From contig NZ_SODM01000005.1 in the NCBI RefSeq assembly GCF_004368785.1, forward strand, positions 310,001-374,000: DNA of 64,000 nucleotides, given 5' to 3'. Below the pieces are notes generated by a model. It was not told where the DNA came from and did no database searches. It saw only the letters and a list, made by a program, of their open reading frames with translations. This DNA is from Flavobacterium sp. 270. GTDB lineage: Bacteria > Bacteroidota > Bacteroidia > Flavobacteriales > Flavobacteriaceae. How positions within the stretch are numbered: position 1 is the first letter of the stretch; every line of letters begins with the position of its first letter. The position numbers and the translations under genes were made by a program. Of the stretch, positions 1-64,000 are shown piece after piece.

Positions 1-381
1 AGATGGACAAATTTAGATCCTGTTTCGGGTCAATTAGTAACAGATCCTGCTGCTTTAACAGCTCTTAATGCTAACACAACAATGTGGTCTCCTTATATGA
101 GAAGTGCCATATTTACGGATTGGGCAGTAGAAGACGCATCGTTTTTAAGATTAAATACTTTAACATTAGGGTATACAGCACCTGAAATGTTTACATCTAA
201 ACTTGGGGTTTCTAAATTGAGATTCTACCTGACAGCCAGCAATGTTTTTGTTTGGACTAACTACTCGGGTTCTGATCCCGAAGTTTCTACAAAAAGAAAA
301 AACCCGCTTACACCAGGGGTTGATTCAAGTCCTTATCCAAGAAGCAGACAAATGGTTTTTGGAATGAATCTTAATTTCTAA
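1..381 (+). CDS. SusC/RagA-type TonB-dependent outer membrane receptor, C-terminal end only
   Basis: The reading frame is open from the first base and ends in a TAA, so this is the last ~126 residues of a gene that begins outside the window. The residues fit the last strands of a SusC-type barrel: a segment on low-energy strand packing (FLRLNTLTLGYTAP), then LRFYLTASNVFVWTNYSGSDPEV, a hallmark of SusC C-termini, and a final aromatic-rich strand ending in Phe. SusC proteins import glycan oligomers across the outer membrane with energy from TonB. The susD gene follows after 17 bases, as in nearly all such loci, which supports the call. Substrate cannot be told from this fragment. Confidence 0.93.
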   Translation, partial: RWTNLDPVSGQLVTDPAALTALNANTTMWSPYMRSAIFTDWAVEDASFLRLNTLTLGYTAPEMFTSKLGVSKLRFYLTASNVFVWTNYSGSDPEVSTKRKNPLTPGVDSSPYPRSRQMVFGMNLNF

Positions 382-398
382 TTTTAAATTATCACAAA

Positions 399-2201
399 AT
401 GAAACATAAAATAATAATAGCGGGATTGATAATTTCGAGTTTATTTAGCTCTTGCCAGCAATTTGAAGACGACTATTTAGATACTAAAGCAGAATCAACA
501 TTAGATCCTGCTTTGATTTTCTCTACAGCTGGACTGGCAAAAGGAGCTGTTGATGGAATAAAAGTACCATTTGGAGAAACAAATTCTTATAGAGGAAGAT
601 TCTTGCCATATTATGGATTAAATACAGATGTAGAATGGTATAATACTTCGCAGACCGCTGGAGATAAAGCAGATTTATGTGTTTACGATGCAAAGCCAAG
701 TAATACAGAAATGAATACCACAAATAATGCGTATTCAATGATGTACTCAGGTATTGAACGTGCCAATATTTGTATACAAGGTATCCGTCAATATGGGAAT
801 CCGCTACCGGGAACAGAAATGGGTCAGTTATTAGGAGAAGCATTAACACTAAGAGCTATTTACTATGCTGATTTAGTTAAGTCATGGGGTGATGTTCCAG
901 CTCGTTTTGAACCTATTACAACAGCAACTTTGTATTTGCCTAAATCAAGCAGAGATATTATTTACAAACAATTAATTGCAGACTTAGGAGAAGCATCAAC
1001 ATTGGTAGCATGGCCTAATCAAACGGCCTATACAAGTACCGTAGAACATGTAAATAAAGCTTTTGTAAAAGGATTTAGAGCACGTTTAGCTATGGCGGCA
1101 AGTGGATTTCAGCAGTATCCTGACGGAGTAAGAAGAAGTAATGATCCAGAACTTTCAGTTGCAGCTATGTATGCTTTGGCATTAAAAGAATCTCGTGAAG
1201 TTATTCAAAGTGGTTCTGCTCATTTAGAATCTACTTTTGAGGGATTATGGAGAAAATACAATGAAGAAAATACTACTGCTGGAGGAGAATCTCTTTGGGA
1301 AATTCCTTTTGCTGACGGACGTGGTAGGATGCTATTTACGTTTGCTGTAAAACACACAGCAGCTCTTGATCAATTTCAAGCTAATGGCGCTAACCGTGGT
1401 GGTGTAGCAGGTCCATTACCATTTGTTTTCTACGATTATGACCAGGTTGATACCCGTAGAGATGTTACTTGTGTACCTTATAAATATGGTGCTGCAACTA
1501 ACAATATTGCTAAACAAGAGTTAGGTACACTAGATACGTGGTATTTTGGTAAATACCGTTACGAATGGATGAAACGTTATGTAACTTCTACTAATGATGA
1601 CGGAGTTAATAAAATGTACATGCGTTATGCTGAGGTGCTTCTTATTGCAGCTGAAACGGCAAACGAGTTAGAAGGTCCTGGCGCAGCAGCACCATATTTA
1701 AAAGAAGTTCGCAGAAGATCATTTCCTGCTGCAGTTCAGGCTGTTAAAGTAGATGCGTACGTAGATGCTTTAACTAGTAAAACAGCGATGTTAAATGCTC
1801 TTGTTGAAGAAAATAAATTTGAGTTTACCGGAGAAATGGAGCGTAAACAAGCGCTTATTCGCTGGAATCTGCTTAAAGTCAAATTAGATCAGGCAAAACA
1901 AAAAATGGCAAATTTAGCGGCTCACACAGGTGAATATGCTGATGTGCCGGCAGCTTTGTACTATAAATTTAAAGCAGATAATGTATCTCTTGACATCTAC
2001 GGATTAAATAGAGGGGAAAACACAAATCCGGGAGCAGCATATACACAGGTTGCCTGGACATGGACCGGAACTACAGCAGATACTAAGATAAACTCACTCT
2101 ATAAAGTAGGAGTTAATCCGGATAACAGACAATTCTGGCCAATCTGGCAAGTGTTTATCGATGGAAGTAACGGACAATTAAAGAACGATTACGGTTATTA
2201 A
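399..2201 (+). CDS. SusD/RagB family nutrient-binding lipoprotein
   Basis: A 600-residue surface lipoprotein that forms the lid over the SusC barrel and binds the glycan before import. The N-terminus is a type II signal peptide with lipobox FSSC (Cys about residue 19), followed by acidic residues as in surface-exported flavobacterial lipoproteins. The typical SusD order is visible: an N-terminal TPR-like helical part with GIERANICIQGI and GEALTLRAIYYADLVKSWGDVP, then the C-terminal SusD block with MYMRYAEVLLIAAETANELEG and a late EFTGEMERKQALIRW motif. Length is normal for the family. It lies 17 bases after susC and 37 before a third lipoprotein gene, so all three are probably one transcript. 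Substrate unknown. Confidence 0.95.
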   Translation: MKHKIIIAGLIISSLFSSCQQFEDDYLDTKAESTLDPALIFSTAGLAKGAVDGIKVPFGETNSYRGRFLPYYGLNTDVEWYNTSQTAGDKADLCVYDAKPSNTEMNTTNNAYSMMYSGIERANICIQGIRQYGNPLPGTEMGQLLGEALTLRAIYYADLVKSWGDVPARFEPITTATLYLPKSSRDIIYKQLIADLGEASTLVAWPNQTAYTSTVEHVNKAFVKGFRARLAMAASGFQQYPDGVRRSNDPELSVAAMYALALKESREVIQSGSAHLESTFEGLWRKYNEENTTAGGESLWEIPFADGRGRMLFTFAVKHTAALDQFQANGANRGGVAGPLPFVFYDYDQVDTRRDVTCVPYKYGAATNNIAKQELGTLDTWYFGKYRYEWMKRYVTSTNDDGVNKMYMRYAEVLLIAAETANELEGPGAAAPYLKEVRRRSFPAAVQAVKVDAYVDALTSKTAMLNALVEENKFEFTGEMERKQALIRWNLLKVKLDQAKQKMANLAAHTGEYADVPAALYYKFKADNVSLDIYGLNRGENTNPGAAYTQVAWTWTGTTADTKINSLYKVGVNPDNRQFWPIWQVFIDGSNGQLKNDYGY

Positions 2202-2238
2202 AATCTTTCAAAAAATTAATAATAAATTATAAGTTATT

Positions 2239-3816
2239 ATGATGAAAACAAAATATATATTTAAAGGATTAATAACCACGTTATTACTTGCAATTGCAGT
2301 TTCAAGCTGTGAAAGTTATAATGAAGAGTTATTAAGCGGTATAGGAAATACAACAGAGTTTTCCCCTATTGGTCTTACAGCCAAAGTTAGAAATCAAACT
2401 ACGGTTGAATTAAACTGGAGTGTAAAAGCACAGGAAGCACCAGGACATTTTGTGGTACAATTTAGTGCAGACGATCCGGAGTTTAAAACCATTTATAAAA
2501 CAGTAGAAGTTTCACCTTCACAATTGCCTTTATCAGTTCAGTTAGAAGGAGAAACCACTTATGCTATTAGAATAAAAGCAGTAAGTGCAGCAGGTTTAGA
2601 AGATTCTAAATGGTCTGTAACTTCGGCAACAACTTTGTCTGAGCAATTGTTTCTTCCTTCTGTAAATGGAGATATTGAAGCAAAACAAGTTACACTAAGA
2701 TGGACTCCAAATGCTTCTGCAACTCAGATTGTAGTAAATCCTGGTAATATTACGCACACCATTACTCCGGCAGAAAAAACTGCAGGTATAGCAATTGTAA
2801 CAGGTTTAACAGGAGAAACAGCTTATACAGCTAATTTAATGAATGGTACTAAGAAAAGAGGTTTAATTGCTTTTACAACTGCAATCGACATCGGAACTGG
2901 TATTCTAGTTAAAGCAACTGATGATTTAATGCAAAAAATTGCAGATGCTGCTTCTGGAGCAATATTGGTGTTAGAGCCGGGAGATTATACAGCTGATAAT
3001 CAAATCGGAGCAATTACCCTGAATAAGTCAATTACATTAAGAGGTCTTCGTAGTTATGATAGACCAAAACTTCATGTAAACTTTGTATTAGCTACCGGTG
3101 CTGCCAATCTTAGTTTAATAGATTTAGATCTTAAAGGAGATAAAGGAGCAGCCGGAGCAGCAGTTTCACTGATTAAATACAATGATAACGCCGTTACTTA
3201 TGGAGCACTTTTAATAAGCGCTTGTAATGTACATGACTATGGTGTATCATTAATTAGTGCCAATTTAACTACTGCTAAAATTGCTTCTGCTATCATAGAT
3301 AATTCTATTGTTACAAATGTATTAACATCAGGTGGAGAATTTATAGATGTTAGAGGTTCTCAGGTAGGACAGTTAACACTTAAAAATAGTACGTTTAATA
3401 ATTGTGCAACAGCAAGAGCCTTTATTCGTATGGATGCTGGTCTTACAGGATTAAAAACAAATGTATTAATTGATGCTTGTACTATTTCTAATCCAAACAT
3501 GTTAAATACGGCAGCTTTTTCACTGTTATACACACGTTTTGTTACTAATGAAATAACAGTTAAAAATACATTGTTTGCCAATACACCTGCTCCATACACA
3601 AGAGAAGCGGTAACTGCAAACCCAACGTTTTCAAATAATAATTATTTCAATTCGCCAAATTTAAATGGTAATCCTATTCCACTTGCTAATAATAGACCAG
3701 ACACAACTGGAGCTGCGTTAAACCCGCAGTTTACTAATGCTGCAACAGGAGATTTTACATTGGGTAACCAAACTTTAAAAGACAATAAAGTAGGAGATCC
3801 ACGTTGGATAAAATAA
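2239..3816 (+). CDS. Surface lipoprotein with fibronectin type III and DUF4957/DUF5123-like beta-helix regions
   Basis: 525 residues at the SusE position of a polysaccharide-utilisation locus. The signal peptide ends in a lipobox-like VSSC (Cys about 24). Residues ~45-130 look like a fibronectin type III domain (VELNWSVKAQEAPGHFVVQFS and a later YAIRIKAVSAAG), with a second, weaker module to ~215. Residues ~230-525 have repeated short strands with Asn/Asp turns (LEPGDYTADN, SITLRGLRSYDRPKLH, IDVRGSQVGQLTLKNSTFNNC), the pattern of the DUF4957/DUF5123 pair that folds as a right-handed beta-helix related to pectate lyases. Such proteins often occur in pectin-type loci, so a glycan-binding role, possibly for a pectin, is inferred. 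I see no clear lyase active site. A hairpin terminator follows. Confidence 0.8.
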   Translation: MMKTKYIFKGLITTLLLAIAVSSCESYNEELLSGIGNTTEFSPIGLTAKVRNQTTVELNWSVKAQEAPGHFVVQFSADDPEFKTIYKTVEVSPSQLPLSVQLEGETTYAIRIKAVSAAGLEDSKWSVTSATTLSEQLFLPSVNGDIEAKQVTLRWTPNASATQIVVNPGNITHTITPAEKTAGIAIVTGLTGETAYTANLMNGTKKRGLIAFTTAIDIGTGILVKATDDLMQKIADAASGAILVLEPGDYTADNQIGAITLNKSITLRGLRSYDRPKLHVNFVLATGAANLSLIDLDLKGDKGAAGAAVSLIKYNDNAVTYGALLISACNVHDYGVSLISANLTTAKIASAIIDNSIVTNVLTSGGEFIDVRGSQVGQLTLKNSTFNNCATARAFIRMDAGLTGLKTNVLIDACTISNPNMLNTAAFSLLYTRFVTNEITVKNTLFANTPAPYTREAVTANPTFSNNNYFNSPNLNGNPIPLANNRPDTTGAALNPQFTNAATGDFTLGNQTLKDNKVGDPRWIK

Positions 3817-3840
3817 AATAATTATGGTTCGTTAGTGCTA

Positions 3841-3876
3841 AAAGGGGATACAACTATTTGTATCCTCTTTTTTTTA
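3841..3876 (+). terminator. Rho-independent terminator of the SusCD operon
   Basis: A 13-bp stem (AAAGGGGATACAA with TTGTATCCTCTTT, one G-T pair) closes a short loop and is followed by a run of T. It sits 24 bases after the stop of the beta-helix lipoprotein, which makes it the likely end of the sus transcript. Confidence 0.85.
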
Positions 3877-3939
3877 GTTTTTAGTTTATGGTTTTTTGTC
3901 CCTGTTAGATAGCGAACAATAAACTATAAACCAAATAAA

Positions 3940-4512
3940 CTATTCGATATCTAAATCAAATTTTTCTAATAAACCTGCAAGAGCAATATGAGAAACTTTG
4001 GTTCCTTTAATTTTATTTTCGGATGGATCAAAAGCATAGTTTTTAGAAGTTCTAAAATCTGTTTTTTCCAGAATACAATCCACGAAAGTGGCATTAGAAA
4101 GGTCGCAGTTTTTAAAAACCGCCAAAGACAAATCGGTATTCGAGAAATCAACATCTTTTAGCGAGCAATCTATAAATTGGGTTTTCTTAAGTTTTTTATA
4201 AATAAAAGTTGAATAATCTACCATACAATCCTGAAAATTCATCGAGAACAAAAAGCTGTTACTTGAGCTAAAGTCCAGTCCCATAAGTTTACAGCCAATA
4301 AATTTGATGCTTTTTAGTCCAGTATTTTTAAGAATTGCCAGCGAAAGATTGCAGTTTTTAAAAGTACAATCTAAAAAATCAATATAACTGAAATCACTTT
4401 TTGAAAAATTGCAGTTGATGAACTCACAATTAATAAATTCGTTATCCGTTAGTTTTTGATCAGAATAATCAATGGTGTCAAAAGTTTTGTTTTGATGCAA
4501 TGCAGCTTCCAT
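3940..4512 (-). CDS. Pentapeptide repeat protein
   Basis: 190 residues with about two dozen A(D/N)LXX-type five-residue repeats from ~20 to ~165 (for example LTDNEFINCEFINCNFSKSD, LDCTFKNCNLSLAILKNTGL, KTQFIDCSLKDVDFSNTD). This predicts a right-handed quadrilateral beta-helix. No signal peptide or membrane segment is present, so it is cytoplasmic. Many Phe and Cys residues fill the inward-facing positions. Family members include gyrase-protecting Qnr/MfpA proteins, but Qnr loops are not recognisable and no resistance role should be assumed. It is last in a loose run of minus-strand genes that starts with a DUF6642-like gene. Confidence 0.88.
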   Translation of the reverse strand: MEAALHQNKTFDTIDYSDQKLTDNEFINCEFINCNFSKSDFSYIDFLDCTFKNCNLSLAILKNTGLKSIKFIGCKLMGLDFSSSNSFLFSMNFQDCMVDYSTFIYKKLKKTQFIDCSLKDVDFSNTDLSLAVFKNCDLSNATFVDCILEKTDFRTSKNYAFDPSENKIKGTKVSHIALAGLLEKFDLDIE

Positions 4513-4554
4513 ATTAATAAGTTGAGGTTGAAATGATAATCAGTAAATACAGTT

Positions 4555-4755
4555 TTATTCTAGTTCGATACAATCAAAAATTCCGTTGTTAAGGATCAAA
4601 TCGGTTATTTCAATTTCACTTTCGATTCGTAAAATATTATCACAATCTTCAAGGTCAAAATTCCACTTTATACTCGGAAGTAAATTATTAAGTACTATAA
4701 CAGCCGACTCTAATTTTGATTTTGTATCTACTGATGTTTTAAAAACGTAAACCAT
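4555..4755 (-). CDS. Small HMA-fold-like protein without the metal-binding Cys pair
   Basis: 66 residues in the pattern beta-alpha-beta-beta-alpha-beta: MVYVFKTSV, a helix over SKLESAVIVLNNLL, then IKWNFDLEDCDNILRIES and a second helix EITDLILNNGI. This resembles the heavy-metal-associated (HMA) fold of copper chaperones, but the loop after the first strand lacks CxxC; the two Cys residues lie elsewhere (about 39 and 62). Similar short proteins are common in Flavobacterium and have no known role. It lies between the AraC regulator (start 5747) and the pentapeptide gene. Function unknown. Confidence 0.6.
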   Translation of the reverse strand: MVYVFKTSVDTKSKLESAVIVLNNLLPSIKWNFDLEDCDNILRIESEIEITDLILNNGIFDCIELE

Positions 4756-4826
4756 AATTTGCTTTTTTTAGATGGGCAAATTTCAGGAAAATAGTAATCC
4801 ATTTGATAGGATTTCGCAATCAATAA

Positions 4827-5747
4827 TTAGGACTTATCAATCAATTTACGATATTGAACGGGCGTAATGCCTTCGTGTTTTTTAAAGAAACGACTAAAGT
4901 AAGAAACATCCTCGTGTCCTACCTGCATGGCAATTTCGCTCACGGAAAGAGTAGTTTGAAAAAGCAGGTATTTGGCTTCTAATAAAATGGTTTCTTCAAT
5001 CCATTTAGTGGCAGGTTTACCAGTTTCAGATTTTACCGATTTGTTTAAATGATTCGGACTGACGTTGAGAAGAGAAGCATAATAGCTTACCAAATGCTGG
5101 GTTTTTATATGCTCGTAAATAAGCTCTTTGAATTTAGAAGTAAGAAAAGCAGCAGCCGAAATGTTTTTAGAAGTTTTAATGGTATTTTTATTTAACTCAC
5201 AAAACAAAGCCATAAGGTAAGCTTGCACAATATTAAGATTGGCAGCATCATTTTCAGAATATTCAATCCTAAGTCTGTTTAAAATTGAAACGACAAAATT
5301 GGCTTCTTTTTCCTGTAAACTCACTTTAGGATTTCCTGAGATTTTCAAAAAATCAAAATCATTCAACATTTCACGGCTGCCATATTTTCCAATTAAAATA
5401 TCGGGATGAAATTGGCAGATATAGCCGTTATGCGTTATGTTGATATCTTCGACAGAAAAAATCTGACCCGCCGGAACTATTATAACTTCATTAGCAGTTG
5501 TTATAAATTCTTCATAACCCAAATTCATAATGTGCTGACCCGATGTTACAAAAATCATCGTATGACAACTGTGTTTAGAAGGAGGAACCGGATACTGAAG
5601 GCGCATTATTTCTTCTATTTCCAAACAAAAAAAATGATCCGAATTCGATTTAAAAAGTAAATGAATTGGATTGTCTTCTCCAAGAAATTTTTCGCGAAAT
5701 CCCTTTGGTTCGTAGGTTTTTACTTTTTCTGCTGGTTTGTTTTTCAT
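4827..5747 (-). CDS. AraC family transcriptional regulator
   Basis: 306 residues. The N-terminal ~170 form a cupin-like sensing domain (CHTMIFVTSGQHIMNLGYEEF, EVIIVPAGQIFSVE). The C-terminal ~100 carry the two helix-turn-helix units of AraC proteins: LVSYYASLLNVSPNHLNKSV and LSVSEIAMQVGHEDVSYFSR, ending in FKKHEGITPVQYR. It should be a cytoplasmic DNA-binding activator, ligand unknown. Its start codon overlaps the stop of the upstream DUF6642-like gene (TAATG), so the two are translated together. The nearest candidate targets are its own operon and the neighbouring small genes. Confidence 0.92.
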   Translation of the reverse strand: MKNKPAEKVKTYEPKGFREKFLGEDNPIHLLFKSNSDHFFCLEIEEIMRLQYPVPPSKHSCHTMIFVTSGQHIMNLGYEEFITTANEVIIVPAGQIFSVEDINITHNGYICQFHPDILIGKYGSREMLNDFDFLKISGNPKVSLQEKEANFVVSILNRLRIEYSENDAANLNIVQAYLMALFCELNKNTIKTSKNISAAAFLTSKFKELIYEHIKTQHLVSYYASLLNVSPNHLNKSVKSETGKPATKWIEETILLEAKYLLFQTTLSVSEIAMQVGHEDVSYFSRFFKKHEGITPVQYRKLIDKS

Positions 5748-6310
5748 TAATAATACAATCTAAAATCGAGTAGTTTACAAAGATTATAATGTTTTTGGTA
5801 TAATTCTTCTACAACTTCTTTTAGATCATCATTATCCTGGTATAAACTAAAAAAAGCTTTGTCTATAGTACTGCAGCTGGCAATTTTATTATATGTTGAG
5901 CCATAACCGGAAATGGCACGTGCGCCAGTAACATCCAGAAAATATTGCGCTTCGTCGTTGGTTAAGTCTAAGATTTTTAGATTGGCAAAATGAATAATTT
6001 TTCCTTTCATCTTTCCTTCAAAAAGCTCTGCAATTTCTTCAAGACTATAATAATAATCGTGCAGACAGATATTGTTTTCCTGACCCGGCATGGCAAGATA
6101 TATGATTTCATAATCTTTAAAATTATGATCTTCATATAATAACACATTTAAGCTTTCCTCCAAACCTTCGATCGTATCGCAGGTTTTATGAATGCTGGCA
6201 ATTCCCTGGTCTATTGCCAATTCCTCGAGGCATTTTACAACATTTGTTTTGGTATCATTGTCAATATCTGGAACGCCTTCTAGGCAGAAAATAAATTTTT
6301 CGCTATCCAT
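5747..6310 (-). CDS. DUF6642-like protein
   Basis: 187 residues, soluble and acidic, without signal peptide. The N-terminal KFIFCLEGVPDIDN, the central YEIIYLAMPGQENNICLHDYYYSLEEIAEL and the GARAISGYG motif near residue 135 recall the DUF6642 family, which has no known biochemical role; the strand-helix alternation suggests a Rossmann- or TIR/caspase-like alpha/beta fold (inference). It is coupled by a TAATG overlap to the downstream AraC regulator. A TATATTTG -7 box on the minus strand lies at 6369-6376, about 60 bases upstream of the start, without a well-placed -33 box. Confidence 0.6.
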   Translation of the reverse strand: MDSEKFIFCLEGVPDIDNDTKTNVVKCLEELAIDQGIASIHKTCDTIEGLEESLNVLLYEDHNFKDYEIIYLAMPGQENNICLHDYYYSLEEIAELFEGKMKGKIIHFANLKILDLTNDEAQYFLDVTGARAISGYGSTYNKIASCSTIDKAFFSLYQDNDDLKEVVEELYQKHYNLCKLLDFRLYY

Positions 6311-6489
6311 GCAATTTTGTTTTCTCGTTTCTCAAAAATGATAAAAGAGTCACTTTTGTTCTTTTTCACAAATATATTTTTTCTGTAATAAAAACTGTTA
6401 TAGAAATTCGATTTTAACGTGTTTTTTATAATGTTTTATAGAGCGGAAAAAAACTAGATTTAATTAATAATGATAATATTTAAATAAAA

Positions 6490-6514
6490 AAGAGAGATTT
6501 TTTAGGTCTCTCTT
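6490..6514 (-). terminator. Terminator after the YrhB-like gene
   Basis: Read on the minus strand, AAGAGAGA pairs with TCTCTCTT around a 9-base loop, and a T-rich run follows. It lies 55 bases downstream of the stop at 6569 and probably ends the VOC-DUF2200 operon. Confidence 0.75.
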
Positions 6515-6568
6515 AATTTCAACTGTATTTATAACAAGTTACGTTTCTTTTACAAAATAGTTTTTGGT

Positions 6569-7147
6569 TTAGATTTTACTTGTCAGCAGATGTTTTTCTG
6601 TTCTCCATAGAACAATCTCATTTTGATTTCTTATCTGATAAGGAAAATTAAAAATTTTCCAATATGCAATGATTTTATTTTGAATGATAAGATTTTCACT
6701 TTTAAAAATAAAATGTTCAGAAAGATTTAAGTTTCTGTCATGAGTAATTACGCTTGTAAATTCAGGATGCTCTTTTTCAATTATTTCCATGAAAAAGAAA
6801 TGATCATCTGCATTTACATATTTGCGTTGTTTGATTCGGGAAATAATTTGCTCAAGACTTTTAGCGGGAATTTCATTTTCTGCATTAGTATCTCGTAGAT
6901 AATCTATATAATCACCAGCCATGTATTCACCAGAGCCAAGCAATTTATATTCACCAGTTTCTTTATTGTAAACGATAGGGCCAATACCTACTAAATGTCC
7001 TCTTTCATCATCTTCATCATAATTTCGATGTTTGTAACCTATAAAAATATATTTCTGAGTATCGTAAATGTTGTCTATTATGAAATCTGGACTGATTTCT
7101 ACGTCGATTATTTTTTGAACTAAATCTCTGTTAATTTCAAATTTCAT
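6569..7147 (-). CDS. Hypothetical protein with a YrhB/Imm35-like segment
   Basis: 192 residues, no signal peptide or membrane segment. Residues ~45-85 contain GHLVGIGPIVYNKETGEYKLLGSG, the pattern of the small YrhB (Imm35) family, where a glycine-rich beta-hairpin carries the words 'GPIIVDKKTG'. The rest is not recognised; residues ~125-190 are beta-rich with basic and aromatic residues. Imm35 proteins are thought to be immunity proteins in polymorphic toxin systems, but no toxin gene is near, so that role is not claimed. It starts 2 bases after the preceding gene's stop and is last in a four-gene run. Confidence 0.55.
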   Translation of the reverse strand: MKFEINRDLVQKIIDVEISPDFIIDNIYDTQKYIFIGYKHRNYDEDDERGHLVGIGPIVYNKETGEYKLLGSGEYMAGDYIDYLRDTNAENEIPAKSLEQIISRIKQRKYVNADDHFFFMEIIEKEHPEFTSVITHDRNLNLSEHFIFKSENLIIQNKIIAYWKIFNFPYQIRNQNEIVLWRTEKHLLTSKI

Positions 7148-7149
7148 AT

Positions 7150-7497
7150 TTAAATCTCAATTATAGAATTAATAAAAATCACTTCAATACCATTTTCATC
7201 AAAAGAATTTAAATCGTTGAGGTTTATTTTAGAAATACTTTTCCAAAAATAAACAGCATCACTCGGATATGGAATTTCGATAATTTCTGAGATTTTCTCC
7301 TCATTATCTTTATCAAAATCGATATGAGCTAAAATATAAGCAAGAAGATGTTTTGTACTAAAGCTATCCTGAAATTCAGGTCTTAAATCAAAATCTCTTA
7401 CAGCACAAACGCGGCCTTCTCCAGATTCAGCTGGTATAAACTGAATCCCGATTATCGTTTCGATTATTGCAATTTCTGTACTTTTTATATTTAACAT
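7150..7497 (-). CDS. Hypothetical protein
   Basis: 115 residues, acidic, soluble. I do not recognise a family. Predicted features are an N-terminal alpha/beta part (LNIKSTEIAIIETIIGIQFIP) and a helical middle (STKHLLAYILAHIDF). Its ATG overlaps the stop of the DUF2200 gene as TAATG, and the next gene begins 2 bases after its own stop, so the reading frame is well supported by operon structure even without homology. Confidence 0.65.
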   Translation of the reverse strand: MLNIKSTEIAIIETIIGIQFIPAESGEGRVCAVRDFDLRPEFQDSFSTKHLLAYILAHIDFDKDNEEKISEIIEIPYPSDAVYFWKSISKINLNDLNSFDENGIEVIFINSIIEI

Positions 7498-7847
7498 TAA
7501 CTTCTTAAAATCTTTTCCATAGTTTTTCCTTTCGCCAATTCATCAACCAATTTATCCAGATAACGAATTTTCTGCATGAGTTTATCTTCCATTTCTTCTA
7601 CGCGCCAGCCACAAATAACGCCGGTAATTTTTGAAACATTTGGATTTAGCTGTGGTGCTTCTTCAAAGAAAGTTTCAAAATCTGTTCTGTTATCAATAAT
7701 ATGTTGTAACTGCTGTTGATTGTATCCTGTCAGCCAAAAAATTATAGTATCTAATTCTTCTTTTGTGCGTCCTTTTTTCTCTGCTTTAGTAATGTAATGC
7801 GGATAAACACTCGCAAAGGAAGTGGTGAAAATTCGATGTTTTTCCAT
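7497..7847 (-). CDS. DUF2200 family protein
   Basis: 116 residues starting at an ATG with [19 protein letters not shown]. The N-terminus and the words [29 protein letters not shown]-like and [30 protein letters not shown] match the DUF2200 family, small cytosolic proteins of unknown function. A longer frame extends upstream to 7970 but overlaps the VOC gene and adds sequence not seen in the family, so the start at 7847 is preferred. The VOC stop is 19 bases upstream; the stop overlaps the next start (TAATG). Confidence 0.85.
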
Positions 7848-7866
7848 AGTTTTAAATCTTAATTTG

Positions 7867-8244
7867 TTAACCCATAGGTTCCCAAAGTTCAATTTTATTT
7901 CCTTCAATATCCAAAATATGTACAAACTTTCCGTAATCGTAAGTTTCGATTTCATCAAGAATTGTAACACCTTCTTTTTTTAGTTCTACAACAAGCGCTT
8001 CTAAATCTGCAACCGTGTAATTGATCATAAATTCTTTCGTAGAAGGTTCAAAATATTTAGTGTTCTCAGGAAACGGACTCCATTGTGTTGAACCATCTTT
8101 GTTAGAATCAAGAGTCTCTTTCCATCCAAAACTTGCTCCATAATCGTTAGTATCAAAACCAAGATGTGTTTTGTACCATTCTCTCACTTTTGCAGGGTCA
8201 TTACATTTGAAAAAGATGCCCCCAATACCTGTTACTTTTTTCAT
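7867..8244 (-). CDS. VOC (glyoxalase/bleomycin resistance) superfamily protein
   Basis: 125 residues forming one vicinal-oxygen-chelate module: [25 protein letters not shown] at the start, a central [22 protein letters not shown], and the end [17 protein letters not shown], where the last Glu is a usual metal ligand. Single-module members work as dimers and include lyases, dioxygenases and binding proteins; the substrate cannot be read from sequence. It is first in the run VOC, DUF2200, 115-residue unknown and YrhB-like gene. Confidence 0.9.
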
Positions 8245-8735
8245 TTTGTTTTAGTTAAAGTTGAAGTGAAACCCAATAGTTTACAAATGCCATAATTTTT
8301 TACAGCTAAGCTAAAGTACTATTTTTTATATAAATATCTTTTTTAAGATGTGATGAAAATAAATTGACGTTTTTTTAATCTTATCAGCTAGCGCGAGCGT
8401 CCCGCTCGTGCCCACAAAGTGAGCTATTTAAAACTAATCTTTCTTTGCGCACACCAGCGAGACGCTCGCGCTAGCGAATATGTTTTACATATTAGAATAT
8501 TCTAAGCTTATGTAATAATATTTCTATAGTATCGTTCCTTAAACATCGCATCAGTAATATTGGTAACAATTACAGTAATTTGTATAACTATAGTCCAGAA
8601 TACTGTCACGAAATTTGTTTTGCTGTAAAGGTTTATAGTTTTATTTTATACATGATTGATAAATAGAATTTTAGTAACTTTATTAGCCCTCCATCAAAAA
8701 AGCATTCTAAAAAAACAAAACTTAAAAAACAAAAT
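8245..8735. other. Gene-free spacer of 491 bases
   Basis: Divergent spacer between the VOC and alcohol dehydrogenase genes. It holds the GC-rich hairpin at 8387-8476. I see no coding frame of size and no promoter with both Bacteroidota boxes; the dehydrogenase promoter must lie in 8480-8735. Confidence 0.6.
8387..8476. repeat. REP-like GC-rich inverted repeat
   Basis: Arms of 24 bases (8387-8410, beginning GCTAGCGCGAGCGT, and 8453-8476, ending GACGCTCGCGCTAGC) pair at 20 of 24 positions around a 42-base AT-rich middle. The GC content is far above the surroundings. Hairpins with the same 'agcgcgagcgt' core are scattered through Flavobacterium genomes as far as I recall. No second copy is in this window. 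Confidence 0.75.
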
Positions 8736-9794
8736 ATGAATACAACACAAGTAAAAGCATTCGGAGCCGAAGCGTCAGACGCAGATTTAATAGCGATGAA
8801 CATTCAGCGTAGAGAAGTGACGGACAAAGATGTCGAAATAGAAATTTTATATTGCGGTGTATGTCATTCTGATCTTCACACAGTGAGAAATGATTGGGGT
8901 GGAGCAAAATATCCGGCAGTTCCCGGACACGAAATTGTGGGTAAAGTAATTAAAGTAGGAAGCGGTGTTACCAAACTGAAAGTGGGTGATTTAGCAGGAG
9001 TAGGATGCATGGTAGATTCCTGCCATACTTGTGAAAGCTGCAAACAAGACCTTGAACAATATTGTTTAACAGGATTTACAGGAACGTACAATGGTGTTGA
9101 TAAACATATTGGCGGACATACTTTTGGTGGTTATTCTGAGAAAGTTGTAGTAGACGAACATTTTGTATTGAAGATTCCGTCTAATTTAAATTTAGCGGCT
9201 GTTGCGCCTTTACTTTGTGCAGGAATAACAACTTGGTCGCCATTGAGACATTGGAAGGTTGGAAAAGACAGTAAAGTGGCTGTTATTGGTTTAGGAGGAC
9301 TTGGACATATGGCAATTAAATTGGTAAAAGGTTTAGGAGCGCATGTTACTTTATTCTCTAGAACTCCCGATAAAGAAAAAGATGCTTTAGAACTTGGAGC
9401 AGATGCTGTAGTTATTTCAACAGATAATAATCAAATGAAATCAGTAAAAGGAAAATTCGATCTAATTATTGATACCGTTCCTTATGTACACCATGTAAAT
9501 CCGTATGTGACGACTTTAAATATCAACGGAACTTTGGTTTTGGTTGGATATTTAGGCGGTTTAGAACCAATTTTACAAACTGTACCGATGATTATGGGAA
9601 GAAAATCGGTTGCAGGATCTGTAATTGGCGGTATAGCCGAAACTCAGGAAATGCTTGATTTTTGTGGCGAACATAATATTGTTTCTGAAATTGAAATTAT
9701 CAAGATGCAGGAAATCAATGAAGCTTACGAAAGAATGCTGAAAAGTGATGTGAGATATCGATTTGTAATTGATATGGCATCGCTTAAAGCATAG
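8736..9794 (+). CDS. Zinc-dependent NAD(P)-dependent alcohol dehydrogenase (YahK/cinnamyl alcohol type)
   Basis: 352 residues, full length for a medium-chain dehydrogenase. Catalytic zinc ligands are Cys40 in YCGVCHSDLH and His65-Glu66 in PGHEIVGK; the structural zinc site is the four-Cys run around 93-107 (GCMVDSCHTCESCKQDLEQYC); the dinucleotide-binding glycines are in VAVIGLGGLGHMA (about 181-193). This set defines the YahK-like cinnamyl-alcohol/aldehyde reductase group, cytosolic enzymes that reduce a broad range of aldehydes, usually with NADPH. It stands alone between a divergent neighbour and a terminator at 9825. Confidence 0.93.
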   Translation: MNTTQVKAFGAEASDADLIAMNIQRREVTDKDVEIEILYCGVCHSDLHTVRNDWGGAKYPAVPGHEIVGKVIKVGSGVTKLKVGDLAGVGCMVDSCHTCESCKQDLEQYCLTGFTGTYNGVDKHIGGHTFGGYSEKVVVDEHFVLKIPSNLNLAAVAPLLCAGITTWSPLRHWKVGKDSKVAVIGLGGLGHMAIKLVKGLGAHVTLFSRTPDKEKDALELGADAVVISTDNNQMKSVKGKFDLIIDTVPYVHHVNPYVTTLNINGTLVLVGYLGGLEPILQTVPMIMGRKSVAGSVIGGIAETQEMLDFCGEHNIVSEIEIIKMQEINEAYERMLKSDVRYRFVIDMASLKA

Positions 9795-9824
9795 TTTTTT
9801 TGCAGAGAAATTATTTTAAAAGAC

Positions 9825-9860
9825 AAACCCTTAAACACAATGTTTAAGGGTTTTGTTTTT
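9825..9860 (+). terminator. Terminator after the alcohol dehydrogenase
   Basis: A perfect 12-bp stem AAACCCTTAAAC / GTTTAAGGGTTT with a 5-base loop, then TGTTTTT. The same 12-base stem recurs at 20752-20782 after the tRNA, with a different loop. Confidence 0.88.
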
Positions 9861-9878
9861 TATAATTAGAAGTTAAAG

Positions 9879-10976
9879 TTAACGATTTGCACTGGCTTTT
9901 AATTTATTGGTAAAATAGCGTCTTATCGGGAAATCTAAAAATTGGAATACCAAATAAGCAAAACCAATAAGTAAAATTACAGAAACAGGAATTACCAGCC
10001 ACAAACGTTCTGCGCTTGGTTTTTCTGCAACAAAATAGGTTAAAAATATCCATATAAAAGGATAATGCGTCATATAAAGCGGATAAGAAATATCACCAGA
10101 AATTGTATTTATTTTTTGATGTCTAGCAGCTAAACTCGCTCCCGCGCCTAATGAAACTAATAACGGTAAATAAAAAATAATTAAAATTGGTTCGACCAGC
10201 CAGTTCCAGTGATCATTATACGGAATCAAAAATGCGATTAATAATAAAACACTCATGCCTAATAAACCTAATTTGTTTTTAATGATCCAATTAGAGCGAT
10301 AAATTAGCATTCCCATTAAAAAAGAAAAAGCAATACGAGCCAAGCCATCAAAGAAATTCATGCCGCCCCAGCCACCGCCAACGTTACCAGAATGCCAGCC
10401 TACATAACAAATACTAATTGCGGCTAAGAAAACCAATAGCATTAGAAGTTTCTTTGCCACTTTAAACAATACAACAGCGTACACAATGTTGGCTACATAT
10501 TCCCAAAATAAAGACCAAACGGGAGCATTTAAACTAAAGAGATTAAAAAATCGCTCCGGCATCATTGGATAAGGAATTAATAAAATGGATGTTATAAAAA
10601 ATAAAGCCGTTTCTTTAAATCCATATATAGCATATAAATTGCTGTAAGGATCCAATAGCAAAGTAAATAAACCTAAAATTGACCCAATAATGACTAAAGG
10701 CTGCAGACGAATTAATCTTAGTTTAATAAAAGACAGCAATCCCATATCTGCAATGCGATGATCGTAAGCGTAAGTAATTACAAAACCCGACAAACAAAAA
10801 AAGAAATCTACCGCCAAAAAACCATGCGAAATAAAGTTTTTATTATAATCGGAAATGGCAATTTCCATAAAATGAAAAATAACTACTGCAATAGCGGCCA
10901 AACCTCTCAAGCCGTCTAGTATTTCGAAATGTTGTTTGCTTTTTAAAAGATTAAGGCTTGTAGTGTTGTCGGTCAT
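9879..10976 (-). CDS. Acyltransferase 3 (OafA/YrhL) family membrane protein
   Basis: 365 residues with about ten membrane segments. The N-terminal FEILDGLRGLAAIAVVIFHF carries the family's conserved His at the end of the first helix, and FLAVDFFFCLSGFVITYAY with SFIKLRLIRLQP gives the second signature. Members move acetyl or other acyl groups onto sugars of surface polysaccharides or onto antibiotics. No SGNH domain is fused at the C-terminus. The gene is transcribed alone from a promoter at 11003-11033 and converges on the terminator of the dehydrogenase. Substrate unknown. Confidence 0.92.
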   Translation of the reverse strand: MTDNTTSLNLLKSKQHFEILDGLRGLAAIAVVIFHFMEIAISDYNKNFISHGFLAVDFFFCLSGFVITYAYDHRIADMGLLSFIKLRLIRLQPLVIIGSILGLFTLLLDPYSNLYAIYGFKETALFFITSILLIPYPMMPERFFNLFSLNAPVWSLFWEYVANIVYAVVLFKVAKKLLMLLVFLAAISICYVGWHSGNVGGGWGGMNFFDGLARIAFSFLMGMLIYRSNWIIKNKLGLLGMSVLLLIAFLIPYNDHWNWLVEPILIIFYLPLLVSLGAGASLAARHQKINTISGDISYPLYMTHYPFIWIFLTYFVAEKPSAERLWLVIPVSVILLIGFAYLVFQFLDFPIRRYFTNKLKASANR

Positions 10977-11002
10977 CGGTTTAGTTTTTCAATAGTTTAT
11001 TA

Positions 11003-11033
11003 CAAACATATTGTTTTTGCACTAATAAATCAA
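11003..11033 (-). promoter_or_regulatory. Bacteroidota-type promoter of the acyltransferase
   Basis: On the minus strand, TTG (11033-11031) is followed after 20 bases by TATGTTTG (11010-11003), matching TTG-N19/20-TAnnTTTG. The box ends 26 bases before the start codon. Confidence 0.65.
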
Positions 11034-11077
11034 AACAGATGACTTTTGAGAAAATATTGAGGCTTAAAAACTAAATT

Positions 11078-11479
11078 TTATGCTTTTGCATTCGAATTAA
11101 AATGCTGCAGAATTTGTTTTGGCGCGGCAATAACTTCTCTGCGAATGGAGTCAAACCATTCTACTTCTTTAGTTACTTCTGCACAACATTCGTTTTTTGA
11201 ATTGAAAAAACAGCTTTTAATATTGATTTTATCATCAATGTAGCAATGTTTCATTTCAATAAGAAATTGTTCGGTAAACATTAGATTTTTATAACAAATC
11301 AATTCGTGATTCCCTTCTAGAAAACCTAAATGTAAAGCATTGAGTTTTTCTTTAGAAAATCCGTTATCAAACAAAAAACGATACCATAATCGAAGCGTAT
11401 AGGATATGTACGCCGCACTTTCCATTACCATAACATTATCTACATCTTCTCCGGTAACTACATAATTTTTACAGATCAT
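11078..11479 (-). CDS. Acyl-CoA thioesterase-like hotdog protein
   Basis: 133 residues. The layout, an N-terminal strand, a long helix (VMVMESAAYISYTLRLWYRFLFDNGF) and following antiparallel strands (LICYKNLMFTEQFLIEMKHCYIDD, NIKSCFFNSKNECCAEVTKEVEWFD), fits a single hotdog domain of the 4HBT/YbgC type. The usual catalytic Asp of YbgC (YxDTDxxG...) is not clear here, so enzymatic activity is uncertain. Upstream is the terminator of the YceI operon, so it needs its own promoter or read-through. Alternative: a non-catalytic hotdog protein. Confidence 0.6.
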   Translation of the reverse strand: MICKNYVVTGEDVDNVMVMESAAYISYTLRLWYRFLFDNGFSKEKLNALHLGFLEGNHELICYKNLMFTEQFLIEMKHCYIDDKINIKSCFFNSKNECCAEVTKEVEWFDSIRREVIAAPKQILQHFNSNAKA

Positions 11480-11498
11480 TTATATTGAGTTAAGGTTA

Positions 11499-11532
11499 AA
11501 AAAAGAGGCCAGCTTTTCACGAAAGTGACCTC
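11499..11532 (-). terminator. Terminator at the end of the YceI operon
   Basis: Read on the minus strand, GAGGTCACTTT pairs imperfectly with AAGCTGGCCTC around a short loop, then TTTTTTT. It begins 42 bases after the YceI stop and ends the ECF-controlled operon that starts at 13835. Confidence 0.75.
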
Positions 11533-11574
11533 AGAAAATAGTCATGTTTAATAATGATTTCCAATTCAAAATGA

Positions 11575-12129
11575 TTATTGAACCAATAAAAAATTGTAAT
11601 TGATTTTTATCTTATCAGCAATTTTGTTTCTCACCAAGCTTGGTATTTGTATATCAAAATCTTCTGGTTTTACTTCAAATGCGCCAACAGCAATTACTCC
11701 GTTAGCAGCTTTAGAAATTTTTATTATTACAGATATGGGTTTTGTTTTTCCGTGAATGGTAAGATCTCCTTTTAAAGTAAAATTTTTGGCTGTATTTGAG
11801 ATTTTAGAAATATCAAAATCTTCAATTTTACCTTTTAAAGTTGCTTTAGAAAATTTTTCGGAATCCATGTAATTTTCATTAAAATGTTCTTCCATTAAAG
11901 CAACCTTAAATCGGAAACCTTTTATAAGAACCAAAGAAGCAAAATCTCCGGTGGATTGTTCTAAAACTGCAGATACACTTTTATTTTCGGCTGCAACTTC
12001 TTCATACGAAGGCATAGAAGCCTGAAATTTTATACTGCCCGTTTTTGTAATTAGTTTTTGCGCAAATCCAGTTGTACTTACGGCAATAAACAAAAGCAAT
12101 ACGAGGGAATTTATAAATGTTTTTTTCAT
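11575..12129 (-). CDS. YceI family periplasmic lipid-binding protein
   Basis: 184 residues. A type I signal peptide (to about AFAQ, residue 24) is followed by a lipocalin-like YceI domain: GSIKFQASMPSYEEVAAENK, a middle AVLEQSTGDFASLVLIKGFRF and a later LKGDLTIHGKTKPISV, the family signature. YceI proteins hold amphiphilic isoprenoid chains such as polyprenyl or quinone-like lipids inside an antiparallel barrel. It is last of four genes (OB-fold, DUF5777, cytochrome, YceI) behind the ECF-type promoter at 13861-13889, and starts 5 bases after the cytochrome stop. A lipid or quinone carrier role for that system is an inference. Confidence 0.92.
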   Translation of the reverse strand: MKKTFINSLVLLLFIAVSTTGFAQKLITKTGSIKFQASMPSYEEVAAENKSVSAVLEQSTGDFASLVLIKGFRFKVALMEEHFNENYMDSEKFSKATLKGKIEDFDISKISNTAKNFTLKGDLTIHGKTKPISVIIKISKAANGVIAVGAFEVKPEDFDIQIPSLVRNKIADKIKINYNFLLVQ

Positions 12130-12134
12130 GATAT

Positions 12135-12560
12135 TTAATTTTCTTTTAAACCGTCAGTATTCCATTTTACAATCACATCAATATTAGTCTGAGACATTCT
12201 TCCTCCCTGAGGCATAATACCTTGCTGACCGCTTTGCAACTGAATTCTGCTTAATAAATCAGTATTTTGAACTGCCGCTTTTACCTCAGCATAAGTAGTT
12301 AAAGGTCTAAAAGATGCCGATCTGCCTCCTTGATGACAGCTTATACAATTGGCATCAATAATTGATTTTACATTTTGAGTATAAGTAATTGCCGTTACGG
12401 GATCTGTACCTGGGGTTCCTGTTCCCGGAGTTCCCGTTCCTGGATTGCCATTTCCCGGATCAGTTCCTGTTGTAGGCGTTTCAATGTCTTGATAAGTGTC
12501 AGAATCACTACAGCTTGTAAGTGTAGCGAGTAAAAATATAAGTGCTATTGCTTTTTTCAT
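12135..12560 (-). CDS. Mono-heme c-type cytochrome lipoprotein
   Basis: 141 residues. A signal peptide with lipobox LTSC (Cys about 17) anchors it to a membrane; a Gly/Thr/Pro-rich linker (GNGNPGTGTPGTGTPGTDP, ~38-56) extends the domain outward. One heme-attachment site, CISCH (about 73-77), sits in VKSIIDANCISCHQGGRSAS; a Met in IMPQGGRMS (~115-121) could be the distal ligand. This is the usual class of PSD1-like or cytochrome C 'DUF' lipoproteins. It lies between DUF5777 and YceI genes and shares their ECF-type promoter, which suggests electron transfer at the cell envelope (inference). Confidence 0.9.
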   Translation of the reverse strand: MKKAIALIFLLATLTSCSDSDTYQDIETPTTGTDPGNGNPGTGTPGTGTPGTDPVTAITYTQNVKSIIDANCISCHQGGRSASFRPLTTYAEVKAAVQNTDLLSRIQLQSGQQGIMPQGGRMSQTNIDVIVKWNTDGLKEN

Positions 12561-12581
12561 AGTTTGTGGTTTATTGTTTTT

Positions 12582-13424
12582 TTAAAATACTCTGTACAAG
12601 TTAAATCCGAAGAAGAAATCTCCTTTATCCCATTTTCCTGATGCATTCGTGAGGTACCCACTTTCGCTCATGGCTTGTGAATTGGTAAATATTAATTGAA
12701 AAACGTGTCCTCCAGTTTCAACATCCAAACCTACAGACAATGGATTTTGGTAAAAGTTAGGCTTGTCAAAATTGTGCATGTATTCTAAATTAACAGACAA
12801 TCTTTTGGTGATTTTATAGCGACCGCCACCTCCAAAAGAAAACTGATTGTCTCTTTCGATATCAGGATTATAGAGGTTTTTGTGTATAAAAGACGGTACT
12901 ACTTCTAAAGATAATTTTTGACTAATTTTTCTAGATATTAGCAATTGTTGTACAAAGGTGGTGCGGTGCTTAAATTCTAAACCGGGATATTGATCTTTTT
13001 CTAAAAAAGTATTAATATCTGCAACACTGTACCCAACAATATCTACAGGAAAACTGTCGTCTTGTCTCATCATTCGGTATTTTACTCCCGTTTCATACAT
13101 TTTATTTAAAGTATGTCTGGAAAGACTCACAGACAACCAATCGGTAAGACCGTAAATACCGCCAAGTTTTGTAGTAGCATTATCAAGACCAAAAAAACTG
13201 TCAAAACCATCTTTTACAGTTCCAAAACGGTGCGAAACCACAAAATAGAATTCTTTTTTGGCAGGCATTTTTGTGGTTTGTAAGGTTACCAGCTGTAAAG
13301 CTTTAAAAGTTGCCGTAGAATAATTATCTACTACCTGAGTAGAATCAAGACTCTTTAGTAAATCATCTTGCGAATATGCCATCGCAGCCAGAAAAAGGCA
13401 GATTGGGACTAAAAATTTCTTCAT
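12582..13424 (-). CDS. DUF5777 family outer membrane beta-barrel protein
   Basis: 280 residues. A signal peptide ending near AYSQ (about 19) is followed by alternating strands ending in a Phe (GDFFFGFNLYRVF), the mark of an outer membrane barrel. KKEFYFVVSHRFGTVKDGFDSFFGLDNATT and GLTDWLSVSLSRHTLNKMYETGVKY are words of the DUF5777 family, which is often found beside c-type cytochromes and YceI in Bacteroidota. It starts 3 bases after the OB-fold gene ends and lies 21 bases ahead of the cytochrome gene. Function unknown; a channel or receptor is possible. Confidence 0.85.
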   Translation of the reverse strand: MKKFLVPICLFLAAMAYSQDDLLKSLDSTQVVDNYSTATFKALQLVTLQTTKMPAKKEFYFVVSHRFGTVKDGFDSFFGLDNATTKLGGIYGLTDWLSVSLSRHTLNKMYETGVKYRMMRQDDSFPVDIVGYSVADINTFLEKDQYPGLEFKHRTTFVQQLLISRKISQKLSLEVVPSFIHKNLYNPDIERDNQFSFGGGGRYKITKRLSVNLEYMHNFDKPNFYQNPLSVGLDVETGGHVFQLIFTNSQAMSESGYLTNASGKWDKGDFFFGFNLYRVF

Positions 13425-13427
13425 AAA

Positions 13428-13835
13428 TTAATTATTAATTTGTTTGATAATGGTGCATTGATCTAATTTAACCTCTTGAAAAAGCTCATCATAACCAATA
13501 CATTTGCCTTTAACGGTTACTTTCTTGTTTAGAAACGACTTGTTTAATTTTTGAGTGAACAGGCAAAAAATATTGTTTTCTATCTGGATTACAGAATCTG
13601 TTTCTATCGTTACTTTTCCAGTTATTTCAACCGTTTTATTGAGGTATAATGCATCTGCTTTTTTTGGATCTGAATTATAATCGTTAAGGAATGTTGTGGC
13701 GTCTATACTAAAATCAGGCATTTCAGATTCTATATTACGAGCTTCCTTAAAGACAACTCCGTAATAAAAATAAATGCCTCCTGAAAGCGCCAACAACAAA
13801 GCAGCAATTACAATTACTATTTTTTTTCTTTTCAT
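13428..13835 (-). CDS. Membrane-anchored OB-fold (tRNA_anti-like) protein
   Basis: 135 residues. Residues 4-25 are one membrane helix (IVIVIAALLLALSGGIYFYYGV). The rest is an OB-fold of the tRNA_anti-like kind: YLNKTVEITGKVTIETDSVIQIENNIFCLF and KKVTVKGKCIGYDELFQEVKLDQC. These proteins have no known nucleic-acid role; they face the periplasm. It is first in the four-gene operon and its start lies 25 bases below the TGTTTTA box of the ECF-type promoter at 13861-13889. Confidence 0.8.
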   Translation of the reverse strand: MKRKKIVIVIAALLLALSGGIYFYYGVVFKEARNIESEMPDFSIDATTFLNDYNSDPKKADALYLNKTVEITGKVTIETDSVIQIENNIFCLFTQKLNKSFLNKKVTVKGKCIGYDELFQEVKLDQCTIIKQINN

Positions 13836-13860
13836 ATATTTCTTTTGATAGGTTCAATAG

Positions 13861-13889
13861 TAAAACAGCTTTAACAGAGATTACCCTAC
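13861..13889 (-). promoter_or_regulatory. ECF-type promoter element, copy A (OB-fold operon)
   Basis: On the minus strand: GTAGGGTAA (13889-13881), 13 bases, TGTTTTA (13867-13861). The same bipartite element with the same 13-base spacer stands ahead of three other transcription units in 14978-19151. The 12 bases AAAGCTGTTTTA are shared exactly with copy B. Confidence 0.85.
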
Positions 13890-13971
13890 CAAAGAATTGC
13901 TGTTTTGTAAAAAAAGTTGAGAAAGAGAGATAAGTGCTTATTTCTTAGTGAATAAGCTTTGAAGAAAAAAG

Positions 13972-14016
13972 TTATTTCAAATTAGTTCAACAGGACATTG
14001 AACTAATTCGAAATAA
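13972..14016 (-). terminator. Terminator of the COG4315-type lipoprotein gene
   Basis: 19-base arms (13972-13990 and 13998-14016) pair at 18 of 19 positions around a 7-base loop; on the minus strand a T-rich run follows. It insulates the lipoprotein gene from the OB-fold operon, so that each unit depends on its own ECF-type promoter. Confidence 0.88.
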
Positions 14017-14047
14017 ACTTAGAACAGATCAAATAAATTTGCCTGAT

Positions 14048-14950
14048 TTATATAGCAAGTGGGGAATCTTTTACCGGTACAGGCCAAACTGCAGGGCTAG
14101 GAAAACTAATTCCTTTATTTGCACCTCTTACGCCGGCATCTTGTCCGAAATAGTATAAAGGCCAGCCGTTGTAAACCAATTGCGATTTGCCAAATACAGT
14201 AATAACAGAAAATTTAGATTTATCAAGAACAGACGGAACAACAATTTTATCCGTTTCGTAAATTGGCCAAACAGCATTGTTTGAGAAATCTGCTTTTGTA
14301 AAATTATTCTTTTGGAAATTATCGTTCTTAAAAGTGTAAAGCGTTAATCCTTTAGCATCTGTAAAATAGGTCGTCTGACCGTCTCCAACAGTATAATCAG
14401 ATTTGTAGTTTTTTCCGTCATGACCTACAAGCTGGCTTCTTACAATCATAATAGAATAATCTGGTTTTGCGATAAACCAAACACCGCCAAATCCATCTCC
14501 TGCTGTTTTACCCGGAGCTTCAATTGTATTAGTACCTGCGCCGCCATATCCATCACCTCCAGAAACTGGTGCATAATAATACAATGGCCAGCCTTTATAG
14601 GTCAATTGTTTTTTACCCGATGTATTGGTTATAGTAGCAAAATCAGATAATGTTAATCCTGCACCTAATTTATCAGCAGTTAAATTATCTACTAAAAATG
14701 CAGGCCATAAAGCTTCGCATCCTCCCGTACAAGATGTTTGTCCATTAGCATCTGTTGCAAAAAAATACAAAGATCTTCCCGTTTTATCAGAAAGATAAGA
14801 ACCCAATGTAGCACTTGTAGAAAGATTAACTTCTGTTTTTAATTCTGGGACAGTAGGAGTAGTGTTATCACTACTATCACTACTGCAGCTTGAAAAAAAT
14901 GTAGTTGCTACAAGTGCAGCCAAAGCGAAAGTAATTTGTTTTAATTTCAT
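14048..14950 (-). CDS. Lipoprotein with COG4315-type secreted repeats (PF03640)
   Basis: 300 residues. The signal peptide ends at lipobox FSSC (Cys about 22). Two tandem halves follow, each with a GRSLYFFATDANGQ / GLTLYTFKNDN unit and a later YKGWPLYYYAP / YNGWPLYYFGQD unit plus an ALWPAF, NAVWPIY or PAVWPVP tag; this is the 'secreted repeat of unknown function' family. The first unit holds a CTGGC pair of cysteines. Role unknown; members are often co-located with cytochromes or oxidative-stress genes. It is a single-gene unit with the ECF-type promoter at 14978-15006, 27 bases upstream. Confidence 0.88.
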   Translation of the reverse strand: MKLKQITFALAALVATTFFSSCSSDSSDNTTPTVPELKTEVNLSTSATLGSYLSDKTGRSLYFFATDANGQTSCTGGCEALWPAFLVDNLTADKLGAGLTLSDFATITNTSGKKQLTYKGWPLYYYAPVSGGDGYGGAGTNTIEAPGKTAGDGFGGVWFIAKPDYSIMIVRSQLVGHDGKNYKSDYTVGDGQTTYFTDAKGLTLYTFKNDNFQKNNFTKADFSNNAVWPIYETDKIVVPSVLDKSKFSVITVFGKSQLVYNGWPLYYFGQDAGVRGANKGISFPSPAVWPVPVKDSPLAI

Positions 14951-14977
14951 GATTTTTAATTTTAGTTTATATCATGT

Positions 14978-15006
14978 TAAAACAGCTTTGATGCAGATTA
15001 CCCTAC
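14978..15006 (-). promoter_or_regulatory. ECF-type promoter element, copy B (COG4315-type lipoprotein)
   Basis: On the minus strand: GTAGGGTAA (15006-14998), 13 bases, TGTTTTA (14984-14978). Identical boxes and spacer length to copies A, C and D. Confidence 0.85.
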
Positions 15007-15074
15007 CAAAAAAATGTTCTTTTGTGAAAAAAATTAAAAGAACAAGATTTTTTGAAAACCTTAAACAGAGAGAA

Positions 15075-17609
15075 TTATAATGAAACTCTAAAACTCACAT
15101 TTGGAGTTCTTTGCAGTGCAAAAGTTTCGACTTCTTCAATAGAATTCGATAAAGAATTAATTCTATAATATTCGCTGATTTCATTTTTCCTGTTCAGAAT
15201 ATTCAAAATAGATACTCCTAATTTATATTGAATTCCCTTTTCACTTTCCCATTTATAAGTCGTAGAAAGATTAAGCTGCGAAAAAATATGCAGATTGGTA
15301 TTATTAGGTTTATTGAAAACCAATACAGGATCTGAAGGATCTATTTGAGAGTCAGCCAGAGAAGTTTTTGGTCGGCCGGAAGACCATTTTGCTCCCAAAG
15401 CAATTTTAAAATTATTTTTCTCATAAATTCCCGCCCACGACAAAGTATGCGTTAACTCAAAATTATTTGGAAAACGGGAAAACTCATAGTTAGAAAAATG
15501 GTAATTGTTGTTATTATAAGTATAACTGAACCAGGTTAGAAACTGATTTATTTTTTTCTGAATTAAAAATTCTGTTCCCAAAACTTCATAACCGCCAGTT
15601 GTTCGAACAAATTCTAATTGATTCTGAAAACCTTGACTGGAAGTTGTAATTCCGGTTACTTTTTTATAAAAGTTTTCTATATCCAGCAACCAGTCATTTT
15701 TTTTGTAAAATAAATTTAAAGAAATCTGTCTGCTTTTCTGAATAGGAATTGTGGTATTATTAGAGATAATCCAGCGTCTTTTTTCAATACCAAAATAATC
15801 TTTTTGCAAATCAATAATTTGTTGAGAGGTTTGACTTTTAAGTTCTCCCAGCAGCTCTATATTTAGACTTTTACTAATGCCGTAGCCAAATTGCATTCGT
15901 GGCTCAACAATGTATTTTTTAAATTTTTCAATATAATTAATTCGGGTTCCGGCCTTAAAATATATTCTGGAAAGCGTATCGTTATATTTTCCTTCAAAAA
16001 TTAAAGCATGCGTTCTCAGCACATCTTTCGTTTTACTATAGAAATCAGGATTCGTTACATCCTCCAGATTTGTAATTCCGATTTCATTAAATTGATAGCC
16101 ATCATTAATGCTGAATTTTGGACTTATAATATGATTATTCTCTAAATTAATTCCATTATTATTCACCGTATTTTCCTGAATTACAATTTGATTTTCCAGA
16201 GAAGTTTTTTGGTTGGCCAAAAGTTCGTAAGAAGAATTATAAATATTAATTTTAGTGGTATTGAAGCTGTTCCAGTTTCTTCTCCACGACAAATTGCCAC
16301 CGTAATTTTGCTGGCGTAAATTATTATTTGCGGTTTTATGTACATCATATAATGTTGCACTCTGAAAAACTTCCAAATTGTCTTTGATGGTAATCAAATC
16401 GAGTACAATTTGATCTTTACTTCCTATTTTTTGAGCATATTTAAGAGTGGCATCATAGAAACCGAATTTTTTATCTTTTTCATAATCAATATTATGTTTG
16501 GATGAAAAATCAGTTATTGTGGTATTTTGAAATACTTTGTTGAAATATTCTTTGTACGTAGGAGTTTCCACAAAATCAGTGATAGATTTACGTGCCGAAA
16601 TTTCGATATAACTCTTTTTAGAAAGATTGTATTTCGCATAAACATCGGCATTAATCATATTTATTCCGGCACTAAAAGAGTTCTTTTCTGCTTTTTCCGG
16701 AGTAGAAGAAATAGCGACAACGCTGGAAACACTTTCTCCAAAAAAGGCAGAACTTCCATTTTTATAAATAGAAATAGTGTGTGCCAGATTAGGATTAAAG
16801 ACGGATATTAAACCAAAAAAATGTCCCGTTTGAAACATTCGAATTCCATTCCATAAAAATAAATTTTGATCATGTGTACCTCCGCGAACATTAATGCTCG
16901 ATACACTTTCGTCGAGACTGTTTACACCCGGAATTTGCTGCATGGTCTGTAAAGCATCGGGTTCGATAAGCCCGGGAAGAATACCAAATTTTTTAGGCTT
17001 AATTTGAAATGATCCATCGTTGTTTTTAGAAATACCCGAAGCTAAAATTGCATTGGTTTTAATTTCTTCAAGTTCTGTAATTTCGGGTTCTAATACTATT
17101 TCGAGACAATTTTTAGAATCCGTATTTCCTGCTGTAATTCTTTTGGTTACAAACCCAACATGGCTAATTGTAAATAGAGAGGAGTCTTCTTTTTTAAATT
17201 CAAAATAACCATTTGCATCTGTTGTAAGCTGCGTTTTATTACTCAGATTAATATTGGCGTTTTCGATAGGTTTTTTATCCGTACTAGAAATAATGTACGC
17301 GCAGATTTTTTTCGGTTCATTCTCAATTTTATAAATATTAATGAATTTGTTGCCTATATTTTCAAAAGACAAATTGGTTTTTTTTGCCAGATATTGCAGT
17401 TTCTGATCTAAAGAAAGTGATTTTTTTGGAGGACATAATTGCAGTTCAAAAATAGCATCTTCGGTATAATTAAAACTAACCTGATGCTGTTGCTCAATAT
17501 CAATTATGATTTGTCTAAAAGGCATAAGTTTTCCCTTGTCCTGAGCAAAAAGATTCAGGACATAGAAAAATATAAAAAACAAAAAATGAAATTGTTTGGG
17601 GACGAACAT
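15075..17609 (-). CDS. STN-bearing TonB-dependent receptor (FecA-like transducer)
   Basis: 844 residues. Signal peptide to ~22; an STN signalling domain about 30-95 (FRQIIIDIEQQHQVSFNYTE...LQYLAKKTNLSFENIGN); a carboxypeptidase-regulatory-like Ig domain about 95-175 (PIENANINLSNKTQLTTDANGYF); a plug about 200-310 (MQQIPGVNSLDESVSSINVRGGTHDQ); then a barrel ending VSFRVSL. The STN domain is what lets such receptors pass a ligand signal to a FecR protein. The gene follows fecR with no gap (TAAATG), so receptor and anti-sigma are one unit under promoter copy C. Ligand unknown; the plug lacks SusC hallmarks, so a small molecule, peptide or metal complex is possible. Confidence 0.92.
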   Translation of the reverse strand: MFVPKQFHFLFFIFFYVLNLFAQDKGKLMPFRQIIIDIEQQHQVSFNYTEDAIFELQLCPPKKSLSLDQKLQYLAKKTNLSFENIGNKFINIYKIENEPKKICAYIISSTDKKPIENANINLSNKTQLTTDANGYFEFKKEDSSLFTISHVGFVTKRITAGNTDSKNCLEIVLEPEITELEEIKTNAILASGISKNNDGSFQIKPKKFGILPGLIEPDALQTMQQIPGVNSLDESVSSINVRGGTHDQNLFLWNGIRMFQTGHFFGLISVFNPNLAHTISIYKNGSSAFFGESVSSVVAISSTPEKAEKNSFSAGINMINADVYAKYNLSKKSYIEISARKSITDFVETPTYKEYFNKVFQNTTITDFSSKHNIDYEKDKKFGFYDATLKYAQKIGSKDQIVLDLITIKDNLEVFQSATLYDVHKTANNNLRQQNYGGNLSWRRNWNSFNTTKINIYNSSYELLANQKTSLENQIVIQENTVNNNGINLENNHIISPKFSINDGYQFNEIGITNLEDVTNPDFYSKTKDVLRTHALIFEGKYNDTLSRIYFKAGTRINYIEKFKKYIVEPRMQFGYGISKSLNIELLGELKSQTSQQIIDLQKDYFGIEKRRWIISNNTTIPIQKSRQISLNLFYKKNDWLLDIENFYKKVTGITTSSQGFQNQLEFVRTTGGYEVLGTEFLIQKKINQFLTWFSYTYNNNNYHFSNYEFSRFPNNFELTHTLSWAGIYEKNNFKIALGAKWSSGRPKTSLADSQIDPSDPVLVFNKPNNTNLHIFSQLNLSTTYKWESEKGIQYKLGVSILNILNRKNEISEYYRINSLSNSIEEVETFALQRTPNVSFRVSL

Positions 17610-18509
17610 TTATTTTTCGACAAATATGATTTTGTTTTTTGAGACTTTTTTTGTTTCTAAATGATAGGTTGTACTAATAATATGTAAGGCAACATCCAGG
17701 TCTTTAGCAGGCAATTTTCCTGTAAATAACGAGACTGTATCTTTTGCATTCAATTCGATTGTAATATTGTACTGCCTTTCAACTTCATCCAAAATAGTTC
17801 TGATGTTTTCTTTATCAAAAGTTATCTGGTTATCCATCCATTCTGGTTGTAATGCGTTTATTGTCATTTTAACCTGTTTTCCGTTTTCAAAACTAACACC
17901 TTGTCCGTGAGTTAATAAAATTTGAGTGTTGGCATAATTTACCTTCACACGTCCTTCATAACACACCACATAAAATTTATTTTTTCTGGCCTTCACATTA
18001 AACTGAGTTCCTAAAACCGATACTTTTCCAAGATTCGTCTGCACTTCAAAACGTCTGCCTTTGGCAACTCTAAAATAAGCTTCACCTTTTAATTCCAGAC
18101 GTCTGTTATTGTCCCAGTTCCATTTTTTATAATTTATTTCAGAACCTGAATTTAAAACCACTTCAGAATTATCAGGCAAAGAAAAAGTTGTTTTTTCTCC
18201 AAAATCTGCTGTCTGAGTTTGAGGCATCAAATACTTAAAAGCAAAAGTAATTCCAAGACCAAGAACTAAAATAGCTGCCACTTGAAACATCCATTTTTTG
18301 TGTAAAGGAACAACCTTTGGCGTCGCTTTTTTCTGCTTAAGAATATTCGACAACATCGCATTTTCATCCAAATCACCTACCTCCAAATGTTCTGTATAAC
18401 TTTTGATTTTTTGGTATTTTTCGAAATCAGGACTTGCTTTAAATGCAGCTAATTCATCTTCCGATAAATCATTGTTGAGCCATTTTGCTAATAAGCGATC
18501 TTTTTTCAT
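17610..18509 (-). CDS. FecR family anti-sigma factor
   Basis: 299 residues from the ATG at 18509, which begins MKKDRLLAKWLNNDLSEDEL; a longer frame to 18569 would overlap the sigma gene and its promoter and is rejected. Order: cytoplasmic helical N-terminus (~1-70), membrane helix at about 78-100 (FQVAAILVLGLGITFAFKYL), FecR domain about 105-200 (TTFSLPDNSEVVLNSGSEINY, GKVSVLGTQFNVKA), and a C-terminal DUF4974 region (ITFDKENIRTILDEVERQYNI) that contacts the receptor's STN domain. It holds the sigma factor until the receptor signals. Promoter copy C lies 18 bases upstream. Confidence 0.94.
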   Translation of the reverse strand: MKKDRLLAKWLNNDLSEDELAAFKASPDFEKYQKIKSYTEHLEVGDLDENAMLSNILKQKKATPKVVPLHKKWMFQVAAILVLGLGITFAFKYLMPQTQTADFGEKTTFSLPDNSEVVLNSGSEINYKKWNWDNNRRLELKGEAYFRVAKGRRFEVQTNLGKVSVLGTQFNVKARKNKFYVVCYEGRVKVNYANTQILLTHGQGVSFENGKQVKMTINALQPEWMDNQITFDKENIRTILDEVERQYNITIELNAKDTVSLFTGKLPAKDLDVALHIISTTYHLETKKVSKNKIIFVEK

Positions 18510-18527
18510 TGTGCTTGTATTATATAT

Positions 18528-18556
18528 TAAAACAATTGGAAGTGAATTTACCCTAC
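18528..18556 (-). promoter_or_regulatory. ECF-type promoter element, copy C (fecR and receptor)
   Basis: On the minus strand: GTAGGGTAA (18556-18548), 13 bases, TGTTTTA (18534-18528). It fits exactly in the 49-base gap between the sigma factor stop and the fecR start, so fecR and the receptor can be induced without the sigma gene. Confidence 0.85.
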
Positions 18557-18558
18557 TT

Positions 18559-19074
18559 TTATAAATCAATTTCTTTACGTAAGCTTAATAAAGCCAAATG
18601 AATCCGTTTTTCTACGGCTTTTACGCTGATATTTAATTCCGTGGCAATTTCGCTGTATTTTTTTCCGTCAATGCGATGCATCAAAAAAGCGATGCGCTGT
18701 TTTTCATTTAAATTTTCAATAGCTTTCAAAAGTTTAGACTGAAATTGTTTTTCCTCCAAAATATATTCTGGATTTTCATTAGTTTTATCTAAACCCGTGA
18801 AATCTTTTTCATATCTCAAAACCACTTTTTGATGTGCAATTTCGTTGAGACTGCTATTATTGGCAATTGTATAAATATAAGATTTCGCTTTTTCCAGCGG
18901 CACAGAGGCGCAGTTCTGCCAAAGTTTTATAAAAGCGTCTTGTGCCAAATCTTCTGCCTGGTTGATATTGCCATATTTGTAAAAAAGAAAATTTCGAAGC
19001 GCTTTTATGTGGCTTTTAAAAAAGGATGAAAAGATTATTTCATCACAAGTGTCTGGCTGGGGTTTATTTGACAT
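18559..19074 (-). CDS. ECF sigma factor (FecI-like, RNA polymerase sigma-70 family)
   Basis: 171 residues with region 2 (~20-80; YKYGNINQAEDLAQDAFIKLWQNC, PLEKAKSYIYTIANNSSLNE) and region 4 (~115-168; NLNEKQRIAFLMHRIDGKKYSEIA and ISVKAVEKRIHLALLSLRKE, the helix-turn-helix). No region 1.1 or 3, as expected for ECF sigmas. It should direct polymerase to the bipartite elements at 13861, 14978, 18528 and 19123. No copy of that element faces the sigma gene itself. A TACTTTTG box on the minus strand (19106-19099), 24 bases ahead of its ATG, suggests transcription by the housekeeping sigma instead. Confidence 0.95.
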   Translation of the reverse strand: MSNKPQPDTCDEIIFSSFFKSHIKALRNFLFYKYGNINQAEDLAQDAFIKLWQNCASVPLEKAKSYIYTIANNSSLNEIAHQKVVLRYEKDFTGLDKTNENPEYILEEKQFQSKLLKAIENLNEKQRIAFLMHRIDGKKYSEIATELNISVKAVEKRIHLALLSLRKEIDL

Positions 19075-19098
19075 TTGGATTTTTCAGTTTGTACGTTG

Positions 19099-19106
19099 CA
19101 AAAGTA
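19099..19106 (-). promoter_or_regulatory. Possible -7 box of the sigma factor gene
   Basis: TACTTTTG on the minus strand matches the TAnnTTTG consensus 24 bases before the ATG at 19074. I do not find TTG at the expected distance upstream, so confidence is low. Confidence 0.4.
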
Positions 19107-19122
19107 TTTGTTTTTAGTTTAA

Positions 19123-19151
19123 GTAGGGTAAAAGTAGAGATGATTGTTTTA
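19123..19151 (+). promoter_or_regulatory. ECF-type promoter element, copy D (repeat lipoprotein)
   Basis: On the plus strand: GTAGGGTAA (19123-19131), 13 bases, TGTTTTA (19145-19151). It points away from the sigma gene toward the lipoprotein that starts at 19275, leaving a 5' leader of roughly 115 bases, longer than for the other three copies. Confidence 0.8.
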
Positions 19152-19274
19152 TAGAAGTAAGAAGTGTTATTTTCTTCTGATAATTAGGGAATTAGAATAA
19201 ACAGCAGAAACCCCTGGTATCGAATTATTAAAAAACAGTTTCTTTAATTTTATTACATTTGTAAAAATATAAAT

Positions 19275-20294
19275 ATGTTACCTTTTAAAAAATATTTATC
19301 AATAGTGCTTTTTTTATTCTTGTTTTCTTGTCAAAGTGAAATGGGAGAAGAAGATTATAATACACAAGAAACAGTTACCAATGTTTCTCCTCTTACGACT
19401 TATTTGCAAAGAGTTGCAATGGTTAAAACTGTTCAGGATAACGTAATCGACAGGTCTAGTTATTGTACCATAAAATTTCCGTACACCGTAACAGTTAATA
19501 ATACGAACATTGCAATTAATACGGCGGCCGATTATCAGAAAGTATTAGATAATATCAACGCAAATACAAACGATGATGATGTAGTAAAAATAGATTTTCC
19601 GGTAACAATGGTTTACTATAATTACATCGAAAAAAATATTCCAGACGAAGCAGATTTTAATACTTTGATTGATTATTGGAATATGCATCCTGATCTTTTA
19701 TCGAAAATCAACGGACTTAATATTAATTATCCTATTACAATTAACAGCTACAACAGAGCAAACCAAATGGCAAGCTCAGAATCAATTATAAGCGATCAGG
19801 CATTTTTTAATTATATAAAAAACCTGAGCGACACCGAATACATTTCCTTAAAGTATCCAATTTCAATTGCAGATTATAATTATCAAACTAAATCAATAAC
19901 TAATAATTTAGATTTCGAAAATGCGATCAAATATGCTATTGATAATTGCCCGGAAAATAATATTGTAACATTAGATTTTGTAAACACGATAACAAAAGGT
20001 TCCTGGAAAATACCTTATTTTTTCTCTGGTTCAGAAAAAACTAGTTCGTATAGCGGTTATTCGTTTGTTTTTAAAAATGACTATTCGGTAGTTGCGACAA
20101 AAGGCTCGACAACAGAAACTGGTCAATGGGAAAGTAAATTACAGAATGGCGTAAGAGAACTAAAATTAACTTTCAGTTCAGAATTACTGAGCAAACTAAA
20201 TGATAATTGGAAATTGTTTGAGTTTAATAACTCACAAATAAGATTACGCGATGTAAGCAATAGCACCAATTATCTTTATTTTGAAAAACAATAA
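19275..20294 (+). CDS. Lipoprotein built of four ~55-residue repeats
   Basis: 339 residues. Signal peptide with lipobox FSC at residue ~19 (FLFLFSCQSEMGEED). From ~50 to ~235 a unit recurs four times: a strand with YPhydrophobicT (IKFPYTVTVNNT, IDFPVTMVYYNY, INYPITINSYNR, LKYPISIADYNY), an Asn-rich loop, and a helix with ADYQKVLDNI, ADFNTLIDYW, QAFFNYIKNL or LDFENAIKYA. A C-terminal ~100-residue beta-rich part (SYSGYSFVFKNDYSVVATKG, TTETGQWESK) resembles lipocalin-like lipoproteins. No function is known to me. It is the only plus-strand gene with the ECF-type promoter (copy D), which links it to the receptor system. Confidence 0.8.
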   Translation: MLPFKKYLSIVLFLFLFSCQSEMGEEDYNTQETVTNVSPLTTYLQRVAMVKTVQDNVIDRSSYCTIKFPYTVTVNNTNIAINTAADYQKVLDNINANTNDDDVVKIDFPVTMVYYNYIEKNIPDEADFNTLIDYWNMHPDLLSKINGLNINYPITINSYNRANQMASSESIISDQAFFNYIKNLSDTEYISLKYPISIADYNYQTKSITNNLDFENAIKYAIDNCPENNIVTLDFVNTITKGSWKIPYFFSGSEKTSSYSGYSFVFKNDYSVVATKGSTTETGQWESKLQNGVRELKLTFSSELLSKLNDNWKLFEFNNSQIRLRDVSNSTNYLYFEKQ

Positions 20295-20328
20295 TTCTTG
20301 CCGATTAACTTTTAATAGATTAATTTAT

Positions 20329-20586
20329 CTATTTCTCTTCTTCTAAATTGTCAACAGCAGAAATCTGATCTAATATATTAGTTTGGTTGGGCGCGATATA
20401 GTTTTTTGTCTCAATGGGATTTTCTTTCTTAAAAAGAAGGTCTAAGGCATGGTATAGTTTTAATAAAACATCTTTGTCCTGTTTTTCAATTTCTAATGCA
20501 GTGTTGAAATTAAAAACATAATTATTCGAATTGCGTACTTCTACTTTTATCGTTTTTGATGTGATTTTAAATTTTACTATATCCAT
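20329..20586 (-). CDS. Hypothetical protein
   Basis: 85 residues: an N-terminal beta-rich half (VKFKITSKTIKVEVRNSNNYVFNF), a helix (DVLLKLYHALDLLFKK) and an acidic tail. No family recognised and no signal peptide. A TACTTTTG box on the minus strand (20618-20611) lies 24 bases ahead of the start. Coding status rests on the clean frame, the plausible box and normal composition. Confidence 0.6.
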   Translation of the reverse strand: MDIVKFKITSKTIKVEVRNSNNYVFNFNTALEIEKQDKDVLLKLYHALDLLFKKENPIETKNYIAPNQTNILDQISAVDNLEEEK

Positions 20587-20745
20587 ATTGTATGTAAATT
20601 ACTGATTTTGCAAAAGTAAAAAAATAAAAAAAGCAATGCTATGCAATTTACTTCGACTTTGCTAAAGGTACACGTTTTTAATTATTGCCTTTTATTTATT
20701 TTGAATTTCCGACGCTAATTCTGTATCTACTAATGATTTATTTCA

Positions 20746-20782
20746 AATAAAAAACCCTTAAACATTTACTGTTTAAGGGTTT
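20746..20782 (-). terminator. Terminator of the tRNA-Met gene
   Basis: On the minus strand AAACCCTTAAAC / GTTTAAGGGTTT (perfect 12 bp, 7-base loop), then TTTT. The stem is identical to the terminator at 9825. Confidence 0.85.
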
Positions 20783-20790
20783 ACCTTTTG

Positions 20791-20864
20791 TAGCGAGGAC
20801 GGGAGTTGAACCCGTGACCTCAGGGTTATGAATCCTGCGCTCTAACCAACTGAGCTACCTCGCC
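20791..20864 (-). tRNA. tRNA-Met (anticodon CAT)
   Basis: 74 bases on the minus strand with a GGCGAGG / CCTCGCT acceptor stem (first pair G-T), D-loop AGTTGGTTAGA, anticodon loop TTCATAA (anticodon complement at 20828-20830) and T-loop GGTTCAACTCC. The CCA end is not encoded. The acceptor starts with a pair rather than the C-A mismatch of initiators and the anticodon stem lacks three GC pairs, so it is an elongator Met tRNA, or an Ile tRNA whose C34 becomes lysidine; these cannot be told apart here. Confidence 0.95.
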
Positions 20865-20898
20865 AAGACTGCTCTCAAATTGTCTCTGATTGCGGGTG

Positions 20899-20928
20899 CA
20901 AATATAAAAATAATATTAAAGCGAACAA
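20899..20928 (-). promoter_or_regulatory. Promoter of the tRNA gene
   Basis: On the minus strand TTG (20928-20926), 19 bases, TATATTTG (20906-20899): a perfect Bacteroidota consensus. The -7 box ends 34 bases ahead of the mature tRNA. Confidence 0.8.
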
Positions 20929-21015
20929 GCATAAAATGAAGAAAAAAAAATATTTTTAAAAACGCATTGTTTTTGGACATATATTCTTATATTTCGAAAA
21001 AATTAAAAGTAGCAC

Positions 21016-21408
21016 ATGGATCCAAAAATACGTTACGAAATCGAGTTTCCCATAAATTCTTCGCCGCAATTATTATATCAATATATATCAACTCCGTCAG
21101 GTTTATCAGAATGGTTTGCTGACAATGTAAATTCAAGAGGGGAATTCTTCACATTTATTTGGAATGATTCGCAGGAAAAAGCACGTCTTGCTTCTAAAAA
21201 ATCTGGTGAAAAAGTAAAGTTTAAATGGGTTGATGAAAGCAGTAAGGATACGGAATACTTTTTTGAACTTCATATTTTAGTTGATGAGTTGACTAAAGAT
21301 GTATCATTAATGGTAGTCGATTTTGCAGAAAGAGAAGAAGTAGGTGAAGCTAAACAATTGTGGGAGAATCAAATCTCAGACCTAAAACATCTTATAGGTT
21401 CTGTTTAG
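21016..21408 (+). CDS. START-like (SRPBCC/AHSA1) domain protein
   Basis: 130 residues: a helix-grip fold with IEFPINSSPQLLYQYISTPSGLSEWFADNV, a strand series (FFTFIWNDSQEKARLASKKSG, VKFKWVDESSKDTEYFFELHI) and a long final helix (EEVGEAKQLWENQISDLKHLIG). Such proteins bind hydrophobic ligands or serve as Hsp90-like co-chaperones; the ligand of this Bacteroidota group is unknown. No signal peptide. A class IV aminotransferase gene starts 55 bases downstream on the same strand. Confidence 0.87.
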   Translation: MDPKIRYEIEFPINSSPQLLYQYISTPSGLSEWFADNVNSRGEFFTFIWNDSQEKARLASKKSGEKVKFKWVDESSKDTEYFFELHILVDELTKDVSLMVVDFAEREEVGEAKQLWENQISDLKHLIGSV

Positions 21409-21463
21409 TAAAAGTCTATTTTATAACTTATATTTGCCCTGAACAAAATTCAGGGTTTTTTTT

Positions 21464-22303
21464 ATGATTAATTTTAACGGAAACATAGCAGCGCAGGACG
21501 ATAATATATTAACTCAAAATCGTGCGTTTCTGTACGGAGATGGTGTTTTTGAAACACTAAAGATTATCAATAATAAAATCTTATTTCTAGAAGATCATTA
21601 TTTTAGACTAATGGCTTCGATGCGCGTCATTAGAATGGAAATTCCGATGAACTTTACAATGGAATACTTCGAAGAACAAGTTTTAAAACTAGTTCAGGAA
21701 AAAAGTATTACAGCATCTGCAAGAGCAAGAATAACTGTTTTTAGAAACGATGGAGGTTTGTACCTGCCTAAAACGAATGAAGTTTCGTTTTTAATTAACG
21801 CTACACCATTAGAAAATACCTCTTACGCTATAAATACGGCTCAATACGAGGTTGATTTGTATAAAGATTTCTATGTGACCAAACAATTATTATCGTCTAT
21901 TAAAACCACTAATAAATTAATAAACGTAACAGGAAGTATTTTTGCTCACGAAAATGGCTTAAATAACTGTATATTAGTAAACGACACTAAAAATGTTGTA
22001 GAAGGATTACAAGGAAATTTGTTTATGGTTGTGGGTAAAAAACTAATTACGCCGCCAGTTTCAGAAGGTTGTGTAAATGGTGTAATGCGCAAGCAAATTT
22101 TGGCATTGGCAAAAAAAGTAGAAGGCATAGAAGTGATAGAAGAAATAATTTCGCCTTTTGATCTTCAAAAAGCAGACGAATTATTTCTAACAAATATAAT
22201 CATGGGAATACAGCCGATAACTAAATATCGGAAAAAAGAGTTTACAAGCAATCTTGCTCATTTGTTAGTTCAAAAACTAAATGAATCCATTTCTGAAAAT
22301 TAA
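21464..22303 (+). CDS. Class IV PLP-dependent aminotransferase (aminodeoxychorismate lyase / branched-chain type)
   Basis: 279 residues. The fold-IV motifs are clear: ENRAFLYGDGVFETLKI-type start (TQNRAFLYGDGVFETLK), an Arg in RARITVFRN, the PLP lysine in SIKTTNKLINVTGSIFA and ENGLNNCILVNDTKNVVEG, then ITPPVSEGCVNGVMRKQIL with the cofactor phosphate loop. Members are PabC-like 4-amino-4-deoxychorismate lyases (folate), branched-chain or D-amino acid aminotransferases; length and the short N-terminus favour a PabC-like enzyme, but this is not certain. A TATATTTG box lies at 21429-21436, 28 bases ahead. Its stop overlaps the convergent YqgE stop by 3 bases. Confidence 0.85.
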   Translation: MINFNGNIAAQDDNILTQNRAFLYGDGVFETLKIINNKILFLEDHYFRLMASMRVIRMEIPMNFTMEYFEEQVLKLVQEKSITASARARITVFRNDGGLYLPKTNEVSFLINATPLENTSYAINTAQYEVDLYKDFYVTKQLLSSIKTTNKLINVTGSIFAHENGLNNCILVNDTKNVVEGLQGNLFMVVGKKLITPPVSEGCVNGVMRKQILALAKKVEGIEVIEEIISPFDLQKADELFLTNIIMGIQPITKYRKKEFTSNLAHLLVQKLNESISEN

Positions 22304-22860
22304 TTCAGATATGGATTCTCTGGTGAATTTGACCAAATGAGATAATCACCTCCAAGCTCAATAATCTGCTCTTTCCAAAAATGAGTTGTCGATTTTCCGA
22401 TAATTTTGTTCTTGTAATTATTATCAGCAATGATCCAGGAGTTTCCCTGCATTTCATTCTCCAGCTGATTTTCGTCCCAACCCGTATACCCTAAGAAAAA
22501 ACGGATATTGTTCTTGCCAATAGATCCGTCGTTTATTAAGTCTTTGGTAGACTCAAAATCGCCACCCCAATAAATTCCGTTAGAAATCTCAACACTATTT
22601 GGTATCAACTCCGGAATATTGTGAATGAAATAAAGGTTGTCTTGTTCAACAGGGCCTCCATTATATATTTTGAAAGAAGCTTGAATCTCAGGTATTAAGT
22701 CATTAATAGTATATTTTAATGGTTTATTAATGATAAAACCTATAGAACCTTCTTTGTTATGATCTGCTAATAAAATTACCGATCTATTAAAAGATAAATC
22801 TCCAATTATAGAAGGCTCGGCAATAAGCAGGTGTCCTTTTTTTAATTTTTCTGAAATCAT
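22300..22860 (-). CDS. YqgE/AlgH family protein
   Basis: 186 residues from the ATG at 22860 (MISEKLKKGHLLIAEPS); the frame extends to 22944 but the added residues lie over the terminator of the HU gene and are not family-like. Family motifs: LLIAEPSIIGDLSFNRSVILLADHNKEGSIGFIINKPL, VYNGGPVEQDNL-like YNGGPV, and FFLGYTGWDENQLENEMQGNSW. Structure-known members have an unusual alpha/beta fold; function unsettled. Stop codons of this gene and the aminotransferase overlap convergently. Confidence 0.93.
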   Translation of the reverse strand: MISEKLKKGHLLIAEPSIIGDLSFNRSVILLADHNKEGSIGFIINKPLKYTINDLIPEIQASFKIYNGGPVEQDNLYFIHNIPELIPNSVEISNGIYWGGDFESTKDLINDGSIGKNNIRFFLGYTGWDENQLENEMQGNSWIIADNNYKNKIIGKSTTHFWKEQIIELGGDYLIWSNSPENPYLN

Positions 22861-22929
22861 ACGGCTACAATTTTTATTAAATTTAATCATAAAAATTTTA
22901 AAAACCCAAATAAAATCGTTAAACCGCAT

Positions 22930-22955
22930 AAAAAAACCTTCCATAAGGAAGGTTT
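22930..22955 (-). terminator. Terminator of the HU gene
   Basis: Perfect 10-bp stem AAAACCTTCC / GGAAGGTTTT with a 4-base loop, then T on the minus strand, 33 bases after the HU stop. It lies upstream of the YqgE start. Confidence 0.85.
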
Positions 22956-22988
22956 TAATTATATTATAAGTTTAGAGAACTTTCTTAC

Positions 22989-23261
22989 TTAGTTCACTGC
23001 ACCTTCTAATTCAGCTCCTGCTTTGAATTTTACAACATTTTTAGCAGCAATTTTGATAGTTTTTCCTGTTTGAGGGTTTCTTCCGTCTCTTGCAGCTCTA
23101 GCAGAAACAGACCAAGATCCAAAACCTACTAATGAAACTCTTCCACCTTTTTTCAAAGTAGTTCCTACATTACCTAAAAATGACTCTAAAGCTAATTTCG
23201 CAGCAGCTTTTGTAATTCCTGCATCAGCAGCGATAGCATCGATTAATTCTGATTTGTTCAT
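22989..23261 (-). CDS. HU family DNA-binding protein
   Basis: 90 residues, the usual length. Family words: MNKSELIDAIAADAGITKAAAKLALESFL, SLVGFGSWSV and the DNA-binding arm RAARDGRNPQTGKTIKIAAKN, with the intercalating Pro in NPQTG. A histone-like dimer that bends and compacts DNA. Transcribed alone from a consensus promoter at 23306-23335 and ended by the hairpin at 22930. Confidence 0.97.
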   Translation of the reverse strand: MNKSELIDAIAADAGITKAAAKLALESFLGNVGTTLKKGGRVSLVGFGSWSVSARAARDGRNPQTGKTIKIAAKNVVKFKAGAELEGAVN

Positions 23262-23305
23262 AATAATTAGTTATTAATTGTTGGTTAAAAAAAATTGTTA
23301 ATACA

Positions 23306-23335
23306 CAAATTTAGTAGGAAATCCGTTGCGTGCAA
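23306..23335 (-). promoter_or_regulatory. Promoter of the HU gene
   Basis: On the minus strand TTG (23335-23333), 19 bases, TAAATTTG (23313-23306): both boxes match the consensus. The leader to the ATG is about 38 bases. Confidence 0.8.
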
Positions 23336-23441
23336 GTCTTTTCCGAAATTTTAGCAAAAATTGTTGATAACTTGCTTTTTTTGTTCATAACAGATGTTGT
23401 TCATCGATGAAAATCAAGTAGAAACCCCTGTTTTACTGAGC

Positions 23442-24389
23442 TTAATAGACTTTTGCGTCCTCAGAAAAACTCACTCCATTTAATAATTCTGCTGTTTGCA
23501 TGCGTTTTTTCCCAGGAAGCTGTAAACTTAACAGCTGTATAAAACCATTCTTAATAGCAATTTTGATTTCTTTTTTGCTGCTTATTAAGTTTCCAATCTC
23601 ATAAGAATGAGACTCTAAAATCAATTTTGCCTCATATATTTTAATGCTTTGTTCCTCATTTTTATCTTTCAAAAAGCACCAGGAAGCAGGATACGGACTC
23701 AAACCACGAATCAAATTGTTGATTTCGTAGCCAGATTTTGTCCAGTCAATTTTGCAATTTTCCTTATTCAATTTGTAAGCCGTTTTTATTTCGGCATCGT
23801 CTTCCTGAATTGTTGTTGTAACATTTCCTTTCTCAATAACTTTTAAAGTATCAATAACGGTTTCACTTCCTAAATTCATTAATCGATCATGAAGTTGTCC
23901 TGCGTTTTCGGTTGGCTCAATCGCAATTTCCGAATTTAAGATCATTGCTCCGGTATCAATTTTATCATCAATAAAGAAAGTCGTAACACCGGTTTTGGTT
24001 TCTCCATTAATAATAGCCCAGTTTATTGGCGCCGCACCGCGATAATTTGGCAGTAAAGAAGCGTGAAGATTAAAAGTTCCTAAACTTGGCATTTCCCAAA
24101 CTACTTTTGGTAACATTCTAAAAGCTACCACAATTTGCAGATTAGCATTTAGCGCTTTTAATTCTGCCAGGAAACCTTCATCTTTTAAATTTGTTGGTTG
24201 TAATAAAGTCAGGTTATTTTCTAAAGCATATTCTTTTACAGCCGAATATTTAATTTTTTGTCCGCGTCCCGCAGGTTTATCTGCAGCCGTAATAACGCCG
24301 ACAACATCATAATTGTTTTTGATAATGGTATCCAAAATGCCGACAGCAAATTCTGGAGTTCCCATAAATATGATTTTTAATTTTTCCAT
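23442..24389 (-). CDS. fmt: Methionyl-tRNA formyltransferase
   Basis: 315 residues. N-terminal formyltransferase domain with MGTPEFAVGILDTII, the active-site HASLLPNYRGAAPINWAI and TTFFIDDKIDTGAMI; a C-terminal OB-like domain from ~205 (NNLIRGLSPYPASWCFL, FIQLLSLQLPGKKRM). It adds a formyl group from 10-formyl-THF to the Met on the initiator tRNA, in the cytoplasm. Its ATG overlaps the recQ stop as TAATG, so the two are translationally coupled. Length is normal. Confidence 0.97.
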   Translation of the reverse strand: MEKLKIIFMGTPEFAVGILDTIIKNNYDVVGVITAADKPAGRGQKIKYSAVKEYALENNLTLLQPTNLKDEGFLAELKALNANLQIVVAFRMLPKVVWEMPSLGTFNLHASLLPNYRGAAPINWAIINGETKTGVTTFFIDDKIDTGAMILNSEIAIEPTENAGQLHDRLMNLGSETVIDTLKVIEKGNVTTTIQEDDAEIKTAYKLNKENCKIDWTKSGYEINNLIRGLSPYPASWCFLKDKNEEQSIKIYEAKLILESHSYEIGNLISSKKEIKIAIKNGFIQLLSLQLPGKKRMQTAELLNGVSFSEDAKVY

Positions 24390-26284
24390 TATAATTTTAA
24401 AGTGTATTTATTATTTGATTGAATGATGATATGATTGTTTTCTAATAATTCCTGAAGAACTAGAATAATATCATTTGCATCCATTTTTATTTGGGTCTGA
24501 ATTTCTCTCGAAGTTAATGCTGCGCTTTTTAGCAAAGATAAAATCTTATCTGCAATAGAATCGGCATCGGTTATTTTTCCTTTTTGAGTAATGCAATACG
24601 AACAAACACCACAATTAGAATTTGTTTCTTCGCCAAAATAAGCCAGAATCAAACGATTCTTGCAGGTTTTGTTTTCTTTTATATAATGAAGAACAGACAT
24701 TAAATGTTCTTTCTTAAGCTGATTTTGTTTTTCTAAATATTTCGCAACCCTGTTTATAGTTAAATCGTCTTCACGAACTTCATTAAATAATATAGTAGCG
24801 TCGTTGTTTTTAGATTTATATTCGATGATTTCTTTTTCCTTTAATTTTTCCAAAACAGCAGAAACTTGCGCTTCAGAATGATGCGATTTCTTGGCAATCA
24901 AAGGTAAATTAAAAGGAACCTTCATGTCATAAATTCCTGGATACGTTCTCAAAATGGCCAAAACAATTTCTTCGTCATTGGGATTCAGGCTCATATATCG
25001 AATAACTTCTTTCGATTCAATTAAAAACTGCATCGTAATATTTTCAGAAAATTCCTGAGACATCGTAATAATTCCCTGCTGATTCAAAAACTGCAAAGCA
25101 TTATACGTTTTAAGAGTAGGGAAGTCGTATTTCTGGCAGAAATGATTCATTTTAAAAGAAAAAGAATCATCTAAACCTTCGCCATAAGCAATCTGAAAAT
25201 AGTTACAGAGTTTATTATAAACCGATTTTAGGAATTTTTTATCCGGCAAAACACTCAAAAACTGTTGTTCCGTTTGTCCGCTGTCGGATGGACTGGTTAA
25301 TAAAACAGCAAAAGATTTTCCGCCATTTCTTCCTGCACGTCCAGATTCCTGGTAATAATTCTCAATGTTTTCCGGAAGCTGTGTATGAATAACCGTTTTT
25401 ACATTGTCCTTGTCAATTCCCATTCCGAATGCATTCGTGGCAACGATAACCTGCGCCTGTTCCGACATCCACAACTGCATATTTTTGTCTTTTTCTTTTG
25501 CCGAAAGACCGCCATGATAATAAGTTGCCCTAAAACCAAGTGACTGCAATTGCGTTGACATGTTCAGACAAGATTTTCTGTTTCGGACATATATAATAGA
25601 AGGCTGTGGGTTTTTCTTCAGAATTTGTTCAACACGGTATAATTTGTCTTCGACCTCAAAAACCATATACGCGATATTTTCTCTTGCAAAAGACTGCTGA
25701 AAAAGTTTGGTATCTTTAAGTTCCAATTCCGTTTTAATATCTTCAATAACTCTTGGCGTTGCCGTAGCCGTCAAAGCCAAAAAAGGAATTTTAGGAAAGA
25801 ATTTTTTAAGCTCAGAAATCTTCAAATAAGCCGGACGAAAATCGTGTCCCCATTGCGAAACACAATGCGCTTCATCAATTGCAATTAAATTTATAGGAAG
25901 ATTTTTAATGCGCTCCAGAATCCAATCTGATTGTAAACGTTCTGGCGAAAGATATAAAAACTTGTAATTTCCGTATTGGCAATTATCCAGAAGATCAATA
26001 ATTTCTTCCGTATGAATACCACCCGTAAGTGCAATAGCTTTAATATCCCTCTTTTGAAGATTTGCAACCTGATCTTTCATCAGCGCGATCAAAGGCGAAA
26101 TCACCAGACAAATTCCGTCCTGCATCATCGCCGGAACCTGAAAACAAATCGATTTTCCACCGCCGGTTGGCAGTAACGCAAATGTATCCTGACCGTCTAA
26201 AACCGAATCAATAATTTCTTTCTGAAGCGGTCTAAAGCTGTCGTGTTTCCAGTATTTTAAAAGAATTTCCTGCGCTTCAAGCAT
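24389..26284 (-). CDS. recQ: RecQ family ATP-dependent DNA helicase
   Basis: 631 residues. Helicase domain with Walker A TGGGKS (Lys44), Walker B IDEAHCVSQWGHDFRP (about 135-150), motif SALTATATP-like LTATATPRV, and motif VI QESGRAGRNG. The RQC part has the zinc cysteines CKNRLILAYFGEE...CGVCSYC. After it comes a winged-helix-like tail (SREIQTQIKMDANDIILVLQELLEN) in place of the HRDC domain found in E. coli RecQ. It unwinds 3'-5' DNA in repair of replication forks. Coupled to fmt by TAATG. Confidence 0.94.
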   Translation of the reverse strand: MLEAQEILLKYWKHDSFRPLQKEIIDSVLDGQDTFALLPTGGGKSICFQVPAMMQDGICLVISPLIALMKDQVANLQKRDIKAIALTGGIHTEEIIDLLDNCQYGNYKFLYLSPERLQSDWILERIKNLPINLIAIDEAHCVSQWGHDFRPAYLKISELKKFFPKIPFLALTATATPRVIEDIKTELELKDTKLFQQSFARENIAYMVFEVEDKLYRVEQILKKNPQPSIIYVRNRKSCLNMSTQLQSLGFRATYYHGGLSAKEKDKNMQLWMSEQAQVIVATNAFGMGIDKDNVKTVIHTQLPENIENYYQESGRAGRNGGKSFAVLLTSPSDSGQTEQQFLSVLPDKKFLKSVYNKLCNYFQIAYGEGLDDSFSFKMNHFCQKYDFPTLKTYNALQFLNQQGIITMSQEFSENITMQFLIESKEVIRYMSLNPNDEEIVLAILRTYPGIYDMKVPFNLPLIAKKSHHSEAQVSAVLEKLKEKEIIEYKSKNNDATILFNEVREDDLTINRVAKYLEKQNQLKKEHLMSVLHYIKENKTCKNRLILAYFGEETNSNCGVCSYCITQKGKITDADSIADKILSLLKSAALTSREIQTQIKMDANDIILVLQELLENNHIIIQSNNKYTLKL

Positions 26285-26347
26285 TGCTTTCGTTTTAAAG
26301 TTAAAAATTTAGAAATCAGTTTCTAGTTTAGAACTTTAAACCAAATG

Positions 26348-26881
26348 CTAAATTTTATCTAATATATAAAGAATTCTGTTGTCAACAGTATCTTTCGGTA
26401 CTTCTATTAAATCGTAACCGTATTTTTTATATGTCTCAACAAGGTGTTTCTGAATCGTAACTGCTTGTTCAAAATTCTCATAGCGCTCCGTGTCGCTTTG
26501 GTAAATTTCCTCCCACGGCGGTAAAATAAAAATCTTCGAATATTTAATTTCCTCACAAGCTTTAGTAAAATGCGCCGGATATTCGTCACCAATATAATCC
26601 ATATAAGCCACAACATCAGGAATGCCTCGGTCTATAAAAACAACATTGTCAGGTTCTTCAAGAGCATCGTGATATTGTTTAATGCGTCCTTCCAAAAGCA
26701 TTTCGCTAAACAATAAAGGCTCTTCCAGAAATAACTGATCGATGCCTCGTTCTTGCGCTTCGAGCGTAACTTGACGTGAAATTTCAGGATAACAGCAGTA
26801 GCCACGAGCCACCAATTCGTTAATTAGAGTAGATTTTCCCGTTCCCGGGCCACCAATGAGAACTATGATTTCTTTTTGCAC
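26348..26881 (-). CDS. AAA family ATPase / nucleotide kinase-like (NadR/Ttd14-like)
   Basis: 177 residues from a GTG at 26881. The N-terminus EIIVLIGGPGTGKSTLINEL is a Walker A P-loop; VVFIDRGIPDVVAYMDYIGDEYP and IFILPPWEEIYQSDTERYENFEQAV are the other kinase-like motifs of the AAA_28 group that includes the ribosyl-nicotinamide kinase domain of NadR. The frame also allows a TTG at 26902, but that codon lies inside a TAAATTTG promoter box (26900-26907), so GTG is the likelier start. Substrate unknown. No operon partner; recQ starts 63 bases downstream. Confidence 0.8.
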   Translation of the reverse strand: MQKEIIVLIGGPGTGKSTLINELVARGYCCYPEISRQVTLEAQERGIDQLFLEEPLLFSEMLLEGRIKQYHDALEEPDNVVFIDRGIPDVVAYMDYIGDEYPAHFTKACEEIKYSKIFILPPWEEIYQSDTERYENFEQAVTIQKHLVETYKKYGYDLIEVPKDTVDNRILYILDKI

Positions 26882-26899
26882 TTTTAGAAAAATAAAGCG

Positions 26900-26907
26900 C
26901 AAATTTA
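26900..26907 (-). promoter_or_regulatory. -7 box of the kinase-like gene
   Basis: TAAATTTG on the minus strand, 18 bases ahead of the GTG start; it covers the alternative TTG start, which therefore cannot be translated from this promoter. No TTG at the right distance upstream. Confidence 0.55.
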
Positions 26908-26966
26908 CCTAAACTTATTCGTAATTAAAAAGAATATTTATCAGAAACGAATGATTTCGCATTTTT

Positions 26967-27055
26967 GGAAGCATCGTTCCTGCTTTCGGCTATATCTTTT
27001 TTGGTCTCGTTCCCAAAAAACGAGTCCAAAAAAGGATACCGCCTCAATCAGGGTT
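26967..27055 (+). repeat. Interspersed intergenic repeat, copy 1
   Basis: Shares with 54445-54527, in the same orientation, the order: GGA-GC-TCCTGCT, CGGCTATATCTTTT or CCGCTATATCTTTT, a central GTCTCGTT-spacer-AACGAG hairpin, ACCGCC or GCCGCT, then ATCAGGG. Flavobacterium genomes carry many such elements between genes. Confidence 0.8.
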
Positions 27056-27106
27056 AAAGCGGGAAAGATGGTTTTGTTTTTGGATTTATTTCTTGCGATT
27101 CGCCCT

Positions 27107-27206
27107 CCTGCAAGGTTTCCAAAACCTTGTAGGTATAATTTTTCTCAATCAAAAGAAATGGTAATTACGCTTAAATAAACCTACAAGGTTTTGGAAACCT
27201 TGCAGG
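27107..27206. repeat. Perfect 28-bp inverted repeat pair
   Basis: The arms 27107-27134 and 27179-27206 are exact reverse complements, and each arm is itself nearly palindromic around CCAAAACC (CAAGGTTTCCAAAACCTTG). The 44 bases between carry no gene. Confidence 0.88.
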
Positions 27207-27230
27207 AAACGTAACATTACTCATACTTAC

Positions 27231-28004
27231 TTAACCTAATCCTCCAGTAGTAAAATTTGAATAATTGTGTTTTGTCAAATTGATAGTTACATGAACATTG
27301 CAATTTCCGCCGTCACTCATGTCAATTAAAGAGTATTTATATTCATTGCTGAAATCATCTTTACAATAACAGCTAATCCAAATTTCTTTTTCTTGTTTGT
27401 CATTTATTATAACAATACATTGTTTAACATATTTATTTACGCTTCTAAGTCTGGAATTATTCTCAGAAAAACATTTTCTTAAAATTCGATCAACTTCAAC
27501 TAACTCATTTTGATTTAAATCGTACTGTTTTATACTGTTTGGTTTATAATTAAAATAGATTCCGTAGAATTTTGGATCAAAAGTAAAAAAAGTATAATCG
27601 CTATATTTTTTAAGATCTAATTTGCTTTTTGATTGAAACAGATTCTTTTGAATTTCAATTTTTAAAGGAAATTTTCCGTCTACAAATTCAATGAAATTGT
27701 TTTTAATTACAGCTTTTTCACTTTCATTAAAATTAAACTTAACTGGTTTAAAATAAATAGTATCATTCTTCAAATAGCAAGATCCTTTAAATTTTTCTGT
27801 TTTATTATTATATCTTTTATTAGTGATAGTAAGAATATAAGTGCTGTCTGAATAAGACTCAAATTTCATGCTTCCGCCATAATCATCATTATTTACTGCT
27901 GAGATTTTTATGGTTTTTTCAGTTTTTGATTTTTCAATGTTTTGATTTTTACAATTGATAAATGATCCTAGAAATATTAATGATATTATGATTTGTATTT
28001 TCAT
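27231..28004 (-). CDS. Hypothetical lipoprotein
   Basis: 257 residues. Signal peptide with lipobox FINC (Cys about 18), then a Lys/Glu linker and a beta-rich domain with no family I recognise (GGSMKFESYSDSTYILTITNK, CYLKNDTIYFKPVKF, WISCYCKDDFSNEYKYSLIDMSDGG). It begins 3 bases after the stop of the membrane gene at 28008; both may be transcribed with the esterase at 28489-29403. Confidence 0.7.
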   Translation of the reverse strand: MKIQIIISLIFLGSFINCKNQNIEKSKTEKTIKISAVNNDDYGGSMKFESYSDSTYILTITNKRYNNKTEKFKGSCYLKNDTIYFKPVKFNFNESEKAVIKNNFIEFVDGKFPLKIEIQKNLFQSKSKLDLKKYSDYTFFTFDPKFYGIYFNYKPNSIKQYDLNQNELVEVDRILRKCFSENNSRLRSVNKYVKQCIVIINDKQEKEIWISCYCKDDFSNEYKYSLIDMSDGGNCNVHVTINLTKHNYSNFTTGGLG

Positions 28005-28007
28005 TAT

Positions 28008-28481
28008 TTAATATTTAAGATGTAATTCATTTACGCTAAAATTGGTTTTTTTCCACTTTTCTCGATTAACTTTATTAGTATCAATTTCTTCTGACCAATC
28101 AATTCCCGGAATGAGTTTCGTTTTTTTTATAAACCTTCTTTTAAATCCCAATGCCCCTAAATCTCTCATTTGAAAGTCAATTGTCTGATTGTTGTTTTTA
28201 ATGTTTATATATTCAATTGATTGCGTTTTCCAAAAGCTTAAATATGTTAATTTACATAAAGTAATTGTGGAAAAGGCAATGAAAATAATTAAAATTATAG
28301 ACGCTTTTTTGAATTTTTCTTTAAAAATTATATTCAAAATAAATACAAAAGAGGCGTAAGATATAAAGATTAAAATCCAATATAAGAATGCATTATTTAT
28401 ACTTAAATCAGAGTATCTGTTTAATAAAATTATAACAGTTGAAATTGTAAAAAGAAAATAGAATATCTTTCTTATCATCAT
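28008..28481 (-). CDS. Hypothetical membrane protein
   Basis: 157 residues with three predicted membrane helices (IFYFLFTISTVIILLN, FLYWILIFISYASFVFILNIIF, ASIILIIFIAFSTITLCKL) and a C-terminal ~65-residue soluble part. No family recognised. It lies 7 bases after the esterase stop and 3 before the lipoprotein, as in an operon. Confidence 0.65.
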   Translation of the reverse strand: MMIRKIFYFLFTISTVIILLNRYSDLSINNAFLYWILIFISYASFVFILNIIFKEKFKKASIILIIFIAFSTITLCKLTYLSFWKTQSIEYINIKNNNQTIDFQMRDLGALGFKRRFIKKTKLIPGIDWSEEIDTNKVNREKWKKTNFSVNELHLKY

Positions 28482-28488
28482 TTAAAAT

Positions 28489-29403
28489 TTAATCACAAAA
28501 AGGATATTTCCCAGCATCCTTACCTTTTTTCTCCGAAGGAATAATCAAATGCGATTCAAACTTTTTACCATTCAAAACATCATTTGTAAAATCTAAAACA
28601 TATTGCTGTCCCTGATGAAAAAGATAACCCGAGAATTCATGTCCTCCACCGCAGAAAGTAATCAGTTCAATATCTTTATGTAAATCTAATACATGATTGT
28701 AAACCGCATAAGACCCAAAAAGAATCAGCCAGCCAGAAGCATTAGTCGGGCAGGAGCGGTGAGAACCCGCATTGTAAGGAACCGTATCGTCATTATTTCC
28801 GTGTGCCAATAACATCGGAATTACATTTTCTTTCGTAATCAAATTAATATCCTGAATAGCACCCGAATTTCCAATAAAACCTTTGTATTTAAAGTTTTCA
28901 GGAAGATTGTTTTTGTATAAATTCATCAGTTTATAATCCCAATACGTAGCTTGAAAACCAATTTCGGCACCGGCGCTGATTCCGGAAATAAAGATTTTAG
29001 AAGCATCAATATTATATTTATTCGCATTTTCAATCAAATAAGAAGTCGCCTGCCACATGTCGCTCACGCCAATCTGAATCGCTTTTATCTTTTCGGTTAA
29101 AGTTCCTTTACATCCAAAATCCTTTCCTTTCATATACAAACTGTACGAAATGCTGGCAACCGCATAACCGTTTTTTGCCATAAACATTCCGAATTCTTTC
29201 TCGCTTGTGCGTGCTCCGCCAGAGAATCCGCCACCGAAAGCAAACATAATCAACGGAATTTTTTCTCCTGCTTTTACTTTTGGTAAGTATAAATCTAAAT
29301 CAAGTTTGAGTGTGTCATTCTGAAAGTAAGTCATTGTTTTGACTTCCTGTGCCTGAATAGAATTTATAGTTAAAGCGATAAGTAGTAAAAGGATTTTTTT
29401 CAT
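28489..29403 (-). CDS. Alpha/beta-hydrolase (secreted esterase/lipase-like)
   Basis: 304 residues from the ATG at 29403, whose product begins with a signal peptide (KKILLLLIALTINSIQAQ); an upstream start at 29442 would add residues over an inverted repeat and is rejected. The fold is clear: oxyanion motif FAFGGGFSGGARTS, nucleophile elbow FISGISAGAEIG (Ser), acid AHGNNDDTVPY and His in FCGGGHEFSG. Comparable to the BD-FAE/carboxylesterase group that removes acyl groups from sugars or lipids. Substrate unknown. Confidence 0.85.
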   Translation of the reverse strand: MKKILLLLIALTINSIQAQEVKTMTYFQNDTLKLDLDLYLPKVKAGEKIPLIMFAFGGGFSGGARTSEKEFGMFMAKNGYAVASISYSLYMKGKDFGCKGTLTEKIKAIQIGVSDMWQATSYLIENANKYNIDASKIFISGISAGAEIGFQATYWDYKLMNLYKNNLPENFKYKGFIGNSGAIQDINLITKENVIPMLLAHGNNDDTVPYNAGSHRSCPTNASGWLILFGSYAVYNHVLDLHKDIELITFCGGGHEFSGYLFHQGQQYVLDFTNDVLNGKKFESHLIIPSEKKGKDAGKYPFCD

Positions 29404-29419
29404 TTGTGTATGTTTTAAT

Positions 29420-29491
29420 CTCGCAAAGTCGCGGAGGCGCAAAGTTTTTTAGGTTTTCCTTTTAAACTTTGCGACTTCGCGACTTTGCGAG
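29420..29491. repeat. Inverted repeat, CTTTGCGACTTCGCGAC family
   Basis: 28-base arms (29420-29447, 29464-29491) pair at 26 of 28 positions with a 16-base loop. GC-rich CGCAAAGTCGCG words are typical of a dispersed Flavobacterium element. Confidence 0.8.
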
Positions 29492-29529
29492 CAAATTTCT
29501 GCTAGTTGTTTTCTCAAATATAAAAGTTT

Positions 29530-29644
29530 GCCACGAATTTCACGAATTTTCGCGAATTTTAATTTTTAGGGATTTAGAAAAAGCATTCCAAACGTAACAA
29601 ATTTCAAATCAAATTTAATTAGTGAAATTCGTGAAATTCGTGGC
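29530..29644. repeat. Inverted repeat, CCACGAATTTCACGAATTT family (copy 1)
   Basis: Arms 29530-29549 (GCCACGAATTTCACGAATTT) and its exact complement ending at 29644 (GTGAAATTCGTGGC). The same words recur at 32280-32346. Confidence 0.8.
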
Positions 29645-29712
29645 AAAAAACAAGAACATTTCCGTGAGCAAAAAATCTAAAATCTAAAATCAAAAATCTG
29701 AAATCAAAACCG

Positions 29713-29720
29713 TATATTTG
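29713..29720 (+). promoter_or_regulatory. -7 box of the DUF493 gene
   Basis: TATATTTG, 19 bases ahead of the ATG at 29740, with no clear TTG 19 bases upstream. Confidence 0.5.
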
Positions 29721-29739
29721 CGTTTATTTTTAATTACGA

Positions 29740-30036
29740 ATGGAGAACGATAAAGAAAAAAACACCGCCGAATTTTACGAAAGATTAAAGGTAGAGTTGG
29801 ATAACTCAAATACCTGGCCTGCAGAATATTTATATAAATTTATTGTGCCTTCTGTTGCTGACAATGTAGAGCGAGTAGAAAAAGCTTTTGACAGAATGGG
29901 TGCAGTAATTAAGACCACAAAATCTAAAACAGGTAAATTCACCAGCGTTTCTGTAGATGTAACTATGCACAGCGCCGATGATGTAATCGCAAAATACAAA
30001 GAAGTATCTACAATAGAAGGTATAGTTTCATTATAA
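29740..30036 (+). CDS. DUF493 family protein (YbeD-like)
   Basis: 98 residues. The family pattern is a ferredoxin-like fold: FYERLKVELDNSNTWPAEYLYKFIVP, a Lys/Thr-rich strand SKTGKFTSVSVDVTMHSADDVIAKYKEVSTIEGI. In E. coli YbeD a similar small protein sits beside lipoate genes and has an ACT-like fold, role unknown. DUF4290 follows after 3 bases, so they form one operon. Confidence 0.9.
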   Translation: MENDKEKNTAEFYERLKVELDNSNTWPAEYLYKFIVPSVADNVERVEKAFDRMGAVIKTTKSKTGKFTSVSVDVTMHSADDVIAKYKEVSTIEGIVSL

Positions 30037-30039
30037 CTT

Positions 30040-30768
30040 ATGAACGAAAAATATAAAAAAGAAATCGCGAATGATGTTGTTTTCAATTTAGAATATAATT
30101 CTGAAAGACAGCGTTTACTTATTCCCGAATATGGTCGTCATTTGCAAAAACTGATCGATCAGGCAACTGTTATTGAAGACGCCGAAACGCGTAACAAAGC
30201 AGCCAAATATATCATACAAGTTATGGGAAGTCTGAATCCGCATTTGCGTGATGTGCCAGATTTTCAGCATAAACTATGGGATCAGTTGTTTATTATGTCT
30301 GATTTTAAATTAGATGTAGAATCTCCGTATCCAATTCCGTCGCGTGATGTATTGCAATTGAAACCAGATGTACTTCATTATCCGCAAAACTTCCCGAAAT
30401 ATAGATTTTATGGTAACAATATCAAATACATGATTGATGTTGCCAATAAATGGGAAGACGGCGAAATGAAAAATGCATTGGTATTGGTAATTGCTAATCA
30501 CATGAAAAAATCATATTTAAGCTGGAACAAAGACACAGTAAAAGACGATGTGATTTTTGAGCATTTATATGAATTGTCTGGAGGAAAAATCAACTTGTTG
30601 CAAAGTACAGAAGAACTTTTGAACACGACAGATTTAATGCGTACCAACAAGCGTATGTCGAATAAAATTTCGCCAGCCGGACAGCCAAAAATTCAAAGCA
30701 ACAAGAATAACAACAATAATAAAGGCGGAAAACCAAAACCTTTTCAGAAAAATAATAATCAAAAATAA
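30040..30768 (+). CDS. DUF4290 family protein
   Basis: 242 residues. The N-terminal three-quarters (VFNLEYNSERQRLLIPEYGRHLQKLIDQA, HLRDVPDFQHKLWDQLFIMSDF, YPIPSRDVLQLKPDVLHYPQ, YRFYGNNIKYMIDVANKWEDG) are a well-conserved Bacteroidota-only family of unknown function, helical and soluble. The tail from ~205 is Asn/Lys/Gly rich (NKNNNNNKGGKPKPF), low complexity. Its gene position just before murA is common in Flavobacteriaceae, as far as I recall. Confidence 0.88.
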   Translation: MNEKYKKEIANDVVFNLEYNSERQRLLIPEYGRHLQKLIDQATVIEDAETRNKAAKYIIQVMGSLNPHLRDVPDFQHKLWDQLFIMSDFKLDVESPYPIPSRDVLQLKPDVLHYPQNFPKYRFYGNNIKYMIDVANKWEDGEMKNALVLVIANHMKKSYLSWNKDTVKDDVIFEHLYELSGGKINLLQSTEELLNTTDLMRTNKRMSNKISPAGQPKIQSNKNNNNNKGGKPKPFQKNNNQK

Positions 30769-30779
30769 AAAAGAGGCTA

Positions 30780-30950
30780 AGTGCCTAAGCTTCTAAGATT
30801 TTAGCTCAGAACCTTAGAACCTCAGTAACTCAGAACCTTAAAATAATAATCAAAAGAACGTTTAATAAAGTTACTAAGATACTAAGGGACTAAGATGCTA
30901 AGTTTTTTTAGCTCAGAACCTCAGAATCTCAGAACCTTAGCAACTTAAAA
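30780..30950. repeat. CTAAG / CAGAACCTTAG word repeats
   Basis: Between DUF4290 and murA. Short words (CTAAGNNNCTAAG, CTCAGAACCTTAGAACCTCAG, CTAAGATACTAAGGGACTAAG) recur and face each other, so the RNA would fold into an irregular hairpin. The related sequence at 49752-49922 is a perfect inverted pair. Confidence 0.6.
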
Positions 30951-30957
30951 AGAAAAT

Positions 30958-32271
30958 ATGGGAGTATTTAAAATTGAAGGCGGAATATCATTAAAAGGAG
31001 AAATTACGCCACAAGGCGCAAAAAACGAGGCATTACAAATTTTATGTGCCGTACTTCTTACAGGAGATAAAGTAAGAATTAATAATATTCCTGACATTAT
31101 TGACATCAATAAATTAATCACATTGCTGGGGAATTTAGGGGTGAAAATTCAAAGAAACGAACCAGGTTCTATTACATTTCAAGCCGATGAGGTAAATGTT
31201 GGTTATTTAGAAACGGAAGCTTTCAAAAAAGAAGGTGGAGCTCTTCGTGGTTCTATTATGATTGTTGGACCGCTTTTAGCTCGTTTCGGAAAAGGATATA
31301 TTCCAAAACCGGGAGGAGATAAAATTGGCCGTCGTAGATTAGATACGCACTTTGAAGGTTTTATTAATCTTGGAGCAAAATTTAGATATAACAGAGAAGA
31401 TCACTTTTACGGAGTAGAATCTCCTGCAGAAGGATTACAAGGAACAGATATGTTACTTGACGAAGCTTCTGTTACCGGAACTGCAAATATCGTAATGGCT
31501 GCAGTTTTGGCAAAAGGTCAAACAACAGTTTACAACGCTGCATGTGAGCCTTATTTGCAACAATTGTGTAAAATGCTAAACTCTATGGGAGCTAAAATCA
31601 CTGGAGTTGGTTCTAACTTATTGACAATTGAAGGAGTTGAAAGCCTTGGCGGATGCGAGCACAGAATTCTTCCTGATATGATCGAAATCGGTTCTTGGAT
31701 TGGTCTTGCGGCTATGACAAAAAGCGAAATCACAATCAAAAATGTAAGCTGGGAAAATTTAGGTTTGATTCCGAATACTTTTAGAAAACTTGGAATTACG
31801 ATTGAAAAACGTAACGACGATATTTACATTCCTGCTCACAAAGACGGGTACGAAGTAAAAACAGATATTGATGGTTCTATTTTAACAATTGCAGATGCAC
31901 CGTGGCCAGGTTTTACGCCTGATTTATTAAGTATTGTTTTGGTTGTAGCAACACAAGCAAAAGGCGATGTTTTAATTCATCAAAAAATGTTTGAAAGCCG
32001 TTTGTTCTTCGTTGATAAATTAATCGATATGGGAGCAAAAATCATGTTATGCGATCCGCACAGAGCGGTGGTTATGGGACATAATTTTGAATCTCAATTG
32101 AAAGCAACAACAATGTCTTCTCCTGATATTCGCGCAGGAATCTCATTATTGATTGCAGCATTATCTGCTAAAGGAACAAGTACAATTCAGAACATCGAAC
32201 AAATCGACCGTGGATACGAGCGTATCGACGAGCGTTTAAGAGCAATTGGCGCAAAAATTATTAGAGCGTAA
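30958..32271 (+). CDS. murA: UDP-N-acetylglucosamine 1-carboxyvinyltransferase
   Basis: 437 residues. Adds enolpyruvate from PEP to UDP-GlcNAc, first committed step of peptidoglycan synthesis, in the cytoplasm. Seen: Lys22-Asn23 in QGAKNEALQIL (PEP site), GGALRGSIMIVGPLLARFGKG, and Asp305-like Asp in WPGFTPDLLS. The residue matching E. coli Cys115 in the mobile loop is Asp121 (KPGGDKIGRRRLD, codon 31318-31320), so the Cys that fosfomycin alkylates is absent. In other species this Cys-to-Asp form keeps activity and gives fosfomycin resistance (established). Single copy here. Confidence 0.97.
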   Translation: MGVFKIEGGISLKGEITPQGAKNEALQILCAVLLTGDKVRINNIPDIIDINKLITLLGNLGVKIQRNEPGSITFQADEVNVGYLETEAFKKEGGALRGSIMIVGPLLARFGKGYIPKPGGDKIGRRRLDTHFEGFINLGAKFRYNREDHFYGVESPAEGLQGTDMLLDEASVTGTANIVMAAVLAKGQTTVYNAACEPYLQQLCKMLNSMGAKITGVGSNLLTIEGVESLGGCEHRILPDMIEIGSWIGLAAMTKSEITIKNVSWENLGLIPNTFRKLGITIEKRNDDIYIPAHKDGYEVKTDIDGSILTIADAPWPGFTPDLLSIVLVVATQAKGDVLIHQKMFESRLFFVDKLIDMGAKIMLCDPHRAVVMGHNFESQLKATTMSSPDIRAGISLLIAALSAKGTSTIQNIEQIDRGYERIDERLRAIGAKIIRA

Positions 32272-32279
32272 AAAAGTTA

Positions 32280-32346
32280 GCCACGAATTTCACGAATTTC
32301 ACGAATTTTTAAAATGAAGATTTGTGTAATTAGTGAAATTCGTGGC
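32280..32346. repeat. Inverted repeat, CCACGAATTTCACGAATTT family (copy 2)
   Basis: GCCACGAATTTCAC (32280 on) pairs with GTGAAATTCGTGGC at the end (to 32346). The first arm is triplicated (CACGAATTT three times). Lies between murA and the cation efflux gene, same family as 29530-29644. Confidence 0.78.
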
Positions 32347-32364
32347 AAAATAAATAGTCGTTAA

Positions 32365-33240
32365 ATGACAAACGAACAAAAAGCTATAAAAGCTACTATC
32401 TTCAGTATAGTCGGAAACACCTGCTTGGCCCTTGTAAAAGGATTGGCAGGTTTTTTTGGCAATTCTTATGCCTTGATTGCTGATGCGATCGAATCAACTA
32501 CGGACATATTTTCGTCTTGTCTGGTTTTATTCGGAATCAAGTATTCTAATAAACCGGCTGATGAAAATCACCCATACGGACATGGGCGCGCCGAACCTTT
32601 AATTACTTTTTTGGTTGTTGGATTTTTGATTACTTCGGCAACTATTATTGGTTACGAAAGTATTGCCAATATTCAGACTTCGCACGATTTACCAAAATCA
32701 TGGACACTTTATGTTTTAGGAGCTATTATTATCTGGAAAGAATATTCTTTTCGTTTGGTAATGAAACGCAGTAAACAAACCAATAGTTCGTCTCTTGCAG
32801 CAGATGCATGGCACCACCGTAGTGATGCAATTACTTCGGTTGCCGCATTTATCGGAATTTCTTTTGCTTTAATTATGGGCAAAGGTTACGAGTCTGCAGA
32901 TGATTGGGCCGCACTTTTTGCTGCTTTTTTTATTTTATACAACAGCTATAAAATTTTTAGACCTGCGCTTGGTGAAATCATGGATGAAAACCTAAACGAT
33001 GATTTAGTCGAAGAAATTCGTGTAAAAGCATTAAAAGTTCCTGGCATTTTAGGAACCGAAAAATGTTTCATCCGCAAAGCCGGAATGAAATATCATGTAG
33101 ATCTGCATGCCATTGTTTCAGCAAAAATTTCGGTAAAAGAGGGACATGATTTATCACATAAACTTCAAGATACACTTAAAGAATTAATTCCCCAATTAGG
33201 CAATGTTTTGATACATATTGAGCCGGATGATTATCATTGA
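32365..33240 (+). CDS. Cation diffusion facilitator (CDF) family transporter
   Basis: 291 residues, about six membrane helices and a C-terminal ferredoxin-like cytoplasmic domain (KALKVPGILGTEKCFIRKAGMKYHVDLHAIV). Metal-binding DxxxD pairs lie in the second and fifth helices: LIADAIESTTDIFSS and LAADAWHHRSDAITS (the His two residues before the Arg-Ser-Asp is a known site residue in Zn/Fe exporters). It moves divalent metal ions (Zn, Fe, Mn or Co) out of the cytoplasm against protons. Which metal is not certain. No operon partner. Confidence 0.93.
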   Translation: MTNEQKAIKATIFSIVGNTCLALVKGLAGFFGNSYALIADAIESTTDIFSSCLVLFGIKYSNKPADENHPYGHGRAEPLITFLVVGFLITSATIIGYESIANIQTSHDLPKSWTLYVLGAIIIWKEYSFRLVMKRSKQTNSSSLAADAWHHRSDAITSVAAFIGISFALIMGKGYESADDWAALFAAFFILYNSYKIFRPALGEIMDENLNDDLVEEIRVKALKVPGILGTEKCFIRKAGMKYHVDLHAIVSAKISVKEGHDLSHKLQDTLKELIPQLGNVLIHIEPDDYH

Positions 33241-33495
33241 GAGAGGTTTAAATGTTCAGGGTTACAAAGGTGCAAAGATGTTGAGGCGCTAAATTTCTGA
33301 GATTTTAAGATTTCCTATTTGTCCGGCTGAACGAAGTCGAAGCCCACGCAAAGCATATCAAGTTTCAAAATAAAATTTAGTTTCTCGTAGATTTAGCGGA
33401 TTCAGCGAATTCTCCTAATATGAAAAATCTCTAAAATCTGCTAAATCTGCGGGAAAAAACCTTTGTACCTTTGTACCTCATAACCTTTGCCCCTT
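33241..33495. repeat. Decayed inverted-repeat spacer
   Basis: Contains AAAGGTGCAAAGATG and its partner CCTTTGTACCTTTGTACCTC, a TAGATTTAGCGGATTCAGC / TCTGCTAAATCTGCGGG pair, and a piece (CTGAACGAAGTCGAAGCC) of the family at 61428-61512. The spacer looks like several overlapping remnants. Confidence 0.55.
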
Positions 33496-35985
33496 TTAAT
33501 TCAATACATTCAAAATCTTCAAGCCAAAAACAACACCATTTTGTTGTATTCCGCCTTGATAAGAATGCACATAATCTACTCTGAAGAATTTAAATTTTCC
33601 AAAACCAAGATTGTCCAAACCAACAGTAAACTCGGTATATGGTTTTCTATCGGGAATGGCGAGCGAATGAAAACCTAAATTCATAGTCGATTTTAAAAGA
33701 TTCAACAACGGAATTTTATTCATAATAAAACCAGTGTCATTGTATTCTAAATGATTTTCAAGATAACTGTCGTTTGTACTATTTGCATAGTACGGCATTA
33801 AATTAAAAACATTTAAATAACGATCGCTCGTGCCGATATGCGTTTGATTTCCGTTAAAATGTCTGTAATCTATAAAAGAGATATTTTCGGCATTAAAGAA
33901 TTTTCCGGCTCTAAAATTCATTCCCAAAACACCTTTATTTCCTAACGATAAATCATATTGTACTGAAGCACCAATTCGTTCAAATTCATAATTTTTCTCG
34001 CTTGCTGCAAATGCTTTTTCAAAAGTTAAAAATACAGTAGGGTATTTGTCGTCTTTGAAATTATATCTTCCGTCTGGCCTTGAAATATATTTGTTTCCGA
34101 AATTAATTTTGGCAGTCAATGTCGCTTTGAATAAATGATGCGGATCAAAAGCAAGAGTTTCAAAATCATTTGGCGCAAGCGGATTATTAGAAGAATAAAT
34201 ATCATCTCTTTTAAAGAACGAATAATCTGTTGTATTAAAAAGAGGTTTTCGCTGTTCATAAGCTACTTTAGCAAACAAATTTACTCCATTTGCCACATCC
34301 TGCGCATAATTAATCTGAGCAAATTCTAAATTGTAAAGTTTCATGTAGTTGTCTTTAAAAAATAAAGAACTTACCGAATTGACAATTTTACTTATAGGTT
34401 CAGCACTATTATACTGAGCCACTTTTGTTCCGCCAGAAACGCCTATTGTAGCATAATTTATATTGTTGAATTTATGATAAAATTCTCCGGTAACACGAAA
34501 ACGCTCGTCTGAAAAACCATAATTAAAAGTAGTTTTGATAGAAGTGCTTTTTCCTTTTTCGTCATCCCAATTTCTAAAAGAAAAGCCAGAATCAAAATTA
34601 AAACCCTGAACCGTATTAAAACTTAAAGAAGCAATATTTAATAATCCGTCATATTTAAAAGCATATTTTTTGAAAGTATTCTTGTAATCGTAGCCCATTA
34701 AAATGTCGAAAATTTTAAACTTGTTGCCTTTTGCATCAACAGAATCAGTGTATTTCTGCGATTTTCTTATGGTTTGCAAACTGTCTTTTTTGGTGTAATC
34801 AGCACTTTCTTCAATTGTCAGCGGAATTGGTCGAATTTCATTCCAAAAGGCGTCATCTTTCTTATTCGCATTGGCTTCAAAAGCAACAATTTCGTTACCA
34901 AAAGTCTTCTTTTGAAAAGCATCCGGAAACTCATAATTAGAATAAACATAATTAAATTGTCCCGAAAATTTGATACCAAAAACTCCCGCATTAAAAGATA
35001 AAGTCTGAGCGTTTTTCGACCAGATTTTATTTTTAGAATTATAACTAAAGCTTTGTTTTAAAGTCATTAATTCAGTGAATTCATTTTTCATTCGGTAACC
35101 TTTTATATCCAGATCTATCGCATAAATCGCAAAACTGTCGTCAACAATATAAATATAACCTTCAAAAACAGGTTCTTTATCTCGTTTTGGCGTTACTTTA
35201 ATCTTGTTGATTTCCTGATTGTTGGAATCAAAAAAAGTACCTTCTAATTTGTATTTATAATAATTGAAAGCGTTATCGGCAATTGGAGATATTAACTTTA
35301 CATCAAAATCCAGCGTATTATCATAAAAATCATAAGTAGATAACGCAGCAGTATTGTAGCTGTAACCTCTATTGTTTCCAGAGATTTTTGAAGCAACAAT
35401 ATTTTCTTTGAGTTTATTCGGTTTCTCAAAACTGACCTTAGAAATGGTTTCAGATAAATATAAAATACCTGTTCCTGTAGAATCTAAATTAGAAGCCATA
35501 TCTGGGCCAAGATCTATCTTTTTACCTAATATTTTTTTAGGCAGATCTTTAACTTTAAACATTCCTTTAGAATAAAAATCAGCAGTGTATCGGGAAGTTT
35601 TTTCGGAGTTTTCTTTTTTATTGGCAATGGCACTTTTTATAATCGCGTTTGCAGGATTATTTTTAGGATCAATTACAACTTCGTTTAAAGCAAAACTTTC
35701 TTCCTGCAGCTGCACATCCAAAACAATTGTTTTAGAATCTGGAGAGACAGAAATCTTTTGTGTTTTAAAACCTAAATATTGAAATGTGATTTTATTTTTG
35801 CCAATTTCTTTGACATTCAGCTGATATTTCCCCTGTTCATTTGAAGTTGTACCGCTATAGGTGTTTTCCTCAAAAACGGAAACAAAAGGCAGTGGATTTC
35901 CTTTTTGATCTGTAATTGTTCCTTTGATTTGAGCAAAGTTGGAAATTGAAAAAAGTATAAAGGCAAATAAAATATAGTTTCTCAT
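33496..35985 (-). CDS. DUF5686 / carboxypeptidase-regulatory-like outer membrane protein
   Basis: 829 residues. Signal peptide to ~18 (FSISNFAQ); carboxypeptidase-regulatory-like Ig domain ~20-95 (IKGTITDQKGNPLPFVSVFEENTYSGTTSNEQGKYQL); then a large DUF5686 barrel-like region with LNEVVIDPKNNPANAIIKSAI (~105) and a C-terminal tail of strands ending VVFGLKILNVLN. This pairing is a standard Bacteroidota family, localised in the outer membrane, role unknown (TonB plug motifs are absent). Monocistronic. Confidence 0.9.
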   Translation of the reverse strand: MRNYILFAFILFSISNFAQIKGTITDQKGNPLPFVSVFEENTYSGTTSNEQGKYQLNVKEIGKNKITFQYLGFKTQKISVSPDSKTIVLDVQLQEESFALNEVVIDPKNNPANAIIKSAIANKKENSEKTSRYTADFYSKGMFKVKDLPKKILGKKIDLGPDMASNLDSTGTGILYLSETISKVSFEKPNKLKENIVASKISGNNRGYSYNTAALSTYDFYDNTLDFDVKLISPIADNAFNYYKYKLEGTFFDSNNQEINKIKVTPKRDKEPVFEGYIYIVDDSFAIYAIDLDIKGYRMKNEFTELMTLKQSFSYNSKNKIWSKNAQTLSFNAGVFGIKFSGQFNYVYSNYEFPDAFQKKTFGNEIVAFEANANKKDDAFWNEIRPIPLTIEESADYTKKDSLQTIRKSQKYTDSVDAKGNKFKIFDILMGYDYKNTFKKYAFKYDGLLNIASLSFNTVQGFNFDSGFSFRNWDDEKGKSTSIKTTFNYGFSDERFRVTGEFYHKFNNINYATIGVSGGTKVAQYNSAEPISKIVNSVSSLFFKDNYMKLYNLEFAQINYAQDVANGVNLFAKVAYEQRKPLFNTTDYSFFKRDDIYSSNNPLAPNDFETLAFDPHHLFKATLTAKINFGNKYISRPDGRYNFKDDKYPTVFLTFEKAFAASEKNYEFERIGASVQYDLSLGNKGVLGMNFRAGKFFNAENISFIDYRHFNGNQTHIGTSDRYLNVFNLMPYYANSTNDSYLENHLEYNDTGFIMNKIPLLNLLKSTMNLGFHSLAIPDRKPYTEFTVGLDNLGFGKFKFFRVDYVHSYQGGIQQNGVVFGLKILNVLN

Positions 35986-36055
35986 AAAGTATTTTTCTAT
36001 ATCAAAAATACAAGATGAAAAAATGCTGCTTATTAAAAATTTGTTAAAAGAAATC

Positions 36056-36469
36056 TTATAAGAATGATTGAATTGCTAATTCGTAGATTTTTAAGCCAAA
36101 ACCTAAAATAACACCTTTTGCATTTCCGGATAAATACGATTGATGTCTAAAACTTTCGCGGGCATATGTATTAGAAATGTGAACTTCTATAACTGGAGTT
36201 GTCACCGCTTTCATAGCATCGCCCAAACCAATTGAAGTGTGCGTGTATGCGCCGGCGTTTAAAATAATTCCGTCAAAAGTAAAGCCAACTTCCTGAATTT
36301 TCCCGATCAATTCTCCTTCAATATTGCTTTGATAATAGGAAAGTTCAACGTTTGGAAATTTTGTCTGCAGGATTTCAAAATAATCTTCAAAGGTTTGACT
36401 TCCGTAAACTTCTGGTTCGCGTTTTCCTAAAAGATTTAAATTGGGTCCGTTGATGATGCAGATTTTCAT
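36056..36469 (-). CDS. aroQ: Type II 3-dehydroquinate dehydratase
   Basis: 137 residues. Motifs of the type II enzyme: IINGPNLNLLGKREPEVYG, the catalytic-Tyr region of the lid (YG in EVYGSQTF), SNIEGELIGKIQ, LNAGAYTHTSIGLGDAM and VHISNTYARESFRHQSYLSG (the conserved His). Dehydrates 3-dehydroquinate to 3-dehydroshikimate in the aromatic amino-acid pathway; a cytoplasmic dodecamer. Preceded by a porin-like gene on the same strand whose terminator lies between. Confidence 0.96.
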   Translation of the reverse strand: MKICIINGPNLNLLGKREPEVYGSQTFEDYFEILQTKFPNVELSYYQSNIEGELIGKIQEVGFTFDGIILNAGAYTHTSIGLGDAMKAVTTPVIEVHISNTYARESFRHQSYLSGNAKGVILGFGLKIYELAIQSFL

Positions 36470-36527
36470 GTTTTTATGCTTTGCTTTAAATTGAATTATT
36501 AGTATTAGAATTGAATCTTGTAAAAAT

Positions 36528-36558
36528 AAAAAAACCGTTCCAAATATTAGAACGGTTT
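36528..36558 (-). terminator. Terminator of the PorT-like gene
   Basis: Stem AAACCGTTC / GAACGGTTT (9 bp), 9-base loop, T-rich on the minus strand, 26 bases after the stop at 36584. Confidence 0.85.
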
Positions 36559-36583
36559 ATATAAAAGTATGTGATATTATTTT

Positions 36584-37144
36584 TTAGAACATAAATCCTG
36601 CTGATAATTGTACTACTGAGTTTTTAACATCTGCATTTTTAGAAGCTTCTGTTAATCCTAAACCATAACGAGCCTGAACAAATATACCTTCAGTAATTTT
36701 TAAGCCTAAACCAGCGTTAACACCAAACTCAAAAGTTTCAGCATCTTTAACGTCAAAATTATTTTTCTCGCTTACTAAAAATGAAGCTTGTGGCCCAACT
36801 TCTAAACTTAATGATTTAGTCATATAGATTTTAGCCATTACAGGAATTGATATATAACCTAATTCATTTTTAAAGTCTTGTACAGCATTTTTGTAAGTTG
36901 CTCCTTGTGTTGAATACAAAAGCTCTGGCTGAATCGAGAATTTTTCAAGTAATTTAACTTCAGCTACTAAACCTGCATGGTAACTAGTAATTCCGTCTTT
37001 ATCAAAAGCAACACCATTAAGTGATGCATCTCCAGTTTGACTTGCAAAGTTAACCCCTGCTTTTACACCAATTTTTAATAATTGTGCTTGTATTGTAGCT
37101 GATGTTGCAAGGAACAGGACAGCTGCTAAAAGTATCTTTTTCAT
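36584..37144 (-). CDS. PorT-like outer membrane beta-barrel protein
   Basis: 186 residues. Signal peptide to ~21 (TSATIQAQ), then an eight-stranded-type barrel: IGVKAGVNFASQTG, ITSYHAGLVAEVKLLEKFSIQPELLYSTQGATYK, ISIPVMAKIYMTKSLSLEVGPQASFLVS and a terminal Phe (VQLSAGFMF). This is the common Bacteroidota OMP_b-brl_2/PorT family. Similar proteins at 38217 and a relative at 37431 suggest gene duplication. Function unknown. Confidence 0.92.
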   Translation of the reverse strand: MKKILLAAVLFLATSATIQAQLLKIGVKAGVNFASQTGDASLNGVAFDKDGITSYHAGLVAEVKLLEKFSIQPELLYSTQGATYKNAVQDFKNELGYISIPVMAKIYMTKSLSLEVGPQASFLVSEKNNFDVKDAETFEFGVNAGLGLKITEGIFVQARYGLGLTEASKNADVKNSVVQLSAGFMF

Positions 37145-37430
37145 AAATGTGTTTTTTAAAAGTTTGGTATTATTTATAAATGTTATTTACTGGTCAAAAC
37201 TACAAATTCAGAAAATTATTGTTTTATATTTTAGTTTATTTAATTAATAAAATTCCCACTAAGTCGATTTTAAACCTCTGTAATATCCTGTATTTTGGTG
37301 TTTTTTGTTGTTAATCAATGATTTGATGTGTTTATTCTGTTTGTCTTATTTTAATACTTTATTTTCTTTTAGGGGATGTTTTTTTGTAAGTCTAATTTTA
37401 CTTTTGAGGTTGTAATTAAAAAAATACAAT

Positions 37431-37940
37431 ATGAAAAAAATGATTTTTGCTGCTTTGGCAGTATTGACTTTCGGATTTGCTAATGCTCAAGAGCAAACAG
37501 CAAAAGGAAAATGGTTAATTGAAACTAATACTGGTTTCGGAGCTACTAACGTAGGAAATACAGGATTCCGTTTAAGCTCGCAGGATGGAGAAACTGAGTG
37601 GGGAGTTGGAGCTGAAGCAGGTTACTTCGTTGCTGATAATTTAGCTGTAAAAGCTGGTTTAGGTTATAATGACCAAGGTCATAGTGTAAATTCAATCGCT
37701 TACAAAGTGGGTGCAAAGTATTATTTGCTTAACAAGTTTCCTTTAGAAGCTTCTTACACTGGAGCAAGTATAAAAGGTGCTGATGAAAATCCATCTTACT
37801 TAGGATTACAAGGTGGTTATGCTTTATTTATTGGAAAAAACATTTCAATTGAGCCAGGATTACGTTACAACATTTCGTTAAATGACGATTATGGTAAAGA
37901 TGTATTTCAATTAAATGTTGGATTTGCATTGCATTTTTAA
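37431..37940 (+). CDS. Small outer membrane beta-barrel protein
   Basis: 169 residues. Signal peptide (MIFAALAVLTFGFANAQ) followed by strands GKWLIETNTGFGAT, AEAGYFVADNLAVKAGLGYND and a final Phe (LNVGFALHF). Belongs to the OmpW/OmpA-like eight-strand group, distinct from the two PorT-like neighbours but with a nearly identical signal peptide to the gene at 38217. A TACTTTTG box (37399-37406) lies 24 bases before the ATG. Function unknown. Confidence 0.9.
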   Translation: MKKMIFAALAVLTFGFANAQEQTAKGKWLIETNTGFGATNVGNTGFRLSSQDGETEWGVGAEAGYFVADNLAVKAGLGYNDQGHSVNSIAYKVGAKYYLLNKFPLEASYTGASIKGADENPSYLGLQGGYALFIGKNISIEPGLRYNISLNDDYGKDVFQLNVGFALHF

Positions 37941-37965
37941 TCTTTTAGACGATAAAAAATCTTTA

Positions 37966-37997
37966 AAAAGCTTTCTCATTTTGGGAAAGCTTTTTTG
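37966..37997 (+). terminator. Terminator after the small barrel gene
   Basis: Stem AAAAGCTTTC / GAAAGCTTTT with a short loop, then TTTT, 25 bases after the stop. Confidence 0.85.
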
Positions 37998-38216
37998 TTA
38001 TTGAAATATTAATCTTGTTAATTTTAAAATCCGCAAAAATGTATGGATTTGCTTTTTTTAGTGAGAAATATAAGATTAATATATTTTAAATCAATGTAAT
38101 ACAGCTGATAATGATTTTTTATTTTAACTTTAAGTAATTGTTTTTTAATTTGTTTTATTAGGAAATTTAATATACGTTTTTTAGGTTTGTTTTCTAAACT
38201 TTAACGAAATAAAAAA

Positions 38217-38795
38217 ATGAAAAAAATTGTTTTATCACTAGTTGCGATTTTAGCATTTGGATTTGCAAATGCTCAGCAAACAAGATTTGGAGTAAAGGGA
38301 GGTCTTAATGTTGCTTCTTTTGCAGGAGGAAATTATTGGGATGCAAAATCTTTAATAGGTTTTCAAGTAGGAGGTTTTGCAGAAATTAAAGTTATTGAGA
38401 GATTGGCTATTCAGCCAGAGGTTTTGTTTTCTACGCAAGGTGCTAAACTTGAAGGACCTGGAAGCAGCGATTTCGATTCTAAATTAAATTATATTAACGT
38501 TCCGGTTTTAGCCAAATTTTTTATTACAAAACAATGGACAGTAGAGGCAGGTCCTCAAATAGGTTTCTTAGTATCTGCAAAACAAGAAGGTGAAGATGTA
38601 AAAGATCTTTATAAATCTACAGATTTTGGTTTTAATTTTGGTGGTGGTTATAACTTTACAGACAATTTTTCTGTAGGTGTTCGCTATACAGTAGGTTTAT
38701 CGAATGTTGCAGATTACAATGCAGAGGATTTTGATGAATATTATGACAGTCCAAAAAACAGTGTTTTTGCAATTTCTGCAGCTTATAAATTCTAA
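38217..38795 (+). CDS. PorT-like outer membrane beta-barrel protein
   Basis: 192 residues. Signal peptide (VLSLVAILAFGFANAQ), then RFGVKGGLNVASFAG, VIERLAIQPEVLFSTQGAKLEG, INVPVLAKFFITKQWTVEAGPQIGFLVS, ending in AYKF. Closely follows the strand order of the gene at 36584-37144, so they are likely paralogues. A TAGGTTTG box lies at 38182-38189, 27 bases before the ATG. Function unknown. Confidence 0.92.
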   Translation: MKKIVLSLVAILAFGFANAQQTRFGVKGGLNVASFAGGNYWDAKSLIGFQVGGFAEIKVIERLAIQPEVLFSTQGAKLEGPGSSDFDSKLNYINVPVLAKFFITKQWTVEAGPQIGFLVSAKQEGEDVKDLYKSTDFGFNFGGGYNFTDNFSVGVRYTVGLSNVADYNAEDFDEYYDSPKNSVFAISAAYKF

Positions 38796-38818
38796 TTTTT
38801 GAATTTAAAATATATTTA

Positions 38819-38846
38819 AAACCTTCTCTAAACGGGAAGGTTTTTT
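38819..38846 (+). terminator. Terminator after the second PorT-like gene
   Basis: AAACCTTC / GAAGGTTT stem, then TTTT. It lies just before xerD and forces the xerD start downstream of it. Confidence 0.82.
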
Positions 38847-38874
38847 TATGCCTAAAATGTTTTACTTTGTAGTT

Positions 38875-39771
38875 ATGAATTGGAATAGATATATAAAAGA
38901 TTATCAATCGTATTTGCGGATAGAAAGAGGAATGTCTAAAAATACAATCGAAAACTACAGCTTTGATATTGAGCGTTTGTGTCTTTTTTTAGAAGTAAAT
39001 AATATTGATATTTCGCCTCTAAAAATTACAGATGAAACTTTACAGCAGTTTATTTACGAAGTAGCCAAAGAAGTAAATCCGCGATCACAGGCAAGAATAA
39101 TCTCCGGTTTAAAAAGTTTTTTCAGTTATTTAATTTTTGAAGACTACAGAAACGATAATCCCCTTGAATTAATAGAAAGTCCAAAAACCGGAAGAAAACT
39201 CCCAGATACACTTTCTGTTGAAGAAATTGATTCACTAATTGCTGTTATAGATTTAAGTTCAAACGAAGGCGAGAGAAATCGTGCCATGCTGGAAACCTTA
39301 TACGGTTGCGGACTTCGTGTTTCAGAATTAATTTCACTTAAAATTTCAGACCTCTTTTTTGAAGAAAGTTTTATAAAAATTACCGGAAAAGGAAATAAAG
39401 AACGTTTTGTTCCAATCGGTAAATTTGCGCAGCGATATATAGAAACCTACCAAAAAGAAATTCGCTCAAACCTGATCATAAAAAAAGGTTTTGAAGATAC
39501 TTTATTCCTAAACCGAAGAGGAGGACAACTCACTCGTGCCATGGTATTTACGATTATAAAAAGTTTAGCACTTAAGGTCGGTTTAAAGAAAAATATCAGT
39601 CCGCATACCTTGCGTCATTCTTTTGCAACCCACTTGTTGGAAAATGGTGCAGACCTAAGATCTATTCAGCTTATGTTGGGTCATGAATCGATTACTACTA
39701 CCGAAATTTATGTGCATTTAGATCGAAGTTTTTTAAAAGAAGTGATGCATTCTTTTCATCCAAGGAAATAA
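38875..39771 (+). CDS. xerD: Site-specific tyrosine recombinase XerD
   Basis: 298 residues from the ATG at 38875. A longer frame starts at 38848 inside the T-run of the preceding terminator, and 298 is the family's normal length, so 38875 is chosen. N-terminal SAM-like DNA-binding domain (YLRIERGMSKNTIENYSFDIERL), then the catalytic domain with Arg148 (CGLRVSE), Lys172 (GKGNKERFVP), His244-Arg247 (HTLRHSF), His270 (LGHESITTTE) and Tyr279 (IYVHL). It resolves chromosome dimers at dif together with XerC. Confidence 0.95.
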   Translation: MNWNRYIKDYQSYLRIERGMSKNTIENYSFDIERLCLFLEVNNIDISPLKITDETLQQFIYEVAKEVNPRSQARIISGLKSFFSYLIFEDYRNDNPLELIESPKTGRKLPDTLSVEEIDSLIAVIDLSSNEGERNRAMLETLYGCGLRVSELISLKISDLFFEESFIKITGKGNKERFVPIGKFAQRYIETYQKEIRSNLIIKKGFEDTLFLNRRGGQLTRAMVFTIIKSLALKVGLKKNISPHTLRHSFATHLLENGADLRSIQLMLGHESITTTEIYVHLDRSFLKEVMHSFHPRK

Positions 39772-39913
39772 TTTTGTCAGAAAGCCGTTATTTCTAAAGG
39801 AATAATTAATATATTGTGTTAAATTATTAATCAAATTTAATTTTATCGGTTTAAATTATGTTTTTATCGTTTTGGAAATAAAAATTGTAAGTATTTACCT
39901 AAAATAGTAATAT

Positions 39914-41434
39914 ATGGTTTTTGATTTGTATGGAAATGAAGATTGCATAGAGGTGAATAATTTTTACAAAAAATTGTTTGCAGAAATGCCCGATTTGCTT
40001 TTTCAGTTTGTTATCGACAAAAATAATAATTATTCTTTTCCCCTTGTCAGCAAATCTGCTGACGATATTTTTGAACTTCCGGTAAGTAAGTTTACCAACG
40101 AGATAATCTATATTATTTACGATAGAATTTTTGCGCAGGATCGCGAAATGTTTTTTCAATCTTTGGTCAAAGCACGAAAAGAAATAAAACCCTGGGAAAT
40201 TGAGTTTAGAGCCGTACTGCCCGTAAAAGGTTTGAGATGGTTTAAAATTTCAGCAAAATCAGAACAATCACCAGATGAAAAAGTCAGCTTTTTTGGCCAC
40301 GTTTCTGATATTACCGATTTAAAAGATAAAGAAGAAAAACTTCGAATTTCAGAAGAACGCTTTCAGTTTGCGCTTGATGCGTCAACAGTTGGTATTTGGG
40401 ATTGGGATATGATGACCAATAGTGTTTTTTATTCTTCACTTTCGCTTAAAATTTTAGAATTAGAATCAACAGATATTTTTGATGATCCAGAGCGCTGGGA
40501 TAAAATTGTGCATCCCGATGATCTTCCAAAATATTATTCAGATATTCAGGAACATTTTGATAATAAGATTCCATACTACGAAAATTACCATCGTGTAATG
40601 ACTTCGAGCGGTAATTACAAATGGATTTTAGATCGCGGAAAAGTAATCAAGCGAGATGAAGATGGAAAACCAATGCGCGTTATTGGAACTCATACTGATG
40701 TTTCTCTGCAAAAAGAAAAAGAACTCGATCTAATCAAAACAATGAAATTGTACAGCGATCAAAACAGTAGATTGCTGAATTTTTCTCATATCGTTTCGCA
40801 CAATTTGAATACGCAGGCAGGAAACATAAAATCGATTTTAGATTTTATTGATGCCGATGTAGAAAAAGAAACTGTTTCTGAAATGCTGGAACATCTGCGT
40901 ACGGTTTCGAATGATTTAAATGAAACCATTTCAAATTTAACCCAGATCGTAAAAACGCAGAATAACATAAACATTGCTGTTGTGCCGTTGAAGATTTGTG
41001 AATACATCGACAAAACAGTTTCGACCATAAAAGGCTACGACAAGCAGACAAAAGTTACGATTGTAAATAATGTTCCAAAATACCTGACGATTAATTTTAA
41101 TCCGGCTTATCTGGAAAGTGTTTTGCTGAATTTTACCACGAATGCTATAAAATATGCGCATCCGGATCGCGACCCAATAATTACGTTTGATTTTTCGATA
41201 GAGCCCGAAGGTTATAAATCGCTAAAAATTACAGACAACGGTTTAGGTATTGATTTGAGCATTTACGGAGATTTACTTTTTGGGATGTATAAAACATTTC
41301 ACAAACATGAGGAAGCAAGAGGAATTGGATTGTATATCACCAGAAATCAAATAGAAGCCATGAAAGGAAGTATTTCTGTAGAAAGTGAAGTTGGAGTAGG
41401 GACTTGTTTTAAAATCGTTTTTAACGATATGTAA
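39914..41434 (+). CDS. PAS-domain sensor histidine kinase
   Basis: 506 residues, no membrane helix, hence cytoplasmic. A PAS-like domain at ~25-140, a second PAS_3 at ~145-265 (FALDASTVGIWDWDMMTNSVFYS, HPDDLPKYYSDIQEHF, GTHTDVS), a HisKA-like helix hairpin with His296 in IVSHNLNTQAGN, and an ATPase domain with the N box NFTTNAIKYA (Asn410), G1 DNGLGID and G2 GIGLYI. Such proteins phosphorylate a response regulator; none is encoded in the window, so it is an orphan kinase. Signal unknown. Confidence 0.92.
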   Translation: MVFDLYGNEDCIEVNNFYKKLFAEMPDLLFQFVIDKNNNYSFPLVSKSADDIFELPVSKFTNEIIYIIYDRIFAQDREMFFQSLVKARKEIKPWEIEFRAVLPVKGLRWFKISAKSEQSPDEKVSFFGHVSDITDLKDKEEKLRISEERFQFALDASTVGIWDWDMMTNSVFYSSLSLKILELESTDIFDDPERWDKIVHPDDLPKYYSDIQEHFDNKIPYYENYHRVMTSSGNYKWILDRGKVIKRDEDGKPMRVIGTHTDVSLQKEKELDLIKTMKLYSDQNSRLLNFSHIVSHNLNTQAGNIKSILDFIDADVEKETVSEMLEHLRTVSNDLNETISNLTQIVKTQNNINIAVVPLKICEYIDKTVSTIKGYDKQTKVTIVNNVPKYLTINFNPAYLESVLLNFTTNAIKYAHPDRDPIITFDFSIEPEGYKSLKITDNGLGIDLSIYGDLLFGMYKTFHKHEEARGIGLYITRNQIEAMKGSISVESEVGVGTCFKIVFNDM

Positions 41435-41473
41435 ATAACTTTATTGGGTTAGGCAAAGTGTAATGAATTAATC

Positions 41474-41574
41474 TTGTCATTTCGACGAAGGAGAAATCTC
41501 CGCGAGAAACTCCACAAACATTGAATTACAAAGTCGAGCTGCTTGCGAAGATTTCTCCTTCGTCGAAATGACAA
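41474..41574. repeat. Perfect 26-bp inverted repeat (TTTCGACGAAGGAGAAATCT family)
   Basis: The arms 41474-41499 and 41549-41574 are exact reverse complements (TTGTCATTTCGACGAAGGAG...). The 49-base middle is unrelated to any gene. Elements with this 'cgaaatgac' arm are widespread in Flavobacteriia genomes. Confidence 0.88.
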
Positions 41575-41590
41575 TATTGAGTATAAATAA

Positions 41591-41629
41591 AATAATAAAG
41601 GCTGTCTTTTTGAGACAGCCTTTATTATT
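41591..41629 (-). terminator. Terminator of the rny gene
   Basis: 17-base arms (AATAATAAAGGCTGTCT / AGACAGCCTTTATTATT) are exact complements around a short loop, followed by T on the minus strand, 18 bases after the rny stop. Confidence 0.9.
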
Positions 41630-41647
41630 TTTTATAAGAAATGAGAA

Positions 41648-43207
41648 TTACTTCGCAATATTAACTGCTCTTGTTTCTCTAATTACAGTTACTTTAACCT
41701 GACCTGGATAAGTCATTTCTGTTTGTATTTTTTGTGAAATTTCAAAAGATAAGTTTGCTGCATTATCATCAGAAACTTTTTCACTTTCTACAATTACACG
41801 AAGTTCTCTACCTGCTTGAATAGCGTAAGCATTTTTTACACCATTAAATCCGTAAGCTACTTCTTCAAGATCTTTCAAACGTTGAATGTATGAATCCAGA
41901 ACCTGACGTCTAGCGCCTGGTCTAGCTCCGGAAATAGCATCACAAACCTGAATAATTGGAGATAATAATGATTTCATTTCAATCTCGTCGTGGTGAGCTC
42001 CAATTGCATTACAAACCTCTTCTTTTTCACCATATTTTTCAGCCCACTGCATACCTAGCAATGCGTGTGGTAAATCACTTTCTGTATCCGGCACTTTACC
42101 AATATCGTGAAGTAAACCAGCTCTTTTAGCCAATTTCACATTCAATCCTAACTCAGCAGCCATAATACCGCAAAGTTTAGAAACCTCTCTTGAGTGCTGT
42201 AATAAGTTTTGTCCGTAAGAAGAACGGTATTTCATTCTACCAACCACTTTTATCAATTCAGGGTGTAAACCGTGAATTCCTAAATCGATAACGGTACGTT
42301 TACCAACTTCGATAATTTCGTCGTCAATTTGTTTTGCTGTTTTAGCAACCACTTCTTCAATACGCGCCGGGTGAATACGTCCGTCAGTAACCAATTTGTG
42401 CAAAGACAAACGAGCAATTTCTCTACGAACAGGATCAAAACAAGAAAGGATAATAGCTTCTGGCGTATCATCAACAATGATTTCAACTCCTGTTGCAGCT
42501 TCTAATGCTCTAATGTTACGACCTTCACGACCAATAATTCTACCTTTTACGTCATCAGATTCAATGTTGAAAACAGAAACGCAATTTTCAACCGCTTCTT
42601 CTGTACCAACTCTTTGAATGGTATTGATGATGATTTTTTTAGCTTCTTGTTGTGCAGTAAGTTTTGCCTCTTCAATAGTATCCTGAATATGAGACATCGC
42701 TTTACTTTTAGCTTCAGCTTTTAAACCTTCTACTAATTGCTCTTTTGCTTCTTCGGCAGAAAGCCCAGAAATAACTTCAAGTTGTTGCAATTGACTTTTG
42801 TGTAATTTGTCAACTTCAGCTTGCTTTTTGTCTAGAACTTCAATTTTAGTGCTAAATTCTAATGTTTTAGCTTCAAAATCATCATTTACTTTTTTAGCTT
42901 TAGATAATTCGTTTGAAACCTGAGATTCTTTATCGCGAACTCTTTTTTCTACTTCCGCTACTTTTTTATCTCTGGCTAAAATAACTTGTTCGTGTTCTGA
43001 TTTAAGTTCGATAAAACGTTCTTTTGCCTGAAGGATTTTATCTTTTTTAATATTTTCAGCTTCTAAATTAGCGTCTTTTAAAATTGAAGAAGCTTCTTTT
43101 TTAGCGTTTTTGATGAGATTTGAAATATTGCTTTTTTCGATAATTTTAGCGATTGCAAAACCTGCTGCAATCCCTATTATACCTGAAATAATGATCGTTA
43201 TGTCCAT
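41648..43207 (-). CDS. rny: Ribonuclease Y
   Basis: 519 residues. One N-terminal membrane helix ([21 protein letters not shown]), a long coiled coil (~30-200), a KH domain with [20 protein letters not shown] (~228-247), and an HD domain with [23 protein letters not shown]. An endonuclease that starts mRNA decay, anchored to the inner membrane. Located just downstream of the 6S-like RNA and of zapA. The order coiled-coil protein, zapA, 6S RNA, rny is typical for the class. Confidence 0.96.
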
Positions 43208-43234
43208 GTTTGTTAAAATTTATATATAAAAAAA

Positions 43235-43391
43235 GCCTACATTAATTGCTTGAATAAACTCGTAAAGACAAGTTTTGAGCTAACTCACTGTTCAAGTTTC
43301 CTCGCAATAAAGCGTGGCATGCTATAGTAGTGATGATTCGCTCATTCTAAATTGTTAGTGTTGAGTTTACCAATTGTGAACTAATGTAGGC
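43235..43391 (-). ncRNA. ssrS: 6S RNA (6S-Flavo type)
   Basis: 157 bases on the minus strand, between zapA and rny. The ends pair as GCCTACATTA / TAATGTAGGC (43391-43382 with 43244-43235), forming the closing stem of a long irregular hairpin; inside are several short pairable arms around a large central bulge. A T-tract at 43227-43234 acts as terminator. Position next to zapA is the classical locus of 6S RNA, and a 6S-Flavo class is known. The 5' end may lie a base or two further out. Binds RNA polymerase and mimics an open promoter (known of the class). Confidence 0.72.
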
Positions 43392-43417
43392 AGTATCTTA
43401 GTTTCTGTAAAGAACGT

Positions 43418-43711
43418 TTAATTTTCGAGATATTGATCTAAAAGCGAATTTAATCTTTTAATTCTTTCAATGGTTTCTTCGCCATCGATAGCGTTATCAA
43501 TTTGTTTTTGTTCTACCTGTGATGCAAATTGCAGGGCACACATAGCCAGTACATCTTGTTTGTCGCGAACTGCGTAACTTTCTTCGAATTGCTTGATCAT
43601 AGCATCAATTTTTTTAGAAGCACTTCTAAGCCCTTCTTCCTGAGACGGTTCAACCGTAAGCGGGTAAACTCTGTCTGCAATTGATATTTTTATTCTAAGC
43701 TTTCCGTCCAT
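43418..43711 (-). CDS. zapA: Cell division protein ZapA
   Basis: 97 residues. N-terminal beta-rich head (RIKISIADRVYPLTVEPSQEEGLRSASKKIDAMIKQFEESY) and a C-terminal coiled coil (QFASQVEQKQIDNAIDGEETIERIKRLNSLLDQYL), the ZapA arrangement. It crosslinks FtsZ filaments at mid-cell. The coiled-coil gene upstream starts at 44007 and ends 5 bases before zapA, so both are one operon. Confidence 0.92.
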   Translation of the reverse strand: MDGKLRIKISIADRVYPLTVEPSQEEGLRSASKKIDAMIKQFEESYAVRDKQDVLAMCALQFASQVEQKQIDNAIDGEETIERIKRLNSLLDQYLEN

Positions 43712-43716
43712 GTTTT

Positions 43717-44007
43717 CTAGTCTGATAGTTGTGCTATACAGTAATCAATTTCGCGAATTAATGAATTTATTTTAAGCTTTGTCTCTCTCTTGTTATTGTC
43801 GCTGCCGAGCAACGAATTGGCTATTTTAAGTGTTTCATATTGCTTCTTCAAAGCCTCCATTTCTTCAGATTGTTTCTGGATAATTTGCGCAGCTTTGGTC
43901 AATTCTAATCGTAATACCTGATTGTTTTTCTCTAAAGCTTTAGATTTCTCAAAAAGCTTTTCGACTTTATATTCAAGAGTATCAATTATTTCTGCAATTA
44001 CACTCAT
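43717..44007 (-). CDS. Coiled-coil protein, ZapB-like
   Basis: 96 residues, nearly all a heptad-rich coiled coil (AEIIDTLEYKVEKLFEKSKALEKNNQVLRLELTKAAQIIQKQSEEMEALKKQYETLKI). It precedes zapA by 5 bases. ZapB of other bacteria is a coiled coil that binds ZapA, so a division role is inferred from position and shape, not from clear homology. It is first in the operon and reads from a consensus promoter at 44036-44065. Confidence 0.75.
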   Translation of the reverse strand: MSVIAEIIDTLEYKVEKLFEKSKALEKNNQVLRLELTKAAQIIQKQSEEMEALKKQYETLKIANSLLGSDNNKRETKLKINSLIREIDYCIAQLSD

Positions 44008-44035
44008 TATAAATCCTATTCATTACTTAATCTTA

Positions 44036-44065
44036 CAAAGTTAATATTCCTTTTTATTAATGCAA
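44036..44065 (-). promoter_or_regulatory. Promoter of the ZapB-like/zapA operon
   Basis: On the minus strand TTG (44065-44063), 19 bases, TAACTTTG (44043-44036): consensus. It lies 28 bases ahead of the first ATG, and the transcript may run through the 6S RNA and rny. Confidence 0.75.
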
Positions 44066-44178
44066 TTTTTTATCGATTTTTTTGCATTAAAAATAAGCAA
44101 TGAGATGAAATTCAATCAATTGTGTTTTTATGAGTTTTATCTTCGGATTTTGCCTGTTAATTTTTTATCTTAGCAAAA

Positions 44179-45882
44179 ATGTTGCTCATGAGATTATCTA
44201 TACTTACCTTCCTGATTTATACTTCTATTTTTGCCCAAACGCAGTATCCTAAAGATTATTTTCGTCCGCCGCTAGATATACCGATGCAGCTTTCCGGGAA
44301 TTTTGGAGAATTAAGACCCAATCATTTTCATGCTGGTTTTGACTTAAAAACCAACCAGCGCGAGGGATTGAACGTTTATGCAATCGCAGACGGCTACGTT
44401 TCGAGAATAAAAATTTCTACTTTCGGAAACGGAAAATGTATTTATATCACGCATCCAAACGGATATACTTCTGTGTACGGACATTTGCAGACTACCGTTG
44501 GACCAATTCAGGATTATGTAAAAAAAGAACATTATGCCGCAAAAGCGTATGAAATTGAGTTTTTTCCTAAACCAAACGAACTTCCTATTACAAAAGGACA
44601 ATTAATTGCCCTTTCGGGAAATACGGGTTCTTCGGAAGGACCGCATTTGCATTTTGAAATTCGCGATTCAAAAACAGAATTCGTAATTAATCCTATATTT
44701 TTTGGTTTTGATCAAAATTTAAAAGACACCAAAAAGCCTACAATCTCAAGTTTGTATGTTTATCCGCTTTATAATTCAACCGTTAATCAATCGAAACAGC
44801 CTTTATTATTAAATATGGCGCTTCAAAAAGACGGAACTTATTTGGCCGGAAAAGTAAAAGCTAACGGAAGAATTGGTTTTGGAATTAATGCTGTTGATAA
44901 TGACGATGTTTCTCACAACAAAAACGGCGTTTTTAATGTTACCACTTTCGTGAATGGTGACCCAAATTTCAATTATCAGTTTAATACGTATTCATTTGAT
45001 GAAATGCGATATGTAAATGCATTGATAGATTATCCGAGATATAAAAAATCAGGACAGCGTGTGCAGAAACTTTTCATGAAAACACCTTTTGCGTTAAGCA
45101 TTATAAAAACAGATTCTCTGCGAGGTATTGTTAAGGCAGAACCAAATTTAGCCTCAGCATACAGAATTGAAGTTTCTGATTATTTCGGAAATTTAAGTAC
45201 TGTGAATGTTCCGATAGAATATGATAACGCGGCGCCGGTTGTAGAAGAAGCGCCAATAACTTCAAAATATTTCATTCGATACAATAAAGATTCCAATTTT
45301 GAAAAAGATAACATGTCTGTGTTTTTTCCTACAGGAACTTTTTATGACGATTTTAATATGGATTTTGATGTAAAAAACAATCGCATTTATATTCATGAAG
45401 ATATTGTTCCGGTACATTCAAATTTTACCATTACCATAAAAGACAGCACTTATGCTGAATCTTTGAAAGATAAAGTTTTTATCGCCAAAATCTCCGGAAA
45501 CAGCAGAAGTTATAACGGAACGATAAGAAAAGGAAATGTTTATACTGCTAAAGCAAAAGTTTTAGGACAATATGGTTTGGTGTTAGATACTATTCCGCCA
45601 GTTATAACAATTGCAAAACCAATTCAGGACAAATGGATTAGTGATGTTAAAAAAGTTGAATTTACTATTGGCGATTCACTGTCGGGAATAAAATCTTATA
45701 ACGGTTACTTAAACGGGAACTGGGTTTTGTTTGAATATGAAAATAAAACCAGAAAGATCACGCATGTTTTTGATGATGCACTTTTGGCAGAAGGAGCAAA
45801 TGATTTAAAAATTGAAGTGGTTGATAATGTAGGTAATTCTACTATCTTTGAAACTCATTTTTTTAGAAGTCAACAAAAATAA
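44179..45882 (+). CDS. M23 family metallopeptidase (LytM-type)
   Basis: 567 residues. Signal peptide to ~20 (YTSIFAQ). Peptidase domain ~30-190 with metal ligands in FGELRPNHFHAGFDLKTN (H...D) and GPHLHFEIRD (HxH), and active-site GYTSVYGHLQT. The remaining ~380 residues are beta-rich repeats of immunoglobulin-like strands, not obviously known. Cleaves peptidoglycan crosslinks in the periplasm or outside. A later ATG at 44188 would give a signal peptide starting MRLSILT and is also possible. It precedes a TonB receptor gene by 11 bases. Confidence 0.88.
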   Translation: MLLMRLSILTFLIYTSIFAQTQYPKDYFRPPLDIPMQLSGNFGELRPNHFHAGFDLKTNQREGLNVYAIADGYVSRIKISTFGNGKCIYITHPNGYTSVYGHLQTTVGPIQDYVKKEHYAAKAYEIEFFPKPNELPITKGQLIALSGNTGSSEGPHLHFEIRDSKTEFVINPIFFGFDQNLKDTKKPTISSLYVYPLYNSTVNQSKQPLLLNMALQKDGTYLAGKVKANGRIGFGINAVDNDDVSHNKNGVFNVTTFVNGDPNFNYQFNTYSFDEMRYVNALIDYPRYKKSGQRVQKLFMKTPFALSIIKTDSLRGIVKAEPNLASAYRIEVSDYFGNLSTVNVPIEYDNAAPVVEEAPITSKYFIRYNKDSNFEKDNMSVFFPTGTFYDDFNMDFDVKNNRIYIHEDIVPVHSNFTITIKDSTYAESLKDKVFIAKISGNSRSYNGTIRKGNVYTAKAKVLGQYGLVLDTIPPVITIAKPIQDKWISDVKKVEFTIGDSLSGIKSYNGYLNGNWVLFEYENKTRKITHVFDDALLAEGANDLKIEVVDNVGNSTIFETHFFRSQQK

Positions 45883-45893
45883 AACCCAGGCAT

Positions 45894-48359
45894 TTGAATA
45901 ATAAACGGTTAATATTCGGGATTCTTTTTTTATGCATAAGTTATATTTCTTTTGCTCAAAAAGCACATATAAAAGGAGTTATTCTAGATGTCGAAAATCA
46001 TCCGGTTGCTGATGTAAATGTTTCTTCTTTAGGAGTTTCGGTACAATCGGATTCAAATGGTGTTTTCGAAATTGATGTGCCTTCAAACAAAAAAGTTTCC
46101 TTAATTTTTACTCATATTTCATTAAAAATGATGAGTTTAACGGTTAGTTTAAAACCGAATGAAATTTTTATTTTTAATCCTGTTATGAACAATTCCCAAG
46201 AACAAATGGGAGAAGTTTTTGTAAGTTCGAAAAACAAAAAACGGGTTCAGGGAATTGTAAATATCGATCAAACTACTATAAAGAAAATTCCAGGTGCCAA
46301 TGCCGGAATCGAAAATATTTTAAAAACACTTCCCGGCGTAAATTCAAATAACGAATTGAGTACGCAATACGCAGTTCGCGGTGGTAATTACGACGAAAAT
46401 TTAGTTTATGTAAATGAAGTCGAAGTTTACCGTCCGTTTTTAATTCGTTCAGGACAGCAGGAAGGCTTAAGTTTTACCAATACCGATTTGGTGCAGAATG
46501 TTGATTTTTCTGCGGGTGGATTTCAGGCAAAATTTGGTGATAAATTATCGTCTGTTTTAGATATTACTTATAGAAAACCAACCGAATTTGGCGCTTCATT
46601 AGAAGCGAGTTTATTGGGAGGAAGTGCTTCTGTTGATCTTGTTTCTAAAAATAAAAAATGGTCTGCCGTGACCGGATTTAGATATAGAAATAATAGTCTG
46701 CTCGTTAATAGTCAGGATACAGAAACCAATTATACGCCGACTTTTGTTGATGTTCAGACGAATATTAATTATGATATTTCAGAAAAATGGCAAATGAGCT
46801 TTTTAGGAAATATTTCGCAGAATAAATATTTATATGAGCCTTTAACACGCGAAACGAAATTTGGAACAATAGATCAGCCAATGGCGCTTGCGGTTTATTA
46901 TGACGGAAAAGAAAGAGACCAATACGATACTTATTTTGGTGCTTTAAAAACGACTTACAAAGTTTCTCCCGATTTTACTTTAAAATTAATAGGCTCTTTA
47001 TTTCATACTACAGAAGAAGAGCACTTTGATATTTTGGCACAATACCGATTAGGAAATGCAAACTCAGATGAAGCGACCACAATTGATGATGTTGAGTTTA
47101 CTCGTGGTATTGGTTCACAATTGAATCATGCCCGAAATGATTTAGACGCTTTAATCGCTAATATCGAAATTAAAGGTTTTAAGGAATGGAGAGACAGCCA
47201 ATTAGAATTTGGTTTAAAATACACTAGAGAATCTATTCGTGATAGAGTAGTAGAGTGGGAAGTAATAGATTCGGCAGGGTTTTCTATAAATCCGCCAATT
47301 GTTAATCTACCAGAAAACAATCAGCCTTACGAACCTTATACAGGGCCTTTATTGCCGTATCAGGATGTTCGCGCAACGAATTTCAATACCATAAATAGAT
47401 TTTCGGGTTACGCACAATTCAATCAAAAAGCAGATTTAGGTTCCAATCAGGTTTGGTATAATCTTGGGGCTCGTTTCCAAAGTTGGAATGTTGATGGCGC
47501 CGCTGTTGAAGGAAAAAATCAAATCGTTTTTAGTCCGCGAGCTCAATTTGCCATAAAACCAGATTGGGATATAGATATGATTTTCAGGCTTTCGGGCGGA
47601 TTGTATTATCAACCTCCTTTTTATAGAGAATTAAGAGATTTAGACGGAGTTGTAAATCCAAATGTAAAAGCACAAGAATCAGTACACATTGTTTTGAGTA
47701 ACGATTATAATTTTAAAATGTGGGATCGTCCATTTAAATGGGTTACAGAAGTGTATTATAAATCACTTTCGGATGTAAATACGTATTCTATTGATAATGT
47801 TAGAATTCGCTATGTTGCCAATAATAATGCAAAAGCGTATGCACAAGGTTTAGATTTTAGACTGAATGGAGAATTTGTTCCCGGAACAGAATCCTGGATA
47901 AGTTTTGGTTATTTAAAAACAGAAGAAAATTACGAAGACAAAGGATATATTGCGCGTCCGACAGACCAGCGTTTAAAATTTGCAATGTTGTTTCAGGATT
48001 ATATGCCCAATATTCCGAGTGTAAAAGTATATTTAAATCTAGTTTACAATACTGGCCTGCCAGGTGGATCGCCTTCTTATTCTGATCCCTATTTATATCA
48101 AAACAGACTTAATGATTACCGAAGAGCCGATATTGGTTTTGCTAAAGTTTTTGTTGACAGCAGTACGCAGCTTACTAAAACAAGCTGGCTTAAAAACTTT
48201 AAAGAATTATCTATTGGTCTTGAAATTTTTAATATTTTCAACAATCAAAACGCTATTACGAATACCTGGGTACGCGATGTGTATTCCAAAAATCAATATG
48301 CAATTCCAAATTATATGACTTCAAGAGTTTTTAACGTTAAGTTGAATGCGAGGTTATGA
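45894..48359 (+). CDS. TonB-dependent receptor, TTG start
   Basis: 821 residues. The signal peptide NNKRLIFGILFLCISYISFAQ is only in frame from a TTG at 45894; the next in-frame Met lies inside the second domain, so TTG is required. Order: carboxypeptidase-regulatory-like Ig domain ~22-100 (IKGVILDVENHPVADVNVSSLG), plug ~120-225 (IPGANAGIENILKTLPGVNSNNELSTQYAVRGGNYDENLVYVNEVEVYRPF), and a barrel ending VFNVKLNARL. No STN domain, so no signalling role. It follows the M23 gene by 11 bases and overlaps the next gene by ATGA. Ligand unknown. Confidence 0.9.
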   Translation: MNNKRLIFGILFLCISYISFAQKAHIKGVILDVENHPVADVNVSSLGVSVQSDSNGVFEIDVPSNKKVSLIFTHISLKMMSLTVSLKPNEIFIFNPVMNNSQEQMGEVFVSSKNKKRVQGIVNIDQTTIKKIPGANAGIENILKTLPGVNSNNELSTQYAVRGGNYDENLVYVNEVEVYRPFLIRSGQQEGLSFTNTDLVQNVDFSAGGFQAKFGDKLSSVLDITYRKPTEFGASLEASLLGGSASVDLVSKNKKWSAVTGFRYRNNSLLVNSQDTETNYTPTFVDVQTNINYDISEKWQMSFLGNISQNKYLYEPLTRETKFGTIDQPMALAVYYDGKERDQYDTYFGALKTTYKVSPDFTLKLIGSLFHTTEEEHFDILAQYRLGNANSDEATTIDDVEFTRGIGSQLNHARNDLDALIANIEIKGFKEWRDSQLEFGLKYTRESIRDRVVEWEVIDSAGFSINPPIVNLPENNQPYEPYTGPLLPYQDVRATNFNTINRFSGYAQFNQKADLGSNQVWYNLGARFQSWNVDGAAVEGKNQIVFSPRAQFAIKPDWDIDMIFRLSGGLYYQPPFYRELRDLDGVVNPNVKAQESVHIVLSNDYNFKMWDRPFKWVTEVYYKSLSDVNTYSIDNVRIRYVANNNAKAYAQGLDFRLNGEFVPGTESWISFGYLKTEENYEDKGYIARPTDQRLKFAMLFQDYMPNIPSVKVYLNLVYNTGLPGGSPSYSDPYLYQNRLNDYRRADIGFAKVFVDSSTQLTKTSWLKNFKELSIGLEIFNIFNNQNAITNTWVRDVYSKNQYAIPNYMTSRVFNVKLNARL

Positions 48360-48979
48360 TAAAAAAACGGAAGAGAATTTTTTATGTTCCTGGATTGATT
48401 TCTTTGATTTTTATTCCGTTATTGTTTTTGCTTCACTTTTATCAAACTGATTATCTTCATGATATTAAGGGATTAGATGTGAACTTTAGAAATAATGAAT
48501 CTTTTATAACAAATAAGGTTAAAGATTTAAGAAAGTATAAAGTTTTTGCTTTTGAAAGATCTATAAAATATAATAATGACAGCTTAAATAAATTACGCTT
48601 TTCTTTGAAAAAACTAAGAAGGGATAATGATACAATTAATGGAATTAGAGTTCATTTTGGAAAAAAAATGGATTACGAGGTTTTTGTTGAAGTTGTAGAT
48701 ATTCTTTATACAGAAAATATTTCAACTTGGATGCTTTATAATGATGACATTTGGATTTTTGAACGTCCCAAACGTGAAGATGTTGAAACAATTAAAGAAA
48801 AAGCACAGAAATCCTGTATCTGCTATATTGATCACAGTTGGGGAAAGCGACAAAGAGAGGAGGAATATAGAAAGCTTCAGGATAACTATAAAAATTATTG
48901 GATTTTATTTCTTGGCTATTTCGGCATTGTACTTCTCAATATCTTTGCTCTAGTAAAATTCAATAAAAATAAATATTAA
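48356..48979 (+). CDS. Hypothetical membrane protein with N- and C-terminal helices
   Basis: 207 residues. Two membrane helices frame a soluble middle: LISLIFIPLLFLLHFY (~14-30) and YWILFLGYFGIVLLNIFALVKF (~180-202). The middle (KYNNDSLNKLRFSLKKLRRDNDTINGIRVHFGKKMDYEVFVEVVDIL) is unlike any family I know. Its ATG overlaps the TonB receptor stop by 4 bases (ATGA), strong evidence that it is translated. Confidence 0.75.
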   Translation: MIKKRKRIFYVPGLISLIFIPLLFLLHFYQTDYLHDIKGLDVNFRNNESFITNKVKDLRKYKVFAFERSIKYNNDSLNKLRFSLKKLRRDNDTINGIRVHFGKKMDYEVFVEVVDILYTENISTWMLYNDDIWIFERPKREDVETIKEKAQKSCICYIDHSWGKRQREEEYRKLQDNYKNYWILFLGYFGIVLLNIFALVKFNKNKY

Positions 48980-49022
48980 AATCAAAAACCCTATATTTGA
49001 TAACCGAATATAATTGATGCAG

Positions 49023-49745
49023 ATGAAAAATTATTTAAAATATATAGCCTTAGTAATCATCGGAACTTTAGGAAGTTGTCGTGAGGAAGTTCAAAAGCCA
49101 AAAGTAATTTATGATGCAGCCAGTAAAGCTGGTGTACTTCCTAAAACTGATTCTACACAGATAGAAGTGGCAGATTTGCCAATTCAGATGGAAGGAACCA
49201 ATTATTTAATTCATCCGGTTGGAGATTTAAGAGTGTACGAAAAAGGATCAAAAGCCCGTTACGGATCTTCGAGTGTAAATGATGTAAGTTTTACAATTTC
49301 GAATTTAGGCGAATATGAAATTACAGGTTATTTGCAGAATCTAAAATTTCAAAAAGTAGATTCAGATTCAATTCATGCTTTAACAGATAAACCTGTTTTG
49401 ATTTTAACAGCTACTTATTTAAAACCCGTTGCCGATAAAACTAAAAACCAAGTTGTAGTTTATACGCTGGCTGATGCAGATACCAATAAAGACGGAAAAA
49501 TTGATACAAGTGATATTAAAACATTGTATTTAAGTGATATCAGCGGAGAAAATTTCACAAAGGTTTCTGAAGATTTTCAGGAATTAGTAGATTGGAGTTT
49601 AATTGATTCTAAAAGCCGTTTGTATTTTAGAACAATTGAAGATACCAACCAAAACGGACAGTTTGATAAAAACGATGTATTACATTATAACTATATAGAT
49701 TTAGCTTCTAAAAAATGGGAAGTGAAGGCTTATAAGCCGATCTAA
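49023..49745 (+). CDS. Hypothetical lipoprotein with two EF-hand/dockerin-like calcium loops
   Basis: 240 residues from the ATG at 49023 (ATG at 49017 and a TTG at 49014 also possible; the shortest gives a standard signal peptide KNYLKYIALVIIGTLGSC, Cys about 18). Residues ~150-225 carry DADTNKDGKIDTSDI and DTNQNGQFDKNDV, two loops matching the D-x-D/N-x-D-G-x-I-x-x-x-D pattern of dockerin/EF-hand calcium sites. The first half is beta-rich and unknown. A TATATTTG box lies at 48992-48999, so this gene may have its own promoter. Confidence 0.75.
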   Translation: MKNYLKYIALVIIGTLGSCREEVQKPKVIYDAASKAGVLPKTDSTQIEVADLPIQMEGTNYLIHPVGDLRVYEKGSKARYGSSSVNDVSFTISNLGEYEITGYLQNLKFQKVDSDSIHALTDKPVLILTATYLKPVADKTKNQVVVYTLADADTNKDGKIDTSDIKTLYLSDISGENFTKVSEDFQELVDWSLIDSKSRLYFRTIEDTNQNGQFDKNDVLHYNYIDLASKKWEVKAYKPI

Positions 49746-49751
49746 GATGCG

Positions 49752-49922
49752 AAGGTTCTAAGTTTCTGAGGTACTAAGTTTTTTTGACACAAATTATATA
49801 GATCAAAACGATTATATTATTACTTTAAAAAAAACATTTGAAAAATTAAGTCTTAATTTTTCAAATGTTTTTTTTATGCCGCGGAATTAAAAAATCTTAG
49901 TACCTCAGAAACTTAGAACCTT
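49752..49922. repeat. Perfect 27-bp inverted repeat around a terminator
   Basis: The arms 49752-49778 (AAGGTTCTAAGTTTCTGAGG...) and 49896-49922 are exact reverse complements. Nested inside is the strong hairpin at 49829-49874. The arm shares words with the spacer at 30780-30950. Confidence 0.88.
49829..49874 (+). terminator. Terminator inside the 27-bp inverted repeat
   Basis: AAAACATTTGAAAAATTAAG pairs with its complement CTTAATTTTTCAAATGTTTT, 1-base loop, then TTTT. It follows the lipoprotein by about 84 bases and lies within the outer inverted pair. Confidence 0.82.
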
Positions 49923-49928
49923 AGTATC

Positions 49929-50630
49929 TTAGATTAATATATCACTTTCTAAATCAGATTTTTCGATTTCAAAACCAAAATCTAATCTTTCTACCAATTC
50001 GATTACTAGCTTTTTGTACCAGTTTTCAGATTTAGGATGAATGTATATTTTTTCAATTAACTGGTTGATATCAACATTGATTTTCAATCCGTCATTTAGT
50101 TTTATGGTACTTTTGGAAGTATCAGTTAAAATACGGACTTCACGTTCGTATTGAAAACTTTTTCTTTTGAATAAAAACGGAAAAAACAAATCATCAAACG
50201 GAATGTATTCTTTTCTGTAATCGATATAATTTACCTCGCCAATATACTGATCAAAATTATTTTCTGGTTTTAATGCTTTTTGCAATCTTCCAATTGTAGA
50301 CTGAATTGCTAAACCTTCGCTGTTTTGAGTGAAAATCTGCCACATTGCAAAAGATTCATATTCGTTAATATGCCAGCTGCTTATAGCTACTTTTTCTCGG
50401 TGTGTTTTGTAATAATTTAAAAAGTCGGGATTATCGATTGCGAGTTTTTTAATCTCCTCGTAAGTAGGTTCGCTAAAAGTGCCTTCGTACTGATCTTCAA
50501 ATTTATCAGAACGCGACATAAATAACTTTCGCGAAAGCAGTAAATCAAGAAATTTAGATAAGTCTAAGTATTTCCAAACAACAGTATCTGGATCTTCCGG
50601 CAGTTTTATGTTGGGATTGTTAAGATACAT
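49929..50630 (-). CDS. DUF2971 family protein
   Basis: 233 residues. WKYLDLSKFLDLLLSRKLFMSRSDKFEDQYEGTFSEPTYEE (N-terminal third) and the middle SSWHINEYESFAMWQIFTQNSEGLAIQSTIGRLQ plus KRKSFQYEREVRIL are the DUF2971 pattern. The family is found beside phage-defence and toxin genes in many bacteria but its role is unknown; none of those genes is near. Cytosolic, no membrane segment. Confidence 0.87.
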   Translation of the reverse strand: MYLNNPNIKLPEDPDTVVWKYLDLSKFLDLLLSRKLFMSRSDKFEDQYEGTFSEPTYEEIKKLAIDNPDFLNYYKTHREKVAISSWHINEYESFAMWQIFTQNSEGLAIQSTIGRLQKALKPENNFDQYIGEVNYIDYRKEYIPFDDLFFPFLFKRKSFQYEREVRILTDTSKSTIKLNDGLKINVDINQLIEKIYIHPKSENWYKKLVIELVERLDFGFEIEKSDLESDILI

Positions 50631-50682
50631 TGGCAGTGATTTAAGCGATAAATCGTTATCTGTATCTAAGTTAAAAAAATAA

Positions 50683-50732
50683 ACACAGATTAAAAAAATT
50701 AAAATGAGTTTTAATAATTCTTTAATCTGTGT
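50683..50732. repeat. Short inverted repeat ACACAGATTAAA
   Basis: ACACAGATTAAA (50683-50694) pairs exactly with TTTAATCTGTGT (50721-50732), 26-base middle. Shorter and simpler than the other spacer repeats, between DUF2971 and the exporter. Confidence 0.6.
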
Positions 50733-50760
50733 AAATCTAATTTGGTAATAAAGCTGAATC

Positions 50761-52590
50761 TTAAGATTCGAAAGACTGCATTGTTACCAGTTTATTATAA
50801 GTTCCGTTTTGTGCAATTAACTCTTCGTGAGTTCCTTGCTCAACGATTTTTCCTTTTTGCATAACGACAATTGTATCTGCTTTTTGAATTGTAGAAAGTC
50901 TATGCGCAATCACGATCGAAGTTCTGTTCTGCATCATATTTTCTAAAGCAACCTGAACAAATTTCTCGCTTTCTGTATCCAATGCAGATGTAGCTTCATC
51001 CAAAATCATAATCGGTGGATTTTTTAGAACTGCGCGGGCAATAGATAAACGTTGTTTTTGTCCGCCAGAAAGTTTATTTCCGCTGTCACCAATATTAGTA
51101 TAAATTCCTGCTGGAAGATCTTTTACAAATTCGTAAGCATTAGCAATTTTTAGCGCTTCGATAATTTCATCATCTGTAGCGTCTAATTTTCCTAAAGAAA
51201 TATTTGCTTTAATTGTATCATTAAATAAAATACTGTCTTGCGTTACCAATCCCATTAAGCTGCGAAGCGATTGCAGATTCATGTCTTTGATGTTAATTCC
51301 GTCAATAGAAATAGTTCCGTCGTTTACATCATAAAAACGAGTCAGTAAATTAGCAATCGTACTTTTTCCACTTCCAGACTGACCAACAAGAGCTACAGTT
51401 TGTCCTTTTTTAATCGTAAGAGAAAAGTCTTTTAAAACCGTTTCTTCTTCGTATTTAAAGTTGATATTTTGAACTGTAATGTTATTATCAAAGGATGTTT
51501 TTTCTATTGCATCAGGTTTAGAAACAATTGGATTTTCTTGATCTAAAATTTCTAAAACACGTTCTGCAGCGGCATTTCCTCTTTTTACTCCGTAAGAAGC
51601 TTTAGAGATCGCTTTTGCAGGCGTAAGAATGTTATAAGCCAATCCCATATACGCGATAAAAGAAGCGCCGGCAAGCGTTTTGTCAATCAAAACCATTTGA
51701 CCTCCGTACCAAAGCAAAATTGCGATTACCGTAATTCCCATAAACTCACTCGCAGGCGAAGCTAAGTTCTGGCGATTACCAATACTGTTAGATAATGTAA
51801 AGAAACGTTCTGTTGAATTTCTAAAAACAGTATTAAAATAATTTTCAGAATTATATCCCTTAACTACTTTTAATCCGCCAATAGTTTCCTCTATAGTAGA
51901 TAAAAATGTTCCTTGTTCTTCTTGTGCTTTTGTAGATTGTTTTTTAAGTTGTTTTCCGATTAATGAAATAATGTAGCCGGAAATCGGAATAAAAACGAAA
52001 ACAAATAACGTTAGCTTCGCACTAATGATTAACATAGTCGTTATGGTAAAAACTATCGTTAAAGGTTCTTTTACAATAAGTTCTAATATAGCAAGAAATG
52101 AGTTTTGCACCTCGTTTACATCTGCAGAAATTCTTGAGATAACATCTCCTTTTCTTTTTTCAGAATAAAAAGCCAAAGGCAGATCTAGTGTTTTTTTGTA
52201 CATCGCATTTCGCATGTCTTTTAAAACTCCATTTCGTAAAAAAGTAATAAAAAACATAGCTAAATAATCGGCTAAGTTTTTTAGTAAAAAGATCGAAATT
52301 ATGATCGCTACCATTACAGATAAAATGTAACCCGGATCATGATCGCCTTTCGTTGTAGTAATATAATAGCTCAGATAATCTTCACCATATTTCTGAAGAT
52401 TTAAAATTCCGTGATATACAGGTTTTATCTTATTTTCCTTTGTCTGGTCAAACAAAACCTGAAGCATTGGAATTAATGCCACAAAAGAAAGCGTACTAAA
52501 AAGGGCATACAAAACATTAAAAAAGATGTTTAAGAATGCGTATTTTTTATACGGATAGATAAAAGGAACTATTTTTTTGAAAGTACTCAT
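50761..52590 (-). CDS. MsbA-like ABC exporter (permease fused to ATPase)
   Basis: 609 residues. Six membrane helices in the first ~340 residues, then an ATPase domain: Walker A GQSGSGKST, Q-loop LVTQDSILFNDT, signature LSGGQKQRLSIARAVLKNPP, Walker B IMILDEATSALD and His in IAHRLSTIQ. Family members flip lipid-linked sugars (lipid A) or drugs; a homodimer at the inner membrane. The phosphohexomutase gene follows upstream on the same strand (gap ~80 bases with a terminator), so it may be separate. Substrate not certain. Confidence 0.92.
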   Translation of the reverse strand: MSTFKKIVPFIYPYKKYAFLNIFFNVLYALFSTLSFVALIPMLQVLFDQTKENKIKPVYHGILNLQKYGEDYLSYYITTTKGDHDPGYILSVMVAIIISIFLLKNLADYLAMFFITFLRNGVLKDMRNAMYKKTLDLPLAFYSEKRKGDVISRISADVNEVQNSFLAILELIVKEPLTIVFTITTMLIISAKLTLFVFVFIPISGYIISLIGKQLKKQSTKAQEEQGTFLSTIEETIGGLKVVKGYNSENYFNTVFRNSTERFFTLSNSIGNRQNLASPASEFMGITVIAILLWYGGQMVLIDKTLAGASFIAYMGLAYNILTPAKAISKASYGVKRGNAAAERVLEILDQENPIVSKPDAIEKTSFDNNITVQNINFKYEEETVLKDFSLTIKKGQTVALVGQSGSGKSTIANLLTRFYDVNDGTISIDGINIKDMNLQSLRSLMGLVTQDSILFNDTIKANISLGKLDATDDEIIEALKIANAYEFVKDLPAGIYTNIGDSGNKLSGGQKQRLSIARAVLKNPPIMILDEATSALDTESEKFVQVALENMMQNRTSIVIAHRLSTIQKADTIVVMQKGKIVEQGTHEELIAQNGTYNKLVTMQSFES

Positions 52591-52612
52591 TTATTAGATT
52601 GTTATTTTACCA

Positions 52613-52648
52613 TTAAAACCCGACAGGCTTAAAAAACTTGTCGGGTTT
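52613..52648 (-). terminator. Terminator of the phosphohexomutase gene
   Basis: AAACCCGACA / TGTCGGGTTT stem. On the minus strand it lies 23 bases after the mutase stop at 52672. A related hairpin (AACCCGACAG) recurs at 58149. Confidence 0.8.
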
Positions 52649-52671
52649 GGATATAAATTTGTGTAAGCTAT

Positions 52672-54399
52672 TTAACTCAATTGCATATCTGCAATGATGT
52701 TTTTTATTTTCTGATCTAAGAAACTTTCGGCAGCATCAAAATCTGAAACCGATTCTAATTCTGCATTTACACTGATATAGAATTTAATTTTTGGCTCAGT
52801 ACCACTTGGTCTTGCGCAAATTTTAGAGCCATCCGCAGTATAATAAATCAATACATTAGATTTAGGAATATCCATTGTAGACTCTTCTCCTGTCAATAAA
52901 TTTAAAGCAATAGATGATTGATAATCTTCAACCATAATTACTCTTTCGTCATTGATTTCTTTCAAAGGATTTTGACGTAAATTAATCATCATTTGGTTGA
53001 TTTCTTCCAAACCTTCCATTCCTTTTTTAGTCAGCGAAACCAAAAATTCTTTGTAAAAACCATTTTCTACATAAAGCTGTAAAAGTTCTTTATAAACAGA
53101 ACTTCCGGCTGCTTTTGCCTGAGCTGCAACTTCACATATTAATAATGTAGCCGCAACCGCATCTTTATCTCTAACTGCATCGCCAACCATAAAACCAAAA
53201 CTTTCTTCACCACCGCCAATAAACTGCAGTTCAGGAAAATCTTTGATCATTTTAGCAATCCATTTAAAACCTGTAAGACCAACTTTGCATTCTACGCCAT
53301 AACTTGTTGCCAATTCCATGATCATCGGAGTTGAAACAATAGTAGAACCAACAAATTGTTTTCCGTTAATCTTTCCGGCTTTTTTCCATTGTTTCAATAA
53401 AAACGAAGTCATTAAAACCATCGTCTGATTTCCGTTTAGCAAAATCATTTTGCCTTCGTTATTTCTAACAGCAACACCTAAACGGTCACAATCAGGATCA
53501 GTTCCAACAACAATATCAGAATTTGTTTTGTCTGCCAAAGCCAAAGCCATAGTCAAAGCTTCTGGTTCTTCTGGGTTTGGAGATTTTACAGTCGGGAAAT
53601 TTCCGTCTGGAACAGCTTGTTCTGGAACAATATGTACATTGTTATAACCAGCCTGAGACAAAGTATCAGGAACAGATTTTATAGAAGTTCCGTGCAAAGA
53701 AGTAAAAACAATATGTAAATTATCTTTGGCTTCTGCCGGAGTATTAAAACTCGCATTTTCTATAGACGATTGAACAAACGCTTTGTCAATTTCAGTGTCA
53801 ATATATTTAATCAAACTTTCGTTAGCATTAAATTTAATTTTATCGTAGCTCAAATTTTCGATAACATTAATAATCGCAGCATCTTGTGGAGGTACAATTT
53901 GTCCGCCGTCTTCCCAATATACTTTGTAACCATTATATTCTGGTGGATTGTGCGAAGCAGTAAGTACAATACCGCATTGGCAACCTAAATATTTAAGCGC
54001 AAAAGATAATTCTGGAGTAGGACGTAAATCAGAAAACAAGTAAACCTGAATTCCATTTGCTGAGAAAACATCAGCCACAACCTTTGCCAAAGTATTACTG
54101 TTATGACGACAATCGTACGCAATAACTACTTTTATAGGTTGGTTAGGAAAAACTTCATGCAAATAATCCGATAAACCCTGAGTGTTTTTTCCAAGCGTAT
54201 ATTTGTTGATTCTATTATTACCAACACCCATAACGCCACGCATTCCGCCAGTTCCAAATTCTAAGTTTTTATAAAAACTTTCTTCAAGTTCCTTTGGCGA
54301 AGTTGTCATTAATTCCTTAACAGCTGCTTGTGTTTCGCTGTCAAATGCAGGCGTCAGCCATTCATTTACAGCATTTAGTATATTCGGTGCTATATTCAT
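52672..54399 (-). CDS. Phospho-sugar mutase (phosphoglucomutase/phosphomannomutase)
   Basis: 575 residues. The phosphoserine site is in VLTASHNPPEYNGYKVYWEDGG; the Mg loop is DPDCDRLGVAV; the sugar loop is GGGEESFGFMVGD; the phosphate loop is RPSGTEPKIKFYI. The Ser-Asp pattern and length match Bacteroidota phosphoglucomutases that use both glucose and mannose phosphates; specificity not certain. Supplies hexose-1-phosphate for glycogen, nucleotide sugars or envelope glycans. Cytoplasmic. Confidence 0.94.
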   Translation of the reverse strand: MNIAPNILNAVNEWLTPAFDSETQAAVKELMTTSPKELEESFYKNLEFGTGGMRGVMGVGNNRINKYTLGKNTQGLSDYLHEVFPNQPIKVVIAYDCRHNSNTLAKVVADVFSANGIQVYLFSDLRPTPELSFALKYLGCQCGIVLTASHNPPEYNGYKVYWEDGGQIVPPQDAAIINVIENLSYDKIKFNANESLIKYIDTEIDKAFVQSSIENASFNTPAEAKDNLHIVFTSLHGTSIKSVPDTLSQAGYNNVHIVPEQAVPDGNFPTVKSPNPEEPEALTMALALADKTNSDIVVGTDPDCDRLGVAVRNNEGKMILLNGNQTMVLMTSFLLKQWKKAGKINGKQFVGSTIVSTPMIMELATSYGVECKVGLTGFKWIAKMIKDFPELQFIGGGEESFGFMVGDAVRDKDAVAATLLICEVAAQAKAAGSSVYKELLQLYVENGFYKEFLVSLTKKGMEGLEEINQMMINLRQNPLKEINDERVIMVEDYQSSIALNLLTGEESTMDIPKSNVLIYYTADGSKICARPSGTEPKIKFYISVNAELESVSDFDAAESFLDQKIKNIIADMQLS

Positions 54400-54444
54400 T
54401 TTTAAATTTCTTTTTAATATGTAATTAAAGATAAGATTTTTTCA

Positions 54445-54527
54445 GGAGCTGATCCTGCTGTCCGCTATATCTTTTGTCGTCTCGTTACAAACGAGACCAC
54501 AAAAAAATGCCGCTCCTATCAGGGCTA
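54445..54527 (+). repeat. Interspersed intergenic repeat, copy 2
   Basis: The partner of 26967-27055, same order and orientation: GGAGCTGATCCTGCT, CCGCTATATCTTTT, a GTCTCGTT / AACGAGAC hairpin, GCCGCT, ATCAGGG. Here it lies between the phosphohexomutase and the glycosyltransferase. Confidence 0.82.
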
Positions 54528-54537
54528 GGCATTTACG

Positions 54538-55494
54538 TTAAAAATTAACCTCTCGGGAAACTTTATAACGTTCTTCATTATTTTTAGTTCTCAAAATAAT
54601 TTCACCAAGAAATCCGGCTAAAAACAATTGAGTTCCTAAAATCATTGTAGTTAATGCAATAAAAAACCACGGGTTGTTAGTAACCAGACTATATCTCATG
54701 CCATTATACATATGATATAGTTTTGAAACTCCAATGTATCCCGCAGACAAAAAACCAATAATAAACATTATAGAACCCATAGCGCCAAAAAGGTGCATAG
54801 GTCTTTTCCCGAAACGTGATAAAAACCAAATTGTGATCAAATCCAGAAAACCGTTTATAAAACGCTCCATTCCAAATTTTGTTTCACCGTATTTACGCGC
54901 CTGGTGAATAACTACCTTTTCTCCAATTTTTGCAAAACCTGCGTTTTTAGCCAAAACAGGAATGTAACGGTGCATTTCACCCGAAACTTCAATGTTTTTC
55001 ACCACAACATTCTTGTACGCCTTAAGTCCACAGTTAAAATCATTCAGCTCAACGCCAGAAGTTTTTCTGGCCGCCCAGTTAAATAATTTTGAAGGTAAAT
55101 TTTTTGCTACAACAGAGTCGTAACGTTTCTTTTTCCAACCCGAAACCAAATCGTATTTTTGAGCCGTAATCATTTCGTACAATCCCGGAATCTCATCTGG
55201 ACTGTCCTGCAAATCGGCATCCATAGTAATGATTACATCACCTTTTGCTTTTGCAAAACCAGCGTGTAAAGCCTGAGATTTTCCAAAATTCTTCATGAAT
55301 CGAATACCTTTTACATTCGAATTTTCATTAGAAAAACCTTCAATAATTTCCCAAGAATTATCTGTACTTCCATCATCTACAAAAATGATTTCATAAGAGT
55401 AATTGTTAGATTGCATCACTTTAATAATCCACGCATAGAGTTCTTTAAGTGATTCCTCCTCGTTTAGAAGTGGTATAAGTATAGATAAATTCAT
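54538..55494 (-). CDS. Glycosyltransferase family 2 with C-terminal membrane anchor
   Basis: 318 residues. GT-A fold: SILIPLLNEEESLKELYAWI, FVDDGSTDNSWEII and a DAD motif in IITMDADLQDSPDEIPG. Two membrane helices at ~228-260 and ~270-300 and no transmembrane N-terminus. These features fit the dolichyl-phosphate mannose synthase/GtrB/ArnC-like group, which transfers sugars to a polyprenyl phosphate at the inner membrane. DUF4199 gene lies 8 bases upstream, so both are an operon. Sugar and acceptor unknown. Confidence 0.92.
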   Translation of the reverse strand: MNLSILIPLLNEEESLKELYAWIIKVMQSNNYSYEIIFVDDGSTDNSWEIIEGFSNENSNVKGIRFMKNFGKSQALHAGFAKAKGDVIITMDADLQDSPDEIPGLYEMITAQKYDLVSGWKKKRYDSVVAKNLPSKLFNWAARKTSGVELNDFNCGLKAYKNVVVKNIEVSGEMHRYIPVLAKNAGFAKIGEKVVIHQARKYGETKFGMERFINGFLDLITIWFLSRFGKRPMHLFGAMGSIMFIIGFLSAGYIGVSKLYHMYNGMRYSLVTNNPWFFIALTTMILGTQLFLAGFLGEIILRTKNNEERYKVSREVNF

Positions 55495-55502
55495 TTATAT
55501 TT

Positions 55503-56033
55503 TTATTCTTGTGTAGTTTTGCTTTTGAAAAACGCTGCCAAAATTAATCCAAAAATTGCGCAGAAAATAATAGAGAAAGCACAGCCTTTAATCAATTCGA
55601 TAGTCGAAAACGGATTGTTTAATTTCATTTTAGCAATATTCTCATTAATAACCGAAGCAGGAGCTCCCATTTTTTGCATTATTCCAGCAGTATATCTAAT
55701 CATCAATTCGCTTACAGTATCTTTAGCGGCCGGATCGATAACGTTAAATAAAAGAATATTAAATAAAGTAGAAATAAGAACGCCAATTACGGCAGCTATA
55801 AAGTAAGTTGTAAATGCATCTTTAAAACTAAAAACGCCTTGTAATTCTTTCTTAGTTTTAGAAAGTAAAATAATGGCAATAGTAAGGTTTATAACGATTC
55901 CAACTAGTCCAACCCACCATGAAACGAATAAATTCAAATCGATTGCATAGATACTAGCTGTAACAAATGCAGATGTAATTCCGATAATTACACCGTAATT
56001 TATACCATTTTTCTTTATAACTTCATTAATCAT
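55503..56033 (-). CDS. DUF4199 family membrane protein
   Basis: 176 residues from the ATG at 56033 (MINEVIKKNGINYG); the frame to 56072 crosses a TATATTTG box (56061-56068) and begins with TTG, so it is rejected. Four membrane helices, as in the Bacteroidota family DUF4199; GITSAFVTASIYAIDL and GLVGIVINLTIAIILL are the first two. Located 8 bases ahead of the glycosyltransferase, with which it may work at the inner membrane. Function unknown. Confidence 0.88.
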   Translation of the reverse strand: MINEVIKKNGINYGVIIGITSAFVTASIYAIDLNLFVSWWVGLVGIVINLTIAIILLSKTKKELQGVFSFKDAFTTYFIAAVIGVLISTLFNILLFNVIDPAAKDTVSELMIRYTAGIMQKMGAPASVINENIAKMKLNNPFSTIELIKGCAFSIIFCAIFGLILAAFFKSKTTQE

Positions 56034-56060
56034 ATTTTCTAGATGTTTAAAATTAATCCA

Positions 56061-56068
56061 CAAATATA
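56061..56068 (-). promoter_or_regulatory. -7 box of the DUF4199-GT2 operon
   Basis: TATATTTG on the minus strand, 27 bases before the ATG at 56033. No TTG at 19 bases upstream; a TTTG is 16 bases up. Confidence 0.55.
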
Positions 56069-56152
56069 GCAATTACCATATATACAAAAGTCAGATATAT
56101 ATTAAAAATATTGACACAAATGAAGCAGCTATTAAAAATATTGATTAAAAGA

Positions 56153-56182
56153 TTTGTTTATTGAAAAATAAATGTAAATTTG
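56153..56182 (+). promoter_or_regulatory. Promoter of the L31 gene
   Basis: TTTG (56153-56156), 18 bases, TAAATTTG (56175-56182): consensus. The transcript leader is about 108 bases. Confidence 0.75.
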
Positions 56183-56217
56183 CACACTCAAAAATAATTA
56201 AATTTTTAAACAAAAAA

Positions 56218-56275
56218 GAGTGCTGTAGTTTACACCTTTTTCTAACCATGAAAAAGCTTCAGAATAAAAGTACTC
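56218..56275 (+). promoter_or_regulatory. Structured 5' leader of the L31 gene (possible autogenous control site)
   Basis: Outer stem GAGTGCT (56218-56224) with AGTACTC (56269-56275), inner perfect stem CTTTTTC (56236-56242) with GAAAAAG (56250-56256). L31 leaders that bind L31 are known in other phyla; a Bacteroidota form would be new (inference from two stems only). Confidence 0.45.
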
Positions 56276-56297
56276 CAAACAATAAATAAAAGAAAAG

Positions 56298-56552
56298 ATG
56301 AAAAAAGGAATCCACCCAGAAAATTACAGATTAGTTGCATTTAAAGACATGTCAAATGATGACGTTTTTATCACTAAATCTACTGCAGATACAAAAGAAA
56401 CAATTGAAGTTGACGGAGTTGAGTATCCTGTTGTAAAAATGGAGATTTCTAGAACATCTCACCCTTTTTATACTGGTAAATCTAAACTTATCGATACTGC
56501 AGGACGTATTGATAAATTCAAAACTAAATATGCAAAACACGCTAAAAAATAA
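56298..56552 (+). CDS. rpmE2: 50S ribosomal protein L31 type B
   Basis: 84 residues. [21 protein letters not shown] and [28 protein letters not shown] are the type B form, which lacks the zinc-binding Cys pair of type A; only the type B gene is in this window. The longer C-terminal loop is present. It binds the 50S central protuberance. Expressed from the promoter at 56153-56182 with a folded leader and ended by the terminator at 56574. Confidence 0.97.
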
Positions 56553-56573
56553 TAGCTGTTTTTACTTATACAG

Positions 56574-56603
56574 AAAGCCTTCCAGATTTGGAAGGCTTTT
56601 TTT
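56574..56603 (+). terminator. Terminator of the L31 gene
   Basis: Stem AAAGCCTTCCA / TGGAAGGCTTT (11 bp), 4-base loop, then TTTT, 21 bases after the stop. Confidence 0.9.
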
Positions 56604-56667
56604 ATGCTAATTTTTTTGCCAAAGATTAAAATGATTTAAGAGATTTCTTTTTTATTGAAGCTAAATG

Positions 56668-56763
56668 TTTCACGCAGATTTTAAAAGATTAAAGCAGATT
56701 TGTAAAGATAAAATAAATAAAATCATATTAAATCTGCTTTAATCTTTTAAAATCTGCGTGAAA
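56668..56763. repeat. Perfect 34-bp inverted repeat
   Basis: The arms 56668-56701 and 56730-56763 are exact reverse complements (first arm begins TTTCACGCAGATTTTAAAAG). The 28-base middle is AT-only in character. This is the longest perfect arm found in the window. Confidence 0.92.
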
Positions 56764-56924
56764 AGAAATCCTTTGAATCTGTGAAATCTGTGGCTGATTT
56801 TACTGTAAAGTTTTGCAGTAAAAAAATATGCGATATCTACTACAGCATAAATAACACAAATAAAATATTTGTAACTTTGAGCCAGGTAACCAACTCAAAA
56901 TTTTAACAAATATTAAATTAATTT

Positions 56925-58100
56925 ATGAACTACATTCTTTTTGACGGCCCCGTCCGGAATACTCTACTTCCTTTTACTTTTACCAGACCTGTTGCTGATA
57001 TTTTAATCGGAATTATGACCATTCGTCAAAAATGGGAAGCACGTTTAGGTTCAACCATAACAACAATTACAGAAGAGTATTTATCGGAAAAATTTCCGAT
57101 GGTCGAGTTAGAAGAAAATGTCATGATCAATGCTGCTTATTTGCCAAATGATAAGCTTGTTGATTTGATTTCTGATCTAACAGTAAACCAGGCGATTTTT
57201 AAAGGCGATGATGTAATTGCTTTTTTTGCATCAGAAAATCAAGAAGAAGTAGATTTTGATTCTTATGAAATTATTCAATATAATGATGACTGTTTAACAG
57301 TTGAACATACTTGGGATATTTTTTCTAAAAATGACGCCGCAATTCGTGAGGATTTTAAATACTTAACAGAAGACAGGAAATCACAGCCAATTCCTAAAAG
57401 TGTTAATGTAATTGCGCCAGAAAATGTTTTTATCGAAGAAGGAGCAAAGCTGGAGTTTGTTACTCTTAATGCTTCAACCGGACCTATATATATAGGTAAG
57501 AATTCTGAGATTATGGAAGGAACTGTAATTCGTGGTCCTTTTGCTTTATGCGAAAATGCACAAGTAAAGCTAAATGCTAAAATTTACGGAGCAACAACCG
57601 TAGGTGTAGGTTCCAGAATAGGAGGAGAGGTAAAGAATTCTGTTCTTTTTGCCAATTCAAACAAAGGACATGATGGATTTTTAGGTGATTCTGTTTTAGG
57701 TGAATGGTGCAACATTGGCGCTGATTCTAATAATTCGAACCTGAAAAATAATTACGAAGAAGTAAAATTATGGAGTTATGAAACAGAAGGATTCGCCAAA
57801 ACCGGACTTCAGTTTTGTGGTTTAATGATGGGAGATCATAGTAAGTGTGGTATCAATACCATGTTTAATACCGGAACTGTTGTTGGTGTAAGTGCCAATA
57901 TTTTTGGATCTGGTTTTCCTCGCAACTTTGTGCCAAGTTTTTCTTGGGGCGGTGCATCAGGTTTTACAACTTACGTAACCAAAAAAGCTTTTGAAACAGC
58001 GCGTTTAGTTTTATCAAGACGAAATATCGATTTTGATGAAACAGAACAAGCAATTTTAGAACACGTTTTTGAGGAAACTAAAAAATGGAGAAAAGATTAA
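56925..58100 (+). CDS. GlmU family (sugar nucleotidyltransferase-like) protein
   Basis: 391 residues. N-terminal domain ~1-150 is nucleotidyltransferase-like (NYILFDGPVRNTLLPFTFTRPVADILIGI) but lacks the full GXGTRM loop of GlmU; the C-terminal ~190 residues are hexapeptide (left-handed beta-helix) repeats: VFIEEGAKLEFVTLNASTGPIYIG, EGTVIRGPFALCENAQVKLNAKIYG, CGINTMFNTGTVVGVSANIF. Likely a trimer in the cytoplasm. Annotated widely as GlmU family; whether it has acetyl- or nucleotidyl-transferase activity is unclear. Neighbour of L31 and of an ABC-F protein. Confidence 0.85.
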   Translation: MNYILFDGPVRNTLLPFTFTRPVADILIGIMTIRQKWEARLGSTITTITEEYLSEKFPMVELEENVMINAAYLPNDKLVDLISDLTVNQAIFKGDDVIAFFASENQEEVDFDSYEIIQYNDDCLTVEHTWDIFSKNDAAIREDFKYLTEDRKSQPIPKSVNVIAPENVFIEEGAKLEFVTLNASTGPIYIGKNSEIMEGTVIRGPFALCENAQVKLNAKIYGATTVGVGSRIGGEVKNSVLFANSNKGHDGFLGDSVLGEWCNIGADSNNSNLKNNYEEVKLWSYETEGFAKTGLQFCGLMMGDHSKCGINTMFNTGTVVGVSANIFGSGFPRNFVPSFSWGGASGFTTYVTKKAFETARLVLSRRNIDFDETEQAILEHVFEETKKWRKD

Positions 58101-58122
58101 GCTTCAAATTAGATAATTAGTC

Positions 58123-58256
58123 AATTTGATAATTAGATAATATTTTACAACCCGACAGATTTTACAAACCTGTCGGGTTTTGTTTTGTTAAGGATTTGGA
58201 AAATTATCTAATTGACACATTGCCAAATTATCTCAATTATCTAATTGCCTAATTCT
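58123..58256. repeat. AT-rich repeats AATTAGATAATT / AATTATCTAATT
   Basis: Several copies of ATAATTAGATAATT and its complement ATTATCTAATTG face each other on both sides of the terminator at 58149, giving an imperfect inverted repeat. Confidence 0.6.
58149..58190 (+). terminator. Terminator after the GlmU-like gene
   Basis: AACCCGACAG / CTGTCGGGTT stem with an 11-base loop, then TTTTGTTTTGTT. Same stem as the mutase terminator at 52613. Confidence 0.82.
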
Positions 58257-58274
58257 CTAATTAATCTATCTTTG
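58245..58274 (+). promoter_or_regulatory. Promoter of the ABC-F gene
   Basis: TTG (58245-58247), 19 bases, TATCTTTG (58267-58274): consensus. The TTG lies inside the AT-rich repeat of the spacer. The box ends 66 bases ahead of the ATG at 58341. Confidence 0.65.
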
Positions 58275-58340
58275 CAGCTTCAAAAAATACTTGCTGAGAA
58301 GTCTAAAAATCAAAGCAGTCTAAAAAATCTAAAAATCTAA

Positions 58341-59975
58341 ATGATTACAGTTAACGATATTTCGGTTCAGTTTGGTGGAACAACACTTTTTAGCGATGTT
58401 TCTTTTGCTATCAATGAAAATGATAAAATCGCCCTTATGGGTAAAAATGGTGCGGGAAAATCGACACTTTTAAAAATTATTGCTGGACAAAGCAAACCTT
58501 CTACCGGAAATATTTCAGCTCCAAAAGAAGCTGTTATTGCTTATCTGCCACAGCATTTGCTTGCTGAAGATGGTGCAACTGTAATGGAAGAAGCTTCAAA
58601 AGCTTTTGGTGAAATTTTTAGCATGAAAGCAGAAATCGACGAAATCAACGAACAATTAACGGTTCGTACAGATTACGAAAGTGATGCTTACATGAAGCTT
58701 ATAGAAAGAGTTTCTGATTTAAGCGAGAAATTCTACGCAATTGAAGAAGTAAACTACGAAGCTGAAGTAGAAAAAATATTAGTTGGTTTAGGTTTTGAAA
58801 GAGAAGATTTTACACGTCAGACTTCTGAATTTTCTGGAGGATGGAGAATGCGTATAGAATTGGCTAAAATTTTATTGAGAAAACCAGATTTAATTCTTTT
58901 AGATGAGCCAACCAACCACATGGATATCGAAAGTATTCAGTGGTTAGAAGATTTTCTTTTAAATCAGGCAAAAGCGGTTGTGGTAATTTCGCACGATAGA
59001 GCGTTTGTAGATAATATTACCAATCGTACGATCGAAGTTACGATGGGTAGAATTTACGATTACAAAGCTAAATATTCTCATTACTTAGAATTAAGAAAAG
59101 ACCGTCGTGTGCACCAGCAGAAAGCGTATGATGAGCAACAAAAAATGATTGCCGATAACAGAGCTTTTATTGATCGTTTTAAAGGGACTTTCTCTAAAAC
59201 AGATGCCGTTCAGTCTCGTGTGAAAATGCTGGAGAAATTAGAAATCGTTCAGGTTGATGAAGTAGATACTTCGGCTTTACGTTTAAAATTCCCGCCGGCA
59301 GCACGTTCTGGACAATATCCGGTTGTGGTAAAAGATTTGTCTAAATCTTACGGAGATCATGTGGTTTTTAAAGATGCCAACATTGTAATCGAAAGAGGTC
59401 AGAAAGTAGCTTTTGTGGGTAAAAATGGTGAAGGAAAATCGACCATGATCAAAGCCATAATGAAAGAAATTGGTATTGATGAAGGAAGTGTAGATATTGG
59501 TCATAATTCTCAAATTGGATATTTTGCTCAAAATCAGGCTTCTTTATTAGATGAAAATGCTACTATTTTTGAAACTATTGACGGTATTGCAGTTGGAGAT
59601 ATTAGAACGCAGATTAAAAATATTTTGGGAGCATTTATGTTTCAGGGTGATGATATTACCAAAAAAGTAAAAGTGCTTTCTGGTGGAGAAAAAACACGTT
59701 TGGCAATGATTAAATTATTATTGGAGCCAGTAAACTTGTTGATCTTGGATGAGCCTTCAAATCACTTGGATATGAAAACCAAAGACATTATTAAAGATGC
59801 ATTACGTGATTTTGATGGTACTTTAATCTTAGTTTCTCACGATCGTGATTTCCTTGACGGATTGGCAACTAAAGTTTTTGAATTTGGAAACAAACGAGTA
59901 AAAGAACATTTTGAAGATGTTGCTGGTTTCCTAGCGCATAAAAAAATGGATTCTATGAGAGAAATCGAAAAGTAA
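58341..59975 (+). CDS. ABC-F family ATPase (translation factor type)
   Basis: 544 residues, two fused ATPase domains and no membrane part. Domain 1: GKNGAGKSTLLKIIAG, signature FSGGWRMRIELAKILLRKPD, Walker B LILLDEPTNHMD. Domain 2: GKNGEGKSTMIKAIMK, LSGGEKTRLAMIKLLLEP, LLILDEPSNHLD. Between them is a linker with an Arg-rich helix (SHYLELRKDRRVHQQKAYDEQQKMI) that points to the ribosome. Family members such as EttA and Uup act on the ribosome in translation; a resistance role (Msr/Lsa) is possible but unproven. Confidence 0.95.
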   Translation: MITVNDISVQFGGTTLFSDVSFAINENDKIALMGKNGAGKSTLLKIIAGQSKPSTGNISAPKEAVIAYLPQHLLAEDGATVMEEASKAFGEIFSMKAEIDEINEQLTVRTDYESDAYMKLIERVSDLSEKFYAIEEVNYEAEVEKILVGLGFEREDFTRQTSEFSGGWRMRIELAKILLRKPDLILLDEPTNHMDIESIQWLEDFLLNQAKAVVVISHDRAFVDNITNRTIEVTMGRIYDYKAKYSHYLELRKDRRVHQQKAYDEQQKMIADNRAFIDRFKGTFSKTDAVQSRVKMLEKLEIVQVDEVDTSALRLKFPPAARSGQYPVVVKDLSKSYGDHVVFKDANIVIERGQKVAFVGKNGEGKSTMIKAIMKEIGIDEGSVDIGHNSQIGYFAQNQASLLDENATIFETIDGIAVGDIRTQIKNILGAFMFQGDDITKKVKVLSGGEKTRLAMIKLLLEPVNLLILDEPSNHLDMKTKDIIKDALRDFDGTLILVSHDRDFLDGLATKVFEFGNKRVKEHFEDVAGFLAHKKMDSMREIEK

Positions 59976-59998
59976 TTTTTGATTGACTATATAATAAG

Positions 59999-60032
59999 CA
60001 AAAAGCGCAAGTTGATTCTTGCGCTTTTTTTT
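59999..60032 (+). terminator. Terminator of the ABC-F gene
   Basis: Stem AAAAGCGCAAG / CTTGCGCTTTT (11 bp), 6-base loop, then TTTTTT. It may also stop the minus-strand gene at 60376 read the other way. Confidence 0.88.
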
Positions 60033-60070
60033 TGGACATTGCTCAGCAATGTAATGATAGTTTTGTAAAA

Positions 60071-60376
60071 TTAAATCCTGATTCCCGGAGGAAGTAATTC
60101 TTTGTACTTTGGATTTTTCTTGATAAACAATGCGATTTTTGGGGAGATAGGCATTATTCTAAATTTCTTTTCAGTAACAATTTCCATGATGTTTTTAAGT
60201 ACAGCATCGATTACAGAAGGATTGTCGTAACCTTCTGGTGTGTTGATTTTGGTTAAGAAAATTTTCTTTTCCTGAAATGAATATTCAACAGTAATTTTTC
60301 CTTCTCGTACTATGGTCTCAAATTGTCTTGCAAAAGTATTGTCTTTGATTTCCATAGTTTCAATAGTTTGTTCCAT
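60071..60376 (-). CDS. Small GNAT-like protein (Acetyltransf_CG/YjdJ type) lacking the acetyl-CoA loop
   Basis: 101 residues. Strands and helix order (IFLTKINTPEGYDNPSVIDAVLKNIMEIVTEKKFRIMPISPKIALFIKKNPKYKELL) match the short YjdJ-like N-acetyltransferase family, including the closing YIEKHPEY-like IKKNPKYKEL. The RGxGxG-type loop that holds acetyl-CoA in family members is replaced by YDNPSVID, so catalysis is doubtful. Possibly a degenerate or binding-only version. A TACCTTTG box on the minus strand (60488-60481) lies 105 bases ahead. Confidence 0.6.
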   Translation of the reverse strand: MEQTIETMEIKDNTFARQFETIVREGKITVEYSFQEKKIFLTKINTPEGYDNPSVIDAVLKNIMEIVTEKKFRIMPISPKIALFIKKNPKYKELLPPGIRI

Positions 60377-60665
60377 AATAATTTTTTTTTAGGTCGTGTT
60401 AAATAAATAGGTTTTGGGGCCTGAAATAAGCATGAAAGAAAATTCTGTATAAGTTTTTTAATCACGTTTTATTTCAAATACAAAGGTAATCAATTGATTC
60501 TCAATATCGAATTATTTTTAAAAGAAGAGGTTGTAATGACCATTACTTTATTAGGCAGATTTTTATTTTCTCAGTAATATTACGGTCTGAAATTTGCTTA
60601 AGCTATATTTAAAAATGTAACTTTAACATTAATGAAGAGTCGTAATTGTAATTTCTTTTAATATT

Positions 60666-61322
60666 ATGAGTAAAATTCCGGTTTATTTTATGCCTGGTTT
60701 GGCAGCAAGTTCATCAATTTTTGAAAGAATTCAATTGGATGAATCTGTTTTTGAAATGTGTCTTTTGGAATGGGAAATTCCGCTTCCAAAAGAATCTTTA
60801 TCTGATTATGCACTTCGCATTGCTAAAAATATAAAACATGCTGATCCGGTTTTAATCGGAGTTTCGTTTGGCGGTATTTTGGTTCAGGAAATGTCAAAAC
60901 ATATTAAGGCACGAAAAGTAATTATTATTTCCAGCGTAAGAAGTAATGTTGAATTTCCGAGAAGAATGAAAATCGGGAAAACTACAAAAGCCTATAAGCT
61001 GATTCCGATGCAATTATTGTTGAATGTAGAAAAGCTGGCGAAATTTTCATTTGGAGAAAGAATAAACAAGCGTATCAAACTCTATGAAAAATTTCTTTCC
61101 GTTCGCGATCTTTATTATTTGCAATGGGCTGTAGAGTCAGTTATTTTATGGGATAGAAGTGAGGTTGATGAAAATATTGTGCACATACACGGAGACAAAG
61201 ACGATGTTTTTCCTATAAAATATATCAATAGCTGTATTATCGTAAAAGGTGGTACTCACGTTATGATTCTTAATAAATACAAATGGTTGAATGAGAATCT
61301 GCCTTCGATTATATTGGATTAG
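60666..61322 (+). CDS. Alpha/beta-hydrolase fold protein
   Basis: 218 residues. Nucleophile elbow LIGVSFGGILVQ (Ser67), a probable acid in VHIHGDKDDVFPIKYI and His in KGGTHVMIL (~200). No signal peptide; the lid is short. Very small members of this family in Bacteroidota lack known substrates. The gene stands alone in the plus direction, with a palindromic terminator-like element at 61371. Confidence 0.83.
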   Translation: MSKIPVYFMPGLAASSSIFERIQLDESVFEMCLLEWEIPLPKESLSDYALRIAKNIKHADPVLIGVSFGGILVQEMSKHIKARKVIIISSVRSNVEFPRRMKIGKTTKAYKLIPMQLLLNVEKLAKFSFGERINKRIKLYEKFLSVRDLYYLQWAVESVILWDRSEVDENIVHIHGDKDDVFPIKYINSCIIVKGGTHVMILNKYKWLNENLPSIILD

Positions 61323-61370
61323 AAATTCCAATATTTTAAAATTCCAAATTCCAAAGTTCGGGTTAAGTTT

Positions 61371-61405
61371 AATCTTTGTCAAAGTTTAAAACTTTGACAA
61401 AGATT
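61371..61405 (+). terminator. Perfect palindrome, probable terminator
   Basis: AATCTTTGTCAAAGTTT followed at once by its exact complement (one base between), 48 bases after the hydrolase stop. No T-run follows, so it could also be a member of the dispersed palindromes; the sequence AAAGTTTAAACTTT is fully self-complementary. Confidence 0.6.
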
Positions 61406-61427
61406 GCGCAAAGTAACTGTAAAGCTT

Positions 61428-61512
61428 GTTCTCCTGAGCGAAGTCGAAGGATCGCATGCTGAATCCATAAAGAGATTTACTGTGCGTGTCTTTCGACTAC
61501 GCTCAGGAGGAC
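61428..61512. repeat. Inverted repeat, CTCCTGAGCGAAGTCGAA family
   Basis: Arms 61428-61451 and 61489-61512 match at 21 of 24 positions. The same words occur as a remnant at about 33331 (GAACGAAGTCGAAGCC). Confidence 0.75.
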
Positions 61513-61549
61513 AGAAAATCTAAAATCTACATTCTAAAATCTAAAATAA

Positions 61550-61586
61550 AAAAAATCCCAAACTCACAATTGGAATTTGGGATTTT
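61550..61586 (-). terminator. Terminator of the TPR-like gene
   Basis: AAAATCCCAAA / TTTGGGATTTT stem (11 bp), followed by T on the minus strand, 28 bases after the stop at 61614. Confidence 0.85.
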
Positions 61587-61613
61587 AAATATTTTGAAAT
61601 TTTAAAAAATCGT

Positions 61614-62129
61614 TTAGATTTTTTTCATTTGTTCTTTCATCATAGTGATTTGCTCTTTCAACATACCTTGTTTGTCTAATTTCTTAGCTTCATTTAATAA
61701 ATTGGTAGCTTCAAGTTTTCTTCTGCGTGACATTGCAACTCCGGCAAGGTTTAATTTAGCTACAGCCAAATCCATATCCATTGATAGTCCAAGTTCGATA
61801 GCTTTTTTGAAATGTTTCTCAGCTTGATTAATATTAGTTTGAGATAACATGATTCCGTGAAGGTAATTAAAGTAGCCTTGTTGTTTTCTTACCAAAGCAG
61901 CTTCAGGATTTTTGATGTATGCAAGCCATTTTTTAGCGCCTTCAAAGTCTTGTTTTCTTAATTTAAGGAAAGCTAAAAGGATAAATTCGTTTTTGAAGTA
62001 AAGAAAAATCGGAATTGCAGTAAGTAAAAGAAGGAAAATACCATTCCCTATATTACTCTCTGTAAATTGCCAAACGCCAGCGACTACAAGAAGTCCGGCC
62101 AAAATAAGTTTAATATTTTTGTGAAACAT
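61614..62129 (-). CDS. Membrane-anchored TPR-like protein
   Basis: 171 residues from the ATG at 62129; the frame runs on to 62321 but that extension covers a TATATTTG box at 62152-62159 and the L34 promoter. Two membrane helices (~5-45; LILAGLLVVAGVWQFTE, NGIFLLLLTAIPIFLYF) and then helical repeats of TPR type (FEGAKKWLAYIKNPEAALVRKQ, QAEKHFKKAIELGLSMDMDLAVAKLNLAGVA, RKLEATNLLNEAKKLD). Similar DUF2892/TPR proteins are common next to L34 in Flavobacteria. Function unknown. Confidence 0.82.
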   Translation of the reverse strand: MFHKNIKLILAGLLVVAGVWQFTESNIGNGIFLLLLTAIPIFLYFKNEFILLAFLKLRKQDFEGAKKWLAYIKNPEAALVRKQQGYFNYLHGIMLSQTNINQAEKHFKKAIELGLSMDMDLAVAKLNLAGVAMSRRRKLEATNLLNEAKKLDKQGMLKEQITMMKEQMKKI

Positions 62130-62193
62130 AATTATTGTAAATTTGTGATTGCAAATATAGTAAAATGAATTAAAAATATTTTTATTAAAGTAC

Positions 62194-62223
62194 TTGCCAG
62201 AAAAAAAAGTCTTTGTATATTTG
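62194..62223 (+). promoter_or_regulatory. Promoter of the L34 gene
   Basis: TTG (62194-62196), 19 bases, TATATTTG (62216-62223): perfect consensus. A second TATATTTG on the minus strand (62159-62152) serves the TPR-like gene, so two divergent promoters are 60 bases apart. Confidence 0.82.
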
Positions 62224-62296
62224 CACTCGGTTTTTGAGCAACGATATTCAAAAATAGAAAAACAGATAATAGACACCATTTTAAAGATACAAAGCA

Positions 62297-62458
62297 ATGA
62301 GCAAAAGAACATTTCAACCATCGAAAAGAAAAAGAAGAAATAAGCACGGATTTATGGACAGAATGGCTTCTGCGAATGGAAGAAAAGTTCTAGCGCGTAG
62401 AAGAGCAAAAGGAAGACATAAATTAACTGTTTCTAGCGAACCTAGACACAAAAAATAA
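62297..62458 (+). CDS. rpmH: 50S ribosomal protein L34
   Basis: 53 residues: [38 protein letters not shown] and a short tail [11 protein letters not shown]. The Arg/Lys-rich L34 pattern is unmistakable. It sits on the 50S subunit near the tRNA exit region. Short for the usual length limit of gene callers. Transcribed from 62194-62223 with an unremarkable leader of about 75 bases and ended by the terminator at 62479. carB follows. Confidence 0.98.
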
Positions 62459-62478
62459 TGTTTGTATAAACATACATA

Positions 62479-62510
62479 AGGCGATTACTTTTTTAGTATC
62501 GCCTTTTTTT
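62479..62510 (+). terminator. Terminator of the L34 gene
   Basis: AAGGCGAT / ATCGCCTT stem with inner TACT / AGTA pairing, then TTTTTTT, 20 bases after the stop. Confidence 0.88.
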
Positions 62511-62604
62511 ATACCTTGTCGGTAATAAATTTCTCAACTTTCTAGTTTTTAGTACACTAGAACCGTTTTTTAAAATACTTTTATAACTACACAATACAAA
62601 AAAA

Positions 62605-64000
62605 ATGCCTAAAGACACATCAATTAAATCAGTTTTAATAATAGGTTCAGGACCTATTGTTATTGGTCAAGCTTGCGAATTTGATTATGCAGGATCTCAA
62701 TCTGCACGTTCTATTCGTGAAGAAGGAATTGAAGTTATTCTGATAAACTCAAATCCAGCGACTATTATGACCGACCCAACTATGGCCGATCATGTATATT
62801 TGAAACCATTAACGACAAAATCGATTATTGAAATTCTTAAAGAACATCCACAAATTGACGCTGTTTTACCAACAATGGGGGGGCAAACAGCTTTAAATTT
62901 ATGTTTGGAAGCTGAAGAAAAAGGAATTTGGCAGGATTTCGGAGTAAGATTAATTGGAGTTGATGTAAATGCAATTAATATTACCGAAGACAGAGAGCAG
63001 TTTAAACAACTTTTAGAAAAAATAAATGTACCAACTGCACCTGCAAAGACAGCTACTTCTTACTTAGAAGGAAAAGAAATTGCACAAGAATTTGGTTTTC
63101 CATTAGTAATTCGTCCATCTTTTACCCTTGGAGGAACAGGAGCGGCGATTGTTTACAAAAAAGAAGATTTTGATGAACTTTTAACTCGCGGTTTAGAAGC
63201 GTCTCCAATTCACGAAGTTTTGATTGACAAAGCTTTAATGGGATGGAAAGAATACGAATTAGAACTTTTAAGAGATAAAAATGATAACGTAGTAATCATT
63301 TGTTCAATCGAAAATATGGACCCAATGGGAATCCATACTGGAGATTCTATCACGGTTGCGCCAGCAATGACTTTATCTGATACAACATTCCAAAAATTAC
63401 GAGACTATGCCATCTTAATGATGAGAAGTATCGGAAATTTTGCTGGAGGTTGTAACGTACAATTTGCAGTTTCTCCAGACGAAAAAGAAGATATCGTAGC
63501 GATTGAAATCAATCCTCGTGTATCTCGTTCTTCTGCATTAGCTTCAAAAGCAACAGGTTACCCAATTGCAAAAATTGCTTCTAAACTAGCTTTAGGATAC
63601 AACTTAGACGAATTGCAAAACCAGATTACAAAATCTACTTCGGCTCTTTTTGAACCAACTTTAGATTATGTAATCGTAAAAATCCCACGTTGGAACTTTG
63701 ATAAGTTTGAAGGTGCAGACAGAACTCTTGGACTTCAGATGAAATCTGTTGGTGAGGTTATGGGAATCGGACGCTCGTTTCAGGAAGCTTTACACAAAGC
63801 AACTCAATCTTTAGAAATAAAACGCAACGGTCTTGGTGCTGACGGAAAAGGATATAAAAACTACGAACAAATTATCGAGAAACTAACGAATGCAAGTTGG
63901 GATCGTGTTTTTGTAATTTATGATGCAATCGCAATGGGAATTCCATTGAGCCGTATTCATGAAATCACAAAAATTGATATGTGGTTCTTAAAACAATACG
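62605..64000 (+). CDS. carB: Carbamoyl-phosphate synthase large subunit, N-terminal part
   Basis: The frame is open to the window's last base (465 codons of the usual ~1,070), so the gene continues beyond it. N-terminal half is the first ATP-grasp unit: SVLIIGSGPIVIGQACEFDYAGSQSARSI, RPSFTLGGTGAAIV, GWKEYELELLRDKNDN, AIEINPRVSRSSALASKATGYPIAKIASKLALGY. It uses ammonia from CarA plus bicarbonate and two ATP to make carbamoyl phosphate for pyrimidines and arginine. carA is not in the window. Confidence 0.98.
   Translation, partial: MPKDTSIKSVLIIGSGPIVIGQACEFDYAGSQSARSIREEGIEVILINSNPATIMTDPTMADHVYLKPLTTKSIIEILKEHPQIDAVLPTMGGQTALNLCLEAEEKGIWQDFGVRLIGVDVNAINITEDREQFKQLLEKINVPTAPAKTATSYLEGKEIAQEFGFPLVIRPSFTLGGTGAAIVYKKEDFDELLTRGLEASPIHEVLIDKALMGWKEYELELLRDKNDNVVIICSIENMDPMGIHTGDSITVAPAMTLSDTTFQKLRDYAILMMRSIGNFAGGCNVQFAVSPDEKEDIVAIEINPRVSRSSALASKATGYPIAKIASKLALGYNLDELQNQITKSTSALFEPTLDYVIVKIPRWNFDKFEGADRTLGLQMKSVGEVMGIGRSFQEALHKATQSLEIKRNGLGADGKGYKNYEQIIEKLTNASWDRVFVIYDAIAMGIPLSRIHEITKIDMWFLKQY

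Follow-up and report, generated by a model that had tools for sequence, protein, structure and literature searches.

The genome of Flavobacterium sp. 270 encodes an ECF sigma factor in whose neighbourhood the same pair of short sequence boxes recurs four times, on both strands. This raises the question whether the four elements are the promoters of that one sigma factor and whether the genes they face form a single regulon, as a preliminary description of a 64-kb stretch of this genome (the window, to which all coordinates refer) had proposed. Here we combine a genome-wide scan, which returns four sites, with a comparison of related loci, and both support the proposal. We consider it likely, with a probability of about 0.88, that the ECF sigma factor encoded at 18559-19074 uses all four elements as its promoters and thereby switches four units together.

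Four exact elements in one genome

On rescanning the window, all four previously described GTAGGGTAA-N13-TGTTTTA elements were exact, no fifth copy was found, and re-examination assigned to each element the same gene as before. Element 1 (13861..13889, minus strand) is the candidate promoter of an operon headed by an OB-fold gene and ends 25 bases before its ATG. Element 2 (14978..15006, minus) is the candidate promoter of a COG4315-type gene, with a box-to-ATG distance of 27 bases, and element 3 (18528..18556, minus), located in the gap between the sigma gene and fecR, would serve fecR and the receptor gene (18 bases). Element 4 (19123..19151, plus) diverges from the sigma gene and is the candidate promoter of a repeat lipoprotein gene, which starts 123 bases further on. 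The sigma gene had been described as lacking the element, and indeed none lies on its own strand. Elements 1 and 2 have flanking bases in common and resemble a duplicated promoter region, while elements 3 and 4 have little beyond the boxes in common with these two.

In the whole genome (5,727,777 bases), the exact pattern occurs at these four sites, all within 5.3 kb. An independent-base model predicts about 0.008 exact matches per genome, so the four matches are not due to chance; the next-best sites are seven with two mismatches. The 12-base core GTAGGG-N16-TGTTNTA likewise returned the same four sites and no others (control, 1). Because this looser core adds no site to the genome-wide scan, the other seven of the genome's eight FecR loci are without the element. 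Many copies in unrelated places would have spoken against a single regulon, and both the strict and the core pattern found only these four sites. Relaxing the pattern to three mismatches is less informative. In the window this yields four matches, where shuffled sequences average 1.19, but 6 of 100 shuffles also reach four, which makes this count weak evidence when taken alone. Genome-wide it yields 96 sites, fewer than the 163 obtained with a backward-pattern control; we therefore regard these loose sites as noise and rejected them as real elements.

The sigma locus and the genes faced by the elements

On the minus strand, the sigma gene (18559..19074) is followed by fecR (17610..18509) and then by the gene for a TonB-dependent receptor (15075..17609). 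The sigma protein (171 aa) consists of sigma-70 regions 2 and 4 only (Pfam Sigma70_r2, 45.3 bits; Sigma70_r4_2, 64.4 bits) and scores 121.7 bits against NCBIfam TIGR02985, slightly below the cut-off of 126.4. The fecR product (299 aa), an anti-sigma/pro-sigma regulator, exceeds the Pfam cut-offs for both FecR (68.8 bits) and FecR_C (40.2 bits). The receptor (844 aa) matches Plug (31.9 bits, cut-off 23.9) and CarbopepD_reg_2 (37.6 bits) and has no Pfam match to an STN domain; a FecR_C-like match at its N-terminus reaches 16.7 bits, below the cut-off of 24.4, and a signalling domain is thus weakly recognised.

Upstream of the sigma gene lies TACTTTTG (19099..19106, minus), a candidate -7 box of a housekeeping promoter. 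The consensus TAnnTTTG, given as the -7 box of the housekeeping sigma factor in an excerpt of a published study (PMC9723704), occurs upstream of the sigma gene in 60 of 80 Flavobacterium loci, compared with 3% in shuffles. A -33 box (TTG) was not found upstream of the sigma gene; the zone expected for it is overlapped by the -35 box of element 4 and contains no TTG. We infer that two polymerases may compete at this overlap.

The repeat lipoprotein (19275..20294, plus; 339 aa) has no match in Pfam or NCBIfam and combines repeats, which we identified by eye, with a C-terminal domain of lipocalin-like type at residues 232-339. An AlphaFold model based on 20 sequences reached a mean pLDDT of 79.6, and a fold search with this model retrieved lipocalin-like structures (8ehc, Z 11.3; 4zgf, Z 11.1), in a comparison that mainly covers residues 232-339 and barely tests the repeats. 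In 99 of the 114 members of the lipoprotein family that were parsed, the lipid cysteine is followed by [QR]-[KDESTN]-[DE], which is close to QKDDE, the consensus for surface export in Capnocytophaga according to an excerpt of PMC5080379, although the window lipoprotein's own CQSEMGE matches it less well. The protein could be the surface partner of the receptor. Its leader gave no sign of RNA structure (z 0.31).

The remaining two units, which we refer to as payload, are predicted to encode envelope proteins. The COG4315-type lipoprotein gene (14048..14950, minus; 300 aa) matches Lipoprotein_15 in Pfam with 92 bits. The operon behind element 1 (11575..13835, minus) comprises four reading frames separated by 3, 21 and 5 bases, all on the minus strand and assigned by Pfam: an OB-fold tRNA_anti-like protein (13428-13835), a DUF5777 beta-barrel (12582-13424), a CXXCH lipoprotein (12135-12560) and YceI (11575-12129). 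The third of these had been called a heme lipoprotein; it is a lipoprotein with one CXXCH, but its cytochrome match of 22.7 bits remains below the Pfam cut-off of 27.

Conservation of the elements in Flavobacterium

We compared the best 80 of 370 sigma matches in Flavobacterium, which are 80-96% identical to the window sigma; some species are present twice or more, so that these loci are not all independent. The sigma-fecR element was found in 80 of 80 loci (70 exact, nine with one mismatch, one with two). The divergent element was present with at most two mismatches in 78 of 80 (55 exact, 22 with one mismatch, one with two), and two further loci have three mismatches. An element behind the receptor gene was present in 77 loci (60 exact, 17 with one mismatch), and a second payload element was exact in eight. 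With duplicates removed (73-75 sequences per class), information content is 1.81-1.98 bits per base in the boxes and 1.15-1.23 in the spacer. The flanks contain 1.23-1.54 bits over 20 bases upstream and 0.77-1.04 over 20 bases downstream; given this fairly conserved upstream stretch, selection may extend beyond the boxes. The boxes persist at sigma identities of ~50-60%, with variable spacers.

The preliminary description had suggested an alignment of related Flavobacterium loci as a check, and in this comparison the elements are kept in place, and loci without a target gene lack the corresponding element or carry a decayed form of it. The first gene behind the receptor is the COG4315-type gene in 43 loci and the OB operon in 34, and the element is present in all 77. 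In two loci without payload (L109 and L110) an unrelated convergent gene follows the receptor and the element is absent from both; the 80th locus (L031) runs out at its contig edge. The repeat lipoprotein is missing from two other loci (L098 and L100), whose divergent element has decayed to three mismatches; as these loci are identical over the 200 bases compared, we count them as one event. In L049, the COG4315-type gene lies ~4 kb away and bears its own exact element.

Co-occurrence of sigma factor and element

Across 101 genomes of the genus, the exact motif was found in 31 (65 matches; backward control, 0). Using E <= ~3e-75 to define a close sigma, a threshold placed at a gap in the match list that was noticed post hoc, 44 genomes qualify. 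The motif is present in 30 of these 44 genomes and in one of the 57 without a close sigma (p 7e-14), and in this single genome (G040) the match falls within a reading frame. Most matches (56 of 65) are within 6 kb of the close sigma, three are at 8-10 kb and six on other contigs; three of these nine distant matches (L149, L154 and L155) sit ~20-30 bases before lipoprotein genes.

A profile search detected relatives of the sigma factor in 114 of 149 Flavobacteriaceae genomes. Of all matches we examined 130 loci, made up of 30 supplied by the search itself, 20 chosen by us and 80 from further down the list, using GTAGGN-N16-TGTTNTA with at most one mismatch in 11 bases. A site was found in the divergent gap of 107 loci, in the sigma-fecR gap of 100, in both gaps of 97 and in either gap of 110. 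Counted strand-wise, the 114 kb of gaps contain 208 matches and the remaining 794 kb contain 11. The gap limits had been fixed on the first 50 loci, and the last 80, which serve as a fresh test, gave 64, 60, 57 and 67 loci, respectively. No GTAGG site was found in 20 of the 130 loci, 17 of which belong to the TCAGG clade described below, while L221, L226 and L306 are unexplained. At these 130 loci 125 divergent ORFs were found, and 119 of them belong to the family of the window lipoprotein, which makes sigma, FecR, receptor and lipoprotein the conserved unit.

Beyond the family, the same cut-offs identified sigma relatives in two genomes of an order draw (146 genomes) and in four of a phylum draw (198 genomes). 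A locus of the same class outside the family (L383) carries GTAGGA-N16-TGTTCTA in its sigma-fecR gap; no such site was found in this gap of L380, L381, L384 and L385 (G420 was left out), nor in that of L382, a family locus.

The payload is less constant. DUF5777 was found in 68 of 101 genomes of the genus, and the OB/DUF5777 operon carries the element in 5 of 6 cases in which it adjoins the sigma gene, in 4 of 24 with the sigma gene elsewhere (two of these, L326 without and L360 with a site, are actually ~3 kb or less from their sigma) and in 0 of 20 with no close sigma (including L318, L321 and L323, whose genomes encode a sigma relative that is more distant). The idea that this operon always bears the element is rejected by these counts. 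Versions of the OB protein that are 30-46% and 62-76% identical to that of the window occupy the same place in different sigma loci. Since the operon carries the element mostly beside the sigma gene and differing OB versions share one place, it seems that payload is swapped according to position. Of the four units proposed for the regulon, the fecR-receptor pair and the divergent lipoprotein form a conserved core. The other two, the COG4315-type gene and the OB operon, have the look of position-dependent payload.

A second putative -35 box in a sister clade

Seventeen of the sigma factors without a GTAGG site form a sister clade (SH-aLRT 98) with a different recognition helix. A gapped-word count that used no prior pattern recovered TCAGG-N17-TGTT in 17 of 17 sister loci and in 28 of their 34 gaps. 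In an exact scan, 15 of the sister loci have TCAGGN and none has GTAGGN (L223 and L224 have no exact site), whereas among the other 113 loci 103 have GTAGGN and none has TCAGGN; the rest of the loci outside the gaps contains six GTAGGN matches and no TCAGGN match. Both kinds of sigma occur together in 17 genomes, and in these no sigma gene lies beside the box of the other kind. The simplest reading is that the -35 box is set by the sigma factor and not by the genome. The -10 TGTT is common to both codes. The switch to TCAGG is a single evolutionary event found in many genomes. Further variants include a GTAGGA -35 box and, in another Flavobacterium paralogue (L377, L378), a -10 box with TGTC.

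Within the GTAGG code, base 6 of the box varies with sigma residue 151, which we take, by comparison with sigma-E, to be where the region 4.2 recognition helix begins. The 53 loci with G have V, I or Q at this residue and the 43 with A have T, R or S, a split that is complete in the 96 unambiguous loci once 14 loci with a mixture of bases or another base had been excluded. Counted per site (207 best sites, one per gap), V/I goes with G at 99 sites, A at four and T at two; T goes with A at 75, G at five and T at three; R/S goes with A at 14; and other residues account for five. As proof of recognition this was rejected: the tree requires only two base changes and contains one supported independent pair, so that residue 151 is a lead, not proof.

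Taken together, the change of box with the sigma clade, the co-occurrence in the genus and the absence or decay of elements without their target gene support the claim that the sigma factor reads the boxes, and we regard this comparative evidence as strong. One might argue instead that a different DNA-binding regulator of these genes recognises the boxes and that the sigma factor's own promoters lie elsewhere. The conserved bases upstream of the boxes would suit such a protein. We nevertheless find this highly improbable: there are two boxes at a fixed spacing, which at three of the four elements lie 18-27 bases upstream of the start codon; one of them changes with the sigma clade, even between paralogues in one genome; and a site adjoins 110 of 130 sigma genes and is rare elsewhere in those loci. 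Alternatively, the elements could be class-wide ECF promoters read by several sigma factors rather than the regulon of one, as the common TGTT and the presence of eight FecR genes in the genome might suggest. Against this stand the absence of the core from the other FecR loci and the 17 two-code genomes, in which neither sigma is found beside the other's box, and we judge it highly improbable. That the elements have no regulatory function and merely represent copies of a small repeat or a duplicated segment is hardly credible, because the duplicated look of elements 1 and 2 does not extend to elements 3 and 4, the boxes are kept at sigma identities of ~50-60% while spacers vary, and elements are absent or decayed where a target gene is missing.

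A model for the proposed regulon

Returning to the reading of the elements as promoters of the neighbouring sigma gene, we propose the following mechanism. By analogy with systems of the FecIR kind, the receptor and FecR would hold or release the sigma factor depending on an outside ligand. Free sigma factor, together with RNA polymerase, would read GTAGGG as the -35 and TGTTTTA as the -10 box and would activate the fecR-receptor pair, the divergent lipoprotein gene, the COG4315-type gene and the OB/DUF5777/CXXCH/YceI operon together. The sigma gene, which has no element, is probably transcribed by the housekeeping sigma factor. As fecR and the receptor gene do have one, activation would raise anti-sigma factor and receptor relative to sigma, and the loop may shut off once the ligand is gone.

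A wider model is possible, and we put it forward tentatively. It envisages a family-wide four-part module of sigma, FecR, TonB-dependent receptor and a divergent surface lipoprotein, built of repeats and a lipocalin-like domain, that would act as the receptor's surface partner or ligand gate, as SusD does for SusC; paralogues would be insulated from one another by a -35 code set by the recognition helix (GTAGGG, GTAGGA, TCAGGA), and each module would recruit exchangeable payload operons by position.

A description of the motif, the gene set or the sigma group was not found in the literature searched, which included few subscription journals. The comparative analysis points to three new features: a regulon predicted to be confined to four promoters, a four-gene module that recurs across the family, and putative -35 boxes specific to the sigma factor. 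A putative promoter sequence and a whole predicted regulon can thereby be assigned to an ECF sigma group that occurs in 114 of 149 family genomes. Sister sigma factors of one cell adjoin separate -35 boxes, which makes the pairing of sigma and promoter directly testable and may provide insulated promoter pairs for flavobacterial genetics. Moreover, an unnamed, nearly always present lipoprotein is tied to a receptor-signalling module.

Comparison with known systems

FecR and sigma genes described in PMC8115612 are parts of phosphate-utilisation clusters. The locus itself resembles several described systems. The SM6 promoters of Flavobacterium psychrophilum are likewise predicted ECF promoters and belong to the same genus, but according to an excerpt of PMC9723704 their -10 region contains CGT and their targets are T9SS genes, whereas all four elements described here have TGTTTTA and would serve a local regulon. 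In Bacteroides SusCD loci (for example PUL24, BT1877/BT1876), a sigma/anti-sigma pair is coupled to a TonB-dependent receptor as it is here (PMC11501099, in excerpt). Unlike in those loci, Pfam detected no SusD domain in the ten window proteins scanned, which include the lipoproteins flanking the receptor gene, and the lipoprotein is of another kind.

Like the FecI-FecR-FecA system for ferric citrate in E. coli, the locus combines an ECF sigma factor, a FecR-type regulator and a TonB-dependent receptor, and its sigma factor would have a promoter set of its own. According to an excerpt of PMC9249621, fecA is the sole target of FecI, and there is no autoregulation of fecIR. Here, in contrast, an element precedes fecR, and a divergent lipoprotein and payload genes are added; judged by the position of element 3, the anti-sigma gene would not be outside the control of its own sigma factor, as it is for FecI proper. 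Iron-uptake sigma factors drive neither themselves nor their anti-sigma gene, with the exception of HasI, which drives hasS (PMC9249621). In the HasI-HasS-HasR system for haem uptake in Serratia marcescens, the sigma factor drives the anti-sigma gene and the receptor gene but not itself (PMC9249621), and the positions of the elements suggest the same wiring here, with an element before the anti-sigma and receptor genes and none before the sigma gene. The two systems differ in their boxes, with TTTACGGGTTT in the -35 region of the Has system, and in that a secreted haemophore there is replaced here by a surface-type repeat lipoprotein. The locus would thus perform FecIR-like surface signalling through sigma factor, FecR and the receptor plug, with a weakly recognised signalling domain, in a HasI/HasS-like arrangement, and on the evidence of the predicted elements the exception represented by HasI is widespread in a family here.

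Results and Discussion

Window elements 1 (13861-13889, minus strand) and 2 (14978-15006, minus strand), candidate ECF sigma promoters with the core GTAGGG-N16-TGTTTTA, also have spacer and upstream bases in common, and the same holds for the corresponding elements in relatives. To judge from these shared bases, a duplication of the payload promoter seems to have taken place as the COG4315-type lipoprotein gene (element 2) and the OB/DUF5777/CXXCH/YceI operon (element 1) became neighbours. Among the relatives' loci (L-numbers, local coordinates), an exact element remote from the sigma gene lies directly 5' of a lipoprotein gene in L149 (6632-7468), L155 (7033-7859) and L154 (4466-5672). In L154, the OB/DUF5777 operon is divergent to a gene for a two-CXXCH lipoprotein and bears a one-mismatch element. 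A related payload cluster in L157 (12821-14495) encodes two additional proteins: one has ankyrin repeats, and the other ends in a T9SS sorting tail and has a sub-threshold DOMON match (22.5 bits; cut-off 32.7).

The boxes themselves also vary. In 22 of the 34 sigma loci with both sites (L169-L226), the -10 box of the divergent site, facing the repeat lipoprotein gene, reads TGTTTTA, whereas that of the site in the sigma-fecR gap reads TGTTATA, a split that perhaps reflects a difference in promoter strength. Both sides of a Flavobacterium sigma paralogue (L377, L378) carry GTAGGG-N16-TGTCTTA, a -10 variant which is possibly an additional code, meaning a box version that stands beside a given sigma clade.

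In several Flavobacterium loci (L157, in which ffh and folD were identified, L161 and others), these two genes adjoin the lipoprotein-sigma-fecR-receptor unit, and this neighbourhood was perhaps its earlier site. Finally, the locus occurs a second time in both F. cupreum and F. circumlabens (L098, L100); these second copies lack the repeat lipoprotein, appear nearly identical across the two species and may have been transferred recently.
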